Shown here in pieces: positions 1 through 64,000 of a stretch of 64,000 bases of DNA. Below the pieces are notes generated by a model that ran no database searches, had not been told where the DNA came from, and was given only the letters and a program-made list of their open reading frames with translations. Position numbers and translations under genes: made by a program. This stretch comes from Streptomyces fradiae (GTDB lineage: Bacteria; Actinomycetota; Actinomycetes; Streptomycetales; Streptomycetaceae), in NCBI RefSeq assembly GCF_041270065.1, contig NZ_CP065958.1, forward strand, positions 5,580,001-5,644,000, in the 5' to 3' direction. Every line of letters starts with the position of its first letter. Position 1 is the first letter of the stretch.

Positions 1-2
1 GC

Positions 3-878
3 CGCCGCAACCCGCTGACCGGCCGTTTCTGGCGCTCCGTCTACACCCCGGACGTGCTCGCGGTGGGGGAGGGGCCGGCCTCCTGGACCGACTTCTTCAC
101 CCAGCAGCTGCGCTGGTCCCGCGGCACCTACGAGACGCTGCTCAAGCAATACTGGAAGGCGCCCTTCCGGACCCCGCCCGGACGGCTCCTCAACTACACG
201 CTGATGCTGGTCTACTACCCGATGACGGCCGTCAACTGGCTGCTCGGCATCCTCTCCTGCGTCCTCTTCCTCTGGCTCGGCGCCTCCGGCACCCAGGTCT
301 CCTCCTCGGTCTGGCTGATGATCTACAGCGACGCCGTCGCCCTGCAGATCGGCCTCTACCTCTGGAACCGCCGCCACAACGTCTCGCCGCACGAGCCCGA
401 GGGCTCCGGCGGCCTCGCCGGCATGGCGATGTCCGCGATCTCCGCGCCGATCTACCTCAAGTCGCTGGGCTCCGCGCTGCTCCGCACCCGCGGCCGCTTC
501 GTCGTCACCCCCAAGGGCGGCGAGGCCAGCCCCGACCGGATCCTCACCTTCCGGATCCATCTCTACTGGGCCGCCGTCCTCATCGCCTCCCTCGTCGCCT
601 CCGTCCACTTCGGCCACACCCACGCCGCTATGCGCACCTGGGCCGTGCTCGCCCTGGTCATCGCGCTCGCCCCGATCACCGTGTGGGCCTTCACCGCCCA
701 GCGCGAGAAGCGCCGGCTCCGGGTGCGCGCCGCCGCCCGGGCCAGGACCCGCGCCCGCGGCCGTACGGACGCCGCCGAGGGTCTCGCCGCCGAGGGCCGC
801 ACCCTCGTCTCCACCCCGGCCAAGACCGGTCCCAAGCCCACCACCGCTCCCGCGCCCACGACGACCGGAGGGAACTGA
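3..878 (+). CDS. cslA: Cellulose synthase-like glycosyltransferase CslA, C-terminal part
   Basis: This is the 3' end of a membrane glycosyltransferase (GT2) that polymerises a beta-glucan at hyphal tips; the N-terminal part lies outside the window. The reading frame is open from the first bases. The visible part has the acceptor-site motif QQLRW typical of processive GT2 synthases, followed by several hydrophobic membrane segments and a basic Arg/Lys-rich, then Thr/Pro-rich, cytoplasmic tail. The next gene, glxA, begins three bases after the stop, and a GH6 lipoprotein gene follows. The cslA-glxA-GH6 set is known in Streptomyces as the locus for an extracellular tip glucan. The family assignment is firm; the exact polymer cannot be read from sequence. 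Confidence 0.88.
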   Translation, partial: RRNPLTGRFWRSVYTPDVLAVGEGPASWTDFFTQQLRWSRGTYETLLKQYWKAPFRTPPGRLLNYTLMLVYYPMTAVNWLLGILSCVLFLWLGASGTQVSSSVWLMIYSDAVALQIGLYLWNRRHNVSPHEPEGSGGLAGMAMSAISAPIYLKSLGSALLRTRGRFVVTPKGGEASPDRILTFRIHLYWAAVLIASLVASVHFGHTHAAMRTWAVLALVIALAPITVWAFTAQREKRRLRVRAAARARTRARGRTDAAEGLAAEGRTLVSTPAKTGPKPTTAPAPTTTGGN

Positions 879-881
879 GCC

Positions 882-2870
882 ATGGCCTACCGGCCGTCCA
901 AGCAGTTCAAGAAGACCCTGTTCGGCAGCGGTGCCGTCCTCGTCCTCGCGGCCCTCAACGCTCCGGCCGCCGTCTCCTTCGCGAGCGAGAAGTACCACGC
1001 GTACAAGATCGCGCAGCCCGAGTACATGAAGAAGTACGGCTCCTGGGACGTGGTCGACGTCCCCGAGCAGTACCGGGTCAACGCCATCCACGCCGCCCTG
1101 CTGCACACCGGCAAGGTGCTGCTCATCGCCGGCTCCGGCAACAACCAGAAGAAGTTCGACGCCGGCACCTTCGAGACCGTCCTGTGGGACCCGGTCAAGA
1201 ACACCTTCAAGAAGATCGACACCCCGGAGGACTTCTTCTGCTCCGGCCACACCCAGCTCCCCGACGGGCGCCTCCTGGTGGCCGGCGGCACCGCCCGCTA
1301 CGAGATCCTCGACGGCAAGGTGAAGAAGGCCGGCGGCGGCATGCGGGTCAAGAACGAGAGTCCCGACCGGGCGATCACCCTCAAGAAGGGCACCGTCTTC
1401 CGCTCGCCGTCCGGTGTCGAGTACGTGTCGAAGTTCGACGTCACCGTCCCCAAGGCCAAGCGCGAGTTCGAGATCTCGTACTTCAAGAGCGGCCAGATGA
1501 AGCCCTGGAAGACCAAGGTCACCGCGGCGGAGGCGCGGGTCTTCGTCGAGGCCGTCAAGGAGGGCCCGCAGGCGCTCACCACCGAGGCCGCGCAGTACGA
1601 GGTCGTCGGGCTCAAGGGCGACGACGCCGACAACGTCTACGGCCTGGCCCAGAAGCTCACCACCGAGAAGCAGGACTTCCAGGGCATCAAGGCGGCCTAC
1701 GAGTTCGACCCGAAGGCCGAGCGGTACATCCCGGTCGCGCCGATGAAGGACGCCCGCTGGTACCCGACCCTCGTCACCCTCGACGACGGCAAGGTGCTCG
1801 CGGTGTCCGGGCTCAACGACGTCGGCGACGTCGTCCCCGGCGACAACGAGATCTACGACCCGAAGACCAAGAAGTGGTCCAAGGGACCCTTCCGCTACTT
1901 CCCCACCTACCCGGCGCTCTTCCTCACCAAGGGCGGCAAGCTCCTCTACACCGGCTCCAACGCCGGTTACGGCCCCGCCGACAAGGGCCGCGAGCCGGGC
2001 CTGTGGGACCTGAAGAAGAACGCCTTCACCAAGCTGCCCGGCCTCACCGACCCCGACCAGCTGGAGACCTCCGCCTCCCTGATGCTGCCGCCCGCCCAGG
2101 ACCAGAAGGTCATGGTGCTCGGCGGCGGCGGGGTCGGCGAGTCCCCCAACTCCACCGCCCGCACCTCCATCATCGACCTGTCCAAGGACAGCCCCGTCTT
2201 CACCGACGGGCCGGCCCTGCCCCAGGGCACCCGCTATCTCAGCAGCGTGCTCATGCCCGACGACACCGTCTTCACCAGCGGCGGCTCCGAGCAGTACCGG
2301 GGATCGGGCGGCAGCGACATCCTCAAGTCGCAGTTCTACGACCCCCGGAGCAACGCCTTCAACGAGGCCGCCGAGCCGACCGTCGGCCGCAACTACCACT
2401 CCGAGGCGCTGCTGCTGCCCGACGGCCGGGTCGCCACCTTCGGCTCCGACCCGCTCTACAGCAACAAGGACAACACCAAGCTCGGCACCTTCGAGCAGCG
2501 CATCGAGGTCTTCACCCCGCCCGCCCTGCACCGGGCCGGCGGGAACCGGCCGGTGCTCGGCGAGGGCCCGCAGGAGCTCGACCAGAACGGCCGGGCCACC
2601 TTCAAGACCCAGGACGCGACCCGGATCACCGCGGCCCGGCTGATGCGGCCCAGCGCCGTCACCCACACGACGGACGTCGAACAGCGCTCCATCGAGCTCG
2701 GTCTGACGAAGGAGGCGGACGGGGTGACCGTCACCGTCGAGGTCCCCAAGGACCGCACCCTGGTCCCGCCCGGCTGGTACATGCTGTTCGTGACGGACCA
2801 GGACGGGATCCCGTCCGAGGCGAAGTGGATCCAGGTGGCGGGCGAGAGCGATGAGCCGGAGGCTTCCTGA
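882..2870 (+). CDS. glxA: Galactose-oxidase-like copper radical oxidase GlxA
   Basis: Membrane-anchored mononuclear copper oxidase that works with CslA in glucan deposition and hyphal development. The 662-residue length fits the family. An N-terminal hydrophobic anchor spans about residues 11-35, followed by Kelch-type repeats. The radical site matches galactose oxidase: Cys120 in FFCSGH for the thioether cross-link, Tyr294 in RWYPT, the Tyr505-His506 copper ligand pair in NYHSEALLLPDG, and His595 in VTHTTDVEQR. A Trp (293) sits beside the cross-linked Tyr. The ATG has a strong ribosome-binding site (GGAGGGAA) lying across the end of cslA, so the two are co-transcribed and probably translationally coupled. 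Confidence 0.93.
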   Translation: MAYRPSKQFKKTLFGSGAVLVLAALNAPAAVSFASEKYHAYKIAQPEYMKKYGSWDVVDVPEQYRVNAIHAALLHTGKVLLIAGSGNNQKKFDAGTFETVLWDPVKNTFKKIDTPEDFFCSGHTQLPDGRLLVAGGTARYEILDGKVKKAGGGMRVKNESPDRAITLKKGTVFRSPSGVEYVSKFDVTVPKAKREFEISYFKSGQMKPWKTKVTAAEARVFVEAVKEGPQALTTEAAQYEVVGLKGDDADNVYGLAQKLTTEKQDFQGIKAAYEFDPKAERYIPVAPMKDARWYPTLVTLDDGKVLAVSGLNDVGDVVPGDNEIYDPKTKKWSKGPFRYFPTYPALFLTKGGKLLYTGSNAGYGPADKGREPGLWDLKKNAFTKLPGLTDPDQLETSASLMLPPAQDQKVMVLGGGGVGESPNSTARTSIIDLSKDSPVFTDGPALPQGTRYLSSVLMPDDTVFTSGGSEQYRGSGGSDILKSQFYDPRSNAFNEAAEPTVGRNYHSEALLLPDGRVATFGSDPLYSNKDNTKLGTFEQRIEVFTPPALHRAGGNRPVLGEGPQELDQNGRATFKTQDATRITAARLMRPSAVTHTTDVEQRSIELGLTKEADGVTVTVEVPKDRTLVPPGWYMLFVTDQDGIPSEAKWIQVAGESDEPEAS

Positions 2871-2900
2871 CCCTTCGCCCGGCTCAGCCCCTCGCCCGGC

Positions 2901-3926
2901 TCAGCCCTTGGCCCGGCGCGCGAGGCCCAGCGCGTAGTCGGGCCACCAGGTCCCAGCGGCCGGACCGCCCCGGCAGGGGCCGTCCGAGTCGCCGGGGCGC
3001 TTGATCCACAGATACGCGTCGACCAGCTCGTCCCCGGTCCGGTCCGTCGGCGGCACGCCGAGCGCCCGGCCCGGGGGATTGCACCAGGCCTCCGCCCGGT
3101 CCCCCGGGAGGGGGCCGTCGCCGTTGCGGCTGGTGTCCACGGTGAAGTGGGTGCCGCCGAGCAGCCGGGACAGACCCGCGCCGAAGCCCCGTACGACGTC
3201 GTTGGTCTGGAAGTTGGAGACGTTGAGCGCGAAGCCGTCGGCGCGCGCGATGCCCGCCCGGCGCAGCGGCTCCACCAGCTTGTTCGGGTCGTCGATCCAG
3301 GCCGGGTTGCCGGCGTCCAGATAGACCCGGGTGTGCGGCTGCCGCTTGAAGCGCTCGATCGCCTCGGAGAGCAGTTGCAGCCGCTCCTCGTGGTACTCGC
3401 CGGGGGTGCAGCCGTCCACGACGTGCGGCACCGCGTCGGGCTCCAGGACCACGACGGCGGGCGCGTCCCCGATGGCCGTGGCGAAGGCGTCCACCCAGGT
3501 GCGGTAGGCCTGCCCGTCGTGCGCCCCGCCCGCCGAGTACATCCCGCAGTCGCGGTGCGGGATGTTGTACGCGACGAAGACCACCGTGCGCTCGTCGGGC
3601 GCCGCGCCCTTCACCGCCCGGGACACGTCCGGCACCGGGTTGTCGCCGGCCGGCCAGTCCGCCACCGGCTGTTCGGAGATCCGCCGCAGTACCTTGGCGT
3701 CCTCGGCACGGCCCTGTGCCTCGTACTGCCGCACCTGCCGGGCCGCGTCGCTCTCCGGGTCGACCCAGAAGGGCGAGCCGCCGGTCGGCGGCGCCGCCTC
3801 GCCGCGCGCCGAGGGAGGCCCGACGGGGGAGTCGGGCCCGTCGTCGCCCGTGCCGCAGCCGGTGAGCAGGAGGGCGGTGACAAGGCAGAGAGCGGCGGCG
3901 GTGGTGACGTGACGGCGGCGGAGCAT
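2901..3926 (-). CDS. cslZ: GH6 endoglucanase-like lipoprotein (CslZ type)
   Basis: Probable secreted 1,4-beta-glucanase of glycoside hydrolase family 6, which would trim the glucan made by CslA. I chose the ATG giving MLRRRHVTTAAALCLVTALL, because it yields a standard lipoprotein signal with lipobox LLTGC (Cys24); an upstream in-frame ATG would put a long basic stretch before it. GH6-type motifs are visible: VVLEPDAVP, YLDAGNPAWI, GFALNVSNFQTND and a C-terminal LWIKRPGDSDGPC with the catalytic-region Asp/Cys pattern. It converges on glxA with a 30-bp gap, so it is transcribed separately although functionally linked. The gene symbol follows Streptomyces usage recalled from literature. Confidence 0.82.
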   Translation of the reverse strand: MLRRRHVTTAAALCLVTALLLTGCGTGDDGPDSPVGPPSARGEAAPPTGGSPFWVDPESDAARQVRQYEAQGRAEDAKVLRRISEQPVADWPAGDNPVPDVSRAVKGAAPDERTVVFVAYNIPHRDCGMYSAGGAHDGQAYRTWVDAFATAIGDAPAVVVLEPDAVPHVVDGCTPGEYHEERLQLLSEAIERFKRQPHTRVYLDAGNPAWIDDPNKLVEPLRRAGIARADGFALNVSNFQTNDVVRGFGAGLSRLLGGTHFTVDTSRNGDGPLPGDRAEAWCNPPGRALGVPPTDRTGDELVDAYLWIKRPGDSDGPCRGGPAAGTWWPDYALGLARRAKG

Positions 3927-4008
3927 CCGGCCCCCAGGGTCGGGTCGGGTTACAGGACGACGAGACGTGACGTGTCGGGCCACATGTCGGGCTATCGTGA
4001 CATACCGG

Positions 4009-5010
4009 TCAGTCTGTGTCCGGTTGCGACACCGCGAGCGCGATCCCGAGCGCCGTCCGCTCGTACAGCACCTGATGCCCGTACCGCCGAGAGGTGAGCA
4101 GCCCCGCCGCCCGCAGCACCGACAGATGCGCCGAGACCGAGGAGAGCGCGAGGCCGAGCCGGTGCGCGAGCGCCGAGGTGCCCGCCGGCTCGTCGAGCGC
4201 GCACAGCACGTCCGCCCGCGCCCGGCCGAGGAGCCGGGCCAGCGCCTCCGGGGTGCGCTCGCCCGGCTCCGTCCACAGCCCGCCGATCCCGCGCGCCGGG
4301 TAGGCGATGGTCGGCTGCCACGGCGGGTCGAAACCGCTCACCACCTCCGGCCAGACGAACACCGACGGAAGCAGCACCAGACCCTGGCCCGCCAGGGCCC
4401 GCACATGCTCGCCCCGGTAGTGGTCCACGACGAGCGTGGCCGTCTCCTCCGACCACGCGAAGGCCGGGTGCAGCTCGCCGAGCAGCCGCTCCAGACCGCC
4501 GTCGGCGAGCCGCCGCGAGTGGTACGCGACATCCGCCTCCAACAGCGCCCGCAGGCGCGGCCACTCCGGCTCGACCAGCGTCTCCCAGGCCCGTTCGAGG
4601 AGATCCGCGAGGCGGGCGAGCGAGGCGGCCGGGTCCGCCAGGATCCGGCGCCCCTCCGCGCTCTCCGTGGCCCCCGGCGTGTCCGCGAGGGCCCGGGCGA
4701 AGTCCGCGGCGGCGACCTCCGGCGCGGTCGCCCGCACCGCCGCGATCTCCTCCGCGAGCACCGCGGCCGGCGTGAGCGGCGGCGGATAGAGGCAGTCCGG
4801 GCTGTGCCCGCGCCGCGGCATCAGCAGCTGCAGCGGCGCCAGGTCAAGGCCGCGCGCCGCCTCCGCGATCCGCCGCAGCCACGGCAGGTGGTACTTCTGC
4901 TGCCGCGGCCGGGCAAGGACCCGCACCGCGGACTGCGTCTCCCACAGCGGCGAGATCGCGAACCGGATGCGCAGCGGATCGGCCTCGCCGAAGTGCAGGT
5001 GGTACGGCAC
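4009..5010 (-). CDS. ArsR-type winged-helix regulator with N-terminal DUF5937-like domain
   Basis: A 333-residue transcriptional regulator. The last about 90 residues form an ArsR-like winged helix (LDEPAGTSALAHRLGLALSSVSAHLSVLRAAGLL...RYGHQVLYERT). The N-terminal two thirds start MPYHLHFGEADPLRIRFAISPLWET and resemble the DUF5937 region common in actinobacterial ArsR regulators; it may bind a ligand. The GTG start is supported by GGAGG a few bases upstream. It is divergent from an MFS exporter across 82 bp holding a 26-bp dyad, so it probably represses that exporter and itself. No metal-binding Cys pair is obvious, so the inducer is unlikely to be a metal of the classic ArsR type. Confidence 0.82.
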   Translation of the reverse strand: MPYHLHFGEADPLRIRFAISPLWETQSAVRVLARPRQQKYHLPWLRRIAEAARGLDLAPLQLLMPRRGHSPDCLYPPPLTPAAVLAEEIAAVRATAPEVAAADFARALADTPGATESAEGRRILADPAASLARLADLLERAWETLVEPEWPRLRALLEADVAYHSRRLADGGLERLLGELHPAFAWSEETATLVVDHYRGEHVRALAGQGLVLLPSVFVWPEVVSGFDPPWQPTIAYPARGIGGLWTEPGERTPEALARLLGRARADVLCALDEPAGTSALAHRLGLALSSVSAHLSVLRAAGLLTSRRYGHQVLYERTALGIALAVSQPDTD

Positions 5011-5031
5011 GGGGCCTCCAGGGAGCCGCAG

Positions 5032-5057
5032 AGACTTTCGGCTGGGGCCGAAAGTCT
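5032..5057. promoter_or_regulatory. 26-bp inverted repeat, probable operator of the ArsR/MFS divergent pair
   Basis: The perfect 11-bp arms AGACTTTCGGC and GCCGAAAGTCT are separated by TGGG. The dyad lies in the 82-bp space between the divergent regulator and exporter starts, and its right arm runs into a TAGGGC element that could be the exporter -10 box. It is therefore well placed for repression of both genes. That the ArsR-type protein binds it is inference. Confidence 0.65.
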
Positions 5058-5092
5058 AGGGCGGGACACTGACACCCCCGCACGCTGCGGGC

Positions 5093-6391
5093 ATGCCCAC
5101 GAACGACCTCAAGCCGCCGGGGGAGCCCCCGGCGCCCGCCGACACCCGCCCGCCGGCCGCCCCGCAGACCGGCTACCGTGCCGTCTTCGCCGTCCGCGAG
5201 TTCCGTTACGTGTTCGCCGCGCACCTCTGCTCGCTGCTCGGCGTCGTCGTCAGCGAGCTCGCGCTCACCGTGCTCGTGTACGAGCTCACCCGCTCGCCGC
5301 TGCTCTCCTCGCTCACCTTCGCGCTCGGCTTCCTGCCGTACCTCTTCGGCGGCACCGTGCTCGCCGGGCTCGCCGACCGGGTCCCGCCGCGCCGGCTCCT
5401 CGTCGTCTGCGACGTGATCTGTGCGGCCTGCGTCGCATTGATGACCGTGCCGCTCACGCCCGTCGCCGGGCTGCTAGCGCTGCGCTGCGCCGTCGCCGTC
5501 GTCGCGCCCGTGTTCCAGGGCACCCGGACGGCGACCCTCGCCGACATCCTCGGCGAGGGGGAGCTGTTCGTGCTCGGGCGGTCGCTGCTGCGGATCGTGT
5601 CGCAGAGCGCGCTGCTCGCCGGCTTCGCCGTCGGCGGCGTGCTGCTCACCGCCGTGCCGCCGCGCGGCGCGCTGGGCATCACCGCAGGCACCTTCCTGGG
5701 CTCCGCGCTGCTGCTGCGCCTCGGCACCGCCCGCCGCCCGGCCCGCGGCGCCGGGGAGCGGGAGGGCCTGCGGGCCACCTGGGGCGTGCTGCGGGACCGC
5801 CGGGTGCGGGCGCTGATGCTGATGTTCTGGGTGCCGCCGATGTTCGCCGTGGTGCCCGAGGCGCTGGCCGCGCCCTTCGCGGACGCGGCCGGGGCGTCCA
5901 CCGCCGCGCTCGGGCTGCTGATGTGCGCGCTGCCGGTCGGCACGGTGCTCGGCGAGCTGCTCGCCGGTTCGCTGCTCTCCGCCGCCGCCCGGGCCCGGAT
6001 CGTGCTTCCGCTGGCCGCGACCGGGCTGCTGCCCTTCCTCCTGTACGCGGCCGGGCCGGGCGTCGGGCTCGCGGCGGCCGCGCTCGTCCTGGCCGGCGCC
6101 ACCGGCGCGTACACCCTCGGTCTGGACGCCTGGTTCGTCGCGGCCGTCCCGGAGGAGCGTCGGGGCCGGGCGATGACGCTGATGAGCGCCGGGATGATGA
6201 CCAGCCAGGGCCTCGGCATGGCCGCGGCGGGCGTGGCCGCCGAGTTCGCCGCCGTGCACACCGTGGTCGCGGGCGCCGGGATCCTCGGCACCGGGTGCGT
6301 GGCCCTGCTCGTACGCGAGGTCCGGACGGTCCGGACGGTCCGGAACGGTCCCGAGGACGACGGGATCGACCGAAAGGCGAGACGGGGCTGA
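5093..6391 (+). CDS. MFS transporter (12-TM drug/metabolite exporter type)
   Basis: A 432-residue major facilitator with a short Pro-rich N-terminus and about twelve hydrophobic segments beginning near residue 38. The loop 2-3 region carries the family signature as GGTVLAGLADRVPPRRLLV. The sequence resembles MFS efflux pumps of the enterobactin-exporter/macrolide-efflux type that are common next to ArsR or MarR regulators. It is divergent from the ArsR-type gene and sits 31 bp before a MarR gene, so export of a toxic compound under local control is the likely role; the substrate is unknown. The ATG has only a weak ribosome-binding site. Confidence 0.85.
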   Translation: MPTNDLKPPGEPPAPADTRPPAAPQTGYRAVFAVREFRYVFAAHLCSLLGVVVSELALTVLVYELTRSPLLSSLTFALGFLPYLFGGTVLAGLADRVPPRRLLVVCDVICAACVALMTVPLTPVAGLLALRCAVAVVAPVFQGTRTATLADILGEGELFVLGRSLLRIVSQSALLAGFAVGGVLLTAVPPRGALGITAGTFLGSALLLRLGTARRPARGAGEREGLRATWGVLRDRRVRALMLMFWVPPMFAVVPEALAAPFADAAGASTAALGLLMCALPVGTVLGELLAGSLLSAAARARIVLPLAATGLLPFLLYAAGPGVGLAAAALVLAGATGAYTLGLDAWFVAAVPEERRGRAMTLMSAGMMTSQGLGMAAAGVAAEFAAVHTVVAGAGILGTGCVALLVREVRTVRTVRNGPEDDGIDRKARRG

Positions 6392-6416
6392 CCGCCATAT
6401 GACCAGTCGGTAAGGT
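6388..6416 (+). promoter_or_regulatory. Promoter of the leaderless MarR gene
   Basis: A -35-like CTGACC and a -10-like TAAGGT are separated by 17 bp; the -35 overlaps the MFS stop codon. The -10 box ends six bases before the GTG of the MarR gene, and there is no Shine-Dalgarno sequence. This spacing suggests transcription starts at or next to the start codon, giving a leaderless mRNA. Confidence 0.5.
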
Positions 6417-6422
6417 CGACGC

Positions 6423-6932
6423 GTGCCGAAGCCGCTCAGTCTCCCCTTCGACCCCATCGCCCGCGCCGACGAACTCTGGCAGAAGCGCTGGGGCCCGGTC
6501 CCCTCGATGGCCGCGATCACCTCGATCATGCGCGCCCACCAGATCCTCCTGGCCGAGGTGGACGCCGTGGTCAAGCCGTACGGGCTGACCTTCGCCCGCT
6601 ACGAGGCGCTGGTCCTGCTGACCTTCTCCAAGGCCGGCGAGCTGCCGATGTCGAAGATCGGCGAGCGGCTCATGGTCCACCCGACCTCGGTGACCAACAC
6701 CGTCGACCGATTGGTGAAGTCCGGCCTGGTCGCCAAGCGCCCCAACCCGAACGACGGGCGCGGCACCCTCGCCTCGATCACCGAGAAGGGCCGCGAGGTG
6801 GTCGAGTCCGCCACCCGCGACCTGATGGAGATGGACTTCGGGCTCGGCGCGTACGACGCCGAGGAGTGCGCCGAGATCTTCGCGATGCTGCGCCCGCTGC
6901 GGGTCGCGGCGCACGACTTCGACGAGGGCTGA
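6423..6932 (+). CDS. MarR-family transcriptional regulator
   Basis: A 169-residue winged-helix regulator. The MarR core is visible from about residue 40 to 140: an N-terminal dimerisation helix, the recognition part MSKIGERLMVHPTSVTNTVDRLVKSGLVAKRPNPNDGRGTLA (split here by family convention into helix and wing, with the Asp-Arg dipeptide replaced by NDGR), and a C-terminal helix. The GTG start lacks a ribosome-binding site and is best explained as leaderless. It is followed 43 bp later by a DUF3817 gene with the same arrangement. Ligand and targets cannot be read from the sequence. Confidence 0.85.
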   Translation: MPKPLSLPFDPIARADELWQKRWGPVPSMAAITSIMRAHQILLAEVDAVVKPYGLTFARYEALVLLTFSKAGELPMSKIGERLMVHPTSVTNTVDRLVKSGLVAKRPNPNDGRGTLASITEKGREVVESATRDLMEMDFGLGAYDAEECAEIFAMLRPLRVAAHDFDEG

Positions 6933-6962
6933 CCCGCGCGAAGATCGCCCGGAACCTGCCGT

Positions 6963-6968
6963 TACGCT
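6963..6968 (+). promoter_or_regulatory. -10 box of the leaderless DUF3817 gene
   Basis: TACGCT lies seven bases before the ATG, which has no Shine-Dalgarno sequence in front. This distance fits a transcript starting at the A of the start codon. I found no convincing -35 at standard spacing. Confidence 0.4.
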
Positions 6969-6975
6969 CGATGCC

Positions 6976-7308
6976 ATGAAATCCAGCGTGCTGACCCGCT
7001 ACCGCGTCATGGCGTACGTCACCGCGGTCATGCTCCTCATCCTCTGCGCGTGCATGGTCGCCAAGTACGGCTTCGGCGTCGGTGAGGACCTGACCTTCGC
7101 GGTCTCCCAGGCCCACGGCGTCCTGTACATCATCTACCTGATCTTCGCCTTCGACCTGGGCTCCAAGGCCAAGTGGCCGTTCGGCAAGCTGCTGTGGGTG
7201 CTGGTCTCCGGCACGATTCCCACGGCCGCCTTCTTCGTCGAGCGCAAGGTCGTCGCCGAGACGCTTCCGCTGGTCAGCGGCGCGCAGCCGGCTCCGGCCA
7301 AGGCCTGA
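6976..7308 (+). CDS. DUF3817-family small membrane protein
   Basis: A 110-residue integral membrane protein with three hydrophobic segments (about residues 10-30, 42-65 and 72-90) and a positively charged C-terminal part (VERKVVAETLP). The motif AHGVLYIIYLIFAFDLG is typical of the DUF3817 family, which is widespread in Actinobacteria and functionally uncharacterised. It follows a MarR gene and precedes icmA, but each has its own promoter signature, so shared function is not implied. Confidence 0.82.
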   Translation: MKSSVLTRYRVMAYVTAVMLLILCACMVAKYGFGVGEDLTFAVSQAHGVLYIIYLIFAFDLGSKAKWPFGKLLWVLVSGTIPTAAFFVERKVVAETLPLVSGAQPAPAKA

Positions 7309-7350
7309 CCCCGAACCTCCGTACGTATGTGCGGAGGTTTGCCATCGACA

Positions 7351-7372
7351 TTTACTAGGACGTCCTAGTAAA
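7351..7372. promoter_or_regulatory. Perfect 22-bp palindrome, operator/promoter of icmA
   Basis: The left half is TTTACTAGGAC and the right half its exact reverse complement, GTCCTAGTAAA. It ends eight bases before the icmA ATG. The right half contains a TAGTAA element that can serve as -10 box, so a bound regulator would directly block RNA polymerase. The absence of a ribosome-binding site between it and the ATG suggests a leaderless or near-leaderless icmA mRNA. The convergent TetR-family gene downstream of icmA is a candidate regulator. Confidence 0.8.
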
Positions 7373-7380
7373 TTCGAAGC

Positions 7381-9081
7381 ATGGACGCTGACGCCATCGA
7401 GGAAGGCCGCCGTCGCTGGCAGGCCCGTTACGACAAGGCCCGCAAGCGCGACGCCGACTTCACCACGCTCTCCGGGGACCCGGTCGAGCCGGTCTACGGC
7501 CCGCGCCCCGGGGACAGCTACGAGGGGTTCGAGCGCATCGGCTGGCCCGGTGAGTACCCCTTCACCCGCGGTCTGCACCCGACCGGCTACCGGGGCCGCA
7601 CCTGGACCATCCGCCAGTTCGCCGGCTTCGGCAACGCCGAGCAGACCAACGAGCGCTACAAGATGATCCTGGCCGCCGGCGGCGGCGGGCTCTCGGTCGC
7701 CTTCGACATGCCCACCCTCATGGGCCGCGACTCCGACGACCCGCGCTCGCTCGGCGAGGTCGGGCACTGCGGTGTCGCCATCGACTCCGCCGCCGACATG
7801 GAGGTCCTCTTCAAGGACATCCCGCTGGGCGACGTCACCACCTCGATGACGATCTCCGGCCCCGCCGTCCCCGTCTTCTGCATGTACCTGGTCGCCGCCG
7901 AGCGCCAGGGCGTCGACCCGGCCGTCCTCAACGGCACGCTGCAGACGGACATCTTCAAGGAGTACATCGCGCAGAAGGAGTGGCTCTTCCCGCCGGAGCC
8001 GCACCTGCGCCTGATCGGCGACCTGATGGAGCACTGCGCGCAGGGCATCCCCGCGTACAAGCCGCTCTCGGTCTCCGGCTACCACATCCGCGAGGCCGGG
8101 GCGACGGCCGCGCAGGAGCTCGCGTACACCCTCGCCGACGGCTTCGGCTACGTGGAGCTCGGTCTCTCCCGCGGCCTCGACGTCGACGTCTTCGCGCCCG
8201 GCCTCTCCTTCTTCTTCGACGCGCACCTCGACTTCTTCGAGGAGATCGCCAAGTTCCGCGCCGCGCGCCGGATCTGGGCCCGCTGGATGAAGGAGGTCTA
8301 CGGCGCCAAGACCGACAAGGCGCAGTGGCTCCGCTTCCACACCCAGACCGCCGGTGTCTCGCTCACCGCGCAGCAGCCGTACAACAACGTCGTGCGCACC
8401 GCGGTCGAGGCCCTCTCCGCGGTCCTCGGCGGCACCAACTCGCTGCACACCAACGCCCTCGACGAGACCCTCGCGCTCCCCAGCGAGCAGGCCGCCGAGA
8501 TCGCGCTGCGCACCCAGCAGGTGCTGATGGAGGAGACCGGCGTCGCCAACGTGGCGGACCCGCTGGGCGGTTCCTGGTACGTGGAGCAGCTCACCGACCG
8601 CATCGAGGCCGACGCCGAGAAGATCTTCGAGCAGATCAAGGAGCGCGGTCTGCGCGCCCACCCGGACGGCAAGCACCCGATCGGGCCGATCACCTCCGGC
8701 ATCCTGCGCGGCATCGAGGACGGCTGGTTCACCGGCGAGATCGCCGAGTCCGCCTTCCGCTACCAGCAGGCCCTGGAGAAGGGCGAGAAGCGGGTCGTCG
8801 GCGTCAATGTGCACCACGGCTCGGTCACCGGCGACCTGGAGATCCTGCGGGTCAGCCACGAGGTCGAGTGGGAGCAGGTCCGCGTCCTCGGCGACCGCAA
8901 GGGCAAGCGGGACGAGGCCAAGGTGCGCGCCGCCCTCGAAGCGATGCTGGCGGCGGCCCGGGACGGGAACAACATGATCCCGCCGATGCTCGACGCCGTA
9001 CGGGCCGAGGCCACGCTGGGCGAGATCTGCGACGTGCTCCGCGAGGAGTGGGGCGTCTACACGGAGCCGGCCGGCTTCTAG
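7381..9081 (+). CDS. icmA: Isobutyryl-CoA mutase large subunit IcmA
   Basis: Adenosylcobalamin-dependent mutase large subunit that interconverts isobutyryl-CoA and n-butyryl-CoA, linking valine breakdown to butyrate-derived extender units. It has 566 residues, the usual IcmA length, and contains only the substrate-binding barrel; the B12 domain is on a separate small subunit (IcmB), which is not in this window. Two positions separate isobutyryl-CoA mutase from methylmalonyl-CoA mutase: Phe80 (IRQFAGFG, Tyr in the methylmalonyl enzyme) and Gln198 (YIAQKEW, Arg there). Both are the isobutyryl type. The upstream palindrome indicates repression by a dimeric regulator. Annotation as methylmalonyl-CoA mutase would be misleading. 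Confidence 0.93.
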   Translation: MDADAIEEGRRRWQARYDKARKRDADFTTLSGDPVEPVYGPRPGDSYEGFERIGWPGEYPFTRGLHPTGYRGRTWTIRQFAGFGNAEQTNERYKMILAAGGGGLSVAFDMPTLMGRDSDDPRSLGEVGHCGVAIDSAADMEVLFKDIPLGDVTTSMTISGPAVPVFCMYLVAAERQGVDPAVLNGTLQTDIFKEYIAQKEWLFPPEPHLRLIGDLMEHCAQGIPAYKPLSVSGYHIREAGATAAQELAYTLADGFGYVELGLSRGLDVDVFAPGLSFFFDAHLDFFEEIAKFRAARRIWARWMKEVYGAKTDKAQWLRFHTQTAGVSLTAQQPYNNVVRTAVEALSAVLGGTNSLHTNALDETLALPSEQAAEIALRTQQVLMEETGVANVADPLGGSWYVEQLTDRIEADAEKIFEQIKERGLRAHPDGKHPIGPITSGILRGIEDGWFTGEIAESAFRYQQALEKGEKRVVGVNVHHGSVTGDLEILRVSHEVEWEQVRVLGDRKGKRDEAKVRAALEAMLAAARDGNNMIPPMLDAVRAEATLGEICDVLREEWGVYTEPAGF

Positions 9082-9101
9082 GGCCTCCGCCGTCAGGCAC
9101 G

Positions 9102-9133
9102 AGGGGCGGTACGGGAGTTCCCGTACCGCCCCT
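9102..9133. terminator. Bidirectional terminator between icmA and the TetR gene
   Basis: Perfect 15-bp stem (AGGGGCGGTACGGGA with its complement) and a two-base apex, located between two convergent stop codons. The right arm is followed by TCGTCG, with no U-run, as is common in Streptomyces. Confidence 0.75.
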
Positions 9134-9175
9134 TCGTCGTACGGCCCCGGCCGCCGGCGTCGCTTTTCGGCCGTC

Positions 9176-9826
9176 CTAGCCGACCTGGCCGGCCTCGTCC
9201 ACCGCGCCGAGGCCGCCGATGAGCAGTGCGGACAGGCGCCGCACCCACGCCTGGTCGACCGGTTCGGCGCTCACCAGGGCGCGGTGCACCACGGCGCCGG
9301 CCACCACGTCGAAGATCAGGTCGTCGCCGGCCGCGATGGTCTCCGGGTCGCGCTCGGCGGGCAGCTCGCCGCGCTCCTGGGCGCGCTGGCGGCCCTCCAG
9401 GACCAGTCGCTTCTGGCGGTCCACGATGGAGTCGCGGATCCGCTCGCGGAGCGGTTCGTCGCGGGTGGACTCGGCGACCACCGCCATCAGGGCGGTCTTG
9501 GTCTCGGGGCGTTCGAGCAGCGCGGCGAACTGCAGGACGACGTTTTCGATGTCGGCGCGCAGGGAACCCAGATCAGGCAGTTCGAGTTCGTCGAACAGGA
9601 CGGCGACGGCGTCCACGACGAGTTCGTTCTTGTTGGCCCAGCGCCGGTAGAGCGTGGTCTTGGCGACGCCGGCCCGGGTCGCGACATCGCCCATGGAGAG
9701 CTTGGACCAGCCCAGTTCCACGAGGGCCGCCCGGGTCGCCTCCAGGATGGCCGTGTCGGCCTCCACGGAGCGCGGGCGTCCGGTTCGGCTTCGGGAACGG
9801 GTGCGGCTACACATGGACGCGACCAT
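9176..9826 (-). CDS. TetR-family transcriptional regulator
   Basis: A 216-residue repressor-type protein. The N-terminal helix-turn-helix is clear (ATRAALVELGWSKLSMGDV...TRAGVAKTTLYRRWANKNEL), followed by an all-helical ligand/dimer domain of the TetR_C type. The basic leader before it (RSRSRTGRPRS) is usual in Streptomyces TetR proteins. Start choice is uncertain: an ATG at 9826 or one four codons further in at 9814; neither has a good ribosome-binding site, and the first would suit a leaderless transcript. It is convergent with icmA and is a candidate for binding the icmA palindrome, though that is inference from proximity. Confidence 0.85.
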   Translation of the reverse strand: MVASMCSRTRSRSRTGRPRSVEADTAILEATRAALVELGWSKLSMGDVATRAGVAKTTLYRRWANKNELVVDAVAVLFDELELPDLGSLRADIENVVLQFAALLERPETKTALMAVVAESTRDEPLRERIRDSIVDRQKRLVLEGRQRAQERGELPAERDPETIAAGDDLIFDVVAGAVVHRALVSAEPVDQAWVRRLSALLIGGLGAVDEAGQVG

Positions 9827-9842
9827 ACCCGTCAGTAGGTAT
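9825..9842. promoter_or_regulatory. Dyad over the TetR start codon, possible autoregulatory site
   Basis: The arms ATACC and GGTAT are separated by eight bases, overlapping the first start codon of the TetR gene. Short arms make this weaker than the icmA palindrome, and the two sequences are not alike, so if the same protein binds both it must tolerate different half-sites. Confidence 0.35.
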
Positions 9843-10077
9843 TGCGCCAGTGGCGGGCGATGTGAGCCAGTTCACCACCGGCCCCGCCCCACGCCGGGGG
9901 TCGCTGCCATTACGCTACGACCCGTAGCGAAAGGCTTGAACAGCCTCAGCGACAACCACCGCGCCGGGTGGGGACCCGGCGCACACCCGCACACACCGAA
10001 CCGCATCGTCCCACCCCGGACGGCGCGGTTCAGCCATGGCTTTCCGGTTACGCGCGCGGAGGGGGGAGGATGTAGCC

Positions 10078-11046
10078 ATGCAGCCCCGAAACATGTCCAT
10101 GAGCGGCGTCGTCGACCTCGCCGCGGTGAAGGCGGCCGGCGAGGCCAAGGCGAAGGCCGAGGCGGCGCGCGCCGAGGCCGCGCGGCACGGCGGCACGTCC
10201 GCCGTCGCCCCCTCCGCCCTGGTGATCGACGTCGACGAGGCCGGCTTCGAGCGCGATGTGCTCCAGCGGTCCGCCGAGGTCCCGGTCGTCATCGACTTCT
10301 GGGCCGAGTGGTGCGAGCCCTGCAAGCAGCTCGGCCCCCTTCTGGAGCGTCTGGCCGTCGAGTACAACGGGCGGTTCCTGCTCGCCAAGGTCGACGTCGA
10401 CGCCAACCAGATGCTGATGCAGCAGTTCGGCATCCAGGGAATTCCGGCCGTTTTCGCGGTGGTCGCCGGTCAGGCGCTGCCGCTCTTCCAGGGTGCCGCC
10501 CCCGAGGCGCAGATCCGCCAGACCCTCGACCAGCTGGTCCAGGTCGCCGAGGAGCGCTTCGGCCTCACCGGCATCCAGGTCGACCCCGACGCGACCGGCG
10601 ACGAGAGCGCCGCGCCCGCGCCGGCCGGTCCGTATGACGCGCTGCTCGAGGCGGCCATGTCCGCGCTCGACGCGGGCGACCTGGCCGGCGCCGTCCAGGC
10701 GTACAAGAACGTGCTCGCCGACGACCCCGGTCACCCGGAGGCCAAGCTGGGGCTCGCCCAGGCCGAACTGCTCTCCCGGGTGCAGGGCGTGGACCCGCAG
10801 CAGGTGCGCAAGAACGCGGCGGACAACCCGGCCGACGTGGCCGCCCAGATCGCCGCCGCCGACCTGGACCTGGTGGGCGGGCACGTGCAGGACGCCTTCG
10901 GGCGGCTCATCGACGCCGTGCGCCGCACGGCCGGTGAGGACCGGGACGCGGCGCGGCTGCGGCTCCTGGAGCTCTTCGAGGTGATCGGCGCCGACGACCC
11001 GCGGGTGACGGCGGCCCGGCAGGCCCTGGCGAGCGCCCTGTTCTGA
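10078..11046 (+). CDS. Thioredoxin-domain protein with TPR-like C-terminus (YbbN/CnoX type)
   Basis: A 322-residue cytoplasmic protein, probably a redox-linked co-chaperone. An Ala/Lys-rich helix at residues 15-40 leads into a thioredoxin fold with the active site WAEWCEPCKQ (Cys79 and Cys82). The cis-Pro loop appears as GIQGIPAVF. From about residue 180 there is a helical repeat region (AMSALDAGDLAGAVQAYKNVLADDPGHPEAKLGLAQAELL, TPR-like), as in YbbN/CnoX. The ATG was chosen because GGGGGGAGGA lies seven bases upstream; an in-frame ATG 14 codons earlier has no such site. The gene is followed by a strong hairpin. Retention of both active-site Cys suggests real redox activity. Confidence 0.85.
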   Translation: MQPRNMSMSGVVDLAAVKAAGEAKAKAEAARAEAARHGGTSAVAPSALVIDVDEAGFERDVLQRSAEVPVVIDFWAEWCEPCKQLGPLLERLAVEYNGRFLLAKVDVDANQMLMQQFGIQGIPAVFAVVAGQALPLFQGAAPEAQIRQTLDQLVQVAEERFGLTGIQVDPDATGDESAAPAPAGPYDALLEAAMSALDAGDLAGAVQAYKNVLADDPGHPEAKLGLAQAELLSRVQGVDPQQVRKNAADNPADVAAQIAAADLDLVGGHVQDAFGRLIDAVRRTAGEDRDAARLRLLELFEVIGADDPRVTAARQALASALF

Positions 11047-11108
11047 GCCCTCGTCCGGTCCTCGCCCGCGCTCCACAACGGGACGATTTGGCGACACAGT
11101 GACATTCG

Positions 11109-11146
11109 GCGGCCGCGCTTTACCAAAACTTGGTAATCGCGGCCGC
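11109..11146. repeat. Long interrupted hairpin (terminator or operator) after the thioredoxin gene
   Basis: An outer 9-bp stem (GCGGCCGCG with its exact complement) encloses an inner 7-bp AT-rich dyad, TTACCAA-AAC-TTGGTAA, with a short asymmetric bulge between them. It lies about 60 bp after the thioredoxin stop, so it may terminate that transcript. The AT-rich inner palindrome also looks like a protein-binding site. There is no U-run. Confidence 0.6.
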
Positions 11147-11148
11147 TG

Positions 11149-11161
11149 TTACTTGCAGTAA
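11149..11161. promoter_or_regulatory. Palindrome TTACT-TGC-AGTAA
   Basis: A perfect 5-bp inverted repeat with a 3-bp spacer, directly after the long hairpin. It shares its half-site with the palindrome 116 bp further on and with the ends of the icmA operator half-sites. The gap from 11047 to 11648 has no gene I can support. Confidence 0.45.
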
Positions 11162-11276
11162 ATCGAACCCGAAAATCTGTCCGGTTTTCTCCGCCCTCAT
11201 CCTCCTTTGTCGTGTCACGCGGAGGCACCCTGTGTGGCCGTCCGATGTCGGCCCGTCGTGTCGTGGTTATCAGGCC

Positions 11277-11292
11277 GTTACTAGCGAGTAAC
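11277..11292. promoter_or_regulatory. Palindrome GTTACT-AGCG-AGTAAC upstream of the DUF6230 operon
   Basis: A perfect 6-bp inverted repeat with a 4-bp spacer, AT-rich in GC-rich surroundings, 357 bp before the DUF6230 start codon. Its form is typical of operators for dimeric TetR- or GntR-type regulators. The regulator is unknown. Confidence 0.55.
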
Positions 11293-11648
11293 GAACCCCC
11301 TTGTGCGGGCGCCCGTAATGGACCACGATCGGCGACGCTCGGTCCGACACCGCACCAGCCCGGCTCCCCGCCGACTGCGCGCGGCGAAGGGTCCCCACCG
11401 AGCGGGCCGGCGGCGACGTCGCCGGCCGTGGACAGGGGGGTTCCTGCTCTGACCGGCAGGGCCTGTCCGATCCGGCCGCGCACCGCGTGGCCAGTGGTTG
11501 TCGCTCGGGGGTGATCGCCGGTGATTAGGACGCGCGTCGTGCCGCCTGAGCCCTCGGCGCTCTCCTTCCCGAGGACGTAGCACTTCTCCCATCCCAGGAC
11601 GGGCCCTGGGCCCATCCGGAGATGTACGTCCGAGAAGGAGGAATTCTC

Positions 11649-12314
11649 ATGAAGTCCCAGGTTCGTGGCGGGACCAGATGGAAGCGGTTCGCCGTCGTCA
11701 TGGTGCCGAGCGTGGCCGCGACGGCCGCGATCGGTGTCGGCCTGGCCCAGGGCGCGCTCGCCGCGTCGTTCAGCATCTCCGGCCAGGAGTTCAAGGTCAG
11801 CACCGACAGCCTCGTCGGCAATGACTTCGTGCAGTACGGCAGCGTGGACGCGGGCAAGGACCTCGAGGGCAAGGACTTCGCCGCTCCGGTGGCGGTCTCC
11901 GGCTTCTCCGAGGCCTGGATCACCAACATGTGCCAGTCCGTCGTGACGCCGAACATCCCGTTCGTCGGCGATGTGACGCTGCAGCTGAAGGCCGGCACCG
12001 GCGGCGCCAACGACGCCTCCAAGAAGGTCTACGCGAAGAACATCTACCTGGATGTCTCCTCGCTCAAGACCGACGCCGAGTTCGAGAACATCGACATCGG
12101 CGTGGCGGCGGGCAACCTCGCCAAGGCGCCGGGCAAGCCGGGCATCCAGCCGAACACCAAGGCCAACCCGTACGGCTTCGGCCAGCGCGCGGACGTGGCC
12201 CGGCTGTCCAACGTGCAGCAGACGGCGTGGGCGACCACCGCCGGCACCTTCAAGCTGCCCGACCTCGACCTGTCGCTGAAGCGCGGCAAGGGCGCCGGGG
12301 TCGAGTGCTTCTGA
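11649..12314 (+). CDS. DUF6230-family exported protein
   Basis: A 221-residue protein of unknown function, often labelled cholesterol esterase in Streptomyces genomes without support. A basic N-terminus (KSQVRGGTRWKR) is followed by a hydrophobic segment (about residues 16-38) ending in ALAASFS, a likely signal peptide. The mature part is polar, with few Cys (one in TNMCQS, one in VECF at the C-terminus), and lacks a visible Ser-His-Asp esterase motif. The ATG is preceded by GAAGGAGGAA, one of the best ribosome-binding sites in the window, suggesting high expression. It is the first gene of a set with DUF6114 and a Thr/Pro-rich membrane protein. Confidence 0.83.
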   Translation: MKSQVRGGTRWKRFAVVMVPSVAATAAIGVGLAQGALAASFSISGQEFKVSTDSLVGNDFVQYGSVDAGKDLEGKDFAAPVAVSGFSEAWITNMCQSVVTPNIPFVGDVTLQLKAGTGGANDASKKVYAKNIYLDVSSLKTDAEFENIDIGVAAGNLAKAPGKPGIQPNTKANPYGFGQRADVARLSNVQQTAWATTAGTFKLPDLDLSLKRGKGAGVECF

Positions 12315-12445
12315 GGCAGACGTCCACCTCGGACTGAAGCCCGGGGGTGTGGGGCCGCCTCGCGCGGCCCCGCATCCGCACACCACGGGCACCTGCCCGC
12401 TCTTCCCTCTTTTCTCAGTACCACCGCTTTCAGGGAGCTGTTTCC

Positions 12446-13060
12446 ATGAGCGCCGAGTCCACTGCTTCCAGCGGAGTCCACCAGGAGAACCGGTTCCGTG
12501 TCTGGCGGCAGACCCGGCCCTTCTGGGCGGGCCTGTTCACGATGCTGGGCGGCGTCCCGATCGCGTACCTCCCGTACGGGGACATGCGCCTCGGCAACGT
12601 CACCCTCGCCATGGCGACGACCGCCGGAGCCGGTGCGCTGATCATCGGCGTGCTGCTGATCACCCTCGGGCTCACCATGTGGTTCCAGCCCGCCGTCCGG
12701 GTCTTCGCGGGCGTGGCGGCCATCGTGCTCGGACTCATCTCCATCCCCGTGTCGAACTTCGGCGGCCTGGTCGTCGGCTTCCTCCTCGCCCTCGTCGGCG
12801 GCGGCATGTCCGCGGCGTGGGCCCCGGCCCCGCCGGCGGAGGAGTCCGCGGAGGAGCCGGAGCGGGCCGAGCAGTCGGAGTGGGCCGAGCGGCCGGAGTC
12901 GGACGAGCGGACGGAGGCGGCGCCGGCCGCCCCGGGCGAGCACCACGAGCACGACGGCACGACCGGTACGACGCAGCCGCTGATCCCCCAGCAGGGTGCC
13001 GAGGTCCCGGTGGCCGAGACCACGACCGAAGCCAACGGCGGGAGTAACAGTGCGGGGTGA
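12446..13060 (+). CDS. DUF6114-family membrane protein
   Basis: A 204-residue integral membrane protein. Four hydrophobic segments lie between about residues 25 and 120 (RPFWAGLFTMLGGVPIAYLPYG, then three more), followed by an acidic Glu/Pro-rich tail and a Thr/Gly-rich end. The RVWRQTRPFWAG start is characteristic of DUF6114, which is repeatedly found beside DUF6230 in Streptomyces. The ATG has GGGAG upstream. The final 11 bases overlap the GTG of the next gene, so translation is probably coupled. No enzymatic motif is visible; a role as membrane partner of the DUF6230 protein is inference. Confidence 0.82.
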   Translation: MSAESTASSGVHQENRFRVWRQTRPFWAGLFTMLGGVPIAYLPYGDMRLGNVTLAMATTAGAGALIIGVLLITLGLTMWFQPAVRVFAGVAAIVLGLISIPVSNFGGLVVGFLLALVGGGMSAAWAPAPPAEESAEEPERAEQSEWAERPESDERTEAAPAAPGEHHEHDGTTGTTQPLIPQQGAEVPVAETTTEANGGSNSAG

Positions 13061-14346
13061 CGAAACACAGTCGGCCGGGACGGAGAGAGGACCGCGCCAC
13101 GCGGCCCCCCGCAAGTCCTTCCTGAACAAGCTCCACGCGCCGGTCGGCAAGGCGATGGCCCTCGCGGCCATGCCCACCGCGGTGATCGTGGGCATGGGCC
13201 TGGCGCCCCGGCTCGCCCTCGCCGACGACAGCAAGGACATCCCCTTCGCGCCCGGCCCGTGCGTGACCCGCTCGGACGAGCCGACGGCCGACCCGTCCGC
13301 CACGGCGGACGCGACGGAGAGCCCGAAGCCGACCGCGAGCGCCACCGCGACCGCGCAGCCCACCGAGGAGCCCCCCCCCGGACGCCTCGGCGAGCACGGA
13401 ACCCAAGCCGACGGCGACCTCCGACGCGACCGCGCAGCCGAAGACGGGCACCACCCAGGCGCCCGCGCCCAAGACCACCACGGCGCCCGCGCCCACCCCG
13501 ACGCCCACCAAGTCGGTCAACCCGCTCGACCCGCTGGGCCTCGGCGACGCGCTCAAGGACCTGTTCGACGGGCCCGACGCGACGACCGCACCGGCGCCCG
13601 CGCCCACCTCGTCGGCCACCCCGACGAAGGCGCCCACCACGACCACGGCCCCCACGAAGGCGCCCACCGCGCCGACCGGCACGACCGCGGACAAGCCCGC
13701 CGGGAAGACGGAGACGACCGACACGGTCGACAAGACGAAGGCCGCCATCCAGGACGCCGCCGACAAGGCCGGCGCCACCACGGAGGAGCTGGACGACTCC
13801 GCGAAGGGCCTCGAACCGACCGCGGACGAGGACATACCGGACGGCGCCAAGCCGCGCTTCCCCTGCCCCGAGCCCGACCCCGAGGCGCTCGCCGCGGCGG
13901 AGCTGGAGCCCGGCATGCCGCTGCTCCCGGACGCGCCGTGGCGCCTGGAGACCAGCACCCTGGAGCTGCGCGGCCTCAAGTACCACGGCATCGTCGAGGT
14001 GAAGACGGGCAGCGGTCAGATCAAGAAGGTCCTCAAGTTCACCGCGGACGAGGTGGACATCTGGAACCTGCACCAGCTGACGGAGCACTCCGACGGGCTG
14101 ACCGGACACGTCCGCTCCAACCCGGGCTCGAAGTCCACCATCCGCAACGGCACGGTGACCATGTACACGGAGGAGCTGAAGGGCAATCTCTTCGGCCTCA
14201 TCCCGGTCACCTTCAGCCCGCAGTCCCCGCCGCCGCTCGACGTCCCGTGGGCCGTCTTCACCAACTGCACGGTGAAGCAGGCCGGCCAGTTCGGCGGCAC
14301 GCTCAAGGTCCCGGGCCTGCGCAACACCATCGAGCCCAACGCGTAA
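13050..14346 (+). pseudogene. Thr/Pro-rich membrane protein, frameshifted at a C9 tract
   Basis: Third gene of the DUF6230/DUF6114 operon. A GTG start with GGGAG five bases upstream reads VRGDETQSAG..., a hydrophobic segment (KAMALAAMPTAVIVGMGL) and DSKDIPFAPGPC, up to a run of Pro codons. There the frame is lost at nine Cs (13371-13379). Coding continues in the +1 frame as DASASTEPKPTATSDATAQP, a long Thr/Ala/Pro linker, a helical stretch (KTKAAIQDAADKAGATTEEL) and a folded C-terminal domain of about 140 residues ending RNTIEPNA. With one C fewer the product would be 431 residues. The uncorrected frame runs on through the terminator into pyk, so it is not a real alternative. Sequencing error, slippage or true mutation cannot be separated here. 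Confidence 0.8.
13371..13379 (+). repeat. C9 homopolymer at the frameshift point
   Basis: Nine consecutive Cs follow GAG. Eight Cs would restore one continuous reading frame through the whole gene. Confidence 0.85.
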
Positions 14347-14398
14347 CAGGGCCCACCGCGCAACAGAACCCACAGACCCTTCCGGGAGCCGCACAGGA

Positions 14399-14438
14399 CG
14401 GAGCCCCCGCCCCTCCGAGGAGGGACGGGGGCTCCGTC
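14399..14438. terminator. Bidirectional terminator between the frameshifted gene and pyk
   Basis: A 12-bp outer stem (ACGGAGCCCCCG with its complement CGGGGGCTCCGT) encloses an inner short CCTCC/GGAGG helix. It lies between convergent genes. Confidence 0.8.
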
Positions 14439-14457
14439 ATGAGCCGAGGCGGACGCG

Positions 14458-15888
14458 TCAGGCGTTCGCCGCGCCGCCCAGGTGGTGCACCCGGACCATG
14501 TTGGTGGTGCCGGGGACGCCGGGGGGCGAACCGGCGGTGATGATCATGGTGTCGCCGGCGTTGTAGCGCTGCAGCTTCAGGAGCTCGGCGTCGACCAGGT
14601 CCACCATGGCGTCGGTGTTGTTCACGAACGGCACCAGGAAGGACTCCACGCCCCAGCTCAGGGTGAGCTGGTTGCGGGTGCCCTCGTCGGTGGTGAAGGC
14701 CAGGATCGGCTGCTGGGTGCGGTAGCGGGAGAGCCGGCGGGCCGTGTCGCCGGACTGGGTGAAGGCGATCAGCGCCTTGCCGCCCAGGAAGTCGGCGATC
14801 TCGCAGGCCGCGCGGGCGACCGAACCGCCCTGGGTGCGCGGCTTCTTGCCCGGCACCAGCGGCTGCAGGCCCTTGGAGAGCAGCTCCTCCTCGGCCGCGG
14901 CGACGATCTTCGACATCGTCTTCACGGTCTCGATCGGGTAGGCGCCCACGCTCGACTCGGCGGAGAGCATGACCGCGTCCGCGCCGTCCAGGATCGCGTT
15001 GGCGACGTCGCTCGCCTCGGCGCGGGTCGGCCGCGAGTTGGTGATCATCGACTCCATCATCTGGGTGGCGACGATGACCGGCTTGGCGTTGCGGCGGCAC
15101 ATCTCGACGAGCCGCTTCTGCACCATCGGGACCCGCTCGAGGGGGTACTCGACGGCGAGGTCGCCACGGGCCACCATGACGGCGTCGAAGGCGGCGACGA
15201 CCTCGGCCATGTTCTCGACGGCCTGCGGCTTCTCGACCTTGGCGATGACGGGGACCCGGCGGCCCTCCTCGTCCATCACCTTGTGGACGTCCTTGACGTC
15301 GGCGGCGTCGCGGACGAAGGAGAGGGCGACCATGTCGCAGCCCATGCGCAGCGCGAAGCGGAGGTCCTCGACGTCCTTCTCGGACAGGGCCGGGACGTTG
15401 ACCGCGGCGCCGGGCAGGTTGATGCCCTTGTGGTCGGAGATGACCCCGCCCTCGACGACGATGGTCTTCACCCGTGGGCCCTCGACCTCGACCACGCGCA
15501 GCTCGACGTTGCCGTCGTTGATCAGGACCTGGTCGCCCTTGGACACGTCGCCGGGCAGGCCCTTGTACGTGGTGCCGCAGATGGCCTTGTCGCCGGGGAC
15601 GTCCTCGGTGGTGATGGTGAACTCGTCACCGCGCACCAGCTCGACGGGGCCCTCGGCGAAGGTCTCCAGACGGATCTTGGGGCCCTGGAGGTCGGCGAGC
15701 ACGCCGACGGCGCGGCCGGTGTCGGCGGCGGCCCTGCGGAGGCGGTCGTACCGCTCCTGGTGCTCTGCCTGGGTCCCGTGGCTCATGTTGAATCGGGCCA
15801 CGTTCATGCCGGCCTCGATGAGAGCCTTCAGCTGCTCATAGGAGTCGACGGCGGGGCCCAGCGTGCAGACGATTTTGGAACGGCGCAT
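14458..15888 (-). CDS. pyk: Pyruvate kinase
   Basis: Converts phosphoenolpyruvate and ADP to pyruvate and ATP in the last step of glycolysis. The 476-residue length is usual for bacterial pyruvate kinase. Visible motifs are the N-terminal KIVCTLGPA, NVARFNMSHG, the catalytic-Lys region VPVIAKVEKPQAVENM, the metal-binding VARGDLAVEYPLE, and the C-terminal domain with ESSVGAYPIETV. I placed the start at MRRSKIV, which has AGGATC upstream; an ORF extension of nine codons has no ribosome-binding site. It lies beside ackA-pta and near pfkA, grouping lower glycolysis with acetate overflow. Streptomyces carry two pyk genes; this neighbourhood matches the one known as pyk2 in S. coelicolor, from memory. 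Confidence 0.95.
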   Translation of the reverse strand: MRRSKIVCTLGPAVDSYEQLKALIEAGMNVARFNMSHGTQAEHQERYDRLRRAAADTGRAVGVLADLQGPKIRLETFAEGPVELVRGDEFTITTEDVPGDKAICGTTYKGLPGDVSKGDQVLINDGNVELRVVEVEGPRVKTIVVEGGVISDHKGINLPGAAVNVPALSEKDVEDLRFALRMGCDMVALSFVRDAADVKDVHKVMDEEGRRVPVIAKVEKPQAVENMAEVVAAFDAVMVARGDLAVEYPLERVPMVQKRLVEMCRRNAKPVIVATQMMESMITNSRPTRAEASDVANAILDGADAVMLSAESSVGAYPIETVKTMSKIVAAAEEELLSKGLQPLVPGKKPRTQGGSVARAACEIADFLGGKALIAFTQSGDTARRLSRYRTQQPILAFTTDEGTRNQLTLSWGVESFLVPFVNNTDAMVDLVDAELLKLQRYNAGDTMIITAGSPPGVPGTTNMVRVHHLGGAANA

Positions 15889-15970
15889 ACGGCGGATCCT
15901 ATCGGTTTGTTTCACTGCGGAATATTCCGTCTGGTGGAAAGTACAAATGGGCGCGGGGCCGCTCAGGCGT

Positions 15971-17194
15971 TCACTCGTTCGAGCCCGCCCCTTCCAGAAC
16001 GAGCGCGTAACTCTGCCGCGCGATCTCCAGCTCCTCGTCCGTCGGCACCACCGCGACCGCCACCCGCGCGTACACCGGCGAGATGATCCGGGCCTCGTCG
16101 GAACGTACGGAGTTGAGCTCCGCGTCCACCGCGAGCCCCAGCTCCTCCAGGCCCGCGATCGCAGCCTCCCGCACCGGCGCCGCGTTCTCGCCGACCCCCG
16201 CCGTGAACGCCACCGCGTCCACCCGGCCGAGCACCGCGTAGTAGGCCCCGATGTACTTCTTCAGGCGGTGCACATAGATGTCGAAGGCCAGCGCCGCCCG
16301 CTCGTCGCCCTCGTCGATCCGGCGCCGGATCTCCCGCATGTCGTTGTCGCCGCAGAGCCCGACGAGCCCCGACTTCTTGTTGAGCAGTACGTCGATCTCG
16401 TCCGCCGACATGCCCGCCACCCGCTTCAGATGGAAGGTCACCGCCGGGTCGATGTCGCCCGAACGGGTGCCCATGACCAGGCCCTCAAGGGGGGTCAGCC
16501 CCATCGAGGTGTCCACGCACCGGCCGCCGCGCACCGCCGAGGCGGAGGCCCCGTTGCCCAGGTGCAGCACGATCACGTTCACCTCCGCCGGCTCCTTGCC
16601 GAGGAGCTTCGCCGTCTCCCGGGAGACGTACGCGTGGGAGGTGCCGTGGAAACCGTAGCGGCGGATCCGGTGCGCGTCCGCGGTCTCCACGTCGATCGCG
16701 TACCGCGCCGCCGACTCCGGCATGGTGGTGTGGAAGGCGGTGTCGAAGACCGCCACCTGCGGCAGGTCCGGGCGCATCGCCATCGCCGTACGGATGCCGA
16801 CCAGGTTCGCCGGATTGTGCAGCGGCGCCACCGGCACGAGCCGCTCGATCTCCGCGAGCACCTCGTCGTCGATGACGGTCGGCTCGGTGAACCGCAGCCC
16901 GCCGTGCACCACCCGGTGCCCGATCGCGGCCAGCTCGGGGGAGTCCATCCCCAGGCCGTCCGCCGCCAGTTCCTCGGCGACCGCCTTCAGGGCGGCCGCG
17001 TGGTCGGCGATCGGCCCGTTCTTCTCGCGCTTCTCGCCTCCCTGGAGCGGGGTGTGCACGATCCGCGAGGTCTCTTCGCCGATCCGCTCCACCAGTCCCT
17101 GGGCCAGCCGGCGGTCGTCGCGCATGTCGAGCAGCTGGTACTTCACCGACGAGGAACCGGAGTTGAGGACCAGTACGCGGGTGGGAGGGGTCAT
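15971..17194 (-). CDS. ackA: Acetate kinase
   Basis: Makes ATP and acetate from acetyl phosphate and ADP. The product is 407 residues. Family signatures are clear: VLVLNSGSSSVKYQL at the N-terminus, FDTAFHTTMPESAARYA, the GFHGTSHAYV stretch, HLGNGASASA, DTSMGLTPLEGLVMGTRSGD and FTAGVGENA near the C-terminus. Its ATG overlaps the TGA of pta (ATGA), so the two are translationally coupled and make the Pta-AckA pathway. It ends about 80 bp before pyk on the same strand. Confidence 0.96.
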   Translation of the reverse strand: MTPPTRVLVLNSGSSSVKYQLLDMRDDRRLAQGLVERIGEETSRIVHTPLQGGEKREKNGPIADHAAALKAVAEELAADGLGMDSPELAAIGHRVVHGGLRFTEPTVIDDEVLAEIERLVPVAPLHNPANLVGIRTAMAMRPDLPQVAVFDTAFHTTMPESAARYAIDVETADAHRIRRYGFHGTSHAYVSRETAKLLGKEPAEVNVIVLHLGNGASASAVRGGRCVDTSMGLTPLEGLVMGTRSGDIDPAVTFHLKRVAGMSADEIDVLLNKKSGLVGLCGDNDMREIRRRIDEGDERAALAFDIYVHRLKKYIGAYYAVLGRVDAVAFTAGVGENAAPVREAAIAGLEELGLAVDAELNSVRSDEARIISPVYARVAVAVVPTDEELEIARQSYALVLEGAGSNE

Positions 17195-19284
17195 GCCGGG
17201 AGCTCCTGGGACTCGGGCTGGGGCTGGGACTGGATCGCCGTGATGGCGACCGTGTTGACGATGTCGCTGACGAGCGCGCCGCGCGAGAGGTCGTTCACGG
17301 GCTTGCGCAGACCCTGCAGGACCGGGCCGACGGCGACCGCGCCGGCCGAGCGCTGCACGGCCTTGTAGGTGTTGTTGCCGGTGTTGAGGTCCGGGAAGAT
17401 CAGCACGGTGGCCTGGCCCGCCACCTCCGAGCCCGGCAGCTTGGTGGCCGCGACGGACGGCTCGACGGCCGCGTCGTACTGGATCGGCCCCTCGATCCGC
17501 AGCTCCGGCCGCGACTCGCGGACCAGCTTGGTCGCCTCGCGCACCTTGTCGACGTCGGCGCCGGAGCCGGAGGTGCCGGTGGAGTACGACAGCATCGCGA
17601 TCCGCGGCTCCACGCCGAAGCGCGCGGCGGTGGCCGCCGACTGCACGGCGATGTCGGCCAGTTGCTCGGCGTTCGGGTCCGGGTTGACCGCGCAGTCGCC
17701 GTACACGAGCACCTTGTCGGCCAGGCACATGAAGAAGACCGACGACACGATCGAGGCTTCCGGCTTCGTCTTGATGATCTCGAAGGCCGGGCGGATCGTC
17801 GCCGCCGTGGAGTGCACCGAGCCGGACACCATGCCGTCGGCCAGGCCCTCCTCGACCATCAGGGTGCCGAAGTAGTTCACGTCCGAGACGACGTCGTACG
17901 CGAGCTCCACCGTGACGCCCTTGTGGGCGCGCAGCCGCGCGTACTTCTCCGCGAAGGAGTCCCGCAGCTCCGAGGTCTGCGGGTCGATCAGCTGGCTGTC
18001 GCCGAGGTCCATGCCCAGGTCGGCGGCCTTCTTGCGGATCGTCTCGACGTCGCCGAGCAGGGTCAGGTCGCACACGCCGCGGCGGAGCAGCACGTCGGCG
18101 GCGCGCAGCACCCGCTCCTCGGTGCCCTCCGGAAGGACCACCCGGCGCCGGTCGGCCCGGGCCTGCTCCAGGAGTTCGTGCTCGAACATCATCGGGGTGA
18201 CCCGGCCGCTGCGGGCCACCGAGACCCGGCGCAGCAGGTCGGCGGTGTCGACGTGGCGCTCGAAGAGACCGAGCGCCGTCTCCGCCTTGCGGGGCGTCGC
18301 CGCGTTCAACTTGCCTTCGAGGGCGAAGAGTTCGGCGGCCGTGGGGAAGCTGGTTCCGGGCACCGAGATGACCGGGGTGCCGGGCGCGAGCCGGGCGGCC
18401 AGGGTGAGGATCGCGTCGCTGGGCCGCTCGTCGAGGGTGAGCAGCACGCCCGCGATCGGCGGGGTGCCGGCCGAGTGCGCGGCCAGCGCGCCGATCACCA
18501 GGTCGGCCCGGTCGCCGGGGGTGACGACGAGACAGCCCGGGGTCAGCGCGTTGAGGAAGTTCGGCAGCATCGCGCCGCCGAAGACGAAGTCGAGGGCGTC
18601 GCGGGCGAATCCCGCGTCGTCGCCGAGCACCACGGTGGCGCCGAGCGCGTGGGTGATCTGGGAGACCGTCGGCGCGGCGAGCGCCGGCTCGTCCGGGAGG
18701 ACGTAGCAGGGCACGGGCAGCCGGGCGGTCAGCCGCTCGGCTATCGCCGCCCGGTCCTCGGCCGCCACCCGGTTGACCACCATCGCGAGCACGTCGCAGC
18801 CGAGCCCGTCGTACGCGCGGAAGGCGTTGCGCGCCTCGGCCCGCACCGACTCCGCGGGCTGGCCCTTGCCGCCGACCACCGGGATCACCGAGGCGCCGAA
18901 CTCGTTGGCGAGGCGCGCGTTCAGGGCCAGCTCGTCGGGCAGCTGGGTGGCGGCGAAGTCGGTGCCGAGGACCAGGACGACCTCGTAGTCGCGGGCCACC
19001 GCGTGGAACCGGTCCACCAGCTGGGACACCAGCTCGTCGGTGCCCCGCTCGGCCTGCAGCGCGGACGCCTCGTGGTAGTCCATGCCGTACACGGTGGCGG
19101 GGTCCTGGGTCAGCCGGTAGCGGCTGCGCAGCAGGTCGAACAGACGGTCCGGGCGGTGGTGCACCAGCGGCCGGAACACCCCGACCCGGTCCACCTGGCG
19201 GGTGAGGAGCTCCATGACTCCCAGCTCGACGACCTGGCGGCCGTCTCCGCGGTCGATCCCGGTCACGTACACGCTGCGCGTCAC
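17191..19284 (-). CDS. pta: Phosphate acetyltransferase
   Basis: Interconverts acetyl-CoA and acetyl phosphate. This is the long form (697 residues): an N-terminal P-loop-like/BioD-type region beginning RSVYVTGIDRGDGR, a middle DRTGG-type domain, and the C-terminal catalytic PTA_PTB domain from about residue 365 (FEHELLEQARADRRRVVLPEG; later MLSYSTGTSGSGADVDKVREA; and PDLNTGNNTYKAVQR). The GTG start has AGGAG eight bases upstream. The gene is divergent from pfkA across 291 bp, and its stop overlaps the ackA start. The extra N-terminal domains suggest allosteric control, as known in enterobacterial Pta. Confidence 0.95.
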   Translation of the reverse strand: MTRSVYVTGIDRGDGRQVVELGVMELLTRQVDRVGVFRPLVHHRPDRLFDLLRSRYRLTQDPATVYGMDYHEASALQAERGTDELVSQLVDRFHAVARDYEVVLVLGTDFAATQLPDELALNARLANEFGASVIPVVGGKGQPAESVRAEARNAFRAYDGLGCDVLAMVVNRVAAEDRAAIAERLTARLPVPCYVLPDEPALAAPTVSQITHALGATVVLGDDAGFARDALDFVFGGAMLPNFLNALTPGCLVVTPGDRADLVIGALAAHSAGTPPIAGVLLTLDERPSDAILTLAARLAPGTPVISVPGTSFPTAAELFALEGKLNAATPRKAETALGLFERHVDTADLLRRVSVARSGRVTPMMFEHELLEQARADRRRVVLPEGTEERVLRAADVLLRRGVCDLTLLGDVETIRKKAADLGMDLGDSQLIDPQTSELRDSFAEKYARLRAHKGVTVELAYDVVSDVNYFGTLMVEEGLADGMVSGSVHSTAATIRPAFEIIKTKPEASIVSSVFFMCLADKVLVYGDCAVNPDPNAEQLADIAVQSAATAARFGVEPRIAMLSYSTGTSGSGADVDKVREATKLVRESRPELRIEGPIQYDAAVEPSVAATKLPGSEVAGQATVLIFPDLNTGNNTYKAVQRSAGAVAVGPVLQGLRKPVNDLSRGALVSDIVNTVAITAIQSQPQPESQELPA

Positions 19285-19367
19285 GCCGTGGTCTCCTGTC
19301 CGAATCCGAGCGGCTTACTTGTCAGCCTGGTGGATGTAAAAACCACCGATAGGGCGGCAATGCCCTC

Positions 19368-19396
19368 TTGACAATACCCCTGTGGCTCGATACGAC
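19368..19396 (+). promoter_or_regulatory. pfkA promoter with consensus -35
   Basis: A perfect TTGACA and a TACGAC are separated by 17 bp. The predicted mRNA has an untranslated leader of about 170 bases before pfkA. A consensus -35 is uncommon in Streptomyces and suggests sigma-HrdB-driven housekeeping expression. Confidence 0.6.
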
Positions 19397-19575
19397 GCCC
19401 GCTGGACGAAGGGCCCGGACCGCCGGGACCAAAGGCCCCACAAGGCCCCCGAGGGCCCGGCCGCGGCGGGTGCGCGGCGGGTCCGCGGAGCAGCAGCGAG
19501 CGCCTCCGCACCGCCGACCGTGTGAGAATCGACAACGGCTCACCCGTACCACTACCGAGCAGGAGAGACAGCACG

Positions 19576-20601
19576 ATGCGCATCGGAGTACTGACAGCGG
19601 GCGGCGACTGCCCCGGTCTGAACGCGGTGATCCGGTCCGTCGTGCACCGGGCCGTGACGCATTACGGCGACGAGGTCATCGGCTTCGAGGACGGCTACGC
19701 GGGCCTGCTCGACGGCCGCTACCGCACCCTCGACCTCAACGCCGTCAGCGGCATCCTCGCCCGCGGCGGCACCATCCTCGGCTCCTCCCGCCTGGAGCGC
19801 GCCCGCTTCGCCGCGGCCTGCGCCAACGCCAAGGAGCTGATCGAGAAGAGCGGCTTCGACGCGCTCGTCCCGATCGGCGGCGAGGGCACCCTCACCGCCG
19901 CCCGGATGCTGTCCGAGGCCGGCGTCCCGGTCGTCGGCGTGCCGAAGACCATCGACAACGACATCTCCTCCACCGACCGCACCTTCGGCTTCGACACCGC
20001 CGTCGGCGTCGCCACCGAGGCGATGGACCGGCTCAAGACCACCGCCGAGTCCCACCAGCGCGTCATGGTCGTCGAGGTGATGGGCCGGCACGCCGGCTGG
20101 ATCGCCCTGGAGTCCGGCATGGCCGGCGGCGCCCACGGCATCTGCCTGCCCGAGCGGCCCTTCGACCCGGCCGACCTGGTCAAGATGGTCGAGGAACGCT
20201 TCGCCCGCGGCAAGAAGTTCGCCGTCATCTGCGTCGCCGAGGGCGCGCACCCGGCCGAGGGCACGATGGACTACGGCAAGGGCGAGATCGACCAGTTCGG
20301 CCACGAGCGCTTCCAGGGCATCGGCACGGCCCTCGCGTACGAGCTGGAGCGCCGCCTCGGCAAGGAGGCCCGGCCCGTCATCCTCGGCCACGTGCAGCGC
20401 GGCGGCACGCCGACGGCGTACGACCGGGTGCTCGCGACCCGCTTCGGCTGGCACGCGGTGGAGGCCGTGCACAGCGGGGAGTTCGGCAGGATGACGGCGC
20501 TGCGCGGGACGAACGTCGAGATGGTGCCGCTCGCGGAGGCGGTCACGCAGCTGAAGACGGTGCCGGAGGACCGGATGCGGGAGGCCGAGTCGGTCTTCTG
20601 A
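19576..20601 (+). CDS. pfkA: ATP-dependent 6-phosphofructokinase
   Basis: Phosphorylates fructose-6-phosphate to the 1,6-bisphosphate. The product is 341 residues, with nucleotide-binding GVLTAGGDCPGLNAVIR at the N-terminus and the catalytic loop PKTIDNDI (Asp127). Residue 104 is Gly in PIGGEGT, the state associated with ATP rather than pyrophosphate as donor, while Lys124 is as in many actinobacterial enzymes. The ATG was chosen for the AGGAGAG upstream; an ORF extension of 18 codons precedes this site. A 15-bp terminator follows. The gene is divergent from pta-ackA. Confidence 0.95.
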   Translation: MRIGVLTAGGDCPGLNAVIRSVVHRAVTHYGDEVIGFEDGYAGLLDGRYRTLDLNAVSGILARGGTILGSSRLERARFAAACANAKELIEKSGFDALVPIGGEGTLTAARMLSEAGVPVVGVPKTIDNDISSTDRTFGFDTAVGVATEAMDRLKTTAESHQRVMVVEVMGRHAGWIALESGMAGGAHGICLPERPFDPADLVKMVEERFARGKKFAVICVAEGAHPAEGTMDYGKGEIDQFGHERFQGIGTALAYELERRLGKEARPVILGHVQRGGTPTAYDRVLATRFGWHAVEAVHSGEFGRMTALRGTNVEMVPLAEAVTQLKTVPEDRMREAESVF

Positions 20602-20638
20602 CCGTCTTCTGACCGTTCGCCCATCGCTTGGACTGTCC

Positions 20639-20676
20639 CGGCCCCGATCCTCCCCCCGTGTGGAGGATCGGGGCCG
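20639..20676 (+). terminator. pfkA terminator
   Basis: A perfect 15-bp stem (CGGCCCCGATCCTCC and complement) with an 8-base loop, starting 37 bases after the pfkA stop. Confidence 0.8.
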
Positions 20677-20779
20677 AATCCATGCTTGAGCCCGGCGGCG
20701 CGATCAACAAGGCTTGGGCCCGTCCCGGACATGTCCCAACCCCCGTCCGGCCCGGACCCGACGCGAGGGAGCGGCACGC

Positions 20780-21772
20780 ATGACCACGGGCGCCCAGGCC
20801 CCCGACCCCCGGTCGGCCCGCACCCCCGCCGACTTCGTCGCCCACCTCCGCCGCCTCAAGACCCGCTCCGGCCTCACCTACCGCGAACTCTCCACCCGCG
20901 CCACCGCTCTCGGCGAGGTCCTGCCGCGCTCGACCGTCGCCAACATGCTGTCGCGGGCCACCCTGCCCAGGGAGGAATTGCTCGCGGTGTTCGTACGGGC
21001 CTGCGGGGCGGGGGAAGGCGAGGCGGCGGAGTGGGAGGCGGTACGGAGGGAGCTGGCGGCGGGGGCCGGGGACGCGGGCGAGGAGGAGACCCGGTCCGAG
21101 CCGCCGGTCTGGCCGGGCGGCGCCGAGCCGGAGGCGGGCCGGGAGGCGGTTCCGGAGCTGGAGCCGGGCCTGGAGCCGGAGCCGGGGGCGGGCCCGGGCG
21201 GGCGGCGGCGGCTCGGTCTGGTGGGCGTGATCGGGGTGGCCGGCCTGGTCCTGGCCGCCGTCAGCGTGGTCGCCCTGGTCCGCGACGGCACCCCGGCGCA
21301 CGGCGGCGGCCCGCCCGAGGGCCCGGTGACGATCCGCGCGGTGGACTCCGGCCTCTGCCTCGGCGAGCGCCGCGGCGACCGCTCCGGCCAGGTCCGCCAG
21401 CTCGCCTGCGCGGACGCCGGCGTGCCCCGCTACTCGCTGAAACGTCTCGCCGACGCCCACTGGCGCCTCGTCACCGCCCACCCCGACTACGGCCCCGGCT
21501 GCTCCGGCCTCCCCTCCGGCGGCCGGATACCCGACGCCGCCCTCGAAGACTCCGAGTGCGGCGACCCCACCCGTATCGAATCCTTCACCCTGACCCCCCA
21601 CGGCCCCGGCTACCGCATCGCCCCGGCCGACTCCGCCACCCCCGACACCTGCATCACGGTGACCGACACCCCCGGAGCCGAGGGCGCCCCGCTGACGCAG
21701 GCGCCGTGCAGGGCGGACGCGAGGGGGCAACTCTTCGCGTTCGAGCGGGCGAAGCAGGGACCGGCGGTCTAG
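20780..21772 (+). CDS. HTH-domain protein with a transmembrane segment and extracytoplasmic domain
   Basis: A 330-residue protein of unknown role. An N-terminal helix-turn-helix of the XRE kind (about residues 15-75: PADFVAHLRRLKTRSGLTYRELSTRA...RSTVANML) is followed by an acidic Glu/Pro/Gly linker, one transmembrane helix (about 145-167) and a C-terminal domain of about 160 residues holding several Cys (LCLGERRGDRSG, LACADAG, GCSGLPSGG, DTCITV, QAPCRAD). Such Cys spacing resembles extracellular beta-trefoil-like or DUF domains of Streptomyces, but I cannot assign it. The layout (cytoplasmic DNA-binding-like domain, outer sensor) suggests signal detection across the membrane. The ATG has GAGGGAG upstream. 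The stop overlaps that of the convergent phosphatase gene. Confidence 0.75.
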   Translation: MTTGAQAPDPRSARTPADFVAHLRRLKTRSGLTYRELSTRATALGEVLPRSTVANMLSRATLPREELLAVFVRACGAGEGEAAEWEAVRRELAAGAGDAGEEETRSEPPVWPGGAEPEAGREAVPELEPGLEPEPGAGPGGRRRLGLVGVIGVAGLVLAAVSVVALVRDGTPAHGGGPPEGPVTIRAVDSGLCLGERRGDRSGQVRQLACADAGVPRYSLKRLADAHWRLVTAHPDYGPGCSGLPSGGRIPDAALEDSECGDPTRIESFTLTPHGPGYRIAPADSATPDTCITVTDTPGAEGAPLTQAPCRADARGQLFAFERAKQGPAV

Positions 21773-22521
21773 CCCGCCGCCCGTTCCACCAGCCGTGCCC
21801 GCAGCGCCCCGATCACCTCCGGGTCCAGTCCCACGTGGCCCGTGGCGTACTCCTGGACCGAGCCGTACTCGGTGCGCAGGTCCGCGAGGAAGAGGTCCAT
21901 GACGACGGCGGGGGCGCGGCCGAAGCCGTTCCAGCGGAGGTGGGCGTCGGGGTGGGCGGACTTCCAGTCGGCGAAGAAGCGGGCGGTGGCGAGTTCGGTG
22001 AGGGCGAAGTCCGCCACGACGTGCTCGTCGGGGACGTCGAGGAGGCCGAGGACGAGGGCGGCGAGGAGGCCCGTGCGGTCCTTGCCGGCGGCGCAGTGGA
22101 AGACCAGGGGGCCCTCGGTGGTGGCGATGGTCTCCAGGGCGCGGCGGATCTCGGCGGCGCCGTCGAGGGCGACCTCGGCGAACCGGTCGGCGAGGAAGCG
22201 CCAGGGGTCGGGGTCCGGGGCCCGGTCGACCTGGTCGTAGGGGCGGTGCTCGATGCTCAGGTTGTGCCAGGTCTGCGGCTCGCTCTCGGGATGGCGGCCG
22301 CGGTGCGCGATCTCCGACGGGTAGCGCAGGTCGATCACGGCCTCGATGCCCAGCTCCCGGAAGCGCTCCAGATCGGAGGCGCGCGCGTCGGGGCCGGCGA
22401 GCTTGCCGAGGGAGTCGGAACGGTAGAGGGTCGCCCACCGCACGCTCCCTCCGTCGGCGGTCGGATAGCCGCCCAGGTCACGGAAGTTGTGGAGCCGTTC
22501 GAAGGTTATGTGTCGTCTCAC
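21769..22521 (-). CDS. Tyrosine-protein phosphatase (Tyr_phosphatase_3 type)
   Basis: A 250-residue cytosolic phosphatase of the dual-specificity-like Tyr phosphatase family. The N-terminal family motif FRDLGGYPTADGGSVRWATLYRSDSL is intact, and the catalytic P-loop reads HCAAGKDRTG with the nucleophilic Cys and the Arg. The general acid Asp could lie in the preceding loop. Its GTG start lies five bases after the stop of the XRE regulator gene on the same strand, so they form a two-gene unit. The target (phosphotyrosine protein or phosphoinositide) is not shown by sequence. Confidence 0.86.
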   Translation of the reverse strand: MRRHITFERLHNFRDLGGYPTADGGSVRWATLYRSDSLGKLAGPDARASDLERFRELGIEAVIDLRYPSEIAHRGRHPESEPQTWHNLSIEHRPYDQVDRAPDPDPWRFLADRFAEVALDGAAEIRRALETIATTEGPLVFHCAAGKDRTGLLAALVLGLLDVPDEHVVADFALTELATARFFADWKSAHPDAHLRWNGFGRAPAVVMDLFLADLRTEYGSVQEYATGHVGLDPEVIGALRARLVERAAG

Positions 22522-22525
22522 ACGG

Positions 22526-23203
22526 TCACCCTAGAGGCGCGACCGTCTCCCAGAAATGGTCCATGATCTCGTCCAGGTACGCCCGGCCCTCGTCGCCCGT
22601 CGCACCCGACGCGCCCCAGCTGCTCGTCGCCGCCATCCGCGCGTGGTAGTCGGTGTGCAGCCGCTGCAGCGCCTGCTCCACCGCCCGCCGCGGCAGCGGC
22701 AACAGCTTGCCGACCGGTTTCACGTACGCCTGCCAGCGCGTCGTCGCCGCGTCCCGCAGCAGGTCGGACAGCTTCGCGTCGCCGCCGGTCGCGGTCAGCA
22801 GCGCGCGCGGGCCGAGGCCGAGGACCTCGGCGAGGGCGGCGGTCTGCCGTTCGTTGCCGCGCCAGCCGCCGGTCTCCTCCATGCGCAGATACGCGGCGGG
22901 GTCGAGCCCCACCTGCCGGGCCAGGTCCTCGGGCGCGAGGCCGCGGGCGATCCGGTGCTCGCGCAGGGTGGTGGCGGCCATCAGGAGCTCGGCCGGGGAG
23001 CACCACAGCACGCCGGCGAGGGCGGTGAGCTCCTGCGCGGTGGGCGCGGCGCGGCCGCGCTCCCAGGCGATGACGGTCTCGGGGGTGACGAACAGGCCGT
23101 ACTGGGCGCGGAGCCCGTAGGCGACGTGTCCGGGGGCCATGCCGAGGCCCTCGCGCAGTCGGCGCGCGGCGAGGGCGTTGAAGGGTGGTGAGGGATGGTG
23201 CAC
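22526..23203 (-). CDS. XRE-type helix-turn-helix regulator with two HTH segments
   Basis: A 225-residue protein with two consecutive HTH-like regions: one around residues 10-75 (LAARRLREGLGMAPGHVAYGLRA..VTPETVIAWERGRAAPTAQELTALAGVL) and another around 78-140 (LREHRIARGLAPEDLARQVGLDPAAYLRMEE). The C-terminal about 80 residues are helical without a recognised domain. Paired degenerate HTHs of this type are frequent in Streptomyces. It lies upstream of and close to the tyrosine phosphatase gene, suggesting one transcript. Confidence 0.75.
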   Translation of the reverse strand: MHHPSPPFNALAARRLREGLGMAPGHVAYGLRAQYGLFVTPETVIAWERGRAAPTAQELTALAGVLWCSPAELLMAATTLREHRIARGLAPEDLARQVGLDPAAYLRMEETGGWRGNERQTAALAEVLGLGPRALLTATGGDAKLSDLLRDAATTRWQAYVKPVGKLLPLPRRAVEQALQRLHTDYHARMAATSSWGASGATGDEGRAYLDEIMDHFWETVAPLG

Positions 23204-23371
23204 CCGGCCACGGTAGGGGCGGGGGGTGACTGCTGGCTACGGTGCGTTCACCCAACGCTTTCGCTTGTGGGAACGTGGGAACCGATGAGTAACCACGTGA
23301 TCGACTCTCCGTGATCACGGGCCGCTGGCGCGGTCGGCGACCCCGGTCGGCGGCCGCGCCAGCGACCCCCG

Positions 23372-24064
23372 TCAGTGGCCGCGCGCCTCCAGCCACCGGT
23401 ACTGCAGTTCCGGCCGCCCGATCTGACCGTACTGCGGCGCCCGCGCCGCCCGCCCCGCCGTCACCAGATGTTCCAGGTAGCGGCGCGCGGTGATCCGCGA
23501 GATGCCCACGGCCGTGCCCGCCTCCGCCGCCGTGAGCCCGTCCGGCGCGGCCCGCAGCGAACGGGTCACCGCCTCCAGGGTGGGGCCGCTCAGGCCCTTG
23601 GGCAGCGCCGCCGGCTGCGGGGCGCGCAGCGTCGCGAGCGCCCGGTCCACCTCGTCCTGGCCGGAGGCCTCCCCGGCCGCCGCCCGGAACTCCGCGTAGC
23701 GCGCGAGCCGGTCCCGCAGCGTCGCGAAGGCGAAGGGCTTCAGGACGTACTGCACGACCCCGAGCGACACCCCCTCCCGCACGATCGCCAGGTCCCGCGC
23801 CGAGGTCACCGCGATCACGTCCGCCGCGTGGCCGGCCGCGCGCAGCGCCCGGAGCAGCTGGAGCCCGTGCCCGTCCGGCAGGTACAGGTCGAGCAGCAGC
23901 AGATCCACCCGGGTCCGGTCGAGGATCCGTACCGCCTCGGCCCGCGAGTGCGCCACGCCCACCACCGTGAAGCCGGGCACCCGACCCGCGTACAGGGCGT
24001 GCGCGTCGGCGGCCACGGGGTCGTCCTCGACCACCAGCACCCGGATACCAGCACTCCGGTTCAC
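23372..24064 (-). CDS. CitB/DcuR-type response regulator
   Basis: A 230-residue response regulator of a C4-dicarboxylate or citrate sensing pair. The receiver domain has DD at residues 14-15, phosphoacceptor Asp59 in LLLLDLYLPDGHG, the switch Thr (AVTSARD) and Lys in VLKPF. The C-terminal HTH (GLTAAEAGTAVGISRITARRYLEHLVTAGRA) is the winged form seen in CitB/DcuR. The GTG start overlaps the kinase TGA (GTGA), so it is translationally coupled to the kinase. It likely activates the divergent dctA. Confidence 0.9.
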   Translation of the reverse strand: MNRSAGIRVLVVEDDPVAADAHALYAGRVPGFTVVGVAHSRAEAVRILDRTRVDLLLLDLYLPDGHGLQLLRALRAAGHAADVIAVTSARDLAIVREGVSLGVVQYVLKPFAFATLRDRLARYAEFRAAAGEASGQDEVDRALATLRAPQPAALPKGLSGPTLEAVTRSLRAAPDGLTAAEAGTAVGISRITARRYLEHLVTAGRAARAPQYGQIGRPELQYRWLEARGH

Positions 24065-25725
24065 GCGCCCACCTCCGCCGTGATCCGTCCGGCGACGGGA
24101 GCACCCAGCGGCAGCCGTACGGTGAACTCCGCGCCGCCCAGCGGGGATTCGGCGATCGTCAGGGTGCCCGAGGCGCGGCGAACGGCCTGCTGGACCAACG
24201 CCAGGCCGAGGCCCCGGCCCGGGCCGCGGGTCGACCAGCCGCGGTCGAGCACGTCGGTGCGGTCCTCGGGGCGCACCCCGGGCCCGCTGTCCCCGACCCG
24301 CAGCAGCAGCTCGCCGGCCCCGCCTTCCGCGGCGAGCGCGGTGACGGTGACCCGCCCGCTCCGTACGCACTCGGGGAGTCCGGCGGCCTCCACCGCGTTG
24401 TCGATCAGATTGCCCAGGATGGTCACCAGATCGCGGGCGGGCAGCGAGGCCGGCAGCAGCCCGTCGTCGATCCGGCTGTCCTCGGTGAGCACCAGCTCCA
24501 CGCCCCGCTCGTTGGCCTGCGCCGCCTTGCCGAGCAGCAGCGCGGCGAGCACCGGCTCGCCGACCGCCGTCACCACCCGGTCGGTGAGCGCCTGCGCCAG
24601 CTCCAGTTCGGCCGTGGCGAAGCCGACCGCCTCCTCGACCCGGCCCAGCTCGATCAGCGAGACCACGGTGTGCAGCCGGTTCGCCGCCTCGTGCGCCTGC
24701 GAGCGCAGCGCCTCCGTGAAGCCGCGCTCCGAGTCCAGCTCGCCCGAGAGCGACTGGAGCTCGGTGCGGTCCCGCAGGGTGACCACGGTGCCGCGGCGCT
24801 CCCCGCCGACCACCGGCCGGGTGCTCAGGACGAGCACCCGCTCGTCGGTCAGATGCAGCTCGTCCACCCGCGGCTCGGCCGAGAGCAGCGCCCCGGTCAG
24901 CGGCGCGGGCAGCCCGAGCTCCGCCGGCGAGCGGCCCACCACGTCGGCCCCGCAGAGCCCGAGCAGCTCCCGCGCCCCGTCGTTGATCAGCGCGATCCGG
25001 CGCTGCCCGTCCAGCATGACGAGACCCTCGCGCACCGCGTGCAGCGCGGCCTCGTGGTAGTCGTGCATCCGGCTGAGCTGGGTCGCGTTCATGCCCTTGG
25101 TGCTGCGGCGCAGGCGCGCGTTGATGACGTACGTGCCGGCGCCGCCGAGCGCGAGCGCCGCGCCCGCCATCCCGAGCAGCGCGGCGACCTGTTCCCGTAC
25201 CTGCTGGCTGATCCGCTCGATGGTGATACCCGAGCTGACCAGGGCGATCACCCGGCGGTGCGCCGGGTCGCCGGCGTCGAAGACCGGCGCGACCGTGCGC
25301 ACCGAGAGGCCGAGGACGCCCATGTGGGTCTCGGAGAAGGTCTCGCCGCGCACCGCCCGGTCGATGTGCCCGAGGTAGGTGCGCCCGATCTGCTCGGGCT
25401 CCGGGTGGGTCCAGCGCGTGCCGTCCGGGGCCATGACCACCACATAGCTGACGCCCGCGTCGCGCCGTACGGCCTCCGCGTACGGCTGGAGCAGCGCGGT
25501 CGGGTCCGTGCGGTCCGCGGCCCGGGCCGCCGCCACCACGGCCGGGGAGGCCGCGACCGCCGTCGCCGTCGCCGTGGACTGCCGGCGCGCGGTCTCCTCC
25601 GCCTGGGCGCGGTCCGTCACGTATGCGAACACGGCGCAGCCCGCGACGACGGCCGCCACCAGCACGACCTGCATGGCGAAGAGCTGGCCGGCCAGGCTGC
25701 GGGGGCGGGGGAGGCGGAGACGCAT
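24061..25725 (-). CDS. CitA/DcuS-type sensor histidine kinase
   Basis: A 554-residue membrane kinase. It has an N-terminal transmembrane helix (about 12-35), an extracytoplasmic sensor of the single-Cache type (SYVVVMAPDGTRWTHPEPEQIGRTYLGH, a hallmark of dicarboxylate/citrate sensors), a second helix near 195-215, a PAS domain (about 235-330), and a kinase core with the phosphoacceptor HEAANRLHTVVSL and ATPase motifs ILGNLIDNAVEAA, GDSGPGV and RGLGLALVQQAV. It is divergent from dctA, a dicarboxylate symporter gene, which fits sensing of C4-dicarboxylates. The ligand is inferred from the family and neighbour. Confidence 0.9.
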   Translation of the reverse strand: MRLRLPRPRSLAGQLFAMQVVLVAAVVAGCAVFAYVTDRAQAEETARRQSTATATAVAASPAVVAAARAADRTDPTALLQPYAEAVRRDAGVSYVVVMAPDGTRWTHPEPEQIGRTYLGHIDRAVRGETFSETHMGVLGLSVRTVAPVFDAGDPAHRRVIALVSSGITIERISQQVREQVAALLGMAGAALALGGAGTYVINARLRRSTKGMNATQLSRMHDYHEAALHAVREGLVMLDGQRRIALINDGARELLGLCGADVVGRSPAELGLPAPLTGALLSAEPRVDELHLTDERVLVLSTRPVVGGERRGTVVTLRDRTELQSLSGELDSERGFTEALRSQAHEAANRLHTVVSLIELGRVEEAVGFATAELELAQALTDRVVTAVGEPVLAALLLGKAAQANERGVELVLTEDSRIDDGLLPASLPARDLVTILGNLIDNAVEAAGLPECVRSGRVTVTALAAEGGAGELLLRVGDSGPGVRPEDRTDVLDRGWSTRGPGRGLGLALVQQAVRRASGTLTIAESPLGGAEFTVRLPLGAPVAGRITAEVGA

Positions 25726-25754
25726 GTCAGCCAGTGTGCCCCGGTCACACGCGA

Positions 25755-25836
25755 CCGCGGTACCGCGGACCGGAGTGACGTACTCGTGACGTACTTCGGC
25801 CATGAACGAAACGTACGCAAGGGTGACCCCGGTCAC
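25755..25836. promoter_or_regulatory. dctA/kinase control region: palindromes and a tandem direct repeat
   Basis: Three elements lie in the 174-bp divergent gap. A 14-bp palindrome CCGCGGTACCGCGG occupies 25755-25768. Two copies of GTGACGTACT follow with an 11-bp period (25775-25796), which places both on the same helix face. A palindrome GTGACC-CC-GGTCAC occupies 25823-25836, close to the dctA start. Tandem direct repeats with about one helical turn are typical of response-regulator dimers, so the CitB-like protein is the likely binder of the middle element. Confidence 0.55.
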
Positions 25837-25899
25837 AGGGCTGATGGATAGTCCTGGGGATCCACCGGGACGTGGACACCTGAGGACGAGGAGAACCCC

Positions 25900-27252
25900 G
25901 TGGCCGCAAGACGGGACCGCACCCATTACCTGTACCTGGCCGTGATCGGCGCCGTCGTGCTCGGCATCGCCGTGGGCTTCCTGGCGCCGGACTTCGCCGT
26001 CGAGCTCAAGCCGCTCGGCACCGGCTTCGTCAACCTGATCAAGATGATGATCTCGCCGATCATCTTCTGCACGATCGTGCTCGGCGTCGGTTCCGTACGC
26101 AAAGCCACCAAGGTCGGCGCGGTCGGCGGCCTCGCCCTCGGCTACTTCCTGGTGATGTCGACCGTCGCCCTCGGCATCGGCCTGGTCGTCGGCAACATCC
26201 TGGAGCCCGGGTCCAGCCTGCACCTCACCAAGGACATCGCCGAGGCCGGCGCCAAGCAGGCGGCGGGCGCGAGCGAGGGCACCGCCGACTTCCTCCTCGG
26301 CATCATCCCCAAGACCATCGTCTCCGCCTTCACCGAGGGCGAGGTGCTGCAGACCCTGCTCGTCGCGCTCCTCGCGGGCTTCGCGCTCCAGGCGATGGGC
26401 TCCGCCGGCGAGCCGGTGCTCCGCGGCATCGGGCACATCCAGCGGCTTGTCTTCCGCATCCTCGCGATGATCATGTGGGCCGCGCCGGTCGGCGCGTTCG
26501 GCGCGATGGCCGCCGTCGTCGGCGCCACCGGCATCGACGCCCTGAAGTCGCTCGCCGTCATCATGATCGGCTTCTACATCACCTGCGCGCTCTTCGTCTT
26601 CGTGGTGCTCGGCACGCTGCTCCGGCTGATCGCCGGCGTCAACATCCTGTCGCTCCTGAAGTACCTGGGCCGCGAGTTCCTGCTCATCCTGTCCACCTCC
26701 TCCTCCGAGTCGGCGCTGCCCCGCCTGATCGCGAAGATGGAGCACCTGGGCGTCTCCAAGCCGGTGGTCGGCATCACCGTCCCGACCGGCTACTCCTTCA
26801 ACCTCGACGGCACCGCGATCTATCTGACGATGGCCTCGCTCTTCGTCGCCGAGGCGATGGGCGACCCGCTGTCGATCGGCGAGCAGATCTCCCTCCTCGT
26901 CTTCATGATCATCGCCTCCAAGGGCGCGGCGGGCGTCACCGGCGCCGGACTCGCCACCCTGGCCGGCGGCCTCCAGTCGCACCGCCCCGAACTCGTCGAC
27001 GGCGTCGGCCTGATCGTCGGCATCGACCGCTTCATGAGCGAGGCCCGCGCCCTCACCAACTTCGCGGGCAACGCCGTCGCCACCGTCCTGGTCGGCACCT
27101 GGACCAAGGAGATCGACAAGGCCCGGGTCACCGAGGTCCTCGCCGGCCGCGCGCCCTTCGACGAGACCACCCTCGTCGACGACCACGCCCCCGCCGGCGT
27201 ACCGGACCAGCGCGCCGACGAGGGCGAGGAGAAGGCCCGGGCCGGCGTCTGA
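25900..27252 (+). CDS. dctA: C4-dicarboxylate transporter DctA (dicarboxylate:cation symporter)
   Basis: A 450-residue membrane symporter of the DAACS/SDF family that takes up succinate, fumarate or malate with protons or sodium. The family features are in order: N-terminal helices from residue 10 (YLYLAVIGAVVLGIAVGFL), MMISPIIFCTIVLGV, the serine-rich re-entrant STSSSESALPRLI, PTGYSFNLDGTAIYLTMASLFVA, the second re-entrant around SKGAAGVTGAGLATLA, and VGIDRFMSEARALTNFAGNAVATV with the conserved DRFMSEARALTN. A GTG start has GAGGAG upstream. It is divergent from the CitA/CitB-like pair. The charged C-terminal tail of about 40 residues is unremarkable. Confidence 0.94.
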   Translation: MAARRDRTHYLYLAVIGAVVLGIAVGFLAPDFAVELKPLGTGFVNLIKMMISPIIFCTIVLGVGSVRKATKVGAVGGLALGYFLVMSTVALGIGLVVGNILEPGSSLHLTKDIAEAGAKQAAGASEGTADFLLGIIPKTIVSAFTEGEVLQTLLVALLAGFALQAMGSAGEPVLRGIGHIQRLVFRILAMIMWAAPVGAFGAMAAVVGATGIDALKSLAVIMIGFYITCALFVFVVLGTLLRLIAGVNILSLLKYLGREFLLILSTSSSESALPRLIAKMEHLGVSKPVVGITVPTGYSFNLDGTAIYLTMASLFVAEAMGDPLSIGEQISLLVFMIIASKGAAGVTGAGLATLAGGLQSHRPELVDGVGLIVGIDRFMSEARALTNFAGNAVATVLVGTWTKEIDKARVTEVLAGRAPFDETTLVDDHAPAGVPDQRADEGEEKARAGV

Positions 27253-27329
27253 GCGCGAGCCTGAGCCCGAGCCGTCACGTCCACGAGCCCCCGGGCCCCG
27301 GGCCTTGAGCCGGATCCGGGTCCCGGACG

Positions 27330-27367
27330 CGGAACGCCCCCGTCGCACCCGCGGCGGGGGCGTTCCG
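27330..27367. terminator. Terminator between dctA and the SUKH-like gene
   Basis: A 13-bp stem, CGGAACGCCCCCG and complement, with a 12-base loop, between convergent genes. Confidence 0.75.
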
Positions 27368-27401
27368 TACGCCCCGGGTCGCCGCTCCAGCAGCCCCGCC
27401 G

Positions 27402-27986
27402 CTACAGCAGGCTCTCGAAGACCTCGTCCCAGAACTCGGAGTCGCCGACATTCACGTCGACGCCCGTCAGCCGCTCCCGCAGCGCGGTCACGGCGGCCTC
27501 CCGGGCGTCGTCGTCCTCCTCCGCCTCCAGGGCGCCGCTCGCCTCCGCGATCAGACCGAGCAGCACGGCGAGCCGCGGCAGCGAGTCGGCCGCCGGGCCC
27601 TTCCAGCCGGCCGCGTGGTCCCAGCCGTTGGGGTCGTAGTGGGTGATGCCGCCGTCCGCGTCGAGCATCAGGTTCTGATCGCCCCAGGAGGCTATGAAGA
27701 AGCAGAAGTTGGTCGGCGGGGAGTCGTCGTCGGGGTAGCGCTCGCCGTACAGCTCGTCCGCGTCGAACGGCTCCATGCTGTGCTCGCCGCGCAGGTCCCG
27801 GGTGTCGAGCCCGGCGGGTTCGAGCGCGACCGCCGGGAACCCGACGGTGCTCAGGAACGCGCGCGTCCCGGCGTCCGTCAGCTCGGCCGGCAGCGCGGCC
27901 TCGTCGGGCCGCCAGAGCGAGCCCGCGCCGAGCCGCGCCTCCAGCCACTCCGCGTCCGGCGTCAGCGGAATCTCGTCGCTCAGCAC
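27402..27986 (-). CDS. SUKH-4-like protein (possible orphan immunity protein)
   Basis: A 194-residue acidic cytoplasmic protein. The start (WLEARLGAGSLWRPDEAALPAELTDAGTRAFLSTVGFPAV) resembles the SUKH-4 superfamily, which serves as immunity proteins against polymorphic or nuclease toxins, with the pattern LP..LT...R.FL...G.P. The middle has FCFFIASWGDQNLMLDADGGITHYDPNG, typical of SUKH folds. The GTG is preceded by GGGGGGAG. No toxin gene or large repeat protein is adjacent, so the immunity role is only a family-based suggestion; many Streptomyces carry isolated copies. Confidence 0.6.
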   Translation of the reverse strand: MLSDEIPLTPDAEWLEARLGAGSLWRPDEAALPAELTDAGTRAFLSTVGFPAVALEPAGLDTRDLRGEHSMEPFDADELYGERYPDDDSPPTNFCFFIASWGDQNLMLDADGGITHYDPNGWDHAAGWKGPAADSLPRLAVLLGLIAEASGALEAEEDDDAREAAVTALRERLTGVDVNVGDSEFWDEVFESLL

Positions 27987-28081
27987 GGCGACTCCCCCCA
28001 GGTGATGCGTGTCGTACGACCCTCGTGGCCGATGATCAAAGAGTACGGGCGGGGTCTGACATCACGGCTCTGGTACGGCCA

Positions 28082-28984
28082 TCACGGCTCCGGTACGGCG
28101 TCCAGCTCGGCCGACTCCGCCTCCGTAAGGACCAGTTCCGCGGCCCGCGCCGAGTCCCGCGCCGACTCCGGCCGGCTCGCGCCCGGGATCGGCAGGACGT
28201 GACCGCCGGGCCGGGCGAGCAGCCAGGCGAGCGCGACCCGCTGCGGCGACACGCCCCGCGCCCGGGCCACCCGGTGGAAGGCGCCGAACCGGGGGTCCGC
28301 CTCCGCCGGCGCCGAGGCCCCGTCGAGCGAGCTGCGCGAGATGCCGCCCAGCGGACTCCACGGCAGGAAGGCGAGCCCCAGCTGGGCGCAGAGCCGCAGC
28401 TCGGGCTCGCTGTCCCGGACGGCGGGGGAGTACCGGTTCTGCACCGACACGAGCCGGTCGCCCAGGATCTCCCGGGCCAGCAGGATCTGCTCCCGGTCCA
28501 CGTTCGAGACCCCGGCGAGCCGGACCGTGCCCGCGTCGAGCAACTCCCGTACCGCGCCCAGCGATTCGGCGTACGGCACCGCCGGGTCCGGCTTGTGCAG
28601 CTGGTACAGCCCGATCGCGGCCACCCCCAGGCGCCGCGCCGAGCCCTCGGCCGCCCGCCGCAGGTGCTCCGGGCGCCCGTCGACCGTCCAGCCGCCGTCG
28701 GCGCTCCGGCCGCGCCCGCCCTTCGTGGCGACGAGCACGGCGTCGCGGTCCCCGCCGTACGCGGCGAGCGCACGCGCCACCAGCCGCTCGTTGGCCCCGG
28801 TCTCCCCGCCCGGCGGGTGGTAGGAGTCCGCCGTGTCCAGCAGGGTCACGCCCGCGTCCAGGGCGGCGTGGACGGTGGCGACCGCCCGGGCCTCGTCCGG
28901 GTGCCCCTCGATGGACAGCGGCATCGCGCCGAGTCCGACGGCGCCGACGGTGCGGTCGCCGAGAGTGCGGTGCAGAGTCGGCAT
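28082..28984 (-). CDS. Aldo/keto reductase
   Basis: A 300-residue NADPH-dependent oxidoreductase with a TIM-barrel fold. The catalytic tetrad is visible: Asp and Tyr in LLDTADSYHPPGGETG, Lys in VLVATKGG, and His in GLYQLHKPDP. The C-terminal cofactor region reads HVLPIPGASRPESARDS. Its ATG overlaps the TGA of the epimerase gene upstream on the same strand, so the two are co-translated. The substrate is unknown. Confidence 0.9.
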   Translation of the reverse strand: MPTLHRTLGDRTVGAVGLGAMPLSIEGHPDEARAVATVHAALDAGVTLLDTADSYHPPGGETGANERLVARALAAYGGDRDAVLVATKGGRGRSADGGWTVDGRPEHLRRAAEGSARRLGVAAIGLYQLHKPDPAVPYAESLGAVRELLDAGTVRLAGVSNVDREQILLAREILGDRLVSVQNRYSPAVRDSEPELRLCAQLGLAFLPWSPLGGISRSSLDGASAPAEADPRFGAFHRVARARGVSPQRVALAWLLARPGGHVLPIPGASRPESARDSARAAELVLTEAESAELDAVPEP

Positions 28985-29913
28985 CAGCCCTCCTGGGCGA
29001 CGGTGGCGGCGGAAAGGGTCTCGGAGACGGCCTTGCGGAGCCATTCCGAGGAATGCGAGAAACGGAAACCGAGTGCTTCCGCGCGGGAATTGTCCATGCC
29101 GTACGAGCGGGCGAAGGAGAACGGCGAGACCTCCCCGACCTCCACCTCCCGGAACGCGGTCCGGCCCCCGCCCTGGACCGTCTCGATCTCCGCGCAGATC
29201 GCCGCGCAGATCTCCGCCGTCGTCAGCGGCCCGTGGGAATGCGCGTTCACCGGCCCGGTGAAATCCGTCTCCGTCGCGGCCCACGCCAGGAAGGCCGCGA
29301 TCTCCTCCACATACACATAGGTCGCGGGCCGGTTCACCGGCGGTACGGCGATCGGCTCGCCCGCCCGGATGCGCTCCGCGTAGTGCGCCACCCGCCCGGT
29401 GAAGTCGTCCGCGCCGCCCAGCACATGCGCGACCCGCACCGCCGCCCACGGGAACTCCGCGCCGGCCGCGAACACCGCCTCCGCCTGCCGCTTCCCCTCC
29501 CCGTAGTGCGCGTCCAGGAACTCCGGGTCCTCCCACGGCAGGCCGAGGTCGACCGCGACGGTCGCCGGGTCGACGGCGCCCTCGGCGACCGGGAACGCCG
29601 AGTCCTCGTACTCGTACACCTCGACCGTCGACGTCATCACATAGCGCCGGGTGCGCCCCGCGAAGACGCGGGTGGCGATGGCCGCCTGGCGCGGGGTGTA
29701 GCAGACCTGGTCGACGACGACGTCGAAGGTCCGCCCCGCGAGGACGCTTTCCAGCGCCTTCTCGTCATTGCGGTCGGCGCGCAGTTCCGTCACCCCTTCC
29801 GGCGCCGGGGACGAACCGCGGTTGAGGACCGAGACGCGATGTCCGGCGTCGAGCAGGCGCGTGATCAGCCGCTTTCCGAAATAGCGGGTACCGCCGATGA
29901 CCAAGATCTCCAT
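28984..29913 (-). CDS. NAD-dependent epimerase/dehydratase family protein
   Basis: A 309-residue short-chain dehydrogenase of the extended type. The nucleotide-binding motif is MEILVIGGTRYFGKRLITRLL with a modified glycine pattern (GGTRYFG), acidic Asp/Arg later, and an active-site YxxxK in DAHYGEGKRQAE. It resembles reductases related to isoflavone reductase or CDP-sugar dehydratases, but the substrate is unknown. The stop is shared with the start of the aldo/keto reductase. Upstream, 45 bp separate it from a divergent Lrp-type regulator, with a 17-bp dyad between. Confidence 0.87.
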   Translation of the reverse strand: MEILVIGGTRYFGKRLITRLLDAGHRVSVLNRGSSPAPEGVTELRADRNDEKALESVLAGRTFDVVVDQVCYTPRQAAIATRVFAGRTRRYVMTSTVEVYEYEDSAFPVAEGAVDPATVAVDLGLPWEDPEFLDAHYGEGKRQAEAVFAAGAEFPWAAVRVAHVLGGADDFTGRVAHYAERIRAGEPIAVPPVNRPATYVYVEEIAAFLAWAATETDFTGPVNAHSHGPLTTAEICAAICAEIETVQGGGRTAFREVEVGEVSPFSFARSYGMDNSRAEALGFRFSHSSEWLRKAVSETLSAATVAQEG

Positions 29914-29928
29914 GCCCACCAGTGTTAC

Positions 29929-29945
29929 GTTGGCGCCTCGCCAAC
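29929..29945. promoter_or_regulatory. 17-bp dyad between Lrp-type regulator and epimerase genes
   Basis: A perfect 7-bp inverted repeat, GTTGGCG-CCT-CGCCAAC, in a 45-bp divergent space that must hold both promoters. A bound Lrp/AsnC dimer could control both sides. Binding is inferred from position. Confidence 0.6.
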
Positions 29946-29958
29946 TGAAGGGGGAAAC

Positions 29959-30486
29959 ATGGGAGTCCGGGCCGTCCCGCCGAAGGAACCACGGTCGCCG
30001 CGGTTCGCCGCCGTCGAAACGACGGCGGCCGCTTTCGACGCCGTGGACCGGCAGATCCTGGACCTGCTGCAGAGCGACGGGCGCATCAAACTGAGCGAGC
30101 TCGGCCGCCGGGTCCGGCTCAGCCCCGCCGCCGTCACCGAGCGGGTCCGCCGCCTGGAGTCCTGCGGCGCGATCACCGGTTACGGCGCGCAGGTCGCCCC
30201 CGCCCGCCTCGGCTACGGCATCCAGGCCTTCGTCCGGGTCAACCCGCACGGCGGCTACACCCTCAAGCACCCCCGCACCCTCGAACTCCTCGCCCGCCCC
30301 GAGATCCGCGAGGCGCACCACGTGGTCGGCGAGGACTGCTGGATCCTCAAGGTCGCCGTCACCGACACCGTGCACCTGGAGGAGGTCCTGGAACAGACCT
30401 CCGCCCTCGGCCGCACCACCACCTCCATCGTCCTCACCTCCCCGGTGGAGCGAAAGCCGCTGCTCCCGGCCGGGGAACCGGCCTGA
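29959..30486 (+). CDS. Lrp/AsnC-family transcriptional regulator
   Basis: A 175-residue regulator. The HTH lies near residues 27-75 (FDAVDRQILDLLQSDGRIKLSELGRRVRLSPAAVTERVRRLESCGAITGYGAQV), and the C-terminal RAM/ligand domain follows (IQAFVRVNP...VVGEDCWILKVAVTDTVHLEEVLEQTSALGRTTTSIVLTSPVERKPL). A 25-residue extension precedes the usual start and was kept because the ATG has GGGGGA upstream. It is divergent from the epimerase-reductase pair and probably regulates it in response to an amino acid or related ligand. Confidence 0.87.
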   Translation: MGVRAVPPKEPRSPRFAAVETTAAAFDAVDRQILDLLQSDGRIKLSELGRRVRLSPAAVTERVRRLESCGAITGYGAQVAPARLGYGIQAFVRVNPHGGYTLKHPRTLELLARPEIREAHHVVGEDCWILKVAVTDTVHLEEVLEQTSALGRTTTSIVLTSPVERKPLLPAGEPA

Positions 30487-30526
30487 CCGGGTGGGAAATG
30501 GGGGTGAGCGGGGCCTTTCCTGCTGA

Positions 30527-30532
30527 CACAAT
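30527..30532 (+). promoter_or_regulatory. -10 box of a leaderless gene
   Basis: CACAAT lies seven bases before the GTG at 30540, which has no ribosome-binding site. This matches a transcript beginning at the start codon. Confidence 0.35.
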
Positions 30533-30539
30533 CGCCCGG

Positions 30540-31130
30540 GTGTACGAGACGCATGTGACGGTCCGTTGCCGCACCGAGGACCAGCGGGACCGGCTCGCCG
30601 GATGGGCGGCGGACCGGGGCCTGAAGCTGACCACCATCGTCCTGGCGCGCGGCCGCACCCCGGTCCAGCCGATGCTGACCCTGCCCGACCGCACCGGCCA
30701 CCCGGCGCTCGTGGCGGGGCTGCGCGCGGCCGGTTTCGAGCCGGTGCGGGTCAAGGTGGAGACGGTGCCGTGGAGCACGGAGCCCGCGGGCCCGGGCGGC
30801 GGCTACTTCGAGCACCACCTCAAGCTGGCGCTCCCCGCCGACCACGACCGGGCCGCGCTCGAAGCCCTCGTCGTGCCGCACGGTGCCCATGTCTCGTGGA
30901 ACGCCCGCCGGGTGCTGCCGGGCCCGGGCGGCCGGCACGAGCGTTTCGTGACCCAGCGGCACCCGGGACCCGCCGACCTCGCGGGCCGGGCGTGCGACGC
31001 GCTGCGGGCCGTGCTGGTCGGAGCCGGGCACGAACTCCTCTCGGAGGAGCGGGAGTTCGTCCTGTCCGACAGCGACCTGTCGCTCGACGAGGGCTGGCTG
31101 GACGAGACCGTACGAGAGGAAACCCCGTGA
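30540..31130 (+). CDS. Conserved hypothetical protein with an internal duplication
   Basis: A 196-residue protein with no family I recognise. The two halves look duplicated: both start with an aromatic-Glu-x-His strand (YETHVTVRC near the N-terminus; FEHHLKLAL near residue 90), continue through a helix rich in Asp/Arg/Ala, and end with a similar Gly-Phe/His-Glu strand (AAGFEPVRVKVE; GAGHELLSEEREFVL). I placed the start at GTG for its leaderless context; an upstream ATG in frame (14 codons earlier) is an alternative. The stop overlaps the GTG of the AbiEii-like gene (GTGA), so the two are translated together and may form a functional pair. Confidence 0.65.
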   Translation: MYETHVTVRCRTEDQRDRLAGWAADRGLKLTTIVLARGRTPVQPMLTLPDRTGHPALVAGLRAAGFEPVRVKVETVPWSTEPAGPGGGYFEHHLKLALPADHDRAALEALVVPHGAHVSWNARRVLPGPGGRHERFVTQRHPGPADLAGRACDALRAVLVGAGHELLSEEREFVLSDSDLSLDEGWLDETVREETP

Positions 31131-32095
31131 CCGACCCCGTGACCGACGCCGACTTCGACCCCCGCTCCGACCCCTACTCCGACCATGTCCGCTACCGGGA
31201 CCAGGTGCCCCGCACCCTGACCGCCGGGATCGGCGCCGCGGCGGTCCGCCACCGCGCCTTCGACCCGGCCCTCAAGCAGTTCGACCAGGCCTTCGCCCCC
31301 ACGGACACCGTGGTCGCGGACCCGGAGCTCCGCGCCCGCTGGCAGGACGCCCGCCGCTCCGCCCTCGGCCTGGTCCTCGCGGCCGTCGCCGGCTCGCCCT
31401 GGGCGGACTCCCTGGTGCTGCGCGGCAGCATGCTGATGTCGGCCTGGTTCGGCGAGGCCGCCCGCTCGCCCAAGGACATCGACTTCGTCGTGGTCCCCGC
31501 GACCTGGCGCATCGAGGAGCCGCGCACCCGCGCCATGCTCGACGGCATCGCCGAGGCGGCCGAGCGGCACGCACGTACGGTGGGGTCCGAGATCGAGCTC
31601 TCCGCGGCCGGGGCCGTGACCGAGGAGATCTGGACCTACGAGCGGGTGCCGGGCCACCGTCTGGTGATCCCGTGGACGGCGCCGGGCCTGCCCGGCGGTC
31701 AGGTCCAGCTCGACTTCGTCTTCAACGAGCCCCTTCCGCTGCCCGCCGAGCCGGCCGAGGTGGTGGGCGTGCGCGTGACGGCCGCGAGCCGCGAACTCTC
31801 CCTCGCCTGGAAGCTCATGTGGCTGCTCAGCGACATGTACCCGCAGGGCAAGGACCTGTATGACGCGGTGCTCCTGGCCGAGAGCTGCACGCCGCCGCTG
31901 GCGCTCGTGGAGCGGCTGCTGCGGGAGGCGGACGAGTGGCCGGGGTACGCGAACGAGTCGCTGACCCTGCCGATGTTCGAGTCCGCGCTCGGCGAGGTCG
32001 ACTGGGACGGCTTCGGCGACCCGCACGCCGACACCGAGGAGGCGCGCCGAGAGCTCGGCGCCCGCCTCCTCGCGGTCGTGGCCCCGCTGCTCTAG
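31127..32095 (+). CDS. AbiEii-like nucleotidyltransferase
   Basis: A 322-residue protein of the nucleotidyltransferase AbiEii/AbiGii toxin superfamily. The core signature is LVLRGSMLMSAWF followed by SPKDIDFVVV: a GS motif and the metal-binding D-x-D equivalent DID, plus a later acidic strand (QVQLDFVFNEP). Members of this superfamily, such as the AbiE and MenT toxins, transfer nucleotides, in MenT onto tRNA acceptor ends. A GTG start with AGAGGAAA overlaps the preceding stop. The upstream protein does not resemble the AbiEi antitoxin, so a toxin-antitoxin assignment is not proven. The stop overlaps by 4 bp that of the convergent second threonyl-tRNA synthetase gene. Confidence 0.78.
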   Translation: MTDPVTDADFDPRSDPYSDHVRYRDQVPRTLTAGIGAAAVRHRAFDPALKQFDQAFAPTDTVVADPELRARWQDARRSALGLVLAAVAGSPWADSLVLRGSMLMSAWFGEAARSPKDIDFVVVPATWRIEEPRTRAMLDGIAEAAERHARTVGSEIELSAAGAVTEEIWTYERVPGHRLVIPWTAPGLPGGQVQLDFVFNEPLPLPAEPAEVVGVRVTAASRELSLAWKLMWLLSDMYPQGKDLYDAVLLAESCTPPLALVERLLREADEWPGYANESLTLPMFESALGEVDWDGFGDPHADTEEARRELGARLLAVVAPLL

Positions 32096-33342
32096 GCGAG
32101 GTCGTCCCAGAGCGCGGTGGCGTGCGCCGCCACCAACCCCCGTACCCGCTCGACGAGTTCGGCCGCCGGCATCGGGTCGAGGCGGCGTCCGTCCCGGAGC
32201 CGTACCGCCACCTGGCCGTCGGCGGCCTCCTTCGCGCCGATGACGAGCTGGTACGGGACGAGGCGGGAGGCGCGGATGCGGGCGCCGAGGGTGCCGTGGT
32301 GGGGTCCCACGACCTCGGCGCGCAGGCCGAGTTCGGCGCAGCGGGCGGCGAGCCCGGCGGCGGCCTCGTACTCGGCGTCGGAGACCGGCAGTACGGCGAG
32401 CTGGACCGGGGCGAGCCAGGCGGGGAAGGCGCCGGCGTGGTGCTCGACGAGATGCGCGACGGCGCGTTCGACGCTGCCGACGACGGAGCGGTGGACCATC
32501 ACGGGGCGGTGCTTGGCGCCGTCGGCACCGATGTAGTGGAGGTCGAACTGCTCGGGCTGGTGGAAGTCGATCTGCACGGTGGAGAGGGTGGACTCGCGGC
32601 CGGCCGGGTCGGCGACCTGCACGTCGATCTTCGGCCCGTAGAAGGCGGCCTCGCCCTCGGCCTCCTCGTAGGCGAGCCCGGAGGCGTCCAGGACCTCGCG
32701 GAGGAGTGCGGTGGCACGGGCCCACTTCTCGGGTGCGTCCACGTACTTGCCGCCGGGCCCGGCGAGCGAGAGCCGGTAGCGGGCCGCCTCGATGCCCATG
32801 GCGGCGTACGCCTCGCGGATCAGGCGCAGCGCGGCGGCGGCCTCCTCGGCGACCTGGTCGAGGGTGCAGAAGACATGCGCGTCGTTGAGCCCGATGGCCC
32901 GCACCCGGGTCAGCCCGCCGAGCACACCGGACATCTCGGACCGGAACATGCCGCCCAACTCGGCCATGCGGAGGGGGAGTTCCCGGTAGCTGTGCGCGCG
33001 GGAGCGGAACATCACGGCGTGGTGCGGGCAGAGGCTGGGCCGCAGCACGAACTGCTCGCCGCCGACGTCCATGGGCGGGAACATGTCGTCCTGGTAGTGC
33101 GCCCAGTGCCCGGAGATCTCGTACAGCTCGCGCTTGCCCAGCACGGGCGAGTACACATGCCGGTACCCGGCCCGCCGCTCGGCCTCCCGTACGTACTCCT
33201 CCAGCGCGTGCCGCACGACGGCCCCGTCCGGCAGCCAGTACGGCAGCCCGGCCCCGATCAGCGGATCGGTGTCGAACAGCTCAAGCTCACGGCCCAGCCT
33301 GCGGTGGTCGACTCCCTTTTCGGCACCCTTGTCGATGCTCAT
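32092..33342 (-). CDS. Short second threonyl-tRNA synthetase (no TGS/editing domains)
   Basis: A 416-residue class II synthetase that would charge tRNA-Thr. It begins directly at the catalytic domain (DHRRLGRELELFDTD) and lacks the N-terminal TGS and editing domains of the housekeeping enzyme (about 650 residues). The zinc ligands are present as Cys105 (PSLCPHH), His156 (NDAHVFC) and His284 (VMVHRSV). Motif 2 diverges from usual (FRSEMSG..GGLTRVR). The anticodon-binding domain covers about residues 310-416. The ATG has GAGGAG. Upstream on the same strand are a Thr-rich leader peptide and a large hairpin. Such short paralogues can act as inducible backups or confer resistance to synthetase inhibitors; which applies is unknown. 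Confidence 0.9.
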   Translation of the reverse strand: MSIDKGAEKGVDHRRLGRELELFDTDPLIGAGLPYWLPDGAVVRHALEEYVREAERRAGYRHVYSPVLGKRELYEISGHWAHYQDDMFPPMDVGGEQFVLRPSLCPHHAVMFRSRAHSYRELPLRMAELGGMFRSEMSGVLGGLTRVRAIGLNDAHVFCTLDQVAEEAAAALRLIREAYAAMGIEAARYRLSLAGPGGKYVDAPEKWARATALLREVLDASGLAYEEAEGEAAFYGPKIDVQVADPAGRESTLSTVQIDFHQPEQFDLHYIGADGAKHRPVMVHRSVVGSVERAVAHLVEHHAGAFPAWLAPVQLAVLPVSDAEYEAAAGLAARCAELGLRAEVVGPHHGTLGARIRASRLVPYQLVIGAKEAADGQVAVRLRDGRRLDPMPAAELVERVRGLVAAHATALWDDLA

Positions 33343-33391
33343 CGTCACTCCTCGTTCTTCACGGGGGAGCGAGCACCCGGACGCGACGACG

Positions 33392-33425
33392 CCGAAGCCC
33401 CGGGGCACTCGCCCCGGGGCTTCGG
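33392..33425 (-). terminator. Attenuator hairpin upstream of the second threonyl-tRNA synthetase gene
   Basis: A perfect 14-bp stem (CCGAAGCCCCGGGG and complement) with a 6-base loop, about 15 bases after the leader-peptide stop and 50 bases before the synthetase ATG. No U-run follows, as often in Streptomyces. An 11-bp segment over its 3' base (33384-33394) is complementary to the leader Thr codons (33460-33470), offering a competing fold. Confidence 0.8.
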
Positions 33426-33438
33426 ACAAACTCAGCTG

Positions 33439-33495
33439 TCAGCGCGCCGGGACACTCTCCGGCGTCGTCGTCTGGAACGCGGCACGCTGCTTCAT
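33439..33495 (-). CDS. Threonine leader peptide (18 residues)
   Basis: The short ORF encodes MKQRAAFQTTTPESVPAR. Three successive Thr codons (all ACG) lie mid-way, as expected for ribosome-mediated attenuation sensing charged tRNA-Thr. It is followed by the 14-bp hairpin and then the threonyl-tRNA synthetase gene. The ATG has no ribosome-binding site, but TAGCGT (33503-33508) lies seven bases upstream, fitting a leaderless leader peptide, as known for the Streptomyces trp leader. A 6-bp pause-type stem (33445-33450 with 33459-33464) overlaps its 3' part. Expression is not demonstrated. Confidence 0.75.
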   Translation of the reverse strand: MKQRAAFQTTTPESVPAR

Positions 33496-33502
33496 ACGGC
33501 AG

Positions 33503-33508
33503 ACGCTA
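33503..33508 (-). promoter_or_regulatory. -10 box for the threonine leader transcript
   Basis: TAGCGT on the minus strand, seven bases before the leader-peptide ATG. It predicts transcription starting at or next to that ATG. The -35 region is GC-rich and not recognisable. Confidence 0.45.
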
Positions 33509-33586
33509 GCAGGGGCCCGCCGGCCCGCGCGCGGGATTTTCGCGGCGCTCGCGCTCTCGGGGCACAAAAAATCCCCGGACTTAGAA

Positions 33587-33616
33587 TTGCAGTCAGGGGC
33601 GCGTCTCACGTATATT
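33587..33616 (+). promoter_or_regulatory. Promoter of the HelD-like gene
   Basis: TTGCAG and TATATT with an 18-bp spacer lie in an AT-rich pocket. The predicted untranslated leader is about 70 bases. A near-consensus -10 is rare in this window. Confidence 0.6.
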
Positions 33617-33691
33617 CATGGATTCCGTGTCCGCGCACAGCAAGCACACGGGCGGATTCACTAAACGCACTGTATCGCGCCGGGAGTCGAA

Positions 33692-35929
33692 TTGTCAACC
33701 GAAGAATTTCGGAACGAGCAGAAATTCATCACCGAGCTCTACGCACGACTCGACGACCTGAGGGACCAGGCCGAGGCCGGCGTCGCCCGGGCCCTCGCCA
33801 CGCCCGGCGAGGGCAGCGCGCAGGCGCGCCTGGAGCGGGACGTGCTCGTGGCCGAGCAGTCCGGGCTGCTCACCGCGCTGAACGCGGGGGAGAGCGGGCT
33901 GTGCTTCGGGCGGCTCGTGTTCCGGGACGGGCGCGACCACCACATCGGGCGGATCGGGATCCGGCGGGACGACCCGAACCGCACCCCCCTCGTCGTCGAC
34001 TGGCGCGCCGACGTCGCCCGCCCCTTCTACCTGGCCACCGGCTACGAGCCGATGGGGCTCCGGCGCCGCCGCCACATCACCACCCACGGCCGCGACGTGG
34101 TGTCCCTCCACGACGAGGTGCTCGACCTGCGGGACGCGACCCGCACCGGGCACGAGAACCGCGACGCCGACGAGGTCCTGCTCGCCGCGCTCGACGCCGC
34201 CCGCACCGGCCGTATGCACGACATCGTGCAGACCATCCAGGCCGAGCAGGACGCCATCATCCGCTCCCCGCACCGCGGCGTCCTCGTCGTCGAGGGCGGC
34301 CCCGGCACCGGCAAGACCGCCGTCGCCCTGCACCGCGCCGCGTACCTCCTCTACGCCCACCGCGAGCAGCTCGCCAAGCGCGCCGTCCTCATCGTCGGCC
34401 CGAACCCCGCCTTCCTCGGCTACATCGGCAACGTCCTGCCCTCCCTCGGCGAGACCGGCGTCCTCCTCGCCACCCCCGGCGAGCTCTACCCCGGCGTCCA
34501 CGCCACCGGTACGGACACCCCGCGCGCCGCCGCCGTCAAGGGCTCCGCCCGGATGGCGGAGGCCCTGGCGCAGGCCGTACGCGACCGCCAGCAGGTCCCC
34601 GAGCGCGGCGCGCCGCTGGTCGTCCCGCACGAGGACGGCGACCTGATCGTCGACTGGGACATGGCCCTGGAGGCCCGGCACAAGGCCCGCGAGACCTTCC
34701 TGCCGCACAACCTGGCCCGCCCCTACTTCGTCTTCGCGATCCTCGACGCGCTCGCCGAACAGCTCGCCGACCGCATCGGCGCCGACCCCTACGGCGGCCC
34801 CAACTTCCTCGGCCCCGACGACCGCGCGCTGCTCGCCAAGGGCGTCGCCGCCAACCCCGAGGTGCACGCCGCCCTCGACACCCTGTGGCCGGCCCTCACC
34901 CCCGAGACCTTCCTCGCCGACTACCTCGCCGAGCCCACCCACCTGGACGACGCCGACATCGCGGCGATCCGCCGCGACCAGGGAGAGTGGACGCCGGCCG
35001 ACGTCCCCCTCCTCGACGAGGCCGCCGAACTCCTCGGCGAGGACGACTCCGCCGCCCGCGCCGCCGAGGAGGCCGAACGACAGAAGCAGATCGCCTACGC
35101 GCAGGGCGTCCTCGACGTCTCCTTCGCCTCCCGCACGTACGAGTTCGAGGACAAGACCGAACTCGACGCCGACGCCTCCGAGGTGCTGTCCGCCCACGAC
35201 ATCATCGACGCCGAACGCTTCGCCGAGCGCCACGAGGAGGCCGACCACCGCAGCGCCGCCGAACGCGCCGCCGCCGACCGCACCTGGGCCTTCGGCCACA
35301 TCATCGTCGACGAGGCGCAGGAGCTGTCCGCGATGCTGTGGCGGCTGCTCATGCGGCGCAGCCCCACCCGCTCCATGACCCTGGTCGGCGACCCGGCGCA
35401 GACCGGCGACCCGGCCGGCGTCGGCTCCTGGCAGGAGATCCTCGCGCCGTACGTGGAGGACCGCTGGGAGCTCGTCCGGCTCGGCGTCAACTACCGCACC
35501 CCGGCCGAGATCATGGAGGTCGCCGCCGAGGTGCGGCGCGCCGCCGACCCGGGCTTCGAGCCGCCGCGCTCGGTGCGCTCCACGGGCGTCGCGCCCTGGG
35601 ACCGTACGGTCGAGGACCCGGTGAAGGAGACCGCCGACGCGGTCGCGGCGGAGCTCCGGCCCGAGGGCCGGCTCGCCGTCATCGCCCCGGCCGCCCTCCA
35701 CCCCGACCTGATCGCGGCCCTGCCCGACGCCGCGTACGGGCCGAAGCCCGACCTGACGCGCCCGGTCGTGCTGCTCGACCCGCGCCAGGCGAAGGGCCTC
35801 GAGTTCGACACGGTGCTCGTCGTCGACCCCGAGGCCATCCGATCCGCCGCTCCGCACGGCATCAACGACCTGTACGTGGCGCTGACCCGGGCCACCCAGC
35901 GGATGGGTGTGATCAGGCGGGCGGTCTGA
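33692..35929 (+). CDS. helD: HelD-like RNA polymerase-associated ATPase (UvrD-type helicase fold)
   Basis: A 745-residue superfamily 1 protein. A long N-terminal coiled-coil arm (about residues 1-60), then Walker A GGPGTGKTAVAL, motif II IIVDEAQELS, motif III LVGDPAQTGDPAG and the C-terminal motifs DPRQAKGLEFDTVLVVDP and YVALTRATQRMGV are clear. Actinobacterial HelD and HelR proteins of this length pull RNA polymerase off DNA and recycle it; HelR also gives rifamycin tolerance. I cannot tell HelD from HelR, and see no rifamycin-associated element upstream. The start is TTG, with GGGAG five bases before it. The gene is divergent from the threonyl-tRNA synthetase leader and ends next to glgB (convergent). 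Confidence 0.83.
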   Translation: MSTEEFRNEQKFITELYARLDDLRDQAEAGVARALATPGEGSAQARLERDVLVAEQSGLLTALNAGESGLCFGRLVFRDGRDHHIGRIGIRRDDPNRTPLVVDWRADVARPFYLATGYEPMGLRRRRHITTHGRDVVSLHDEVLDLRDATRTGHENRDADEVLLAALDAARTGRMHDIVQTIQAEQDAIIRSPHRGVLVVEGGPGTGKTAVALHRAAYLLYAHREQLAKRAVLIVGPNPAFLGYIGNVLPSLGETGVLLATPGELYPGVHATGTDTPRAAAVKGSARMAEALAQAVRDRQQVPERGAPLVVPHEDGDLIVDWDMALEARHKARETFLPHNLARPYFVFAILDALAEQLADRIGADPYGGPNFLGPDDRALLAKGVAANPEVHAALDTLWPALTPETFLADYLAEPTHLDDADIAAIRRDQGEWTPADVPLLDEAAELLGEDDSAARAAEEAERQKQIAYAQGVLDVSFASRTYEFEDKTELDADASEVLSAHDIIDAERFAERHEEADHRSAAERAAADRTWAFGHIIVDEAQELSAMLWRLLMRRSPTRSMTLVGDPAQTGDPAGVGSWQEILAPYVEDRWELVRLGVNYRTPAEIMEVAAEVRRAADPGFEPPRSVRSTGVAPWDRTVEDPVKETADAVAAELRPEGRLAVIAPAALHPDLIAALPDAAYGPKPDLTRPVVLLDPRQAKGLEFDTVLVVDPEAIRSAAPHGINDLYVALTRATQRMGVIRRAV

Positions 35930-38221
35930 TCAGGCGGGCCTGAGCCAGACGGTGGCGAGCGGCGGCAGCGTCATCCGGACGCTCGCCGCCCGCCCGTGCC
36001 ACGGCACCGACTCCGTCTTCACCGGGTCCGTGCCCACCACGTCGCCGCCGCCGTAGCGCGCCGCGTCCGTGTTCAGGACCTCTGCCCAGGCGGCGAAGGT
36101 GTCCGGCACGCCCAGGCGGTAGTCGTGCCGGACCACGGGGGAGAAGTTGGAGACCGCGAGCAGCGGCGAGCCGATCGCGTCGAAGCGGAGGAAGGCGAAG
36201 ACGTTGTCCTCCGCCGCGTCGCCGACGATCCACTGGAAGCCCTCGGGAGCGGTGTCCCGCTCCCACAGCGAGGGCGTCGCCGTGTACACCGTGTTCAGGT
36301 CGCGCACCAGGTCCCGTACGCCGCGGTGGTCGCCGGCCGAGGCGTACGTCTCGTCCATCAGCCACCACTCGGGCCCGTGCTCCGCCGACCACTCCGCGCC
36401 CTGGGCGAACTCCTGGCCCATGAAGAGGAGTTGCTTGCCCGGGTGGGACCACATGAAGCCCAGATAGGCCCGGTGGTTGGCGCGCCGCTGCCACCAGTCG
36501 CCCGGCATCTTCGACACCAGCGCGCGCTTGCCGTGGACGACCTCGTCGTGGGAGATCGGCAGGATGTAGTTCTCGCTGTACGCGTACACCATCGAGAAGG
36601 TCATCTCGTGGTGGTGGTACTTGCGGTGCACCGGCTCCTTGCCGATGTAGCCGAGCGAGTCGTGCATCCAGCCCATGTTCCACTTCATGCCGAAGCCGAG
36701 CCCGCCGAAGCCGCCCGGGCCGACCTGGTCGGTCGGCCGGGTCACCCCGTCCCAGGCCGTGGACTCCTCGGCGAAGGTGATGATCCCCGGGCAGCGCTTG
36801 TAGACGGTGGCGTTCATCTCCTGGAGGAAGGCCACCGCGTCCAGGTTCTCCCGGCCGCCGAACTCGTTCGGCAGCCAGTCGCCGCCCTCGCGCGAGTAGT
36901 CGAGGTAGAGCATCGAGGCGACCGCGTCCACGCGCAGCCCGTCGAGGTGGAACTGCTCGCACCAGTACACCGCGTTGGCCACCAGGAAGTTGCGCACCTC
37001 GGTGCGCCCGTAGTCGAACTCCAGGGTGCCCCAGTCGGGGTGCGCCGAGCGGCGCGGGTCCTCGTGCTCGTACAGCGGGCGCCCGTCGAACTCGGCAAGG
37101 GCCCAGTCGTCGCGCGGGAAGTGCGCCGGCACCCAGTCCATCAGGACGCCGATGCCGGCCTGGTGCAGCGCGTCGACGAGGTGGCGGAAGTCGTCGGGGG
37201 TGCCCATGCGGGCGGTCGGCGCGTAGAAGCCGGTGACCTGGTAGCCCCACGAGCCGTGGAAGGGGTGCTCGGCGACCGCCATGAACTCCACGTGCGTGAA
37301 GCCGAGATCGCGGACGTAGGCGGGGAGCTGCTCGGCGAGCTGGCGGTACGTCAGGCCCGGGCGCCAGGACGGGAGATGCAGCTCGTAGACGGAGATCGGC
37401 GCCTCGTGGTGCGGGCGGGAGCCGCGCCGCGCCATCCACTCCTCGTCCTGCCACACATGGTGGTCGGCGGTCACGATCGAGGCGGTGTTCGGCGGGCACT
37501 CGGTGCGGCGGGCCATCGGGTCGGCGCGCAGGGTGTGGCTGCCGTCGGGGCGGGTGATGTCGAACTTGTACGCCGCGCCCTCGCCGATGCCCGGCACGAA
37601 CAGCTCCCACACGCCGGTCGAGCCGAGCGAGCGCATCGGCAGCGCGCTGCCGTCCCAGTACGTCCAGTCGCCGGTCACCCGGACCCCGCGGGCGTTGGGC
37701 GCCCAGACGGTGAAGCGGGTGCCGGTCACGCCCTGGTGGGTCATGACGCGGGCGCCGAGCGCCGTCCACAGCTCCTCGTGCCGGCCCTCGCCGATCAGGT
37801 GCAGGTCGAGGTCGCCGAGGGCGGGCAGGAAGCGGTACGGGTCGTGGAGCGCGAGCTCGTCGGCGGCGGCGTCGGTGTAGCGGACGCGGAGCTCGTACTC
37901 CGGCACCTTGCGGAGGCGGGGGACCAGGGCCGAGAACAGTCCGTCGCCGTCCGCGTGGAGCGCGACCCGGCGCCCCTTCGGCAGCACCGCCGCCACCTCC
38001 TTCGCCCACGGCCGCAGCGCCCGGATCACCACCCCGCCCTTCACGGGGTGCGCCCCGAGCAGCCCGTGCGGATCGTGATGCTCCCCGGCGATCAGCCGGG
38101 CCCGGTCGTCCGGGTGGAGCGGGGGCGCCGCGCGTACGACGGCCAGGTCCGGCTTGGCCTCCGCCCGGGGAGCGGGCGTCTTCGGCTTGCGGGCTGTCCT
38201 GCCTGCGGATCGGGCGGTCAC
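35930..38221 (-). CDS. glgB: 1,4-alpha-glucan branching enzyme GlgB
   Basis: Introduces alpha-1,6 branches into the glucan made by GlgE. The 763-residue enzyme has a Streptomyces-type Lys/Ala-rich N-terminus, two CBM48-like domains (one around residues 50-140, one from about 155), then a GH13 barrel with the nucleophile Asp in [18 protein letters not shown], the acid Glu in [10 protein letters not shown] and the third acid in [10 protein letters not shown]. It ends in a C-terminal beta-domain. It is last in the glgE-treS-mak-glgB group and is separated from mak by 503 bp containing a nested inverted repeat. Confidence 0.95.
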
Positions 38222-38416
38222 GGGGAGGCCTCCTGAAGTGGGTGTGGGAGTGAGTCATCTACGGGCGGGCGCGCCCGGGCGCTTCCACGCAAGCGCAACG
38301 CCGCGCATCGCGCACCGGACACTCGGCCGAACGGGCCCCGTCCGAACCCCGCAGGCGGGACGGGACGATGCGTGGGGTGAGGCTGGGCCGAACGGGGCGG
38401 GCACTCGAGGCCGGGG

Positions 38417-38668
38417 TTCGCCCCACCCCGTGTGGGCATTCGTCCCGCTGGGGCGGGACGGGTGGGCACACGGGACGGCGCCCCTTGCCGGGCCTAGGCT
38501 TCCGGGCCTGTGCCCGCACCACGGGTGCGCCGCGCTGGTGGTGCGGGTAGGCCCGGGTGCGGAGCGCGCCCGCATGGGCGCCGTCCCGTGTGCCCACCCT
38601 CCCCCTGGCTTCGCCCTGGGGGGACCCCCAGCCCCTGCGGGACGAATGCCCACACGGGGTGGGGCGAA
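38417..38668. repeat. Nested ~250-bp inverted repeat between mak and glgB
   Basis: Outer perfect arms of 32 bp (38417-38448 with 38637-38668) enclose a second perfect pair of 23 bp (38460-38482 with 38577-38599), and these enclose a third, imperfect pair (38502-38521 with 38539-38556). The right side carries an extra ~26 bases that form their own small hairpin. It fills most of the 503-bp gap; I found no supportable ORF in it. Function could be an immobile element, an attenuator, or an mRNA-stability structure. Confidence 0.85.
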
Positions 38669-38724
38669 AGCCCGCACCGCCCGTGCGGGTGGGCACCGGC
38701 CGGTAGGGCGGCGGGACGGGAGGG

Positions 38725-40074
38725 TCACGCTCCTCCTGCCAGGCGTTCGATCGCCGCCATCGGGACCGGGAGCCAGTCCGGGCGGTGGCGGGCCTCGTAG
38801 ACGACCTCGTAGACGGCCTTGTCGGTCTCGTAGGCGCGGAGGAGGGCGGGGTGGGCGCGGGGGTCGGTGCCGGAGGCTTCCGCGTAGCCCGTGCAGTAGG
38901 CGGCGCGGCAGCGGGCGGCCCAGTCGGCGTTCCAGGGGCGGTGGGTGCGGGCCGCGTAGTCGAAGGAGCGGAGCATGCCGGCGATGTCGCGGACCGGCGG
39001 CTGCGGGCTGCGGCGCTCGTCGAGCGGCTTGGCAGGCTCGCCCTCGAAGTCGATCACCGCCCACGCGCCGTCCGAGCCGCGCAACGTCTGGCCGAGGTGC
39101 AGGTCGCCGTGGATGCGCTGGAGCGGCCCGGCGCCGCCCGCGTCGCCCGCGGCGGCGAACACGGCCCGCAGCCCCGGGACGTACGGCAGGAGCGCGGGCA
39201 CCGCCTGCGCGGCGGCGTGCAGCCGGGCGTCCATCGCGGCGGCCAGGTGCGCGGCCCGGTCGCGCCGGAGGCGCTCGGTGGGCAGGGCGGTCGCCAGGGC
39301 GAGGTGCACCTCGGCGGTGGCCCGGCCGAGCGCGCGCGCCTCCGTGGTGAACTCCCGCCCGTCGGCGAGCGCGTCGAGGGCGAGCCGCCAGCCGTCCCGC
39401 GACTCGCGCAGGAAGGGCTGAAGGACACCCAGGGTGGCGTGCTCGGTCTCGAACCAGGCCACCGGCTCCGGCACCCGCGCGCAGCCCGCCCGTGCCAGGG
39501 CGAGCGGCAGCTCCAGGTCCGGGTTGGCGCCCGGGCTGACCCGCCGGAAGATCTTCAGGATGAACGAATCTCCGTAGACCAGCGACGAGTTGGACTGCTC
39601 GGCGTCGAGCACCCGCGGGGCGAGCGCGGGCAGCAGCGGGGCGGTGGTGTGGAAGCGCAGCGGGCCGATCCGGCCGGGCGCGCGCAGCCGTTCGTAGAGC
39701 AGTCCGGCGAGCCGCGGGTCGCGCAGCCCCTCGTAGACGGCCCGGCCCGCCAGCGGGCCCTGGCGGATCCGCCCGATGAGGGCGGGGGCGAGGCGCGGCG
39801 GCAGCTGGGGCCGCACCCCGAGGAGCAACTGGTAGCAGTCGGCGGGCGTTCCGGCCGGCCGGCCGGGTTGCTCGACCCGTACGAGCAGATGGAGGAGACC
39901 GGGTCCGGTGCCGTCCAGCGGCAGCAGCTCGGTGGCCGCGTCCAGAGCGAATCCGGTGACCCGGCGGCCCTTGCCGGCGAACCAGCGCTGCCGGGGCAGC
40001 CAGGTGTGCAGCAGGGGCGTGAGTGACGGAAGGAGGGCGTCCGGGGCCCGGGTGGTGGATGCGGTCTCCGGCAT
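38725..40074 (-). CDS. mak: Maltokinase Mak (Pep2)
   Basis: Phosphorylates maltose with ATP to give maltose-1-phosphate, the substrate of GlgE. The 449-residue protein has an N-terminal cap domain (LPRQRWFAGKGRRVTGF) and a kinase-like C-lobe with IHGDLHLGQTLRG (catalytic loop) and VIDFEGEPAKPLDERR (metal-binding Asp). The ATG has AAAGGA upstream. It follows treS by 212 bp containing two stem-loops, and glgB lies further downstream. Confidence 0.93.
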   Translation of the reverse strand: MPETASTTRAPDALLPSLTPLLHTWLPRQRWFAGKGRRVTGFALDAATELLPLDGTGPGLLHLLVRVEQPGRPAGTPADCYQLLLGVRPQLPPRLAPALIGRIRQGPLAGRAVYEGLRDPRLAGLLYERLRAPGRIGPLRFHTTAPLLPALAPRVLDAEQSNSSLVYGDSFILKIFRRVSPGANPDLELPLALARAGCARVPEPVAWFETEHATLGVLQPFLRESRDGWRLALDALADGREFTTEARALGRATAEVHLALATALPTERLRRDRAAHLAAAMDARLHAAAQAVPALLPYVPGLRAVFAAAGDAGGAGPLQRIHGDLHLGQTLRGSDGAWAVIDFEGEPAKPLDERRSPQPPVRDIAGMLRSFDYAARTHRPWNADWAARCRAAYCTGYAEASGTDPRAHPALLRAYETDKAVYEVVYEARHRPDWLPVPMAAIERLAGGA

Positions 40075-40192
40075 GGCATCGCGTCCTTTCCCCGGGGTGC
40101 GCACGGTGGGTTCGTATGCATTCAAATGCGCAGATTGTCCCGGATGGCGGCTTCGGCTGTCCGGCTGTGCGGGACGTGTCGGAGGGGGAAGA

Positions 40193-40258
40193 TCCGTACG
40201 GGTCCGGCAAGAAGTCCCGTACGGAGCCTCCCGGTATGAGGCGGTGGAAACCGCCTCA
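40193..40258 (-). repeat. Two stem-loops between treS and mak
   Basis: A 10-bp stem (TCCGTACGGG with its complement, 40193-40225) and a 9-bp stem with a four-base loop (TGAGGCGGT-GGAA-ACCGCCTCA, 40237-40258). On the minus transcript they come directly after the treS stop, so they may stop or attenuate transcription before mak or protect the treS 3' end. No U-run follows. Confidence 0.55.
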
Positions 40259-40286
40259 CACGGGACAGAACTGAAATGACGGTACT

Positions 40287-41977
<1,691 letters not shown>

Positions 41978-41981
<4 letters not shown>

Positions 41982-43984
41982 GATGTGGGTGACCCTCCGG
42001 TCTGCGGGGACGGTCGCAGGACGAGCACGTGCGCGGGCGTGACACCCGGTTCCAGACGCACGTAGTTGGCCCTGCCCCAGTGATAGGTCTCGCCGGTGAG
42101 CTCGTCGCGCACCGGCACGGTCTCGTGCCAGGCGAGGCCGAGTTCCGGCATGTTCAACGAGACCGTGGCCTCCTGGGTGTGGTGGGGGTCGAGGTTGGCG
42201 ACCACCAGAACGGTGTTCGGACCCGAACGCTTGGCGTACGCGATGACGGCGTCGTTGTCCGTCGCGTGGAAGGTCAGGTTCCGCAGCCGCCGCAGCGCCG
42301 GGTTGCGGCGCCGGATCCGGTTCAGGCTGGTGATCAGCGGGGCGATCGAGGCGCCCGAGCGCTCCGCCGACTCCCAGTCGCGCGGTCGCAGTTGGTACTT
42401 CTCCGAGTCCAGGTACTCCTCGCAGCCCTCGCGCAGCGGCGTGCCCTCGCACAGCTCGTAGCCCGCGTACATGCCCCAGGTCGGGGAGAGGGTCGCGGCG
42501 AGCACCGCCCGCGTCTCGAAGGCCGGCCGGCCGCCGTGCTGCAGATAGGCGTGCAGGATGTCCGGGGTGTTCACGAAGAGGTTCGGGCGCATGTGCGCGG
42601 CCGCGTCCCCGGACAGCTCCGTCAGGTACTCGGTCAGCTCCGCCTTGGTGTTGCGCCACGTGAAGTACGTGTACGACTGCTGGAAGCCGACCGCGCCGAG
42701 CGTGCGCATCATCGCAGGGCGGGTGAACGCCTCCGCCAGGAAGATGACATCCGGGTCCTGGCCGTTGATCTCGCCGATCACCCGCTCCCAGAACACCACC
42801 GGCTTGGTGTGCGGGTTGTCCACCCGGAAGATCCGCACCCCGTGGTCCATCCAGTGCCGAAGCACCCGCACCGTCTCCGCGACGATCCCGGCCATGTCGT
42901 CGCCGGCGCCGTCGAAGTCGATCGGATAGATGTCCTGGTACTTCTTCGGCGGGTTCTCCGCGTACGCGATAGAGCCGTCGGGCCGGCGCCTGAACCACTC
43001 CGGGTGCTTCTCCACCCACGGGTGGTCCGGCGAGCACTGCAGCGCGAAGTCCAGCGCGATCTCAAGCCGCAGCTCGCGCGCCCGCGCCACGAACGCGTCG
43101 AAGTCCTCGATCGTGCCCAGGTCCGGATGGACCGCGTCGTGCCCGCCCTCCGGCGAGCCGATCGCCCACGGCACGCCCACGTCCTCCGGGCTCGCCGACA
43201 GCGAGTTGTTCGGGCCCTTGCGGTGGGTCACGCCGATCGGATGGATCGGCGGCAGGTACACCACGTCGAAGCCCATCGCGGCGATGGCCGGAAGCCGCTC
43301 CGCGGCGGTGCGGAAGGTGCCCGGTTTCGTCCGCCCGCGGACCGTCCGCACCCCCTCGGAGCGCGGGAAGAACTCGTACCACGCACCGAACAGCGCCCGC
43401 TCGCGCTCCACCCGCAGCGGCAACGCGGGGGACTGGGAGACCAGTTCGCGCAGCGGATGCCGGTCCAGGGACTCCACCACCCGGGGCGCGAGCGCCGCCG
43501 CGAGCCGCACCGCCGCCGGCCGGGACTCGTCGCGCAGGGTGTCCGCGACGGCGAGCACCGCCTCCCGGCCGCCGCCCTTCTTCGGCACGCCCTTCGCGGC
43601 CCGCTCGTGCAGCTCCGCGCCCTCGGCGAGGACCAGCTCGGAGTCGATCCCGGCCGGGATCTTGATCCGCGCGGTGTGCCGCCAGGTCGCGAGCGGATCG
43701 CTCCACGCCTCGACGGTGTACGTCCACAGGCCCTCGGCGTCCGGGGTGACCTCGGCGCCCCACCGGTCGGAGCCCGGCGCCAGCTCCCGCATCGGGGTCC
43801 AGGGCCCGGGCCGCCCGGACGGGCCGCGCAGCACGACATTGGCGGCGACGGCGTCGTGCCCCTCGCGGAAGACGGTGGCCGTGACCTCGAAGGTCTCGCC
43901 CACCACCGCCTTCGCGGGGCGGCGGCCGCAATCGACCAGAGGGCTGACGTCCAGGACGGGAATGCGTCCCATGAGCGGATTCAC
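41978..43984 (-). CDS. glgE: Alpha-1,4-glucan:maltose-1-phosphate maltosyltransferase GlgE
   Basis: Adds maltosyl units from maltose-1-phosphate to alpha-glucan. I chose the GTG giving [13 protein letters not shown], 668 residues, because AGGTGA lies upstream; an ORF extension of 34 codons is not supported. An N-terminal beta-sandwich domain (about residues 6-110) and an insert precede the GH13 barrel. Catalytic residues are Asp389 ([10 protein letters not shown]), Glu418 (FLAEAFTRP) and Asp475 (NTPDILHAY). The GlgE-specific region [13 protein letters not shown] is intact. It is first of the glgE-treS-mak-glgB set, next to the divergent GlgP gene's region. The gap upstream (43985-44221) is AT-richer but shows no clear promoter. 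Confidence 0.95.
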
Positions 43985-44221
43985 GGCATCACCTGACGGT
44001 TCGCGAGGGTGCGGGTGGTGTGCGCTCTTTCTAGCTCCGTCGACGGCCGGGGAGTTGAGGGCATGGCCACTCCCGTGCGCGTTCACTCGGATGGCGGGTC
44101 TCGGAGGAGTACAGCGGGGTACGAGGAGGAGCCTTCCCCCGGATTTCGGGTGGGCAATCCGGCTGTTTGTTAACTACTAGGGCGTAGGGGCGCGAACGAC
44201 AAGAACAGCTCCCGGACAAGC

Positions 44222-44254
44222 AACCGGCTCCGTCCCTGGGGGACGGAGCCGGTT
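44222..44254. terminator. Terminator after the dihydrofolate-reductase-like gene
   Basis: A perfect 14-bp stem (AACCGGCTCCGTCC and complement) with a 5-base loop, 33 bases after the stop of the minus-strand reductase-like gene. Confidence 0.75.
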
Positions 44255-44286
44255 CCGGGTCGGGGCCGCGTGCGCGTCCCGCCGGG

Positions 44287-44937
44287 TCACTTCCGCCAGA
44301 ACAGGTGGTGGGTGACGCCGCTGGGGCTCGGCACCACATCGAGGTGGTAACGGTCGGTCAGCTCCTCGGGCGACTCCCACAGCCGCAGACCGGAACCCGC
44401 CTTTACGGGCGAGACGGCGATGTGCAGGGTGTCGATCAGGTCGGCGTCCAGGAACTCGCGGACCGTGGTGACCCCGCCGCCGAGCCGTACGTCCTTCCCC
44501 TCCGCCGCCTCCTTCGCCATCTCCAGGGCGGTGACCGGATCGGCGTCCACGAAGTGGAAGGTGGTGTCGGAGAGCGTGAACGAGGGTCGCGGATGGTGGG
44601 TCAGCACGAACACCGGCGTGTGGAACGGCGGCTCGTCGCCCCACCAGCCCTGCCACTCCAGGTCCTGCCACGGGCCGCGCTGCGGACCGAACTTGTTGCG
44701 GCCCATGATCTCGGCGCCGATGTTGTGCGAGAAGTCCCGCACCAGATAGTCGTCCAGACCCCGGCTGCCGCCCTCCTCGGTGCGCGTCGGCCAGCTCGCC
44801 GTCGCCCCGCACCAGGCGAACATCTTCTGCGGATCGATCGCATGCCCGAAGGGGCGCTCAAGGGTCTGGTCCTCGCCGGCGGCGACGCCGTCGAGCGAGA
44901 CGTTGAAATTCTGGACCTTCAGGAGTTGCCGTGCCAT
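44287..44937 (-). CDS. Dihydrofolate-reductase-family (RibD C-terminal-like) protein
   Basis: A 216-residue protein related to the RibD reductase domain. Recognisable motifs are VQNFNVSLDGVAAGEDQTLERPFG at the N-terminus, IMGRNKFGPQRG in the middle, and GGGVTTVREFLDADLIDTLHIAVSPVKAGSG, which carries the NADPH-binding-type glycines. Such stand-alone members are common in actinobacteria as uncharacterised reductases; this is not a housekeeping folA. The ATG has GGAAGGAAC. It lies between the GlgE operon and the divergent glgP gene, with no obvious link. Confidence 0.85.
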   Translation of the reverse strand: MARQLLKVQNFNVSLDGVAAGEDQTLERPFGHAIDPQKMFAWCGATASWPTRTEEGGSRGLDDYLVRDFSHNIGAEIMGRNKFGPQRGPWQDLEWQGWWGDEPPFHTPVFVLTHHPRPSFTLSDTTFHFVDADPVTALEMAKEAAEGKDVRLGGGVTTVREFLDADLIDTLHIAVSPVKAGSGLRLWESPEELTDRYHLDVVPSPSGVTHHLFWRK

Positions 44938-45159
44938 GGGGTGGTGTTCCTTCCGAGCCGGGCCAGGGATGTCGTGTCGATGGTGGTGTCGATGATGGGA
45001 CTCCCCGGGACCCGAAAACTCATCGCCGCGCCGCCGCGGATCCTTCGCGCGCCGTGGCGCGCGCCGCCCCGCGTGCCCTAGCGTCCGGTCACGGAACACG
45101 GCGGACGCACAGCGTGGTGCTTCCGCCCCGCTCCGTCACCTCCTGCGAAGGTGGAACAC

Positions 45160-47727
45160 GTGAAGGCAATCCGTCGATTCACCGTGCGTCCCGTCCTCCC
45201 CGACACCCTTCGACCGCTCGCCGACCTGGCGTGCAACCTGCGCTGGTCCTGGCACGAGCCGACCCGCGCCCTCTTCGAGACCGTGGACCCGGAAGGGGTC
45301 CGCGCCGCCGACGGCGACCCCGTCCGCGCGCTCGGCGCCATCGACGCCGGGCGGCTCGCCGCGCTCGCCGCCGACCCCGACTTCCAGGCCCGGCTGCGGG
45401 CGGCGGCCGAGGACCTCGACCGCTATCTGACCGAACCCCGCTGGTACCAGCGGCAGCCCGGCGACCTGCCTGCCGCGATCGGCTACTTCTCGCCCGAGTT
45501 CGGCGTCACCGCCGCCCTCCCGCAGTACTCCGGCGGCCTCGGCATCCTGGCCGGCGACCACCTCAAGGCCGCCAGCGACCTCGGCGTGCCGCTGATCGCC
45601 GTCGGACTGCTCTACCGGCACGGCTACTTCCGGCAGTCGCTCTCCCGCGACGGCTGGCAGCAGGAGCACTACCCGGTGCTCGACCCGGGCGAACTCCCGC
45701 TCTCCCTGCTGCGCGAACCCGACGGCACCCCCGCCCGGGTCACCCTCGCCCTGCCCGGCGGGCGCTCGCTGCACGCCCACATCTGGATCGCCCGGGTCGG
45801 CCGGGTCCCGCTCCTCATGCTCGACTCGGACGTCGAGGAGAACGCCCCCGGCGAACGCGAGGTCACCGACCGGCTCTACGGCGGCGGCAGCGAGCACCGG
45901 CTGCTCCAGGAGATGCTGCTCGGCATCGGCGGCGTCCGCGCGCTCCGTACGTACGCCAGGCTCACCGGCACCCCCGCGCCCGAGGTCTTCCACACCAACG
46001 AGGGCCACGCGGGCTTCCTCGGCCTCGAACGCATCCGCGAGCTCGCCGAACCGGCGGCGGACGGGCGCCCCGGGCTCGACTTCGACGCCGCCCTGGAGGC
46101 CGTCCGCGCCGGGACCGTGTTCACCACCCACACCCCCGTCCCGGCCGGCATCGACCGCTTCGACCGCACCCTGGTCGCCCGCCACCTCGGCGAGGACGGC
46201 GCGCTGCCCGGCGTCGACACCGGCCGGATCCTCGCCCTCGGCGACGAGACCCCGCTCGGCGGCGACCCCGGCGTCTTCAACATGGCCGCCATGGGACTGC
46301 GGCTCGCCCGCCGCGCCAACGGCGTGTCCACCCTGCACGGCGCCGTCAGCCGCGCCATGTTCGCCGGACTCTGGCCCGGCTTCGACGCCGACGAGGTCCC
46401 GCTGACCTCCGTCACCAACGGCGTGCACGCCCCCACCTGGACCGCCCCCGAGGTCGCCGGGCTCGCCCCCGACGCCACCGACGGCGAGCTGTGGGAGCTG
46501 CGCCGCACCCTGCGCGAGCGGCTCGTCCTCGACGTACGGCAGCGGCTGCGGGCCTCCTGGCGGCAGCGCGGCGCGGCCGCCGCCGAACTCGGCTGGACCG
46601 ACTCCGTCCTCGACCCCGACGTCCTCACCATCGGCTTCGCCCGCCGGGTCCCCTCGTACAAGCGGCTCACCCTCATGCTCCGCGACAAGGACCGGCTGCG
46701 GTCGCTGCTCCTTCACCCCGAGCGGCCGGTGCAGCTGGTCGTCGCGGGCAAGGCGCACCCGGCGGACGACGGCGGCAAGAAGCTGGTGCAGGAGCTGGTG
46801 CGGTTCGCCGACGACCCGCGGGTCCGGCACCGGATCGTCTTCCTGCCCGACTACGGCATGGGCATGGCCCGCGGTCTCTACCCCGGCTGCGACGTGTGGC
46901 TGAACAACCCGCTGCGCCCCCTTGAGGCGTGCGGCACCAGCGGGATGAAGGCCGCGCTCAACGGCTGCCTCAACCTCTCCGTCCTGGACGGCTGGTGGGA
47001 CGAGTGGTTCGAGCCCGACTTCGGCTGGGCCATCCCCACCGCCGACGGCGCCGCCGCGCTCGACGAGGAGCGGCGCGACGACCTGGAGGCGGCCGCGCTC
47101 TACGAGCTGATCGAGCGCCGCGTCGCCCCCCGCTTCTACGACCGGGGCGCCGACGGGGTGCCGGCCGGCTGGACCGCGATGGTCCGCCGCACCCTCGCCG
47201 ACCTCGGCCCCAAGGTGCTCGCCGACCGCATGGTCCAGGAGTACGTGGAGCGGCTCTACGCCCCCGCGGCCGCCGCCCACCGGGCCCTCGGCCCCGACGC
47301 GGCCCGCGAACTCGCCGCCTGGAAGGCCCGGGTACGCGCCGCCTGGCCCAAGGTCTCCGTCGACCACGTCGAGGTCGGCGACGACCTCCGCGACGCGGAA
47401 CTCGGCGCGACCCCGGCGGTCCGGGTCCGCGTGTCCCTCGGCGAGCTCCACCCCGACGACGTCGAGGTCCAGGTCGTCACCGGCCGCGTCGACGCCGACG
47501 ACCGCCTCCTCTCCCCCCGCACCGCCGTCCTCAAGCCCGCGGGCGGCCCGGACCTGGAGGGCCGCCTCCCCTACGCGGGCGCCCTCTCCCTGGACCGCAC
47601 GGGCCCCTTCGGCTGCACGGTCCGCGTCCTCCCCGCCCATCCCCTCCTCACCCACCCGGCCGAACTCGGCCTGGCGGCCCTCCCGGCGGAGACGACGGGG
47701 GAGGGGGCGGGGGTGCTGCTGCGCTGA
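45160..47727 (+). CDS. glgP: Alpha-glucan phosphorylase GlgP
   Basis: Releases glucose-1-phosphate from alpha-glucan using phosphate and pyridoxal phosphate. The protein is 855 residues, the actinobacterial subgroup that lacks the long animal-type N-terminus but has N-terminal PVLPDTLRPLADLACNLRWSWHEPTRALF. Visible features include YFSPEFGVTAALPQYSGGLGILAGDHLKAASDLGVPLI, FHTNEGHAGFLGLERI and GCGTSGMKAALNGCLNLSVLDGWWDE with the PLP-Lys region (EACGTSGMKA). Start GTG at 45160 has AAGGTGG five bases upstream; a GTG three codons earlier is less likely. The last 130 residues are the family extension. It is divergent from the reductase-like gene and near the GlgE operon. Confidence 0.92.
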   Translation: MKAIRRFTVRPVLPDTLRPLADLACNLRWSWHEPTRALFETVDPEGVRAADGDPVRALGAIDAGRLAALAADPDFQARLRAAAEDLDRYLTEPRWYQRQPGDLPAAIGYFSPEFGVTAALPQYSGGLGILAGDHLKAASDLGVPLIAVGLLYRHGYFRQSLSRDGWQQEHYPVLDPGELPLSLLREPDGTPARVTLALPGGRSLHAHIWIARVGRVPLLMLDSDVEENAPGEREVTDRLYGGGSEHRLLQEMLLGIGGVRALRTYARLTGTPAPEVFHTNEGHAGFLGLERIRELAEPAADGRPGLDFDAALEAVRAGTVFTTHTPVPAGIDRFDRTLVARHLGEDGALPGVDTGRILALGDETPLGGDPGVFNMAAMGLRLARRANGVSTLHGAVSRAMFAGLWPGFDADEVPLTSVTNGVHAPTWTAPEVAGLAPDATDGELWELRRTLRERLVLDVRQRLRASWRQRGAAAAELGWTDSVLDPDVLTIGFARRVPSYKRLTLMLRDKDRLRSLLLHPERPVQLVVAGKAHPADDGGKKLVQELVRFADDPRVRHRIVFLPDYGMGMARGLYPGCDVWLNNPLRPLEACGTSGMKAALNGCLNLSVLDGWWDEWFEPDFGWAIPTADGAAALDEERRDDLEAAALYELIERRVAPRFYDRGADGVPAGWTAMVRRTLADLGPKVLADRMVQEYVERLYAPAAAAHRALGPDAARELAAWKARVRAAWPKVSVDHVEVGDDLRDAELGATPAVRVRVSLGELHPDDVEVQVVTGRVDADDRLLSPRTAVLKPAGGPDLEGRLPYAGALSLDRTGPFGCTVRVLPAHPLLTHPAELGLAALPAETTGEGAGVLLR

Positions 47728-47736
47728 GGGCCCGCC

Positions 47737-49353
47737 TCAGCCCAGCCGGTCCTTCGAGACCAGCCGGCCGTCGGTGAAGCAGAGCCGGTACACCGGAACC
47801 GCCGCGAAGACGGTGGAGCGGTAGTACCGGCACTCGTCCGCGGACGACGGCTCCGGCGGGAGGCCGGGCGGGGCGGTGGGGAGGGGGTGGTCGGGGAGGT
47901 CGTCGGACAGGTCGGCGTAGGGCCGGCCGACGAGGAGGCGCGCGTAGTTGTCGGGCTCCAGGTAGGAGCGGGACTGGGTCCAGACGGCGACCGCGCCCAC
48001 CAGCGCGGTCAGGGCGACGAGCAGCGCGATCGGGATCCAGATCGCCCGGACCAGGTCGCGGCGCACCTCCCGGCGGGCCCGGTCCAGTTCACGCGCCGAG
48101 GTCGGTGCGGCGGCCGGCGCCGCCACCGGCGCCCGCCGGGGCACCGTGGCCGTCAGGACGAAGCCCCCGTCCGGGGACGCCCCGTGATCGAGCGAACCCC
48201 CCGCGAGCCGCACCCGCTCGTCGAGGCCCACGAGACCGGTGCCGGTGGCCGTCGCGTGCGACGTGCCGGCACTGCGGCCGGGCGGGTTGGCGCCCCGCGG
48301 GGCGCCCGTCCCGCCGGCGGGCCCGCGCGGGGTGTCCGTATCGCTGCCCGGACCGCCGGCGGGCCCGCGCGAGAAGTCGCCGGCCGGGCCGTTGGCCACC
48401 CGTACCCGGACCGTGTCGCCGGGCTCCTCCACCTCCACCGTCACCGTGATCGGGGCGCCCGGTGCGTGCTTGGCCGCATTGGTCAGGGCCTCCTGGACGA
48501 CCCGGTGGAGCGCGCGGCCGGGCATGCCGGGCAGGTTCGGCACCGGGGCGCCGGTGAGGGTGATCGGGAGGCCGGAGGCGTGGGCGCGGGCGAGCAGGGC
48601 GGGGAGCGTTTCGGCGGGTGGGGTCGTCGGGGGTGCCGTGTGGTCCTCCCGGAGCACGCCGATCACGTCCCGGAGACGCTCGGTCGCGTCCGCCGCCGCA
48701 CGGCGGAGTTCGCCCGCCGCGTGCTGCTGGTCCGGGCCGAGGGCCGGGTCGACCTCCAGGGCGCCCGCGCGGACCGCGATGAGCGCCAGGTCGTGGCCGA
48801 GGGAGTCGTGCATGTCGCCCGCGATGCGGGACCGTTCGCGCAGCCGCTCCCGGTCCGCGACCGCCGCCTGCTCGCGCTCCATCCGGTCCGCCAGCTCCCA
48901 GCCGCTGCGTACGAGCCGGTCGTACTGGCGTACGTAACGCCCGATCAGCCACGGCGCCACGACCGCGAGCGCGATCGCGAGCAGCAGCGTGAACCACGGC
49001 CCGAGCGAGGTCCCGGTGAACCGGGTGAGCACCAGGCCCACCGCCGCCACCGCGCCGAACAGCCACCACGCGCCCCGGCTCTGCTCCTGCCGCCGCCCGG
49101 CGAGATACCCGAAGGCGACCAGGGCGAGGCTGTACGAGGGGGTGAACAGCTCCAGGGTGGCGGGCAGGCTGACCGCGACCGTGACGGCGAGCGGCAGCAG
49201 CGGCCACCGCCGGCTGACCGCGACGCACCCGCCGAGGACGGCCACACCCACCGCGACCTGGGTCCACGAGCCGCCGTCCGCGGGGTCGGAGCGCAGCAGC
49301 ACCGGGACGCAGAGCAGCAGCCACAGACCGAGGTCGAAGAGGCGCTCACGCAT
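47737..49353 (-). CDS. Sensor histidine kinase with C-terminal transmembrane extension
   Basis: A 538-residue NarL-class (HisKA_3) kinase. Five to six N-terminal hydrophobic segments are followed by a phosphoacceptor GDMHDSLGHDLALIAVRAGAL, and an ATPase domain (RVVQEALTNAAKHAPG and GTGLVGLDERVRLAGG). Beyond the usual end, the protein adds a charged helix (LDRARREVRRDLVRA), a transmembrane segment (about residues 435-458) and an outside tail of about 80 residues with two Cys (DECRYY, RLCF). The start is uncertain; ATG at 49353 overlaps the response regulator stop by 8 bp. The loop before the extension is a Gly/Pro/Arg-rich insert within the ATPase domain. Confidence 0.82.
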   Translation of the reverse strand: MRERLFDLGLWLLLCVPVLLRSDPADGGSWTQVAVGVAVLGGCVAVSRRWPLLPLAVTVAVSLPATLELFTPSYSLALVAFGYLAGRRQEQSRGAWWLFGAVAAVGLVLTRFTGTSLGPWFTLLLAIALAVVAPWLIGRYVRQYDRLVRSGWELADRMEREQAAVADRERLRERSRIAGDMHDSLGHDLALIAVRAGALEVDPALGPDQQHAAGELRRAAADATERLRDVIGVLREDHTAPPTTPPAETLPALLARAHASGLPITLTGAPVPNLPGMPGRALHRVVQEALTNAAKHAPGAPITVTVEVEEPGDTVRVRVANGPAGDFSRGPAGGPGSDTDTPRGPAGGTGAPRGANPPGRSAGTSHATATGTGLVGLDERVRLAGGSLDHGASPDGGFVLTATVPRRAPVAAPAAAPTSARELDRARREVRRDLVRAIWIPIALLVALTALVGAVAVWTQSRSYLEPDNYARLLVGRPYADLSDDLPDHPLPTAPPGLPPEPSSADECRYYRSTVFAAVPVYRLCFTDGRLVSKDRLG

Positions 49354-50032
49354 CCGACGCGTCCGCATCCGCATCCGACGTGCCCGGGACCAGGCCCGCC
49401 TCGTACGCGAGGACCGCGAGCTGCACCCGGTTGCGCAGGCCCAGACGGCCAAGAACCGCGCTCACATGCGCCTTGACGGTCGCCTCCACCACATGGAGCC
49501 GCTCGGCGATCTCCTGATTCGACAGGCCGGCCGCGAGCAGCGCCACCACCTCCCGTTCGCGGCCGGTGAGCGGCGCCAGCCGGTCCCGGGCGTCGGCGGC
49601 CCGGCCGAGCCGCTCGCCGCCGAGGGTGTCGATGACCCGGCGGGCGACGAGGGGCGAGAGCGCCGCCCCGCCGCCCGCGACCGCCCGCACCCCGGCGATC
49701 AGCTCGCGCGGATCCCCGGACTTCAGCAGGAAGCCGCTCACGCCGCTGCCCAGGGCCCGCTCGATGTACGCGTCCTCCGAGAAGGTGGTGAGCACCACGA
49801 CCGCCGTCCCGGGCGCCGCCCGCCGCAGCTCCTCGGCCGCGCCGAGCCCGTCGAGCCGGGGCATCCGGATGTCGAGCAGGGCCACGTCGGGGCGGTGCAG
49901 CCGGGCCAGTTCGACCGCCTGGTGCCCGTCCCCGGCCTCGGCGACCACCTCGATCCCGGGGTCGGTGGCGAGGATCGCCCGTACCCCGGCCCGGATCATC
50001 GTCTCGTCGTCGGCAAGCAGCACCCTGATCAT
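49346..50032 (-). CDS. LuxR/NarL-type response regulator
   Basis: A 228-residue regulator partnered with the kinase whose start overlaps its stop. The receiver domain has DDE (residues 8-10), phosphoacceptor Asp54 (ALLDIRMPRLDG), a Thr switch (VLTTFSE) and Lys (LLKSGDPRELI). The C-terminal LuxR HTH reads LTGREREVVALLAAGLSNQEIAERLHVVEATVKAHVSAVL. It lies 39 bp after the Ser/Thr kinase stop on the same strand, so the three may share a transcript. Confidence 0.92.
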   Translation of the reverse strand: MIRVLLADDETMIRAGVRAILATDPGIEVVAEAGDGHQAVELARLHRPDVALLDIRMPRLDGLGAAEELRRAAPGTAVVVLTTFSEDAYIERALGSGVSGFLLKSGDPRELIAGVRAVAGGGAALSPLVARRVIDTLGGERLGRAADARDRLAPLTGREREVVALLAAGLSNQEIAERLHVVEATVKAHVSAVLGRLGLRNRVQLAVLAYEAGLVPGTSDADADASDA

Positions 50033-50071
50033 CCGCCCAGCGTACGGGCGGGGGCGCGGCCCCCGGCGGGC

Positions 50072-51574
50072 TCAGAGGTAGTCGACGTGGACGTGCGGGG
50101 CGCAGCGGGCGACGGCCTCGCGCAGCTGTCCCCGCAGGGTGGTGGTCGTGGTGCCGACCGGGCGCGGGACGGTGACGGTGACCCAGTCGGGCTGGCGGGG
50201 CTCGACGCCCTGGCGGGGGAGCGGCAGCGGGGCGCCCCAGCGCAGCCTGAGGAGCAGTTGCACGTTCGGGCCCTTGGCGACCGGCGGGCGGCTGACGGCG
50301 ACGACGTCCGTCCACGGGATGGTGACGAGCGGGTCGTCCTTGTGGGTGCCGCGGCGGCTGCGGACGGTGAGTCCGGGCGCCTCGACGGTGACGGTGTGGG
50401 GGCGGGCCAGGACGGCCGCGATGCGGAGCGCGAACGCGGCGAGCGCCAACGGCGCCCAGAGCCGCAGGCTCTCCCCGGAGTCGTACTCCGCGTAGTCGGT
50501 CTGCCAGGCCCCGAGCGTGACCAGGCCCGCGAACAGTGCGCCGGCCAGGCTCCAGACGAGTCCGGCGAGCTTGCGGCCCGGGGTCGCCTCGAAGACCACG
50601 GGGGCGGGCGGGGCGACGGCGGTGGGCGGCACCGGCACCGGGGCGGCGGGTGCCTGCACCGGGGCGGCGGGCGGCGCGGCCGGCGGCCTCGGGACCGCAT
50701 CGGGGACCGGGGCCGGGGCCGGGGCCGGGTCCGCGACCGGCACCACCGGCGCGTGGACGCGCAGTTCGGCGAGGAGGCCCGGCGCGGTGGGCCGGTCCGC
50801 CGGGTCCTTGGCAAGGCAGGAGCCGACCAGGGCACGCAGCCCCTCCGGCACCGCCGACACGTCCGGTTCGCCGTGCACGGCCCGGTAGAGCAGGCTCATC
50901 GGCGGGCCCTCGCCGAACGCGCTGCCGCCCGCCGCGTGCACCAGGACCGCGCCGAGCGCGAACACGTCGCAGGCGGGCCCGACCGTGCCCTGCTCGATCT
51001 GCTCGGGCGCGAGGAACCCGGCCGTGCCGATCACGCTTCCGGTGTGGGTGAGCCGGGTGTCGTGGAGGGCGCGGGCGATGCCGAAGTCGAGGACCCGGGG
51101 CCCGTCGTCGGACATGATGACGTTGCCCGGCTTGAGGTCGCGGTGCACCACCCCGCAGGCGTGGATCGCGGTCAGCGCCTCGGCGAGCGCCGCGCCCAGG
51201 GCGTACAGCGCGCCCTCGTCGAACGGCCCGTCCTCGGTCACCGTCCGGTCGAGGTCGCGGCCGGCCACGAAGGCGGTGACCATCCAGGGCGGGGTGGCGT
51301 CCGGGTCCGCGTCCACGACCTGCGCGGTGTGGAAGCCGCCGACCTGCCGTGCGGCGGAGATCTCGCTGCGGAAGCGGGCGCGGAAGCCTTCGTCGGCGGC
51401 GAGTTCGGCGCGGGCCACCTTGACGGCGACCAGCCGGCCGCCGGGGGAGCGGCCCTGGTAGACCCGGCCCATGCCGCCCTCGCCGAGCCTGCCGGTGATC
51501 GCGTACTCCCCGACCTGCCGCGGGTCCTCCGGACCCAGCTCCTGTCGTCCTCGTCCTGACGCGTGCACGGACAC
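50072..51574 (-). CDS. Membrane Ser/Thr protein kinase with a C-terminal PH-like domain
   Basis: A 500-residue PknB-type kinase. The kinase domain (about residues 22-275) is intact: GEGGMGRVYQG loop, VAVKVARAEL with the ATP-binding Lys, VVHRDLKPGNV catalytic loop, VLDFGIAR and FLAPEQ. A long Pro/Ala/Val linker follows (about 280-335), then two hydrophobic helices (about 338-358 and 372-392), and a C-terminal domain of about 105 residues (PHTVTVEAPGLTVRSRRG... IPWTDVVAVSRPP) that resembles a bacterial PH-like fold facing the cytoplasm. No PASTA repeats are present. A GTG start has a GGGGGT site. Confidence 0.86.
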   Translation of the reverse strand: MSVHASGRGRQELGPEDPRQVGEYAITGRLGEGGMGRVYQGRSPGGRLVAVKVARAELAADEGFRARFRSEISAARQVGGFHTAQVVDADPDATPPWMVTAFVAGRDLDRTVTEDGPFDEGALYALGAALAEALTAIHACGVVHRDLKPGNVIMSDDGPRVLDFGIARALHDTRLTHTGSVIGTAGFLAPEQIEQGTVGPACDVFALGAVLVHAAGGSAFGEGPPMSLLYRAVHGEPDVSAVPEGLRALVGSCLAKDPADRPTAPGLLAELRVHAPVVPVADPAPAPAPVPDAVPRPPAAPPAAPVQAPAAPVPVPPTAVAPPAPVVFEATPGRKLAGLVWSLAGALFAGLVTLGAWQTDYAEYDSGESLRLWAPLALAAFALRIAAVLARPHTVTVEAPGLTVRSRRGTHKDDPLVTIPWTDVVAVSRPPVAKGPNVQLLLRLRWGAPLPLPRQGVEPRQPDWVTVTVPRPVGTTTTTLRGQLREAVARCAPHVHVDYL

Positions 51575-51591
51575 ACCCCCGAAATGCCGTC

Positions 51592-51627
51592 GACGGTCCC
51601 CGGGGCGAATTCGCCCCGGGGACCGTC
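51592..51627. terminator. 36-bp perfect palindrome, terminator of the M4 protease gene
   Basis: Arms of 18 bases (GACGGTCCCCGGGGCGAA and complement) meet without a loop, between the Ser/Thr kinase start and the protease stop, both on the minus strand. It would end the protease transcript and insulate the kinase gene. A plus-strand ATTTT flanks it. Confidence 0.75.
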
Positions 51628-51679
51628 ATTTTGACGCACTGTCAGCGCGATCGGCACGGTGGCGCCGGCGCCGGTTCCC

Positions 51680-53704
51680 TTACGGGAAGGTCAGCTTGAA
51701 GCTGTTGATGTAGCCGGTGTCGTAGCTGGCCTTGTCCTGGACGCGGAGCTTCCAGGTGCCGTTGGCGACCTCCGAGGAGGCGTTCACGGTGTAGGTCTGC
51801 TGGATGTTGTCCGCGCTGCTGCCGGTCCGGTTGTGCAGGTTGTAGACCGAGCCGTCGGGGGCGATCAGGTCGACGACCAGGTCACCGATCCAGGTGTGGA
51901 CGATGTCCACGCCGACGGAGAGGTTGCTGGGCGCGTTGCCCGTGATGCCCGTGACGTTGACCGAGGAGGTCACCGCCGCGCCGTTGTCCGGGATGTTGAC
52001 GTTGGTGTCGTTGGTGAACACCGTGCCGCCGGGGGTGCCGCCGCCGGGGCGGGAGCCGACGTTGATGGCGGCCCAGGCGTTCTCGACCGCCGTGACCTCG
52101 GCGCTGCCGGCCCCGTAGAGCTCGGTGGCCGCGGCGACCGTACCGGTGCGGGCACCGGCGTAGTTGGTGTTCGAGGTGAACTTGGTGGTGAGCGCCTTGA
52201 ACCAGATCAGGCGGGCCTTGTCGATGCCTATGCCGGTGACCGGCAGGCCGTCGGAGGTCGGCGAGTCGTAGTTCACGCCGTTGACGGTCTTGGCGCCGCT
52301 GCCCTCGGAGAGCAGGTAGAAGAAGTGGTTCGCCGGGCCCGAGGAGTAGTGGACGTCGATGGAGCCGATGCCCGAGTACCACGAGTCCTTGGACGAGCCG
52401 TCCTTGCTCGGCTTGTCCATGTAGCGCAGCGGGGTGCCGTTGCCGCGGATGTCGATCTTCTCGCCGACGAGGTAGTCGCCCTTGTCGTTGGCGTTGTTGG
52501 CGTAGAACTCGACGGCCGCCGCCATGATGTCCGAGGTGGCCTCGTTGAGGCCGCCGGACTCACCGCTGTAGACCAGGCCCGCGGTGTTGGAGGTGACGCC
52601 GTGCGTCATCTCGTGCGCGGCCACGTCGATGGACGTCAGCGGCTTGGTGTTGTTGGTGCCGTCGCCGTACGTCATGCAGAAGCACGAGTCGGACCAGAAG
52701 GCGTTGACGTACGCGTTGCCGTAGTGGACCCGGGAGTACGCGCCGACGCCGTCGCCGCGGATGCCGGAGCGGCCGTGCACGTTCTTGTAGTAGTCCCAGG
52801 TGAGCGCGGCGCCGTAGTGGGCGTCGGCGCCGGCCGTCTCCTTGTTGGAGGGCAGGCCGTTGCCCCAGGTGTCGGTGCTGTTGGTGAACAGCGTGCCGGT
52901 GCCCGACGTACCGCCGTTGAGGTTGTACGTCTTGTGGTTGCCGCGCGTGGTGTCGGTCAGCGAGTACGAGGGCGCGGTGCCGAGGGTCACCTGGCCGCTG
53001 TACATCGTGTTGCCGATGCCGGTCTCGATGGCCTGCCACTCGAAGAGCTTGGCACCGGACTTGGCGTCCGTGATGACGTGCAGCTCGTTCGGGGTGCCGT
53101 CGTGCTGGAGGCCGCCGACGACGGTCTCGTACGCGAGGACGGGGGTGCCGTTCGCGGCCCAGACGACCTTGCGCGGGGCGCGGTTCGCCTTGGTGGACTT
53201 GGCGCCCTCGGCGTTGGCGCGGCCGACGGCCTGCTTCTCGGCGGCGGCCGGGGCGACGGTCGCGGCGGCGACGTCGACCTTGGTGATGTCCGCGCGGGTG
53301 GCCTTGGTGACCGAGGTGGTCGCGCCGGCCTTGGTGGCCTCGACGACGAGGTCGCCGCCGAGCACCGGGAGGCCCTGGAAGGTGCGCTCGTAGCGCGTGT
53401 AGGTCGAGCCGTCACGGCTCTGGACCACGTCGCGGACGACCAGCTTCTCCTGGGCGCCGAGGCCGAGCCGCTGGGCGGTGGCGGCCGAGTCGGCCTGGGC
53501 GGCCTTGATCAGCGCGGCCCGCTGGGCCGGGGAGAGGTCGGCCGGCAGCTTGCCGGGGTTGGCCTTGCCGGCGGCCTGCGCCTGGGGCGCGGCGCCGAGC
53601 TGGTCGGCGGTGGCGGTGCCGGTCTGGACACCGACGGCGATCATGGCGGCGGCAGCGATCAGAGCGCCGGTCGCGGTGGCGCGACGGCTGGGCGTGGATC
53701 TCAC
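51680..53704 (-). CDS. Secreted M4-family metalloprotease (thermolysin-like) with P-domain
   Basis: A 674-residue extracellular protease. A signal peptide covers about residues 1-34 (RRATATGALIAAAAMIAVGVQT, then ATADQ), followed by an FTP/PepSY-type propeptide to about residue 225. The catalytic domain has HEMTH (His364, Glu365, His368) and the third zinc ligand in GGLNEATSD (Glu388). The C-terminal about 100 residues form a P-domain (GDLVVDLIAPDGSVYNLHNRTGSSADN). I placed the start at GTG with AAAGGAG upstream; an ORF extension would add 20 residues without this site. The unusual motif SDSCFCMTYGDG adds Cys pairs. It has its own terminator. Confidence 0.93.
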   Translation of the reverse strand: MRSTPSRRATATGALIAAAAMIAVGVQTGTATADQLGAAPQAQAAGKANPGKLPADLSPAQRAALIKAAQADSAATAQRLGLGAQEKLVVRDVVQSRDGSTYTRYERTFQGLPVLGGDLVVEATKAGATTSVTKATRADITKVDVAAATVAPAAAEKQAVGRANAEGAKSTKANRAPRKVVWAANGTPVLAYETVVGGLQHDGTPNELHVITDAKSGAKLFEWQAIETGIGNTMYSGQVTLGTAPSYSLTDTTRGNHKTYNLNGGTSGTGTLFTNSTDTWGNGLPSNKETAGADAHYGAALTWDYYKNVHGRSGIRGDGVGAYSRVHYGNAYVNAFWSDSCFCMTYGDGTNNTKPLTSIDVAAHEMTHGVTSNTAGLVYSGESGGLNEATSDIMAAAVEFYANNANDKGDYLVGEKIDIRGNGTPLRYMDKPSKDGSSKDSWYSGIGSIDVHYSSGPANHFFYLLSEGSGAKTVNGVNYDSPTSDGLPVTGIGIDKARLIWFKALTTKFTSNTNYAGARTGTVAAATELYGAGSAEVTAVENAWAAINVGSRPGGGTPGGTVFTNDTNVNIPDNGAAVTSSVNVTGITGNAPSNLSVGVDIVHTWIGDLVVDLIAPDGSVYNLHNRTGSSADNIQQTYTVNASSEVANGTWKLRVQDKASYDTGYINSFKLTFP

Positions 53705-53907
53705 GCAGACTCCTTTTGCGAGGGGGGTACCGGCCGGCTGGGTGGGGACGGCCGGGCAGAGCAAACAGAGCTGTGGAGCACGTGCGGGTGAACGGCTGAA
53801 CGTGTTTGCGAAGAGCCGGGGAGAGAGTGGCAGGTATGGACACCGGCTGTCAGGAGCGCGTCAACAAGTTGGCCGGAATTCGTCCGATGGCCGAAGGGGC
53901 CTGTTCG

Positions 53908-54813
53908 TTAAGCGGACGTTTCACCGATCATGACGGCGATGCCGTCCAGCGTTCTCCGGAGGCCGAATTCGAAGAGCGACTCCAGGTCGAGCACGAACCC
54001 GCCCTCCTCCGTCAGGGCATTCAGGAGAGGGTAGGAACCGGCCGACTGGATCGCGTCGAACCGTGGCTCGTTCTTTTCCATCCACTCGTCGCCCGACAAG
54101 CCCGTCTCCTGGCGCGCCTGCTCCTCCAAGTCGTCGGCCATTCCCACCCCTTGGACATACGCGAAGATCGTCAGATGGCTGTGCAGCTTCTGCCCCGCCG
54201 TCATCGGCGTGGACCGCAGCGCCGCGAGGATCCACTCCGTGTACGCCATCGCGTGCGGGGCGGCGACCGGCCGCATGAACCCCGCCATGGCGTGCGCCAT
54301 CCACCGGTGCCGCGTGTACACCCCGCGCAGCCAGCGCGCGCCGCGCTCCAGACCCGTGCGCCAGTCCGCCGGCACCGGCCCCAGCGGGAGCTCCGCGCAC
54401 ACCGCGTCCGTCATCAGGCGCACCAGCTCGCCCTTGCCGGGCACATGGCGGTACAGCGCCGTCGTCGAGACCGACAGCACCGTCGCGAGCCGGCGCATCG
54501 TCAGCGCACCGAGCCCCTCAGCGTCGGCCAGTTCGATCGCCGCCGCGACGATCCGCTCCCGCGTCAGATGCGCCGCCGCCGCGGAACGGTCCGCGGGCGG
54601 TGCCGCGACCACCGTCCCCACGCCCGGCTCCGGCCGCACCAGACCCTGCCGGCGCAGCGCCGCGAGCGCCTTCGTCGCCGTCGCCATCGCGACCCCCCAC
54701 TCCCGGGTGATGGCCCGCGTCGACGGCACCCGGTCACCCGGGACGAGCGCGCCGGACCGGATCCGGCGGGCGATCTCGGCGGCGATGGCGAGGTAGGGCG
54801 GCTGAGGCGTCAC
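53908..54813 (-). CDS. GntR-TetR hybrid transcriptional regulator
   Basis: A 301-residue regulator with two DNA-binding modules. An N-terminal GntR winged helix covers about residues 5-70 (YLAIAAEIARRIRSGALVPGDRVPSTRAITREWGVAMATATKALAALRRQGLV). A TetR HTH follows at about 84-130 (RERIVAAAIELADAEGLGALTMRRLATVLSVSTTALYRHVPGKGEL), then a TetR_C-type ligand domain with aromatic residues. A GTG start was chosen since the upstream ORF extension is Pro-rich and overlaps the operator. It is divergent from a DHA2 exporter across 128 bp that contains the motif GCACTAG twice in inverse orientation. This fusion type is known in Streptomyces; the ligand is unknown. Confidence 0.85.
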   Translation of the reverse strand: MTPQPPYLAIAAEIARRIRSGALVPGDRVPSTRAITREWGVAMATATKALAALRRQGLVRPEPGVGTVVAAPPADRSAAAAHLTRERIVAAAIELADAEGLGALTMRRLATVLSVSTTALYRHVPGKGELVRLMTDAVCAELPLGPVPADWRTGLERGARWLRGVYTRHRWMAHAMAGFMRPVAAPHAMAYTEWILAALRSTPMTAGQKLHSHLTIFAYVQGVGMADDLEEQARQETGLSGDEWMEKNEPRFDAIQSAGSYPLLNALTEEGGFVLDLESLFEFGLRRTLDGIAVMIGETSA

Positions 54814-54822
54814 GGCGCGCGA

Positions 54823-54900
54823 GTGTACTAGTGCGACCGGCACGCCGTACACGGGTGTGACCTGCGATTTTCCGGCCGAGGGGGTGGGGTGCACTAGGGC
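54823..54900. promoter_or_regulatory. Divergent promoters with paired GCACTAG motifs
   Basis: The motif GCACTAG occurs on the minus strand (54828-54834) and again on the plus strand (54891-54897). Each is followed by a -10-like element on its strand: TAGTAC towards the regulator gene and TAGGGC towards the exporter. This layout suits mutual repression by the hybrid regulator. Only two copies exist, so the site is provisional. Confidence 0.5.
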
Positions 54901-54941
54901 GGGGTTGGCGGGGTGCGGGACGCCGCTGCTTCCCTCCGGGC

Positions 54942-56474
54942 ATGACGCTCTCCTCACCACGGCGCGCGGACCGTGACGACCGCTCCGACCGCTCCGACCG
55001 CGCGGACCGCGACGACTCCGAGCGCGCCGGGCGGCGCGAATGGGTCGCTCTCGGCGTCCTGATGCTGCCGCTGCTGCTCGTCTCCATGGACGTCTCCGTC
55101 CTCTACTTCGCGATCCCGTCGATCGCCGCCGAACTCCACCCCGGCGTCAACGCCCAGCTGTGGATCCTCGACATCTACGGCTTCGTGCTCGCCGGACTCC
55201 TCGTCACCATGGGCGCGCTCGGCGACCGGATCGGCCGCCGCACCGTCCTGCTCGGCGGGGCGGCCCTGTTCGGCGCCGCGTCCGTCGCCGCCGCGCTCGC
55301 CGGGAGCGCGGGCGGGCTCATCGGGGCCCGCGCGCTCCTCGGCGTCGGCGGCGCCTGCCTGATGCCGTCCACGCTCGCGATGATCCGCACGCTGTTCCGT
55401 GACGAGGCGCAGCGCGCCAGGGCCGTCACCGTCTGGACCGCCGTCATGGCCAGCGGCATCTCGCTCGGCCCGATCCTCAGCGGCGCGCTCCTCGAACACT
55501 TCTGGTGGGGCTCGGTCTTCCTCGTCAACCTTCCCGCCATGGCGCTGCTGCTGCTCCTCGGCCCGCTCCTGCTGCCCGCCTCGCGCGGCGCGGCGGCGGC
55601 CGGGCGCTTCGACTGGTTCAGCGCGGTGCTCTCGCTGGGCGCGATGCTGCCGGTGGTGTACGGGGTGAAGGAGTTCGCCAAGGACGGCTGGTCGGGCGGG
55701 GCGGCGCTCGCCGTCGCCGCCGGGCTCGGCGTCGGCGCGCTCTTCGTACGCCGCCAGTCCCGCGCCGCCCACCCCATGGTCGACCTCTCGCTGCTCCGCC
55801 TCCCGGCGTACGGCGGCGCGCTCCTGGTCAACATGCTCGCCATGTGCGTCACGGTCGGCTTCGCGGTCTTCCTCACCCAGTACCTCCAGTCCGTCCTGGG
55901 CCAGAGCCCGTTGGAGGCCGCGCTGTGGAGCCTGGTGCCGAGCGCCGGCGTCATGGTCGCCGCCCCGACGGCCGCGGCGCTCGCGGGGCGGATCGACCGG
56001 GCGTACGTGATGGCCGGCGGGTTCGTCGTCGCCGCGGCCGGTTTCGGGTGGCTCGGCCTGGTCGACCTCGGCACCCCGCTGTGGGTCGTCCTCACCGCCT
56101 GCGGCGCTTACGCGGCCGGCCTCGTCTCCGCGATGACCCTCGCCAACGAACTCGCCCTGGGCGCCGCCCCCACCGACCGCGCCGGCGCCGCGGCCGCCGT
56201 CCTCGAATCCGGCCAGGAACTCGGCGGCGCCCTCGGCATGGGCCTCCTCGGCGCCCTCGGCGCCGCCGTCTACACCGCCTCGATGCCCCCCTGGACCCCG
56301 CCCCCGGCCCGCGACTCCCTCGCCGCCGCCCTCCCCTCGCCCGGCCCGGTCCTGGACGCGGCCCGCGCCGCCTTCACCGAGGCCGTCGGCGCGGCGGCCC
56401 TGGGCGCGGCCGCGGTCTCGCTCCTGGCGGCGGCCCTGTCGTACGGGCTGCTGAGGAAGCGGACGGGTGCATGA
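54942..56474 (+). CDS. DHA2-family MFS exporter (14 TM)
   Basis: A 510-residue drug exporter of the DHA2 family. A charged N-terminal tail rich in Arg/Asp (RRADRDDRSDRSDRADRDDS) precedes about 14 hydrophobic segments. The first carries LMLPLLLVSMDVSVLYFAIPSIAAEL, and motif A follows as GALGDRIGRRTVLLGG. Motif C-like LLGVGGACLMPSTLAMI and SGISLGPILSGALLEHFWWGSVFLVNLP support export activity. It resembles SmvA/EmrB-type antiseptic and antibiotic pumps. It is divergent from the GntR-TetR regulator. The ribosome-binding site is weak. A 13-bp terminator follows. Confidence 0.9.
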   Translation: MTLSSPRRADRDDRSDRSDRADRDDSERAGRREWVALGVLMLPLLLVSMDVSVLYFAIPSIAAELHPGVNAQLWILDIYGFVLAGLLVTMGALGDRIGRRTVLLGGAALFGAASVAAALAGSAGGLIGARALLGVGGACLMPSTLAMIRTLFRDEAQRARAVTVWTAVMASGISLGPILSGALLEHFWWGSVFLVNLPAMALLLLLGPLLLPASRGAAAAGRFDWFSAVLSLGAMLPVVYGVKEFAKDGWSGGAALAVAAGLGVGALFVRRQSRAAHPMVDLSLLRLPAYGGALLVNMLAMCVTVGFAVFLTQYLQSVLGQSPLEAALWSLVPSAGVMVAAPTAAALAGRIDRAYVMAGGFVVAAAGFGWLGLVDLGTPLWVVLTACGAYAAGLVSAMTLANELALGAAPTDRAGAAAAVLESGQELGGALGMGLLGALGAAVYTASMPPWTPPPARDSLAAALPSPGPVLDAARAAFTEAVGAAALGAAAVSLLAAALSYGLLRKRTGA

Positions 56475-56482
56475 CCCGCACG

Positions 56483-56536
56483 CCGAACGCCCCCGGCCAA
56501 AGGCCGCCTTCGGGCGTCCCCGGCGGGGGCGTTCGG
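56483..56536. terminator. Terminator between the MFS and ABC exporter genes
   Basis: A perfect 13-bp stem (CCGAACGCCCCCG and complement) with a loop that holds a small GGCC-AAA-GGCC helix. It serves two convergent genes. Confidence 0.8.
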
Positions 56537-56564
56537 TTACCGGTACGGGTACGGGTACGGGCCG

Positions 56565-58415
56565 TCAGCCGACCAGGCTGTCCCGCCACGCCCGGTGCAG
56601 GCCCGCGTAGTGGCCGTCGCCGCGGACCAGGGCGGCGGGGGTGCCGTCCTCGGCGATGTGGCCCGCGTCCATGACGAGGACGCGGTCGGCGACCTCGACC
56701 GTGGAGAGGCGGTGGGCGATGACGACCGCGGTGCGGCCGGCGAGGACGGTGTCCATGGCGCGCTGGACGGCGCGTTCGCCGGGGACGTCGAGGGAGCTGG
56801 TCGCCTCGTCGAGGATGAGGACGGCCGGGTCGGCGAGGAGCGCGCGGGCGAAGGCCACCAGCTGGCGCTGGCCGGCCGAGATGCGGCCGCCGCGCTTGCG
56901 GACGTCCGTGTCGTAGCCGTCCGGGAGCCCCGCGATGAAGTCGTGCGCGCCGATCGCCTTCGCCGCCTGCTCGATCTCCGCGCGGCTCGCGTCCGGCCGC
57001 CCGATCGCGATGTTCTCCGCGACCGTCCCGGAGAACAGGAACGCCTCCTGCGTCACCATCACCACCCCGCGCCGCAGTTCCGGCGTCGCCAGGTCCCGCA
57101 GGTCGACCCCGTCGAGCAGGACCCGCCCGTCCGTCGGGTCGTAGAAGCGGGCGAGGAGCTTCGCGAGCGTCGACTTGCCCGCGCCCGTCGCGCCGACCAC
57201 CGCGACCGTCTGCCCGGCCGGGATCGTCAGGTCGAAGCGCGGCAGCACCTCGCCGCCCGTCCGGTACGCGAAGCGGACGCCCTCGAAGACGACCTCCCGC
57301 CCCGGCGCCGCCCCGGTCCGCTCCGGCAGCGGGCGCGGCGTCGCCGTTTCCGGGACGCCCGGCTCCTGCGCGAGCAGGCCCGCGATCTTGGCGAGCGAGG
57401 CCGCCGCCGACTCGTACGAGTTGAGGAACATCCCGAGCCGGTCGATCGGGTCGTACAGCCGCCGGATGTACAGCACCGCCGCCGCAAGGACACCCAGCTC
57501 GAGCGAGCCGTCCACGACCCGCAGCGCGCCCCACAGACACATGCCGGCCACCGCCGTGTTGGCGACGAGCCGCGAGCCGACGACATAGCGCGCCATCTCC
57601 AGGATCGCGTCGCCGTTGCTGCGCTCGTGCCGGTCGTTCAGGGCGCCGAACTCCACGTCGTTGGCCCGCTCCCGGCGGAACGCCCGTACCGGCCGGATCC
57701 CGTTCATCGTCTCCGCGAACTTCACGATCACCCCGGCGATCGCCGTCGACCGCTTCGCGAACACCACCGCCGTACGCCGCCGGTAGAGCCGGACGAGCAG
57801 ATACAGCGGCCCGAACGAGGCCACCGCCACCGCACCGATGCCCAGATCCAGCCAGAGCAGCATCAGCGAGATCGAGACGAACGACAGGACGACGCCGATG
57901 AGTTCCTGCAGCCCCTCGGAGAGCAGCTCGCGCAGCGACTCGACGTCCGTGGTCGACCGGGAGATCAGCCGGCCGGAGGTGTAGCGCTCGTGGAAGTCCA
58001 CGCTGAGCACCTGCGCGTGCCGGAAGATCCGCCCGCGCAGATCGAGCAGCACGTCCTGGTTGATCCGGGCCGCCGCGCGCACGAACGCGTACTGCAGCAG
58101 CCCGCTGCCCGCCGCACACGCCAGATAGCCGAGCGCCACCGCGATCAGCGGGGCGTGGTTGCCGTCCCGGAAGGCCGGTACGCCCCGGTCGATCGCGTAC
58201 GCCACGAGCAGCGGGCCCGCCTGCAGCGCCGCCTGCTGCACGAGCAGCACGAGCGCCGCGACCACCACCCGCGTCCGGTGCGCGGCGAGCAGCGAGCGGA
58301 GCAGCCGGCCGGTCGCGCCCGGCGCGGTGGGGAGGTCGTCCTGGTCGAAGGGGTCGGGGGCGGGCGTGTCCTTCGTCTTCGGCTCTGCCGCCGCCGTCGA
58401 CTCGGTGTCCGTCAT
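56565..58415 (-). CDS. ABC exporter half-transporter (permease-ATPase), subunit B
   Basis: A 616-residue half-transporter: six hydrophobic segments (about residues 40-320) followed by an ATPase with Walker A VVGATGAGKSTLAKLLARF, signature RISAGQRQLVAFARALL, Walker B VLILDEATSSLD with the catalytic Glu, and the switch His in VIAHRLSTVE. It pairs with the upstream half, whose stop overlaps this start (ATGA). Together they form a heterodimeric exporter. The substrate is unknown; lipid or drug export is usual for this family. Confidence 0.92.
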   Translation of the reverse strand: MTDTESTAAAEPKTKDTPAPDPFDQDDLPTAPGATGRLLRSLLAAHRTRVVVAALVLLVQQAALQAGPLLVAYAIDRGVPAFRDGNHAPLIAVALGYLACAAGSGLLQYAFVRAAARINQDVLLDLRGRIFRHAQVLSVDFHERYTSGRLISRSTTDVESLRELLSEGLQELIGVVLSFVSISLMLLWLDLGIGAVAVASFGPLYLLVRLYRRRTAVVFAKRSTAIAGVIVKFAETMNGIRPVRAFRRERANDVEFGALNDRHERSNGDAILEMARYVVGSRLVANTAVAGMCLWGALRVVDGSLELGVLAAAVLYIRRLYDPIDRLGMFLNSYESAAASLAKIAGLLAQEPGVPETATPRPLPERTGAAPGREVVFEGVRFAYRTGGEVLPRFDLTIPAGQTVAVVGATGAGKSTLAKLLARFYDPTDGRVLLDGVDLRDLATPELRRGVVMVTQEAFLFSGTVAENIAIGRPDASRAEIEQAAKAIGAHDFIAGLPDGYDTDVRKRGGRISAGQRQLVAFARALLADPAVLILDEATSSLDVPGERAVQRAMDTVLAGRTAVVIAHRLSTVEVADRVLVMDAGHIAEDGTPAALVRGDGHYAGLHRAWRDSLVG

Positions 58416-60253
58416 CGGGCCCCCTCGTACTCGTCCTGCTCATCGGCCGCACCCGACATCAGCCAGGCGTACTCCGGGCTCTCCCGGAGCAGTTCCTGAT
58501 GCGTGCCCACCGCCGTGATCCGGCCGCCGGACAGCAGCGCGACCCGGTCGGCGAGCAGCACCGTCGACGGCCGGTGCGCCACCACCAGGGCGGTGGTGTC
58601 GCGCAGCACCTCCCGCAGCGCCGCCTCGACCCGGGCCTCGGTGTGCACGTCGAGCGCGGAGAGCGGGTCGTCCAGGACCAGGAAGCGGGGTCGCCCGACC
58701 ACCGCGCGGGCGAGCGCGAGCCGCTGGCGCTGGCCGCCGGACAGGCTGAGCCCCTGCTCGCCGACCTCGGTGGCGGTGCCGTCGGGCAGCCGGTCCACGA
58801 AGCCCTCGGCCTGGGCGACGGCAAGGGCGCGCCGCAGCTCCGGCTCGCCCGCCTCCGGTCCCGCGCCCATCAGGACGTTCTCGCCGATGCTCGCCGAGAA
58901 GAGGGTGGGGTCCTCGAAGGCCACCGACACCAGCGACCGCAGCCGCTCGCGCGGCATGCGGGTGATGTCCTCGCCGTCGAGCAGGATCCGCCCGCCGGAA
59001 AGCTCGTGCAGGCGCGGTACGAGCGCGGTGAGCGTGGTCTTGCCGCAGCCGGTGCCGCCGACCAGCGCCATCGTCTCGCCGGGCCGGACGTGCAGGTCGA
59101 TCCCGTCGAGCACGGGCGGCGCGTCCGCCGGCGCGTCGGGAAAACGGAACGTGACGCTCTCGAACCGCACCCCGTCCCGCACCCCGTCCCGCACCCCGTC
59201 CGCACGTCCCTCGGTGCCCGCCCCCGCATCCGACTCCTCCGCCGCGTCCATCACCTCGAAGTACCGTTCCGTCGCCGTCGCCGCCTCCTGGCTCATCGCA
59301 AGGAGGAAGCCGATCGACTCCACCGGCCAGCGCAGCGCAAGGGCCGTCGACAGGAAGGCCACCAGGGTGCCGGCCGACAGCTCGCCGTTCGCGACCTGCA
59401 CGGTGCCGAGCACAAGCGCCGCGCCCACCGCCAGCTCCGGCAGGAAGGTGATGAGCGCCCAGATCCCGGCGAGCAGCCGGGCCTTGGCCAGTTCCGTGCC
59501 CCGCAGCCGCTCGGCCAGGTTCCGGAAGGCCTCCGCCTGGCTGCGGTGGCGGCCGAAGCCCTTGACGATGCGGATGCCGAGGACGCTCTCCTCGACCACC
59601 GTCGTCAGATCGCCCACCTGGTCCTGCGCCCGCCGCGCCACCACCGCGTACTTCCGCTCGAAGACCGAGCAGAGGATCACCATCGGCGCCACCGGGGTGA
59701 GCAGCACCAGGCCGAGCGTCCAGTCCTGGGCGAGCAGCACCGCGTAACCGACCAGGATCGTCACCGCGTTGACCAGCAGGAAGGTCAGCGGGAAGGCCAG
59801 GAACATGCGGACCAGCATCAGATCCGTGGTGCCGCGCGACAGGAGCTGGCCGGAGGCCCAGCGGTCGTGGAAGGCGATCGGGAGGCGCTGCAGCCGCTGG
59901 TAGAGCGCGGCCCGCATGCGCGCCTCGACGCCGGCCAGCGGCCGGGCCACCAGCCACCGCCGCAGGCCGAAGAGCAGCGCCTCGGCGATGCCGAGCAGCA
60001 GCAGGTAGAGGGCGCCGAACCACACGCCGGCCGTGTCCCGGTCCGTGACCGGCCCGTCCACCAGCCATTTCAGGACCAGCGGAATGACCAGCGACAGACA
60101 GGAGGCGACGATCGCGACGAGGGCGGCGGTGAACAGCCGGGCGCGCACGGGCCGTACGTACGGCCAGAGGCGCAGCAGCGAGCGGACGGCGGACCGGTCT
60201 TCGGGGGCGGACTCGGCCGGCCGGTCCTTGGCGGGTGCATGTTTCTCGGGCAT
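58412..60253 (-). CDS. ABC exporter half-transporter with a degenerate catalytic site, subunit A
   Basis: A 613-residue half-transporter with six N-terminal membrane helices. The ATPase has Walker A LVGGTGCGKTTLTALVPRL, signature LSLSGGQRQRLALARAVV and Walker B FLVLDDPLSALD, in which the catalytic Glu is replaced by Asp, and a switch His in VVAHRPSTV. A degenerate site of this kind is typical of heterodimeric exporters, where only one of the two sites hydrolyses ATP well. It precedes subunit B with a 4-bp overlap. The ATG follows a stretch without a clear ribosome-binding site. Confidence 0.91.
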   Translation of the reverse strand: MPEKHAPAKDRPAESAPEDRSAVRSLLRLWPYVRPVRARLFTAALVAIVASCLSLVIPLVLKWLVDGPVTDRDTAGVWFGALYLLLLGIAEALLFGLRRWLVARPLAGVEARMRAALYQRLQRLPIAFHDRWASGQLLSRGTTDLMLVRMFLAFPLTFLLVNAVTILVGYAVLLAQDWTLGLVLLTPVAPMVILCSVFERKYAVVARRAQDQVGDLTTVVEESVLGIRIVKGFGRHRSQAEAFRNLAERLRGTELAKARLLAGIWALITFLPELAVGAALVLGTVQVANGELSAGTLVAFLSTALALRWPVESIGFLLAMSQEAATATERYFEVMDAAEESDAGAGTEGRADGVRDGVRDGVRFESVTFRFPDAPADAPPVLDGIDLHVRPGETMALVGGTGCGKTTLTALVPRLHELSGGRILLDGEDITRMPRERLRSLVSVAFEDPTLFSASIGENVLMGAGPEAGEPELRRALAVAQAEGFVDRLPDGTATEVGEQGLSLSGGQRQRLALARAVVGRPRFLVLDDPLSALDVHTEARVEAALREVLRDTTALVVAHRPSTVLLADRVALLSGGRITAVGTHQELLRESPEYAWLMSGAADEQDEYEGAR

Positions 60254-60377
60254 CAGGCCCGAGCCTAGGGTTCACCCCTGACATCCCTCATGTGGTTTTC
60301 CGGCCACCGGCACCACCTCGGTCGGTGGGCGCCCCCGTCCCGTACGATCGCCGCTCGACGATCAAGGGGTGGGGAAC

Positions 60378-61625
60378 ATGAGAAACGCGCCGGTCGGACG
60401 GGCGGCCCTGCCGCTGCTGCTCGCGGCCCTGGCGGGCTGCCAGTCCGGCGGCGGGGCGGCCACGGACGCGAAGCAGCCGAAGCCGACGGGCACGCCGGTG
60501 TACGAGGTCCGGCTCGACGACCAGCTGCAGGCGGCGAGCAAGGCCACCACGGCGTCCGGCTCGTCCGCCTTCACCTGGACGCTGAGCTACGGCTCCGCCA
60601 AGGGCACCGCCGTGGACCGGACGACCGGCACACAGGACTACGCGAAGAAGACGGCTCGCGCCGAACGCACCGTGACCGTCCCGCGCCGCTTCCCGGAGGA
60701 CGCCGCCGGCGACCTCGGTGGCACGCCCGGCGGCCCCGGCGCGCCCGGCACCTATCTGGTCGACGGCAACGACGTCACCTACGAGACGCGCAAGGGCGAC
60801 TGGCTGCGCTACTCCGCCTCCGCGCCCAAGGAGATGGTCGACTTCTACGACGGCGTCCTCCAGTACGCGGGCGACGCCGCGCCGTACGGGCGGACGCTCG
60901 CCGAGGTGGTCCGGCACGCCGACGCGCAGAAGCAGCCCGCCAAGGGCGCCGACGGCAGCCGTACGTACACGCTGAGCGTCCCGCCGCAGACGGCGGCCGC
61001 CGCCCTGCCCGTACGGCTCGAGAACGCACTGCTCTACAACGACGACGCCGAGCGCGTGCCGCTGACCGTGGTGCTCGACGGCGAGGGCCGGCTGACCAGC
61101 GCCACCGCCGACTACACCCCCGCCCTCAAGGCCCTGCACGATGCCGGCCGGCTGAAGGGCGTGACCTCGCTGAAGGCCGAGTACCGGCTGACCCGGCTCG
61201 GCGCCGCGCCCGTGCCGGCGCCGCCCGCGGCGGCGAAGGCGGCCGCCGACGCCGAGAAGGCCGTGACCCCGCTGGCCCAGGTCGCGCCCGGGGCCTGCGG
61301 CTCCGCCGACACCGGCCTCGGCGGCAGCCTCCAGGTCGTCCGCGTCGTGCCCTGCGGCGCCGGCGCGGACCTGCGGGTCTTCGGCCAGGTGAAGATCAAG
61401 GAGAAGCTGCGCGGGCAGCAGGACCCGGACGCCCTCGCGACGCGCAAGGCCAGGGACAAGTGCGAGCGCGCGTACGGCGCCGCGCCCAAGTCCTGGACGG
61501 CGGACGGGCGTCCGGCGGGGGGCTTCTACACCTACGGCTCCGCGGCGAACAGCTACGCCTACGTCGGACCGGACGTCGACGTGGACGGCACCTTCACCTG
61601 CTACGTGCGCACCTCGCGGGACTGA
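60378..61625 (+). CDS. Lipoprotein of unknown function
   Basis: A 415-residue exported lipoprotein. A basic N-terminus and short hydrophobic core end in the lipobox LAALAGC, then a Gly/Ala-rich mature start. The body is rich in Asp, Thr and Tyr, with a central region (TYLVDGNDVTYETRKGDWLRYSASAPKEMVDFYDGVLQYAG) that resembles substrate-binding or LppX/LprG-like domains without a firm match. The C-terminal about 100 residues hold four Cys (GACGSAD, VVPCGAG, KCERAYG, TCYVRTS). I chose the ATG with AAGGGG upstream over an earlier GTG. It is divergent from the ABC exporter genes across 124 bp and converges with glgX. Confidence 0.76.
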   Translation: MRNAPVGRAALPLLLAALAGCQSGGGAATDAKQPKPTGTPVYEVRLDDQLQAASKATTASGSSAFTWTLSYGSAKGTAVDRTTGTQDYAKKTARAERTVTVPRRFPEDAAGDLGGTPGGPGAPGTYLVDGNDVTYETRKGDWLRYSASAPKEMVDFYDGVLQYAGDAAPYGRTLAEVVRHADAQKQPAKGADGSRTYTLSVPPQTAAAALPVRLENALLYNDDAERVPLTVVLDGEGRLTSATADYTPALKALHDAGRLKGVTSLKAEYRLTRLGAAPVPAPPAAAKAAADAEKAVTPLAQVAPGACGSADTGLGGSLQVVRVVPCGAGADLRVFGQVKIKEKLRGQQDPDALATRKARDKCERAYGAAPKSWTADGRPAGGFYTYGSAANSYAYVGPDVDVDGTFTCYVRTSRD

Positions 61626-61626
61626 C

Positions 61627-63840
<2,214 letters not shown>

Positions 63841-64000
63841 CGTCCGGCCTCCCGCGGCTCTCGTACGGGAGGGAGCCGTGTCCCGACCGCCCGGCCGCGT
63901 CCCGGCGACCGTCCCCCGTACGTGTTCTCCCACCTGTTCTGCCCGCGCGGGCGCGCTCCCAACATGACCCGTACGCACGTTTCCCCTGGAGGGGGGCCGT

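Follow-up and report, generated by a model that had tools for sequence, protein, structure and literature searches.

A threonine-codon leader upstream of the short threonyl-tRNA synthetase gene thrS2 in Streptomyces fradiae: a probable ribosome-mediated attenuator and its conservation

Background

The thrS gene of Bacillus subtilis is under T-box control with uncharged tRNA-Thr as the signal, and T-box RNAs bind this tRNA directly, without a leader peptide. The thrS2 locus described here concerns the same gene family and would use the same signal, with a peptide taking the place of direct tRNA binding. In the erm-type translational attenuators, which are macrolide sensors, a ribosome stalled on a leader peptide releases the Shine-Dalgarno site; the thrS2 leader shares this stalled-ribosome logic, with tRNA in place of macrolides and with a Shine-Dalgarno layer that is here a suggestion. 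Judging from its title, a 2010 study by Lopatovskaya et al. reportedly covers attenuators of synthetase genes, and it may include the thrS2 leader.

The Streptomyces trpE, trpS and leuS attenuators are like the thrS2 leader in combining a leader peptide containing cognate codons with competing hairpins ahead of a synthetase or biosynthetic gene, whereas the leuS attenuator, unlike the thrS2 leader, includes a poly-U tract in its terminator; for the threonine operons of Actinobacteria, the accessible text of the same source gives no conserved upstream RNA structures (PMC1262725). In the accessible text of PMC8079986, thrL of S. lividans TK24 is leaderless and has two threonines and a single hairpin, and it lacks a uridine-rich sequence. 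The leader in our window (the complete 64,000-nt stretch of S. fradiae DNA analysed, to which all coordinates refer unless a locus is named) resembles the S. lividans thrL-thrS arrangement in its apparently leaderless 18-codon peptide ending in VPAR, its one hairpin and its lack of a U-rich run, and differs in having three Thr codons rather than two (PMC8079986). A preliminary description of the window took a threonine-sensing leader on a synthetase paralogue to be new; with thrL in print for S. lividans TK24 (PMC8079986), the leader itself is a published idea and no priority is claimed for it. The account of thrL, in the text accessible, contains no antiterminator, segment 0, loop:5 helix, Shine-Dalgarno helix or survey of thrL across species (PMC8079986). 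As far as our literature searches reach, what is new is the segment architecture (segment 0, the 2:3 helix, the strand forming loop:5 or 5:6, and the enrichment of a WblC-type box) together with the spread of the element. What was one line in a table on one strain would become an RNA regulator of wide distribution whose fold can be tested, with relevance to the means by which GC-rich actinomycetes achieve attenuation when U-tract terminators are lacking.

Results and discussion

The thrS2 gene and its genomic setting

The thrS2 gene (32092-33342, minus strand) encodes a 416-aa threonyl-tRNA synthetase which matches TIGR00418 (NCBIfam thrS) with 463.3 bits, above the cut-off, over positions 168-562 of the 565 in the profile. 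A Pfam scan of the protein gave PF00587 and PF03129 alone (class II core and anticodon-binding domain), with the TGS and editing domains not found, and the alignment to the S. aureus ThrRS begins at residue 239. From the partial profile cover, the two Pfam domains and the start of this alignment we conclude that thrS2 encodes an editing-free paralogue, consisting of the catalytic and anticodon-binding parts only. A second, full-length thrS is present in the same genome, and thrS2 may be a spare synthetase, held in reserve for when charged tRNA-Thr falls, for instance when the main enzyme is inhibited. The closest named relative (L001) is 95% identical, and the start of thrS2 (33342) is located 96 nt beyond the stop codon of the leader.

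An ORF convergent to thrS2 (31151-32095, plus strand), the end of which overlaps the thrS2 stop codon, matches PF08843 (AbiEii nucleotidyltransferase domain) with 88 bits. On the other side, a divergent UvrD-like helicase gene (33692-35929, plus strand), HelD-like by reading, has its intergenic region in common with the thrS2 leader. At one related locus, L109, no leader remains, and the hairpin directly follows helicase-like sequence.

Promoter and leader open reading frame

The leader ORF (33439-33495, minus strand; ATG at 33495, stop at 33439) has 18 codons and a stop codon, MKQRAAFQTTTPESVPAR, and contains three consecutive threonine codons, ACG ACG ACG (33463-33471, minus strand), confirming the peptide with three successive Thr codons that had been noticed in front of the short synthetase gene. 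The locus hence joins a run of cognate codons within a leader ORF, as in trp-type attenuation, to a short Thr-containing peptide directly 5' of a short thrS, as in thrL. One of the relatives, L170, located 5' of a 75%-identical thrS2, has a peptide identical to that of S. lividans thrL, MKRVRPFLETTPGFVPAR.

A −10 element TAGCGT (33503-33508, minus strand) is located 7 nt 5' of the leader ATG, preceded by a weak −35 sequence (GCGCGC) and, 3 nt further 5', by GAAAAT (33536-33541, minus strand), a WblC/WhiB7-type box of the form GAAAWY. This spacing together with the TANNNT −10 element corresponds to a WblC/WhiB7 promoter, using the box definition and position in the accessible text of PMC7157823. 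Leaderless transcription is predicted from the sequence to start at 33495. A TANNNT motif was found 6-8 nt 5' of the leader start codon in 156/158 distinct promoters, and leaderless transcripts are therefore expected; 8 of the 175 leaders were left out of promoter scoring, as the pattern used did not assign their start codon. GAAAWY was present near the WblC spacing (2-4 nt before the −35, with a spacer of 15-20 nt) in 56/156 scored promoters versus 0.28 expected from letter shuffles, the exact box being absent from 100/156.

The gene SCO3778 is presumably thrS2. A sigma-E binding site has been reported at SCO3778, given as "threonyl tRNA synthetase", in the accessible text of PMC10771440, and thrS2 is among the WblC-activated genes in a table of PMC7157823. 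As far as the two tables are accessible, the WblC-activated synthetases (thrS2, alaS2, trpS and others; Table 1 of PMC7157823) resemble the synthetase genes with leader peptides in S. lividans, for which Table 4 of PMC8079986 gives thrL, alaL and trpL2. A WblC promoter with a codon-specific leader, as a design shared by synthetase genes, is worth testing.

The second and third codons of the Thr run are ACG in all 168 standard-length leaders among the 175 examined, and the first codon in 165/168; ACC is commoner than ACG (65:22) in three genes of the 64-kb window. Pairing with the tail failed to account for the preference for ACG. The first two codons are not explained by pairing, and the ACG codons may therefore be picked for one tRNA-Thr isoacceptor. 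The leader core, ACGACGACGCCGGA....GTCCCGGCGCGCTGA, is near-invariant including its wobble positions. Over the 168 sequences, synonymous departures numbered 0 and non-synonymous ones 4 at the V, P, A and R codons that follow the Thr run, whereas the two codons within the 1:2 stem loop departed in 20 and 47 leaders. This points to selection acting on the RNA rather than on the peptide. At L102 (1351-1470) the core is one base shorter after the Thr run, which shifts the frame and the stop codon and keeps the RNA stems.

Competing helices in the leader RNA

The leader fold is more stable than that of shuffled sequences (z −3.39, with 1/200 shuffles equally good). The hairpin 3' of the leader is indeed present; at 15 bp (33425-33411 with 33406-33392) it is one pair longer than the 14 bp originally given. 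We divided the RNA into segments, all on the minus strand. Segment 0 (AGCGTGC, codons 3-5; 33482-33488) pairs with 33447-33441, and segment 1 (CGCCGG; 33459-33464) with 33450-33445, the latter being the 6-bp stem already noticed. Segment 2 (GTCCCGG; 33447-33453) is an alternative partner for the end of arm 3 (33417-33411), segment 3 (33411-33425) being the 5' arm of the hairpin and segment 4 (33392-33406) its 3' arm.

Percentages of paired cells were taken from an alignment of 63 sequences (A1). The helix of segment 0 (0:2) was paired in 98.2% of cells with one double change, which by reading of A1 is in L118, and the two pieces of the 1:2 helix in 100% and 99.6%, without covariation because this helix is near-invariant. 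The 2:3 helix was paired in 98.4% of cells, with zero double changes within A1, and the 3:4 helix in 94.1%, with double changes at six pairs; for 1:2 and 3:4 together the figure was 95.8%, all six double-change pairs being in 3:4. Matched and swapped combinations were also compared over nine lineages, of which L251 and L274 come from one genus; since related sequences share ancestry, the shuffle and permutation counts given throughout overstate significance. For segment 0 against its end partner, 29/20000 permutations were as good; three of the nine lineages (L242, L244 and L257) had no fit, and segment 0 is therefore not universal. The result for segments 2 and 3 was weaker (438/20000), with first rank for L275 only.

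The preliminary description had the folds compete through a helix between the Thr codons and the tail. The 11 bases at 33470-33460 are perfectly complementary to 33394-33384, and mutually exclusive folds do exist, but this helix is not the competitor: it was paired in 52.2% of cells in the 63 sequences versus 26-51% with the 3' strand slid, had no lineage-specific fit (10294/20000 permutations as good), and coexists with the hairpin in minimum-energy folds, which disqualifies it as the antiterminator. It is the 2:3 helix, 33453-33447 with 33417-33411, that is conserved as a competitor of the hairpin.

The hairpin of the window has no U-tract on its 3' side, and we therefore liken the leader to trp-type attenuation without filing it as a member of that class. 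Among the 63 rows of A1, the number of U residues at the 3' end of the hairpin is six in L118, five in L079 and four in four others. In the L118 element (533-656), the hairpin is altered and six U come after it, as in a classical terminator, in addition to the double change in segment 0. A T-box was not detected in the window, as an Rfam scan at gathering scores gave only a che1 RNA. This che1 RNA is located at 11429-11520 (plus strand), with 91 bits versus a gathering score of 54.1.

Proposed mechanism and ribosome footprint model

We consider the thrS2 leader to be a ribosome-mediated attenuator sensing charged tRNA-Thr, with a probability of about 0.82. Its anatomy, its conservation, and the compensatory double changes in the 3:4, 5:6 and loop:5 helices can be read directly from the compared sequences, while we infer the transcription start, the stalling, the direction of the response and its timing from this anatomy and from knowledge of attenuation. 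A leaderless promoter with a WblC-type box would initiate transcription at the ATG of the leader. If Thr-tRNA is plentiful, the ribosome would reach the stop codon and cover segment 2, allowing the 3:4 hairpin to form and keeping thrS2 low; without a ribosome, segments 0 and 1 would hold segment 2, with the same outcome. When Thr-tRNA is scarce, the ribosome would stall on the ACG codons and mask segments 0 and 1, and the freed segment 2 would pair with the half of arm 3 next to the loop ahead of the synthesis of arm 4, with expression of thrS2 as the result. The hairpin may block RNA polymerase or may work via the Shine-Dalgarno site. The direction proposed beforehand, with scarce charged tRNA-Thr leading to more synthetase, is thus the one that the anatomy would favour.

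The footprint model masked the RNA from 16 nt upstream of the A site to 12 nt downstream, with nascent RNA up to the hairpin loop. In 155 leaders, with arm 4 not yet made, 2:3 had a mean probability of 0.92, 0.90 and 0.77 with the A site on the first, second and third Thr codon, and of 0.16 without a ribosome; for the window leader the values were 1.00, 1.00 and 0.99 versus 0.05, the value at the stop codon being zero by construction of the mask. By computation the 1:2, 2:3 and 3:4 helices are thus mutually exclusive as in trp-type attenuators, with a stall on the Thr codons favouring 2:3. Moving the footprint codon by codon along 13 leaders, some of them diverged, gave an occupied arm 3 at the first Thr codons and a free one past the run in 10/13; with the ribosome still upstream of the run, arm 3 was likewise occupied in the window, L275 and L250, and the scan therefore shows a fall after the run, not a peak on it. 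In L170, the S. lividans-type leader, arm 3 was occupied without a ribosome (9.8) and this was lost with the A site on the second Thr codon, and L079 and L158 gave no signal, the script having picked the wrong hairpin. The model needs kinetic control, because the 15-bp hairpin outcompetes 2:3 at equilibrium.

Further observations count against the attenuator model, in addition to these exceptions in the scan and to the 2:3 helix lacking double changes within A1 and fitting best in L275 only. The U-tract is absent, so that intrinsic termination is unproven; the absence of a U-rich run is likewise noted for S. lividans thrL in the accessible text of PMC8079986. Judged from their sequences, L016 and L109 also speak against the model, with the gene and the hairpin and no leader.

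The strand before the Shine-Dalgarno site

Segment 5 (33368-33375, minus strand) has two alternative partners, the region of the hairpin loop (33413-33406) and the arm containing the Shine-Dalgarno sequence GAGGAG of thrS2 (segment 6; 33348-33353, minus strand). The loop:5 helix was paired in 92.1% of cells versus 38-58% in slid controls, with double changes at 5 pairs in 20 cells, and the 5:6 helix in 81.0%, with double changes at 8 pairs in 23 cells. The covariation score was reached by 0/500 shuffles for either helix, and the number of double-change pairs by 3/500 (loop:5) and 4/500 (5:6). Over the nine lineages, 11/20000 permutations were as good for loop against spacer and 321/20000 for spacer against Shine-Dalgarno; L257 ranked 6 of 9 for loop against spacer and L242, its spacer shortened by the pattern used, 9 of 9. 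Fits to the own loop beat permuted loops in 2000/2000 permutations. With G-U pairs disallowed, a full complement was found for the loop variants CAAGTG (10/11) and CGGGTG (5/7), in which the complement of the common loop was never met; CGAGCG had its own complement in 6/14 and that of the common loop in 4, and the common loop CGAGTG its exact complement in only 43/99. This pattern hints at a second, translational layer, which folding energies do not confirm: in 157 leaders, the Shine-Dalgarno accessibility computed at equilibrium was no higher in the ON context (0.293) than in the OFF context (0.302), with a change above 0.1 upwards in 9 and downwards in 13, and the 5:6 duplex was at least as strong as loop:5 in 138/157. 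A simple release of the Shine-Dalgarno site is unsupported by these energies.

Alternative explanations

These helices are also the basis of an alternative in which control is mainly translational, or at both levels. Ample Thr-tRNA would give 1:2, 3:4 and 5:6 with the Shine-Dalgarno site hidden, and scarce Thr-tRNA 2:3 and loop:5 with the site free, the hairpin serving as a lock on the loop instead of as a terminator. The missing U-tract in the window fits this view, as do the covariation of segment 5 with both of its partners, the lineage fits (11/20000 and 321/20000) and the preference for the own loop in all 2000 permutations; however, the flat accessibility (0.293 versus 0.302), the strength of 5:6 in 138/157 leaders, the common-loop complement in just 43/99 and the poor ranks of L257 and L242 speak against it, and we hold it to be a tenable second choice, with the odds against it. 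The loop:5 and 5:6 helices make it a checkable alternative. A still more elaborate version, which we put forward tentatively and think rather doubtful, is a switch with two levels and six segments, in which the stall on the Thr codons would flip 0/1:2, 3:4 and 5:6 to 2:3 and loop:5, opening both transcription beyond the U-less hairpin and the Shine-Dalgarno site; with the WblC promoter, thrS2 would fire only under translation stress combined with Thr-tRNA shortage, as when the main ThrRS is poisoned, and compensatory change, not sequence, would preserve the design in different classes of Actinomycetota.

The leader might also sense slow translation in general (antibiotics, or shortage of any amino acid), or the WblC promoter might act alone with an incidental hairpin. 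This agrees with the enrichment of the box (56/156 versus 0.28 expected) and with thrS2 being among the WblC-activated genes in the accessible part of PMC7157823, but it is unlikely given that the second and third Thr codons are kept in 168/168 standard leaders, that the Thr run persists in eight diverged leaders (see below) in which the remaining peptide has changed, and that 100/156 promoters miss the exact box. That the hairpin is an ordinary terminator or a chance structure and the small ORF untranslated seems to us very improbable indeed: although GC-rich hairpins and short ORFs are frequent in such DNA, and the weak covariance-model matches L198, L206 and L209 are plain hairpins, this hairpin sits between the leader promoter and thrS2 with the upstream neighbour being divergent, leader and hairpin are conserved and covary, and a leaderless thrL has been published for S. 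lividans (accessible text of PMC8079986).

Conservation and spread

The comparison of orthologous upstream regions proposed in the preliminary description found the leader core in 175/180 regions (the window, 80 named loci and sets of 29 and 70, which are overlapping and redundant), and because of this recurrence the arrangement is more than chance. The five regions without the core are L050, where the contig end falls within the leader, L184, which is a fragment copy, L185, with a 57%-identical protein and no leader, and L016 and L109, which keep the gene and hairpin. Counting listed places, 99/199 sampled genomes of the same genus have a thrS2-type gene, and the core precedes the best thrS2 copy in 98/99 of these, L109 being the exception. 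The 80 named loci also include members of Streptosporangium, Saccharopolyspora, Microbispora, Nocardiopsis, Kitasatospora and Nocardia. As a control, regions upstream of full-length thrS in the same genome and ten others were scanned with two leader patterns, which occurred together in none of them; L191 matched the stem pattern and not the other, and a short unrelated ORF with two neighbouring Thr was present in L194 and in the own genome.

A covariance model (R1) matched the window and one weak place (35.5 bits) elsewhere in the own genome, and at E ≤ 0.01, weak hairpin matches included, 75/101 family genomes and 32/396 phylum genomes. Inspection of 16 strong matches showed 15 followed by this synthetase, the last being cut by the contig end. 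Among matches below 40 bits, L198, L206 and L209 were read individually and rejected as hairpins without a Thr leader, whereas L204 in G558 (39.5 bits) is a genuine element, which led on to short synthetases of diverged sequence. Among 36 genomes in the order of G558, L204 was the only match above 29 bits, and in the order of G239 (3 genomes) G239 was the sole match. In the class of G437 (66 genomes), eight short-synthetase genes rank above the full-length ones, and all eight have a GC hairpin and a Thr-run leader preceded at 6-7 nt by TANNNT; these leaders differ in sequence, the Thr run being kept while the rest of the peptide changes. Pfam found only the ThrRS catalytic and anticodon-binding domains, and no N-terminal domains, in the six of these eight proteins scanned, the frames of the other two holding a stop. 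Finally, contig 1 of G645 carries two equally strong leader elements near one contig end, at 26629-26749 (plus strand) and 52997-53117 (minus strand).
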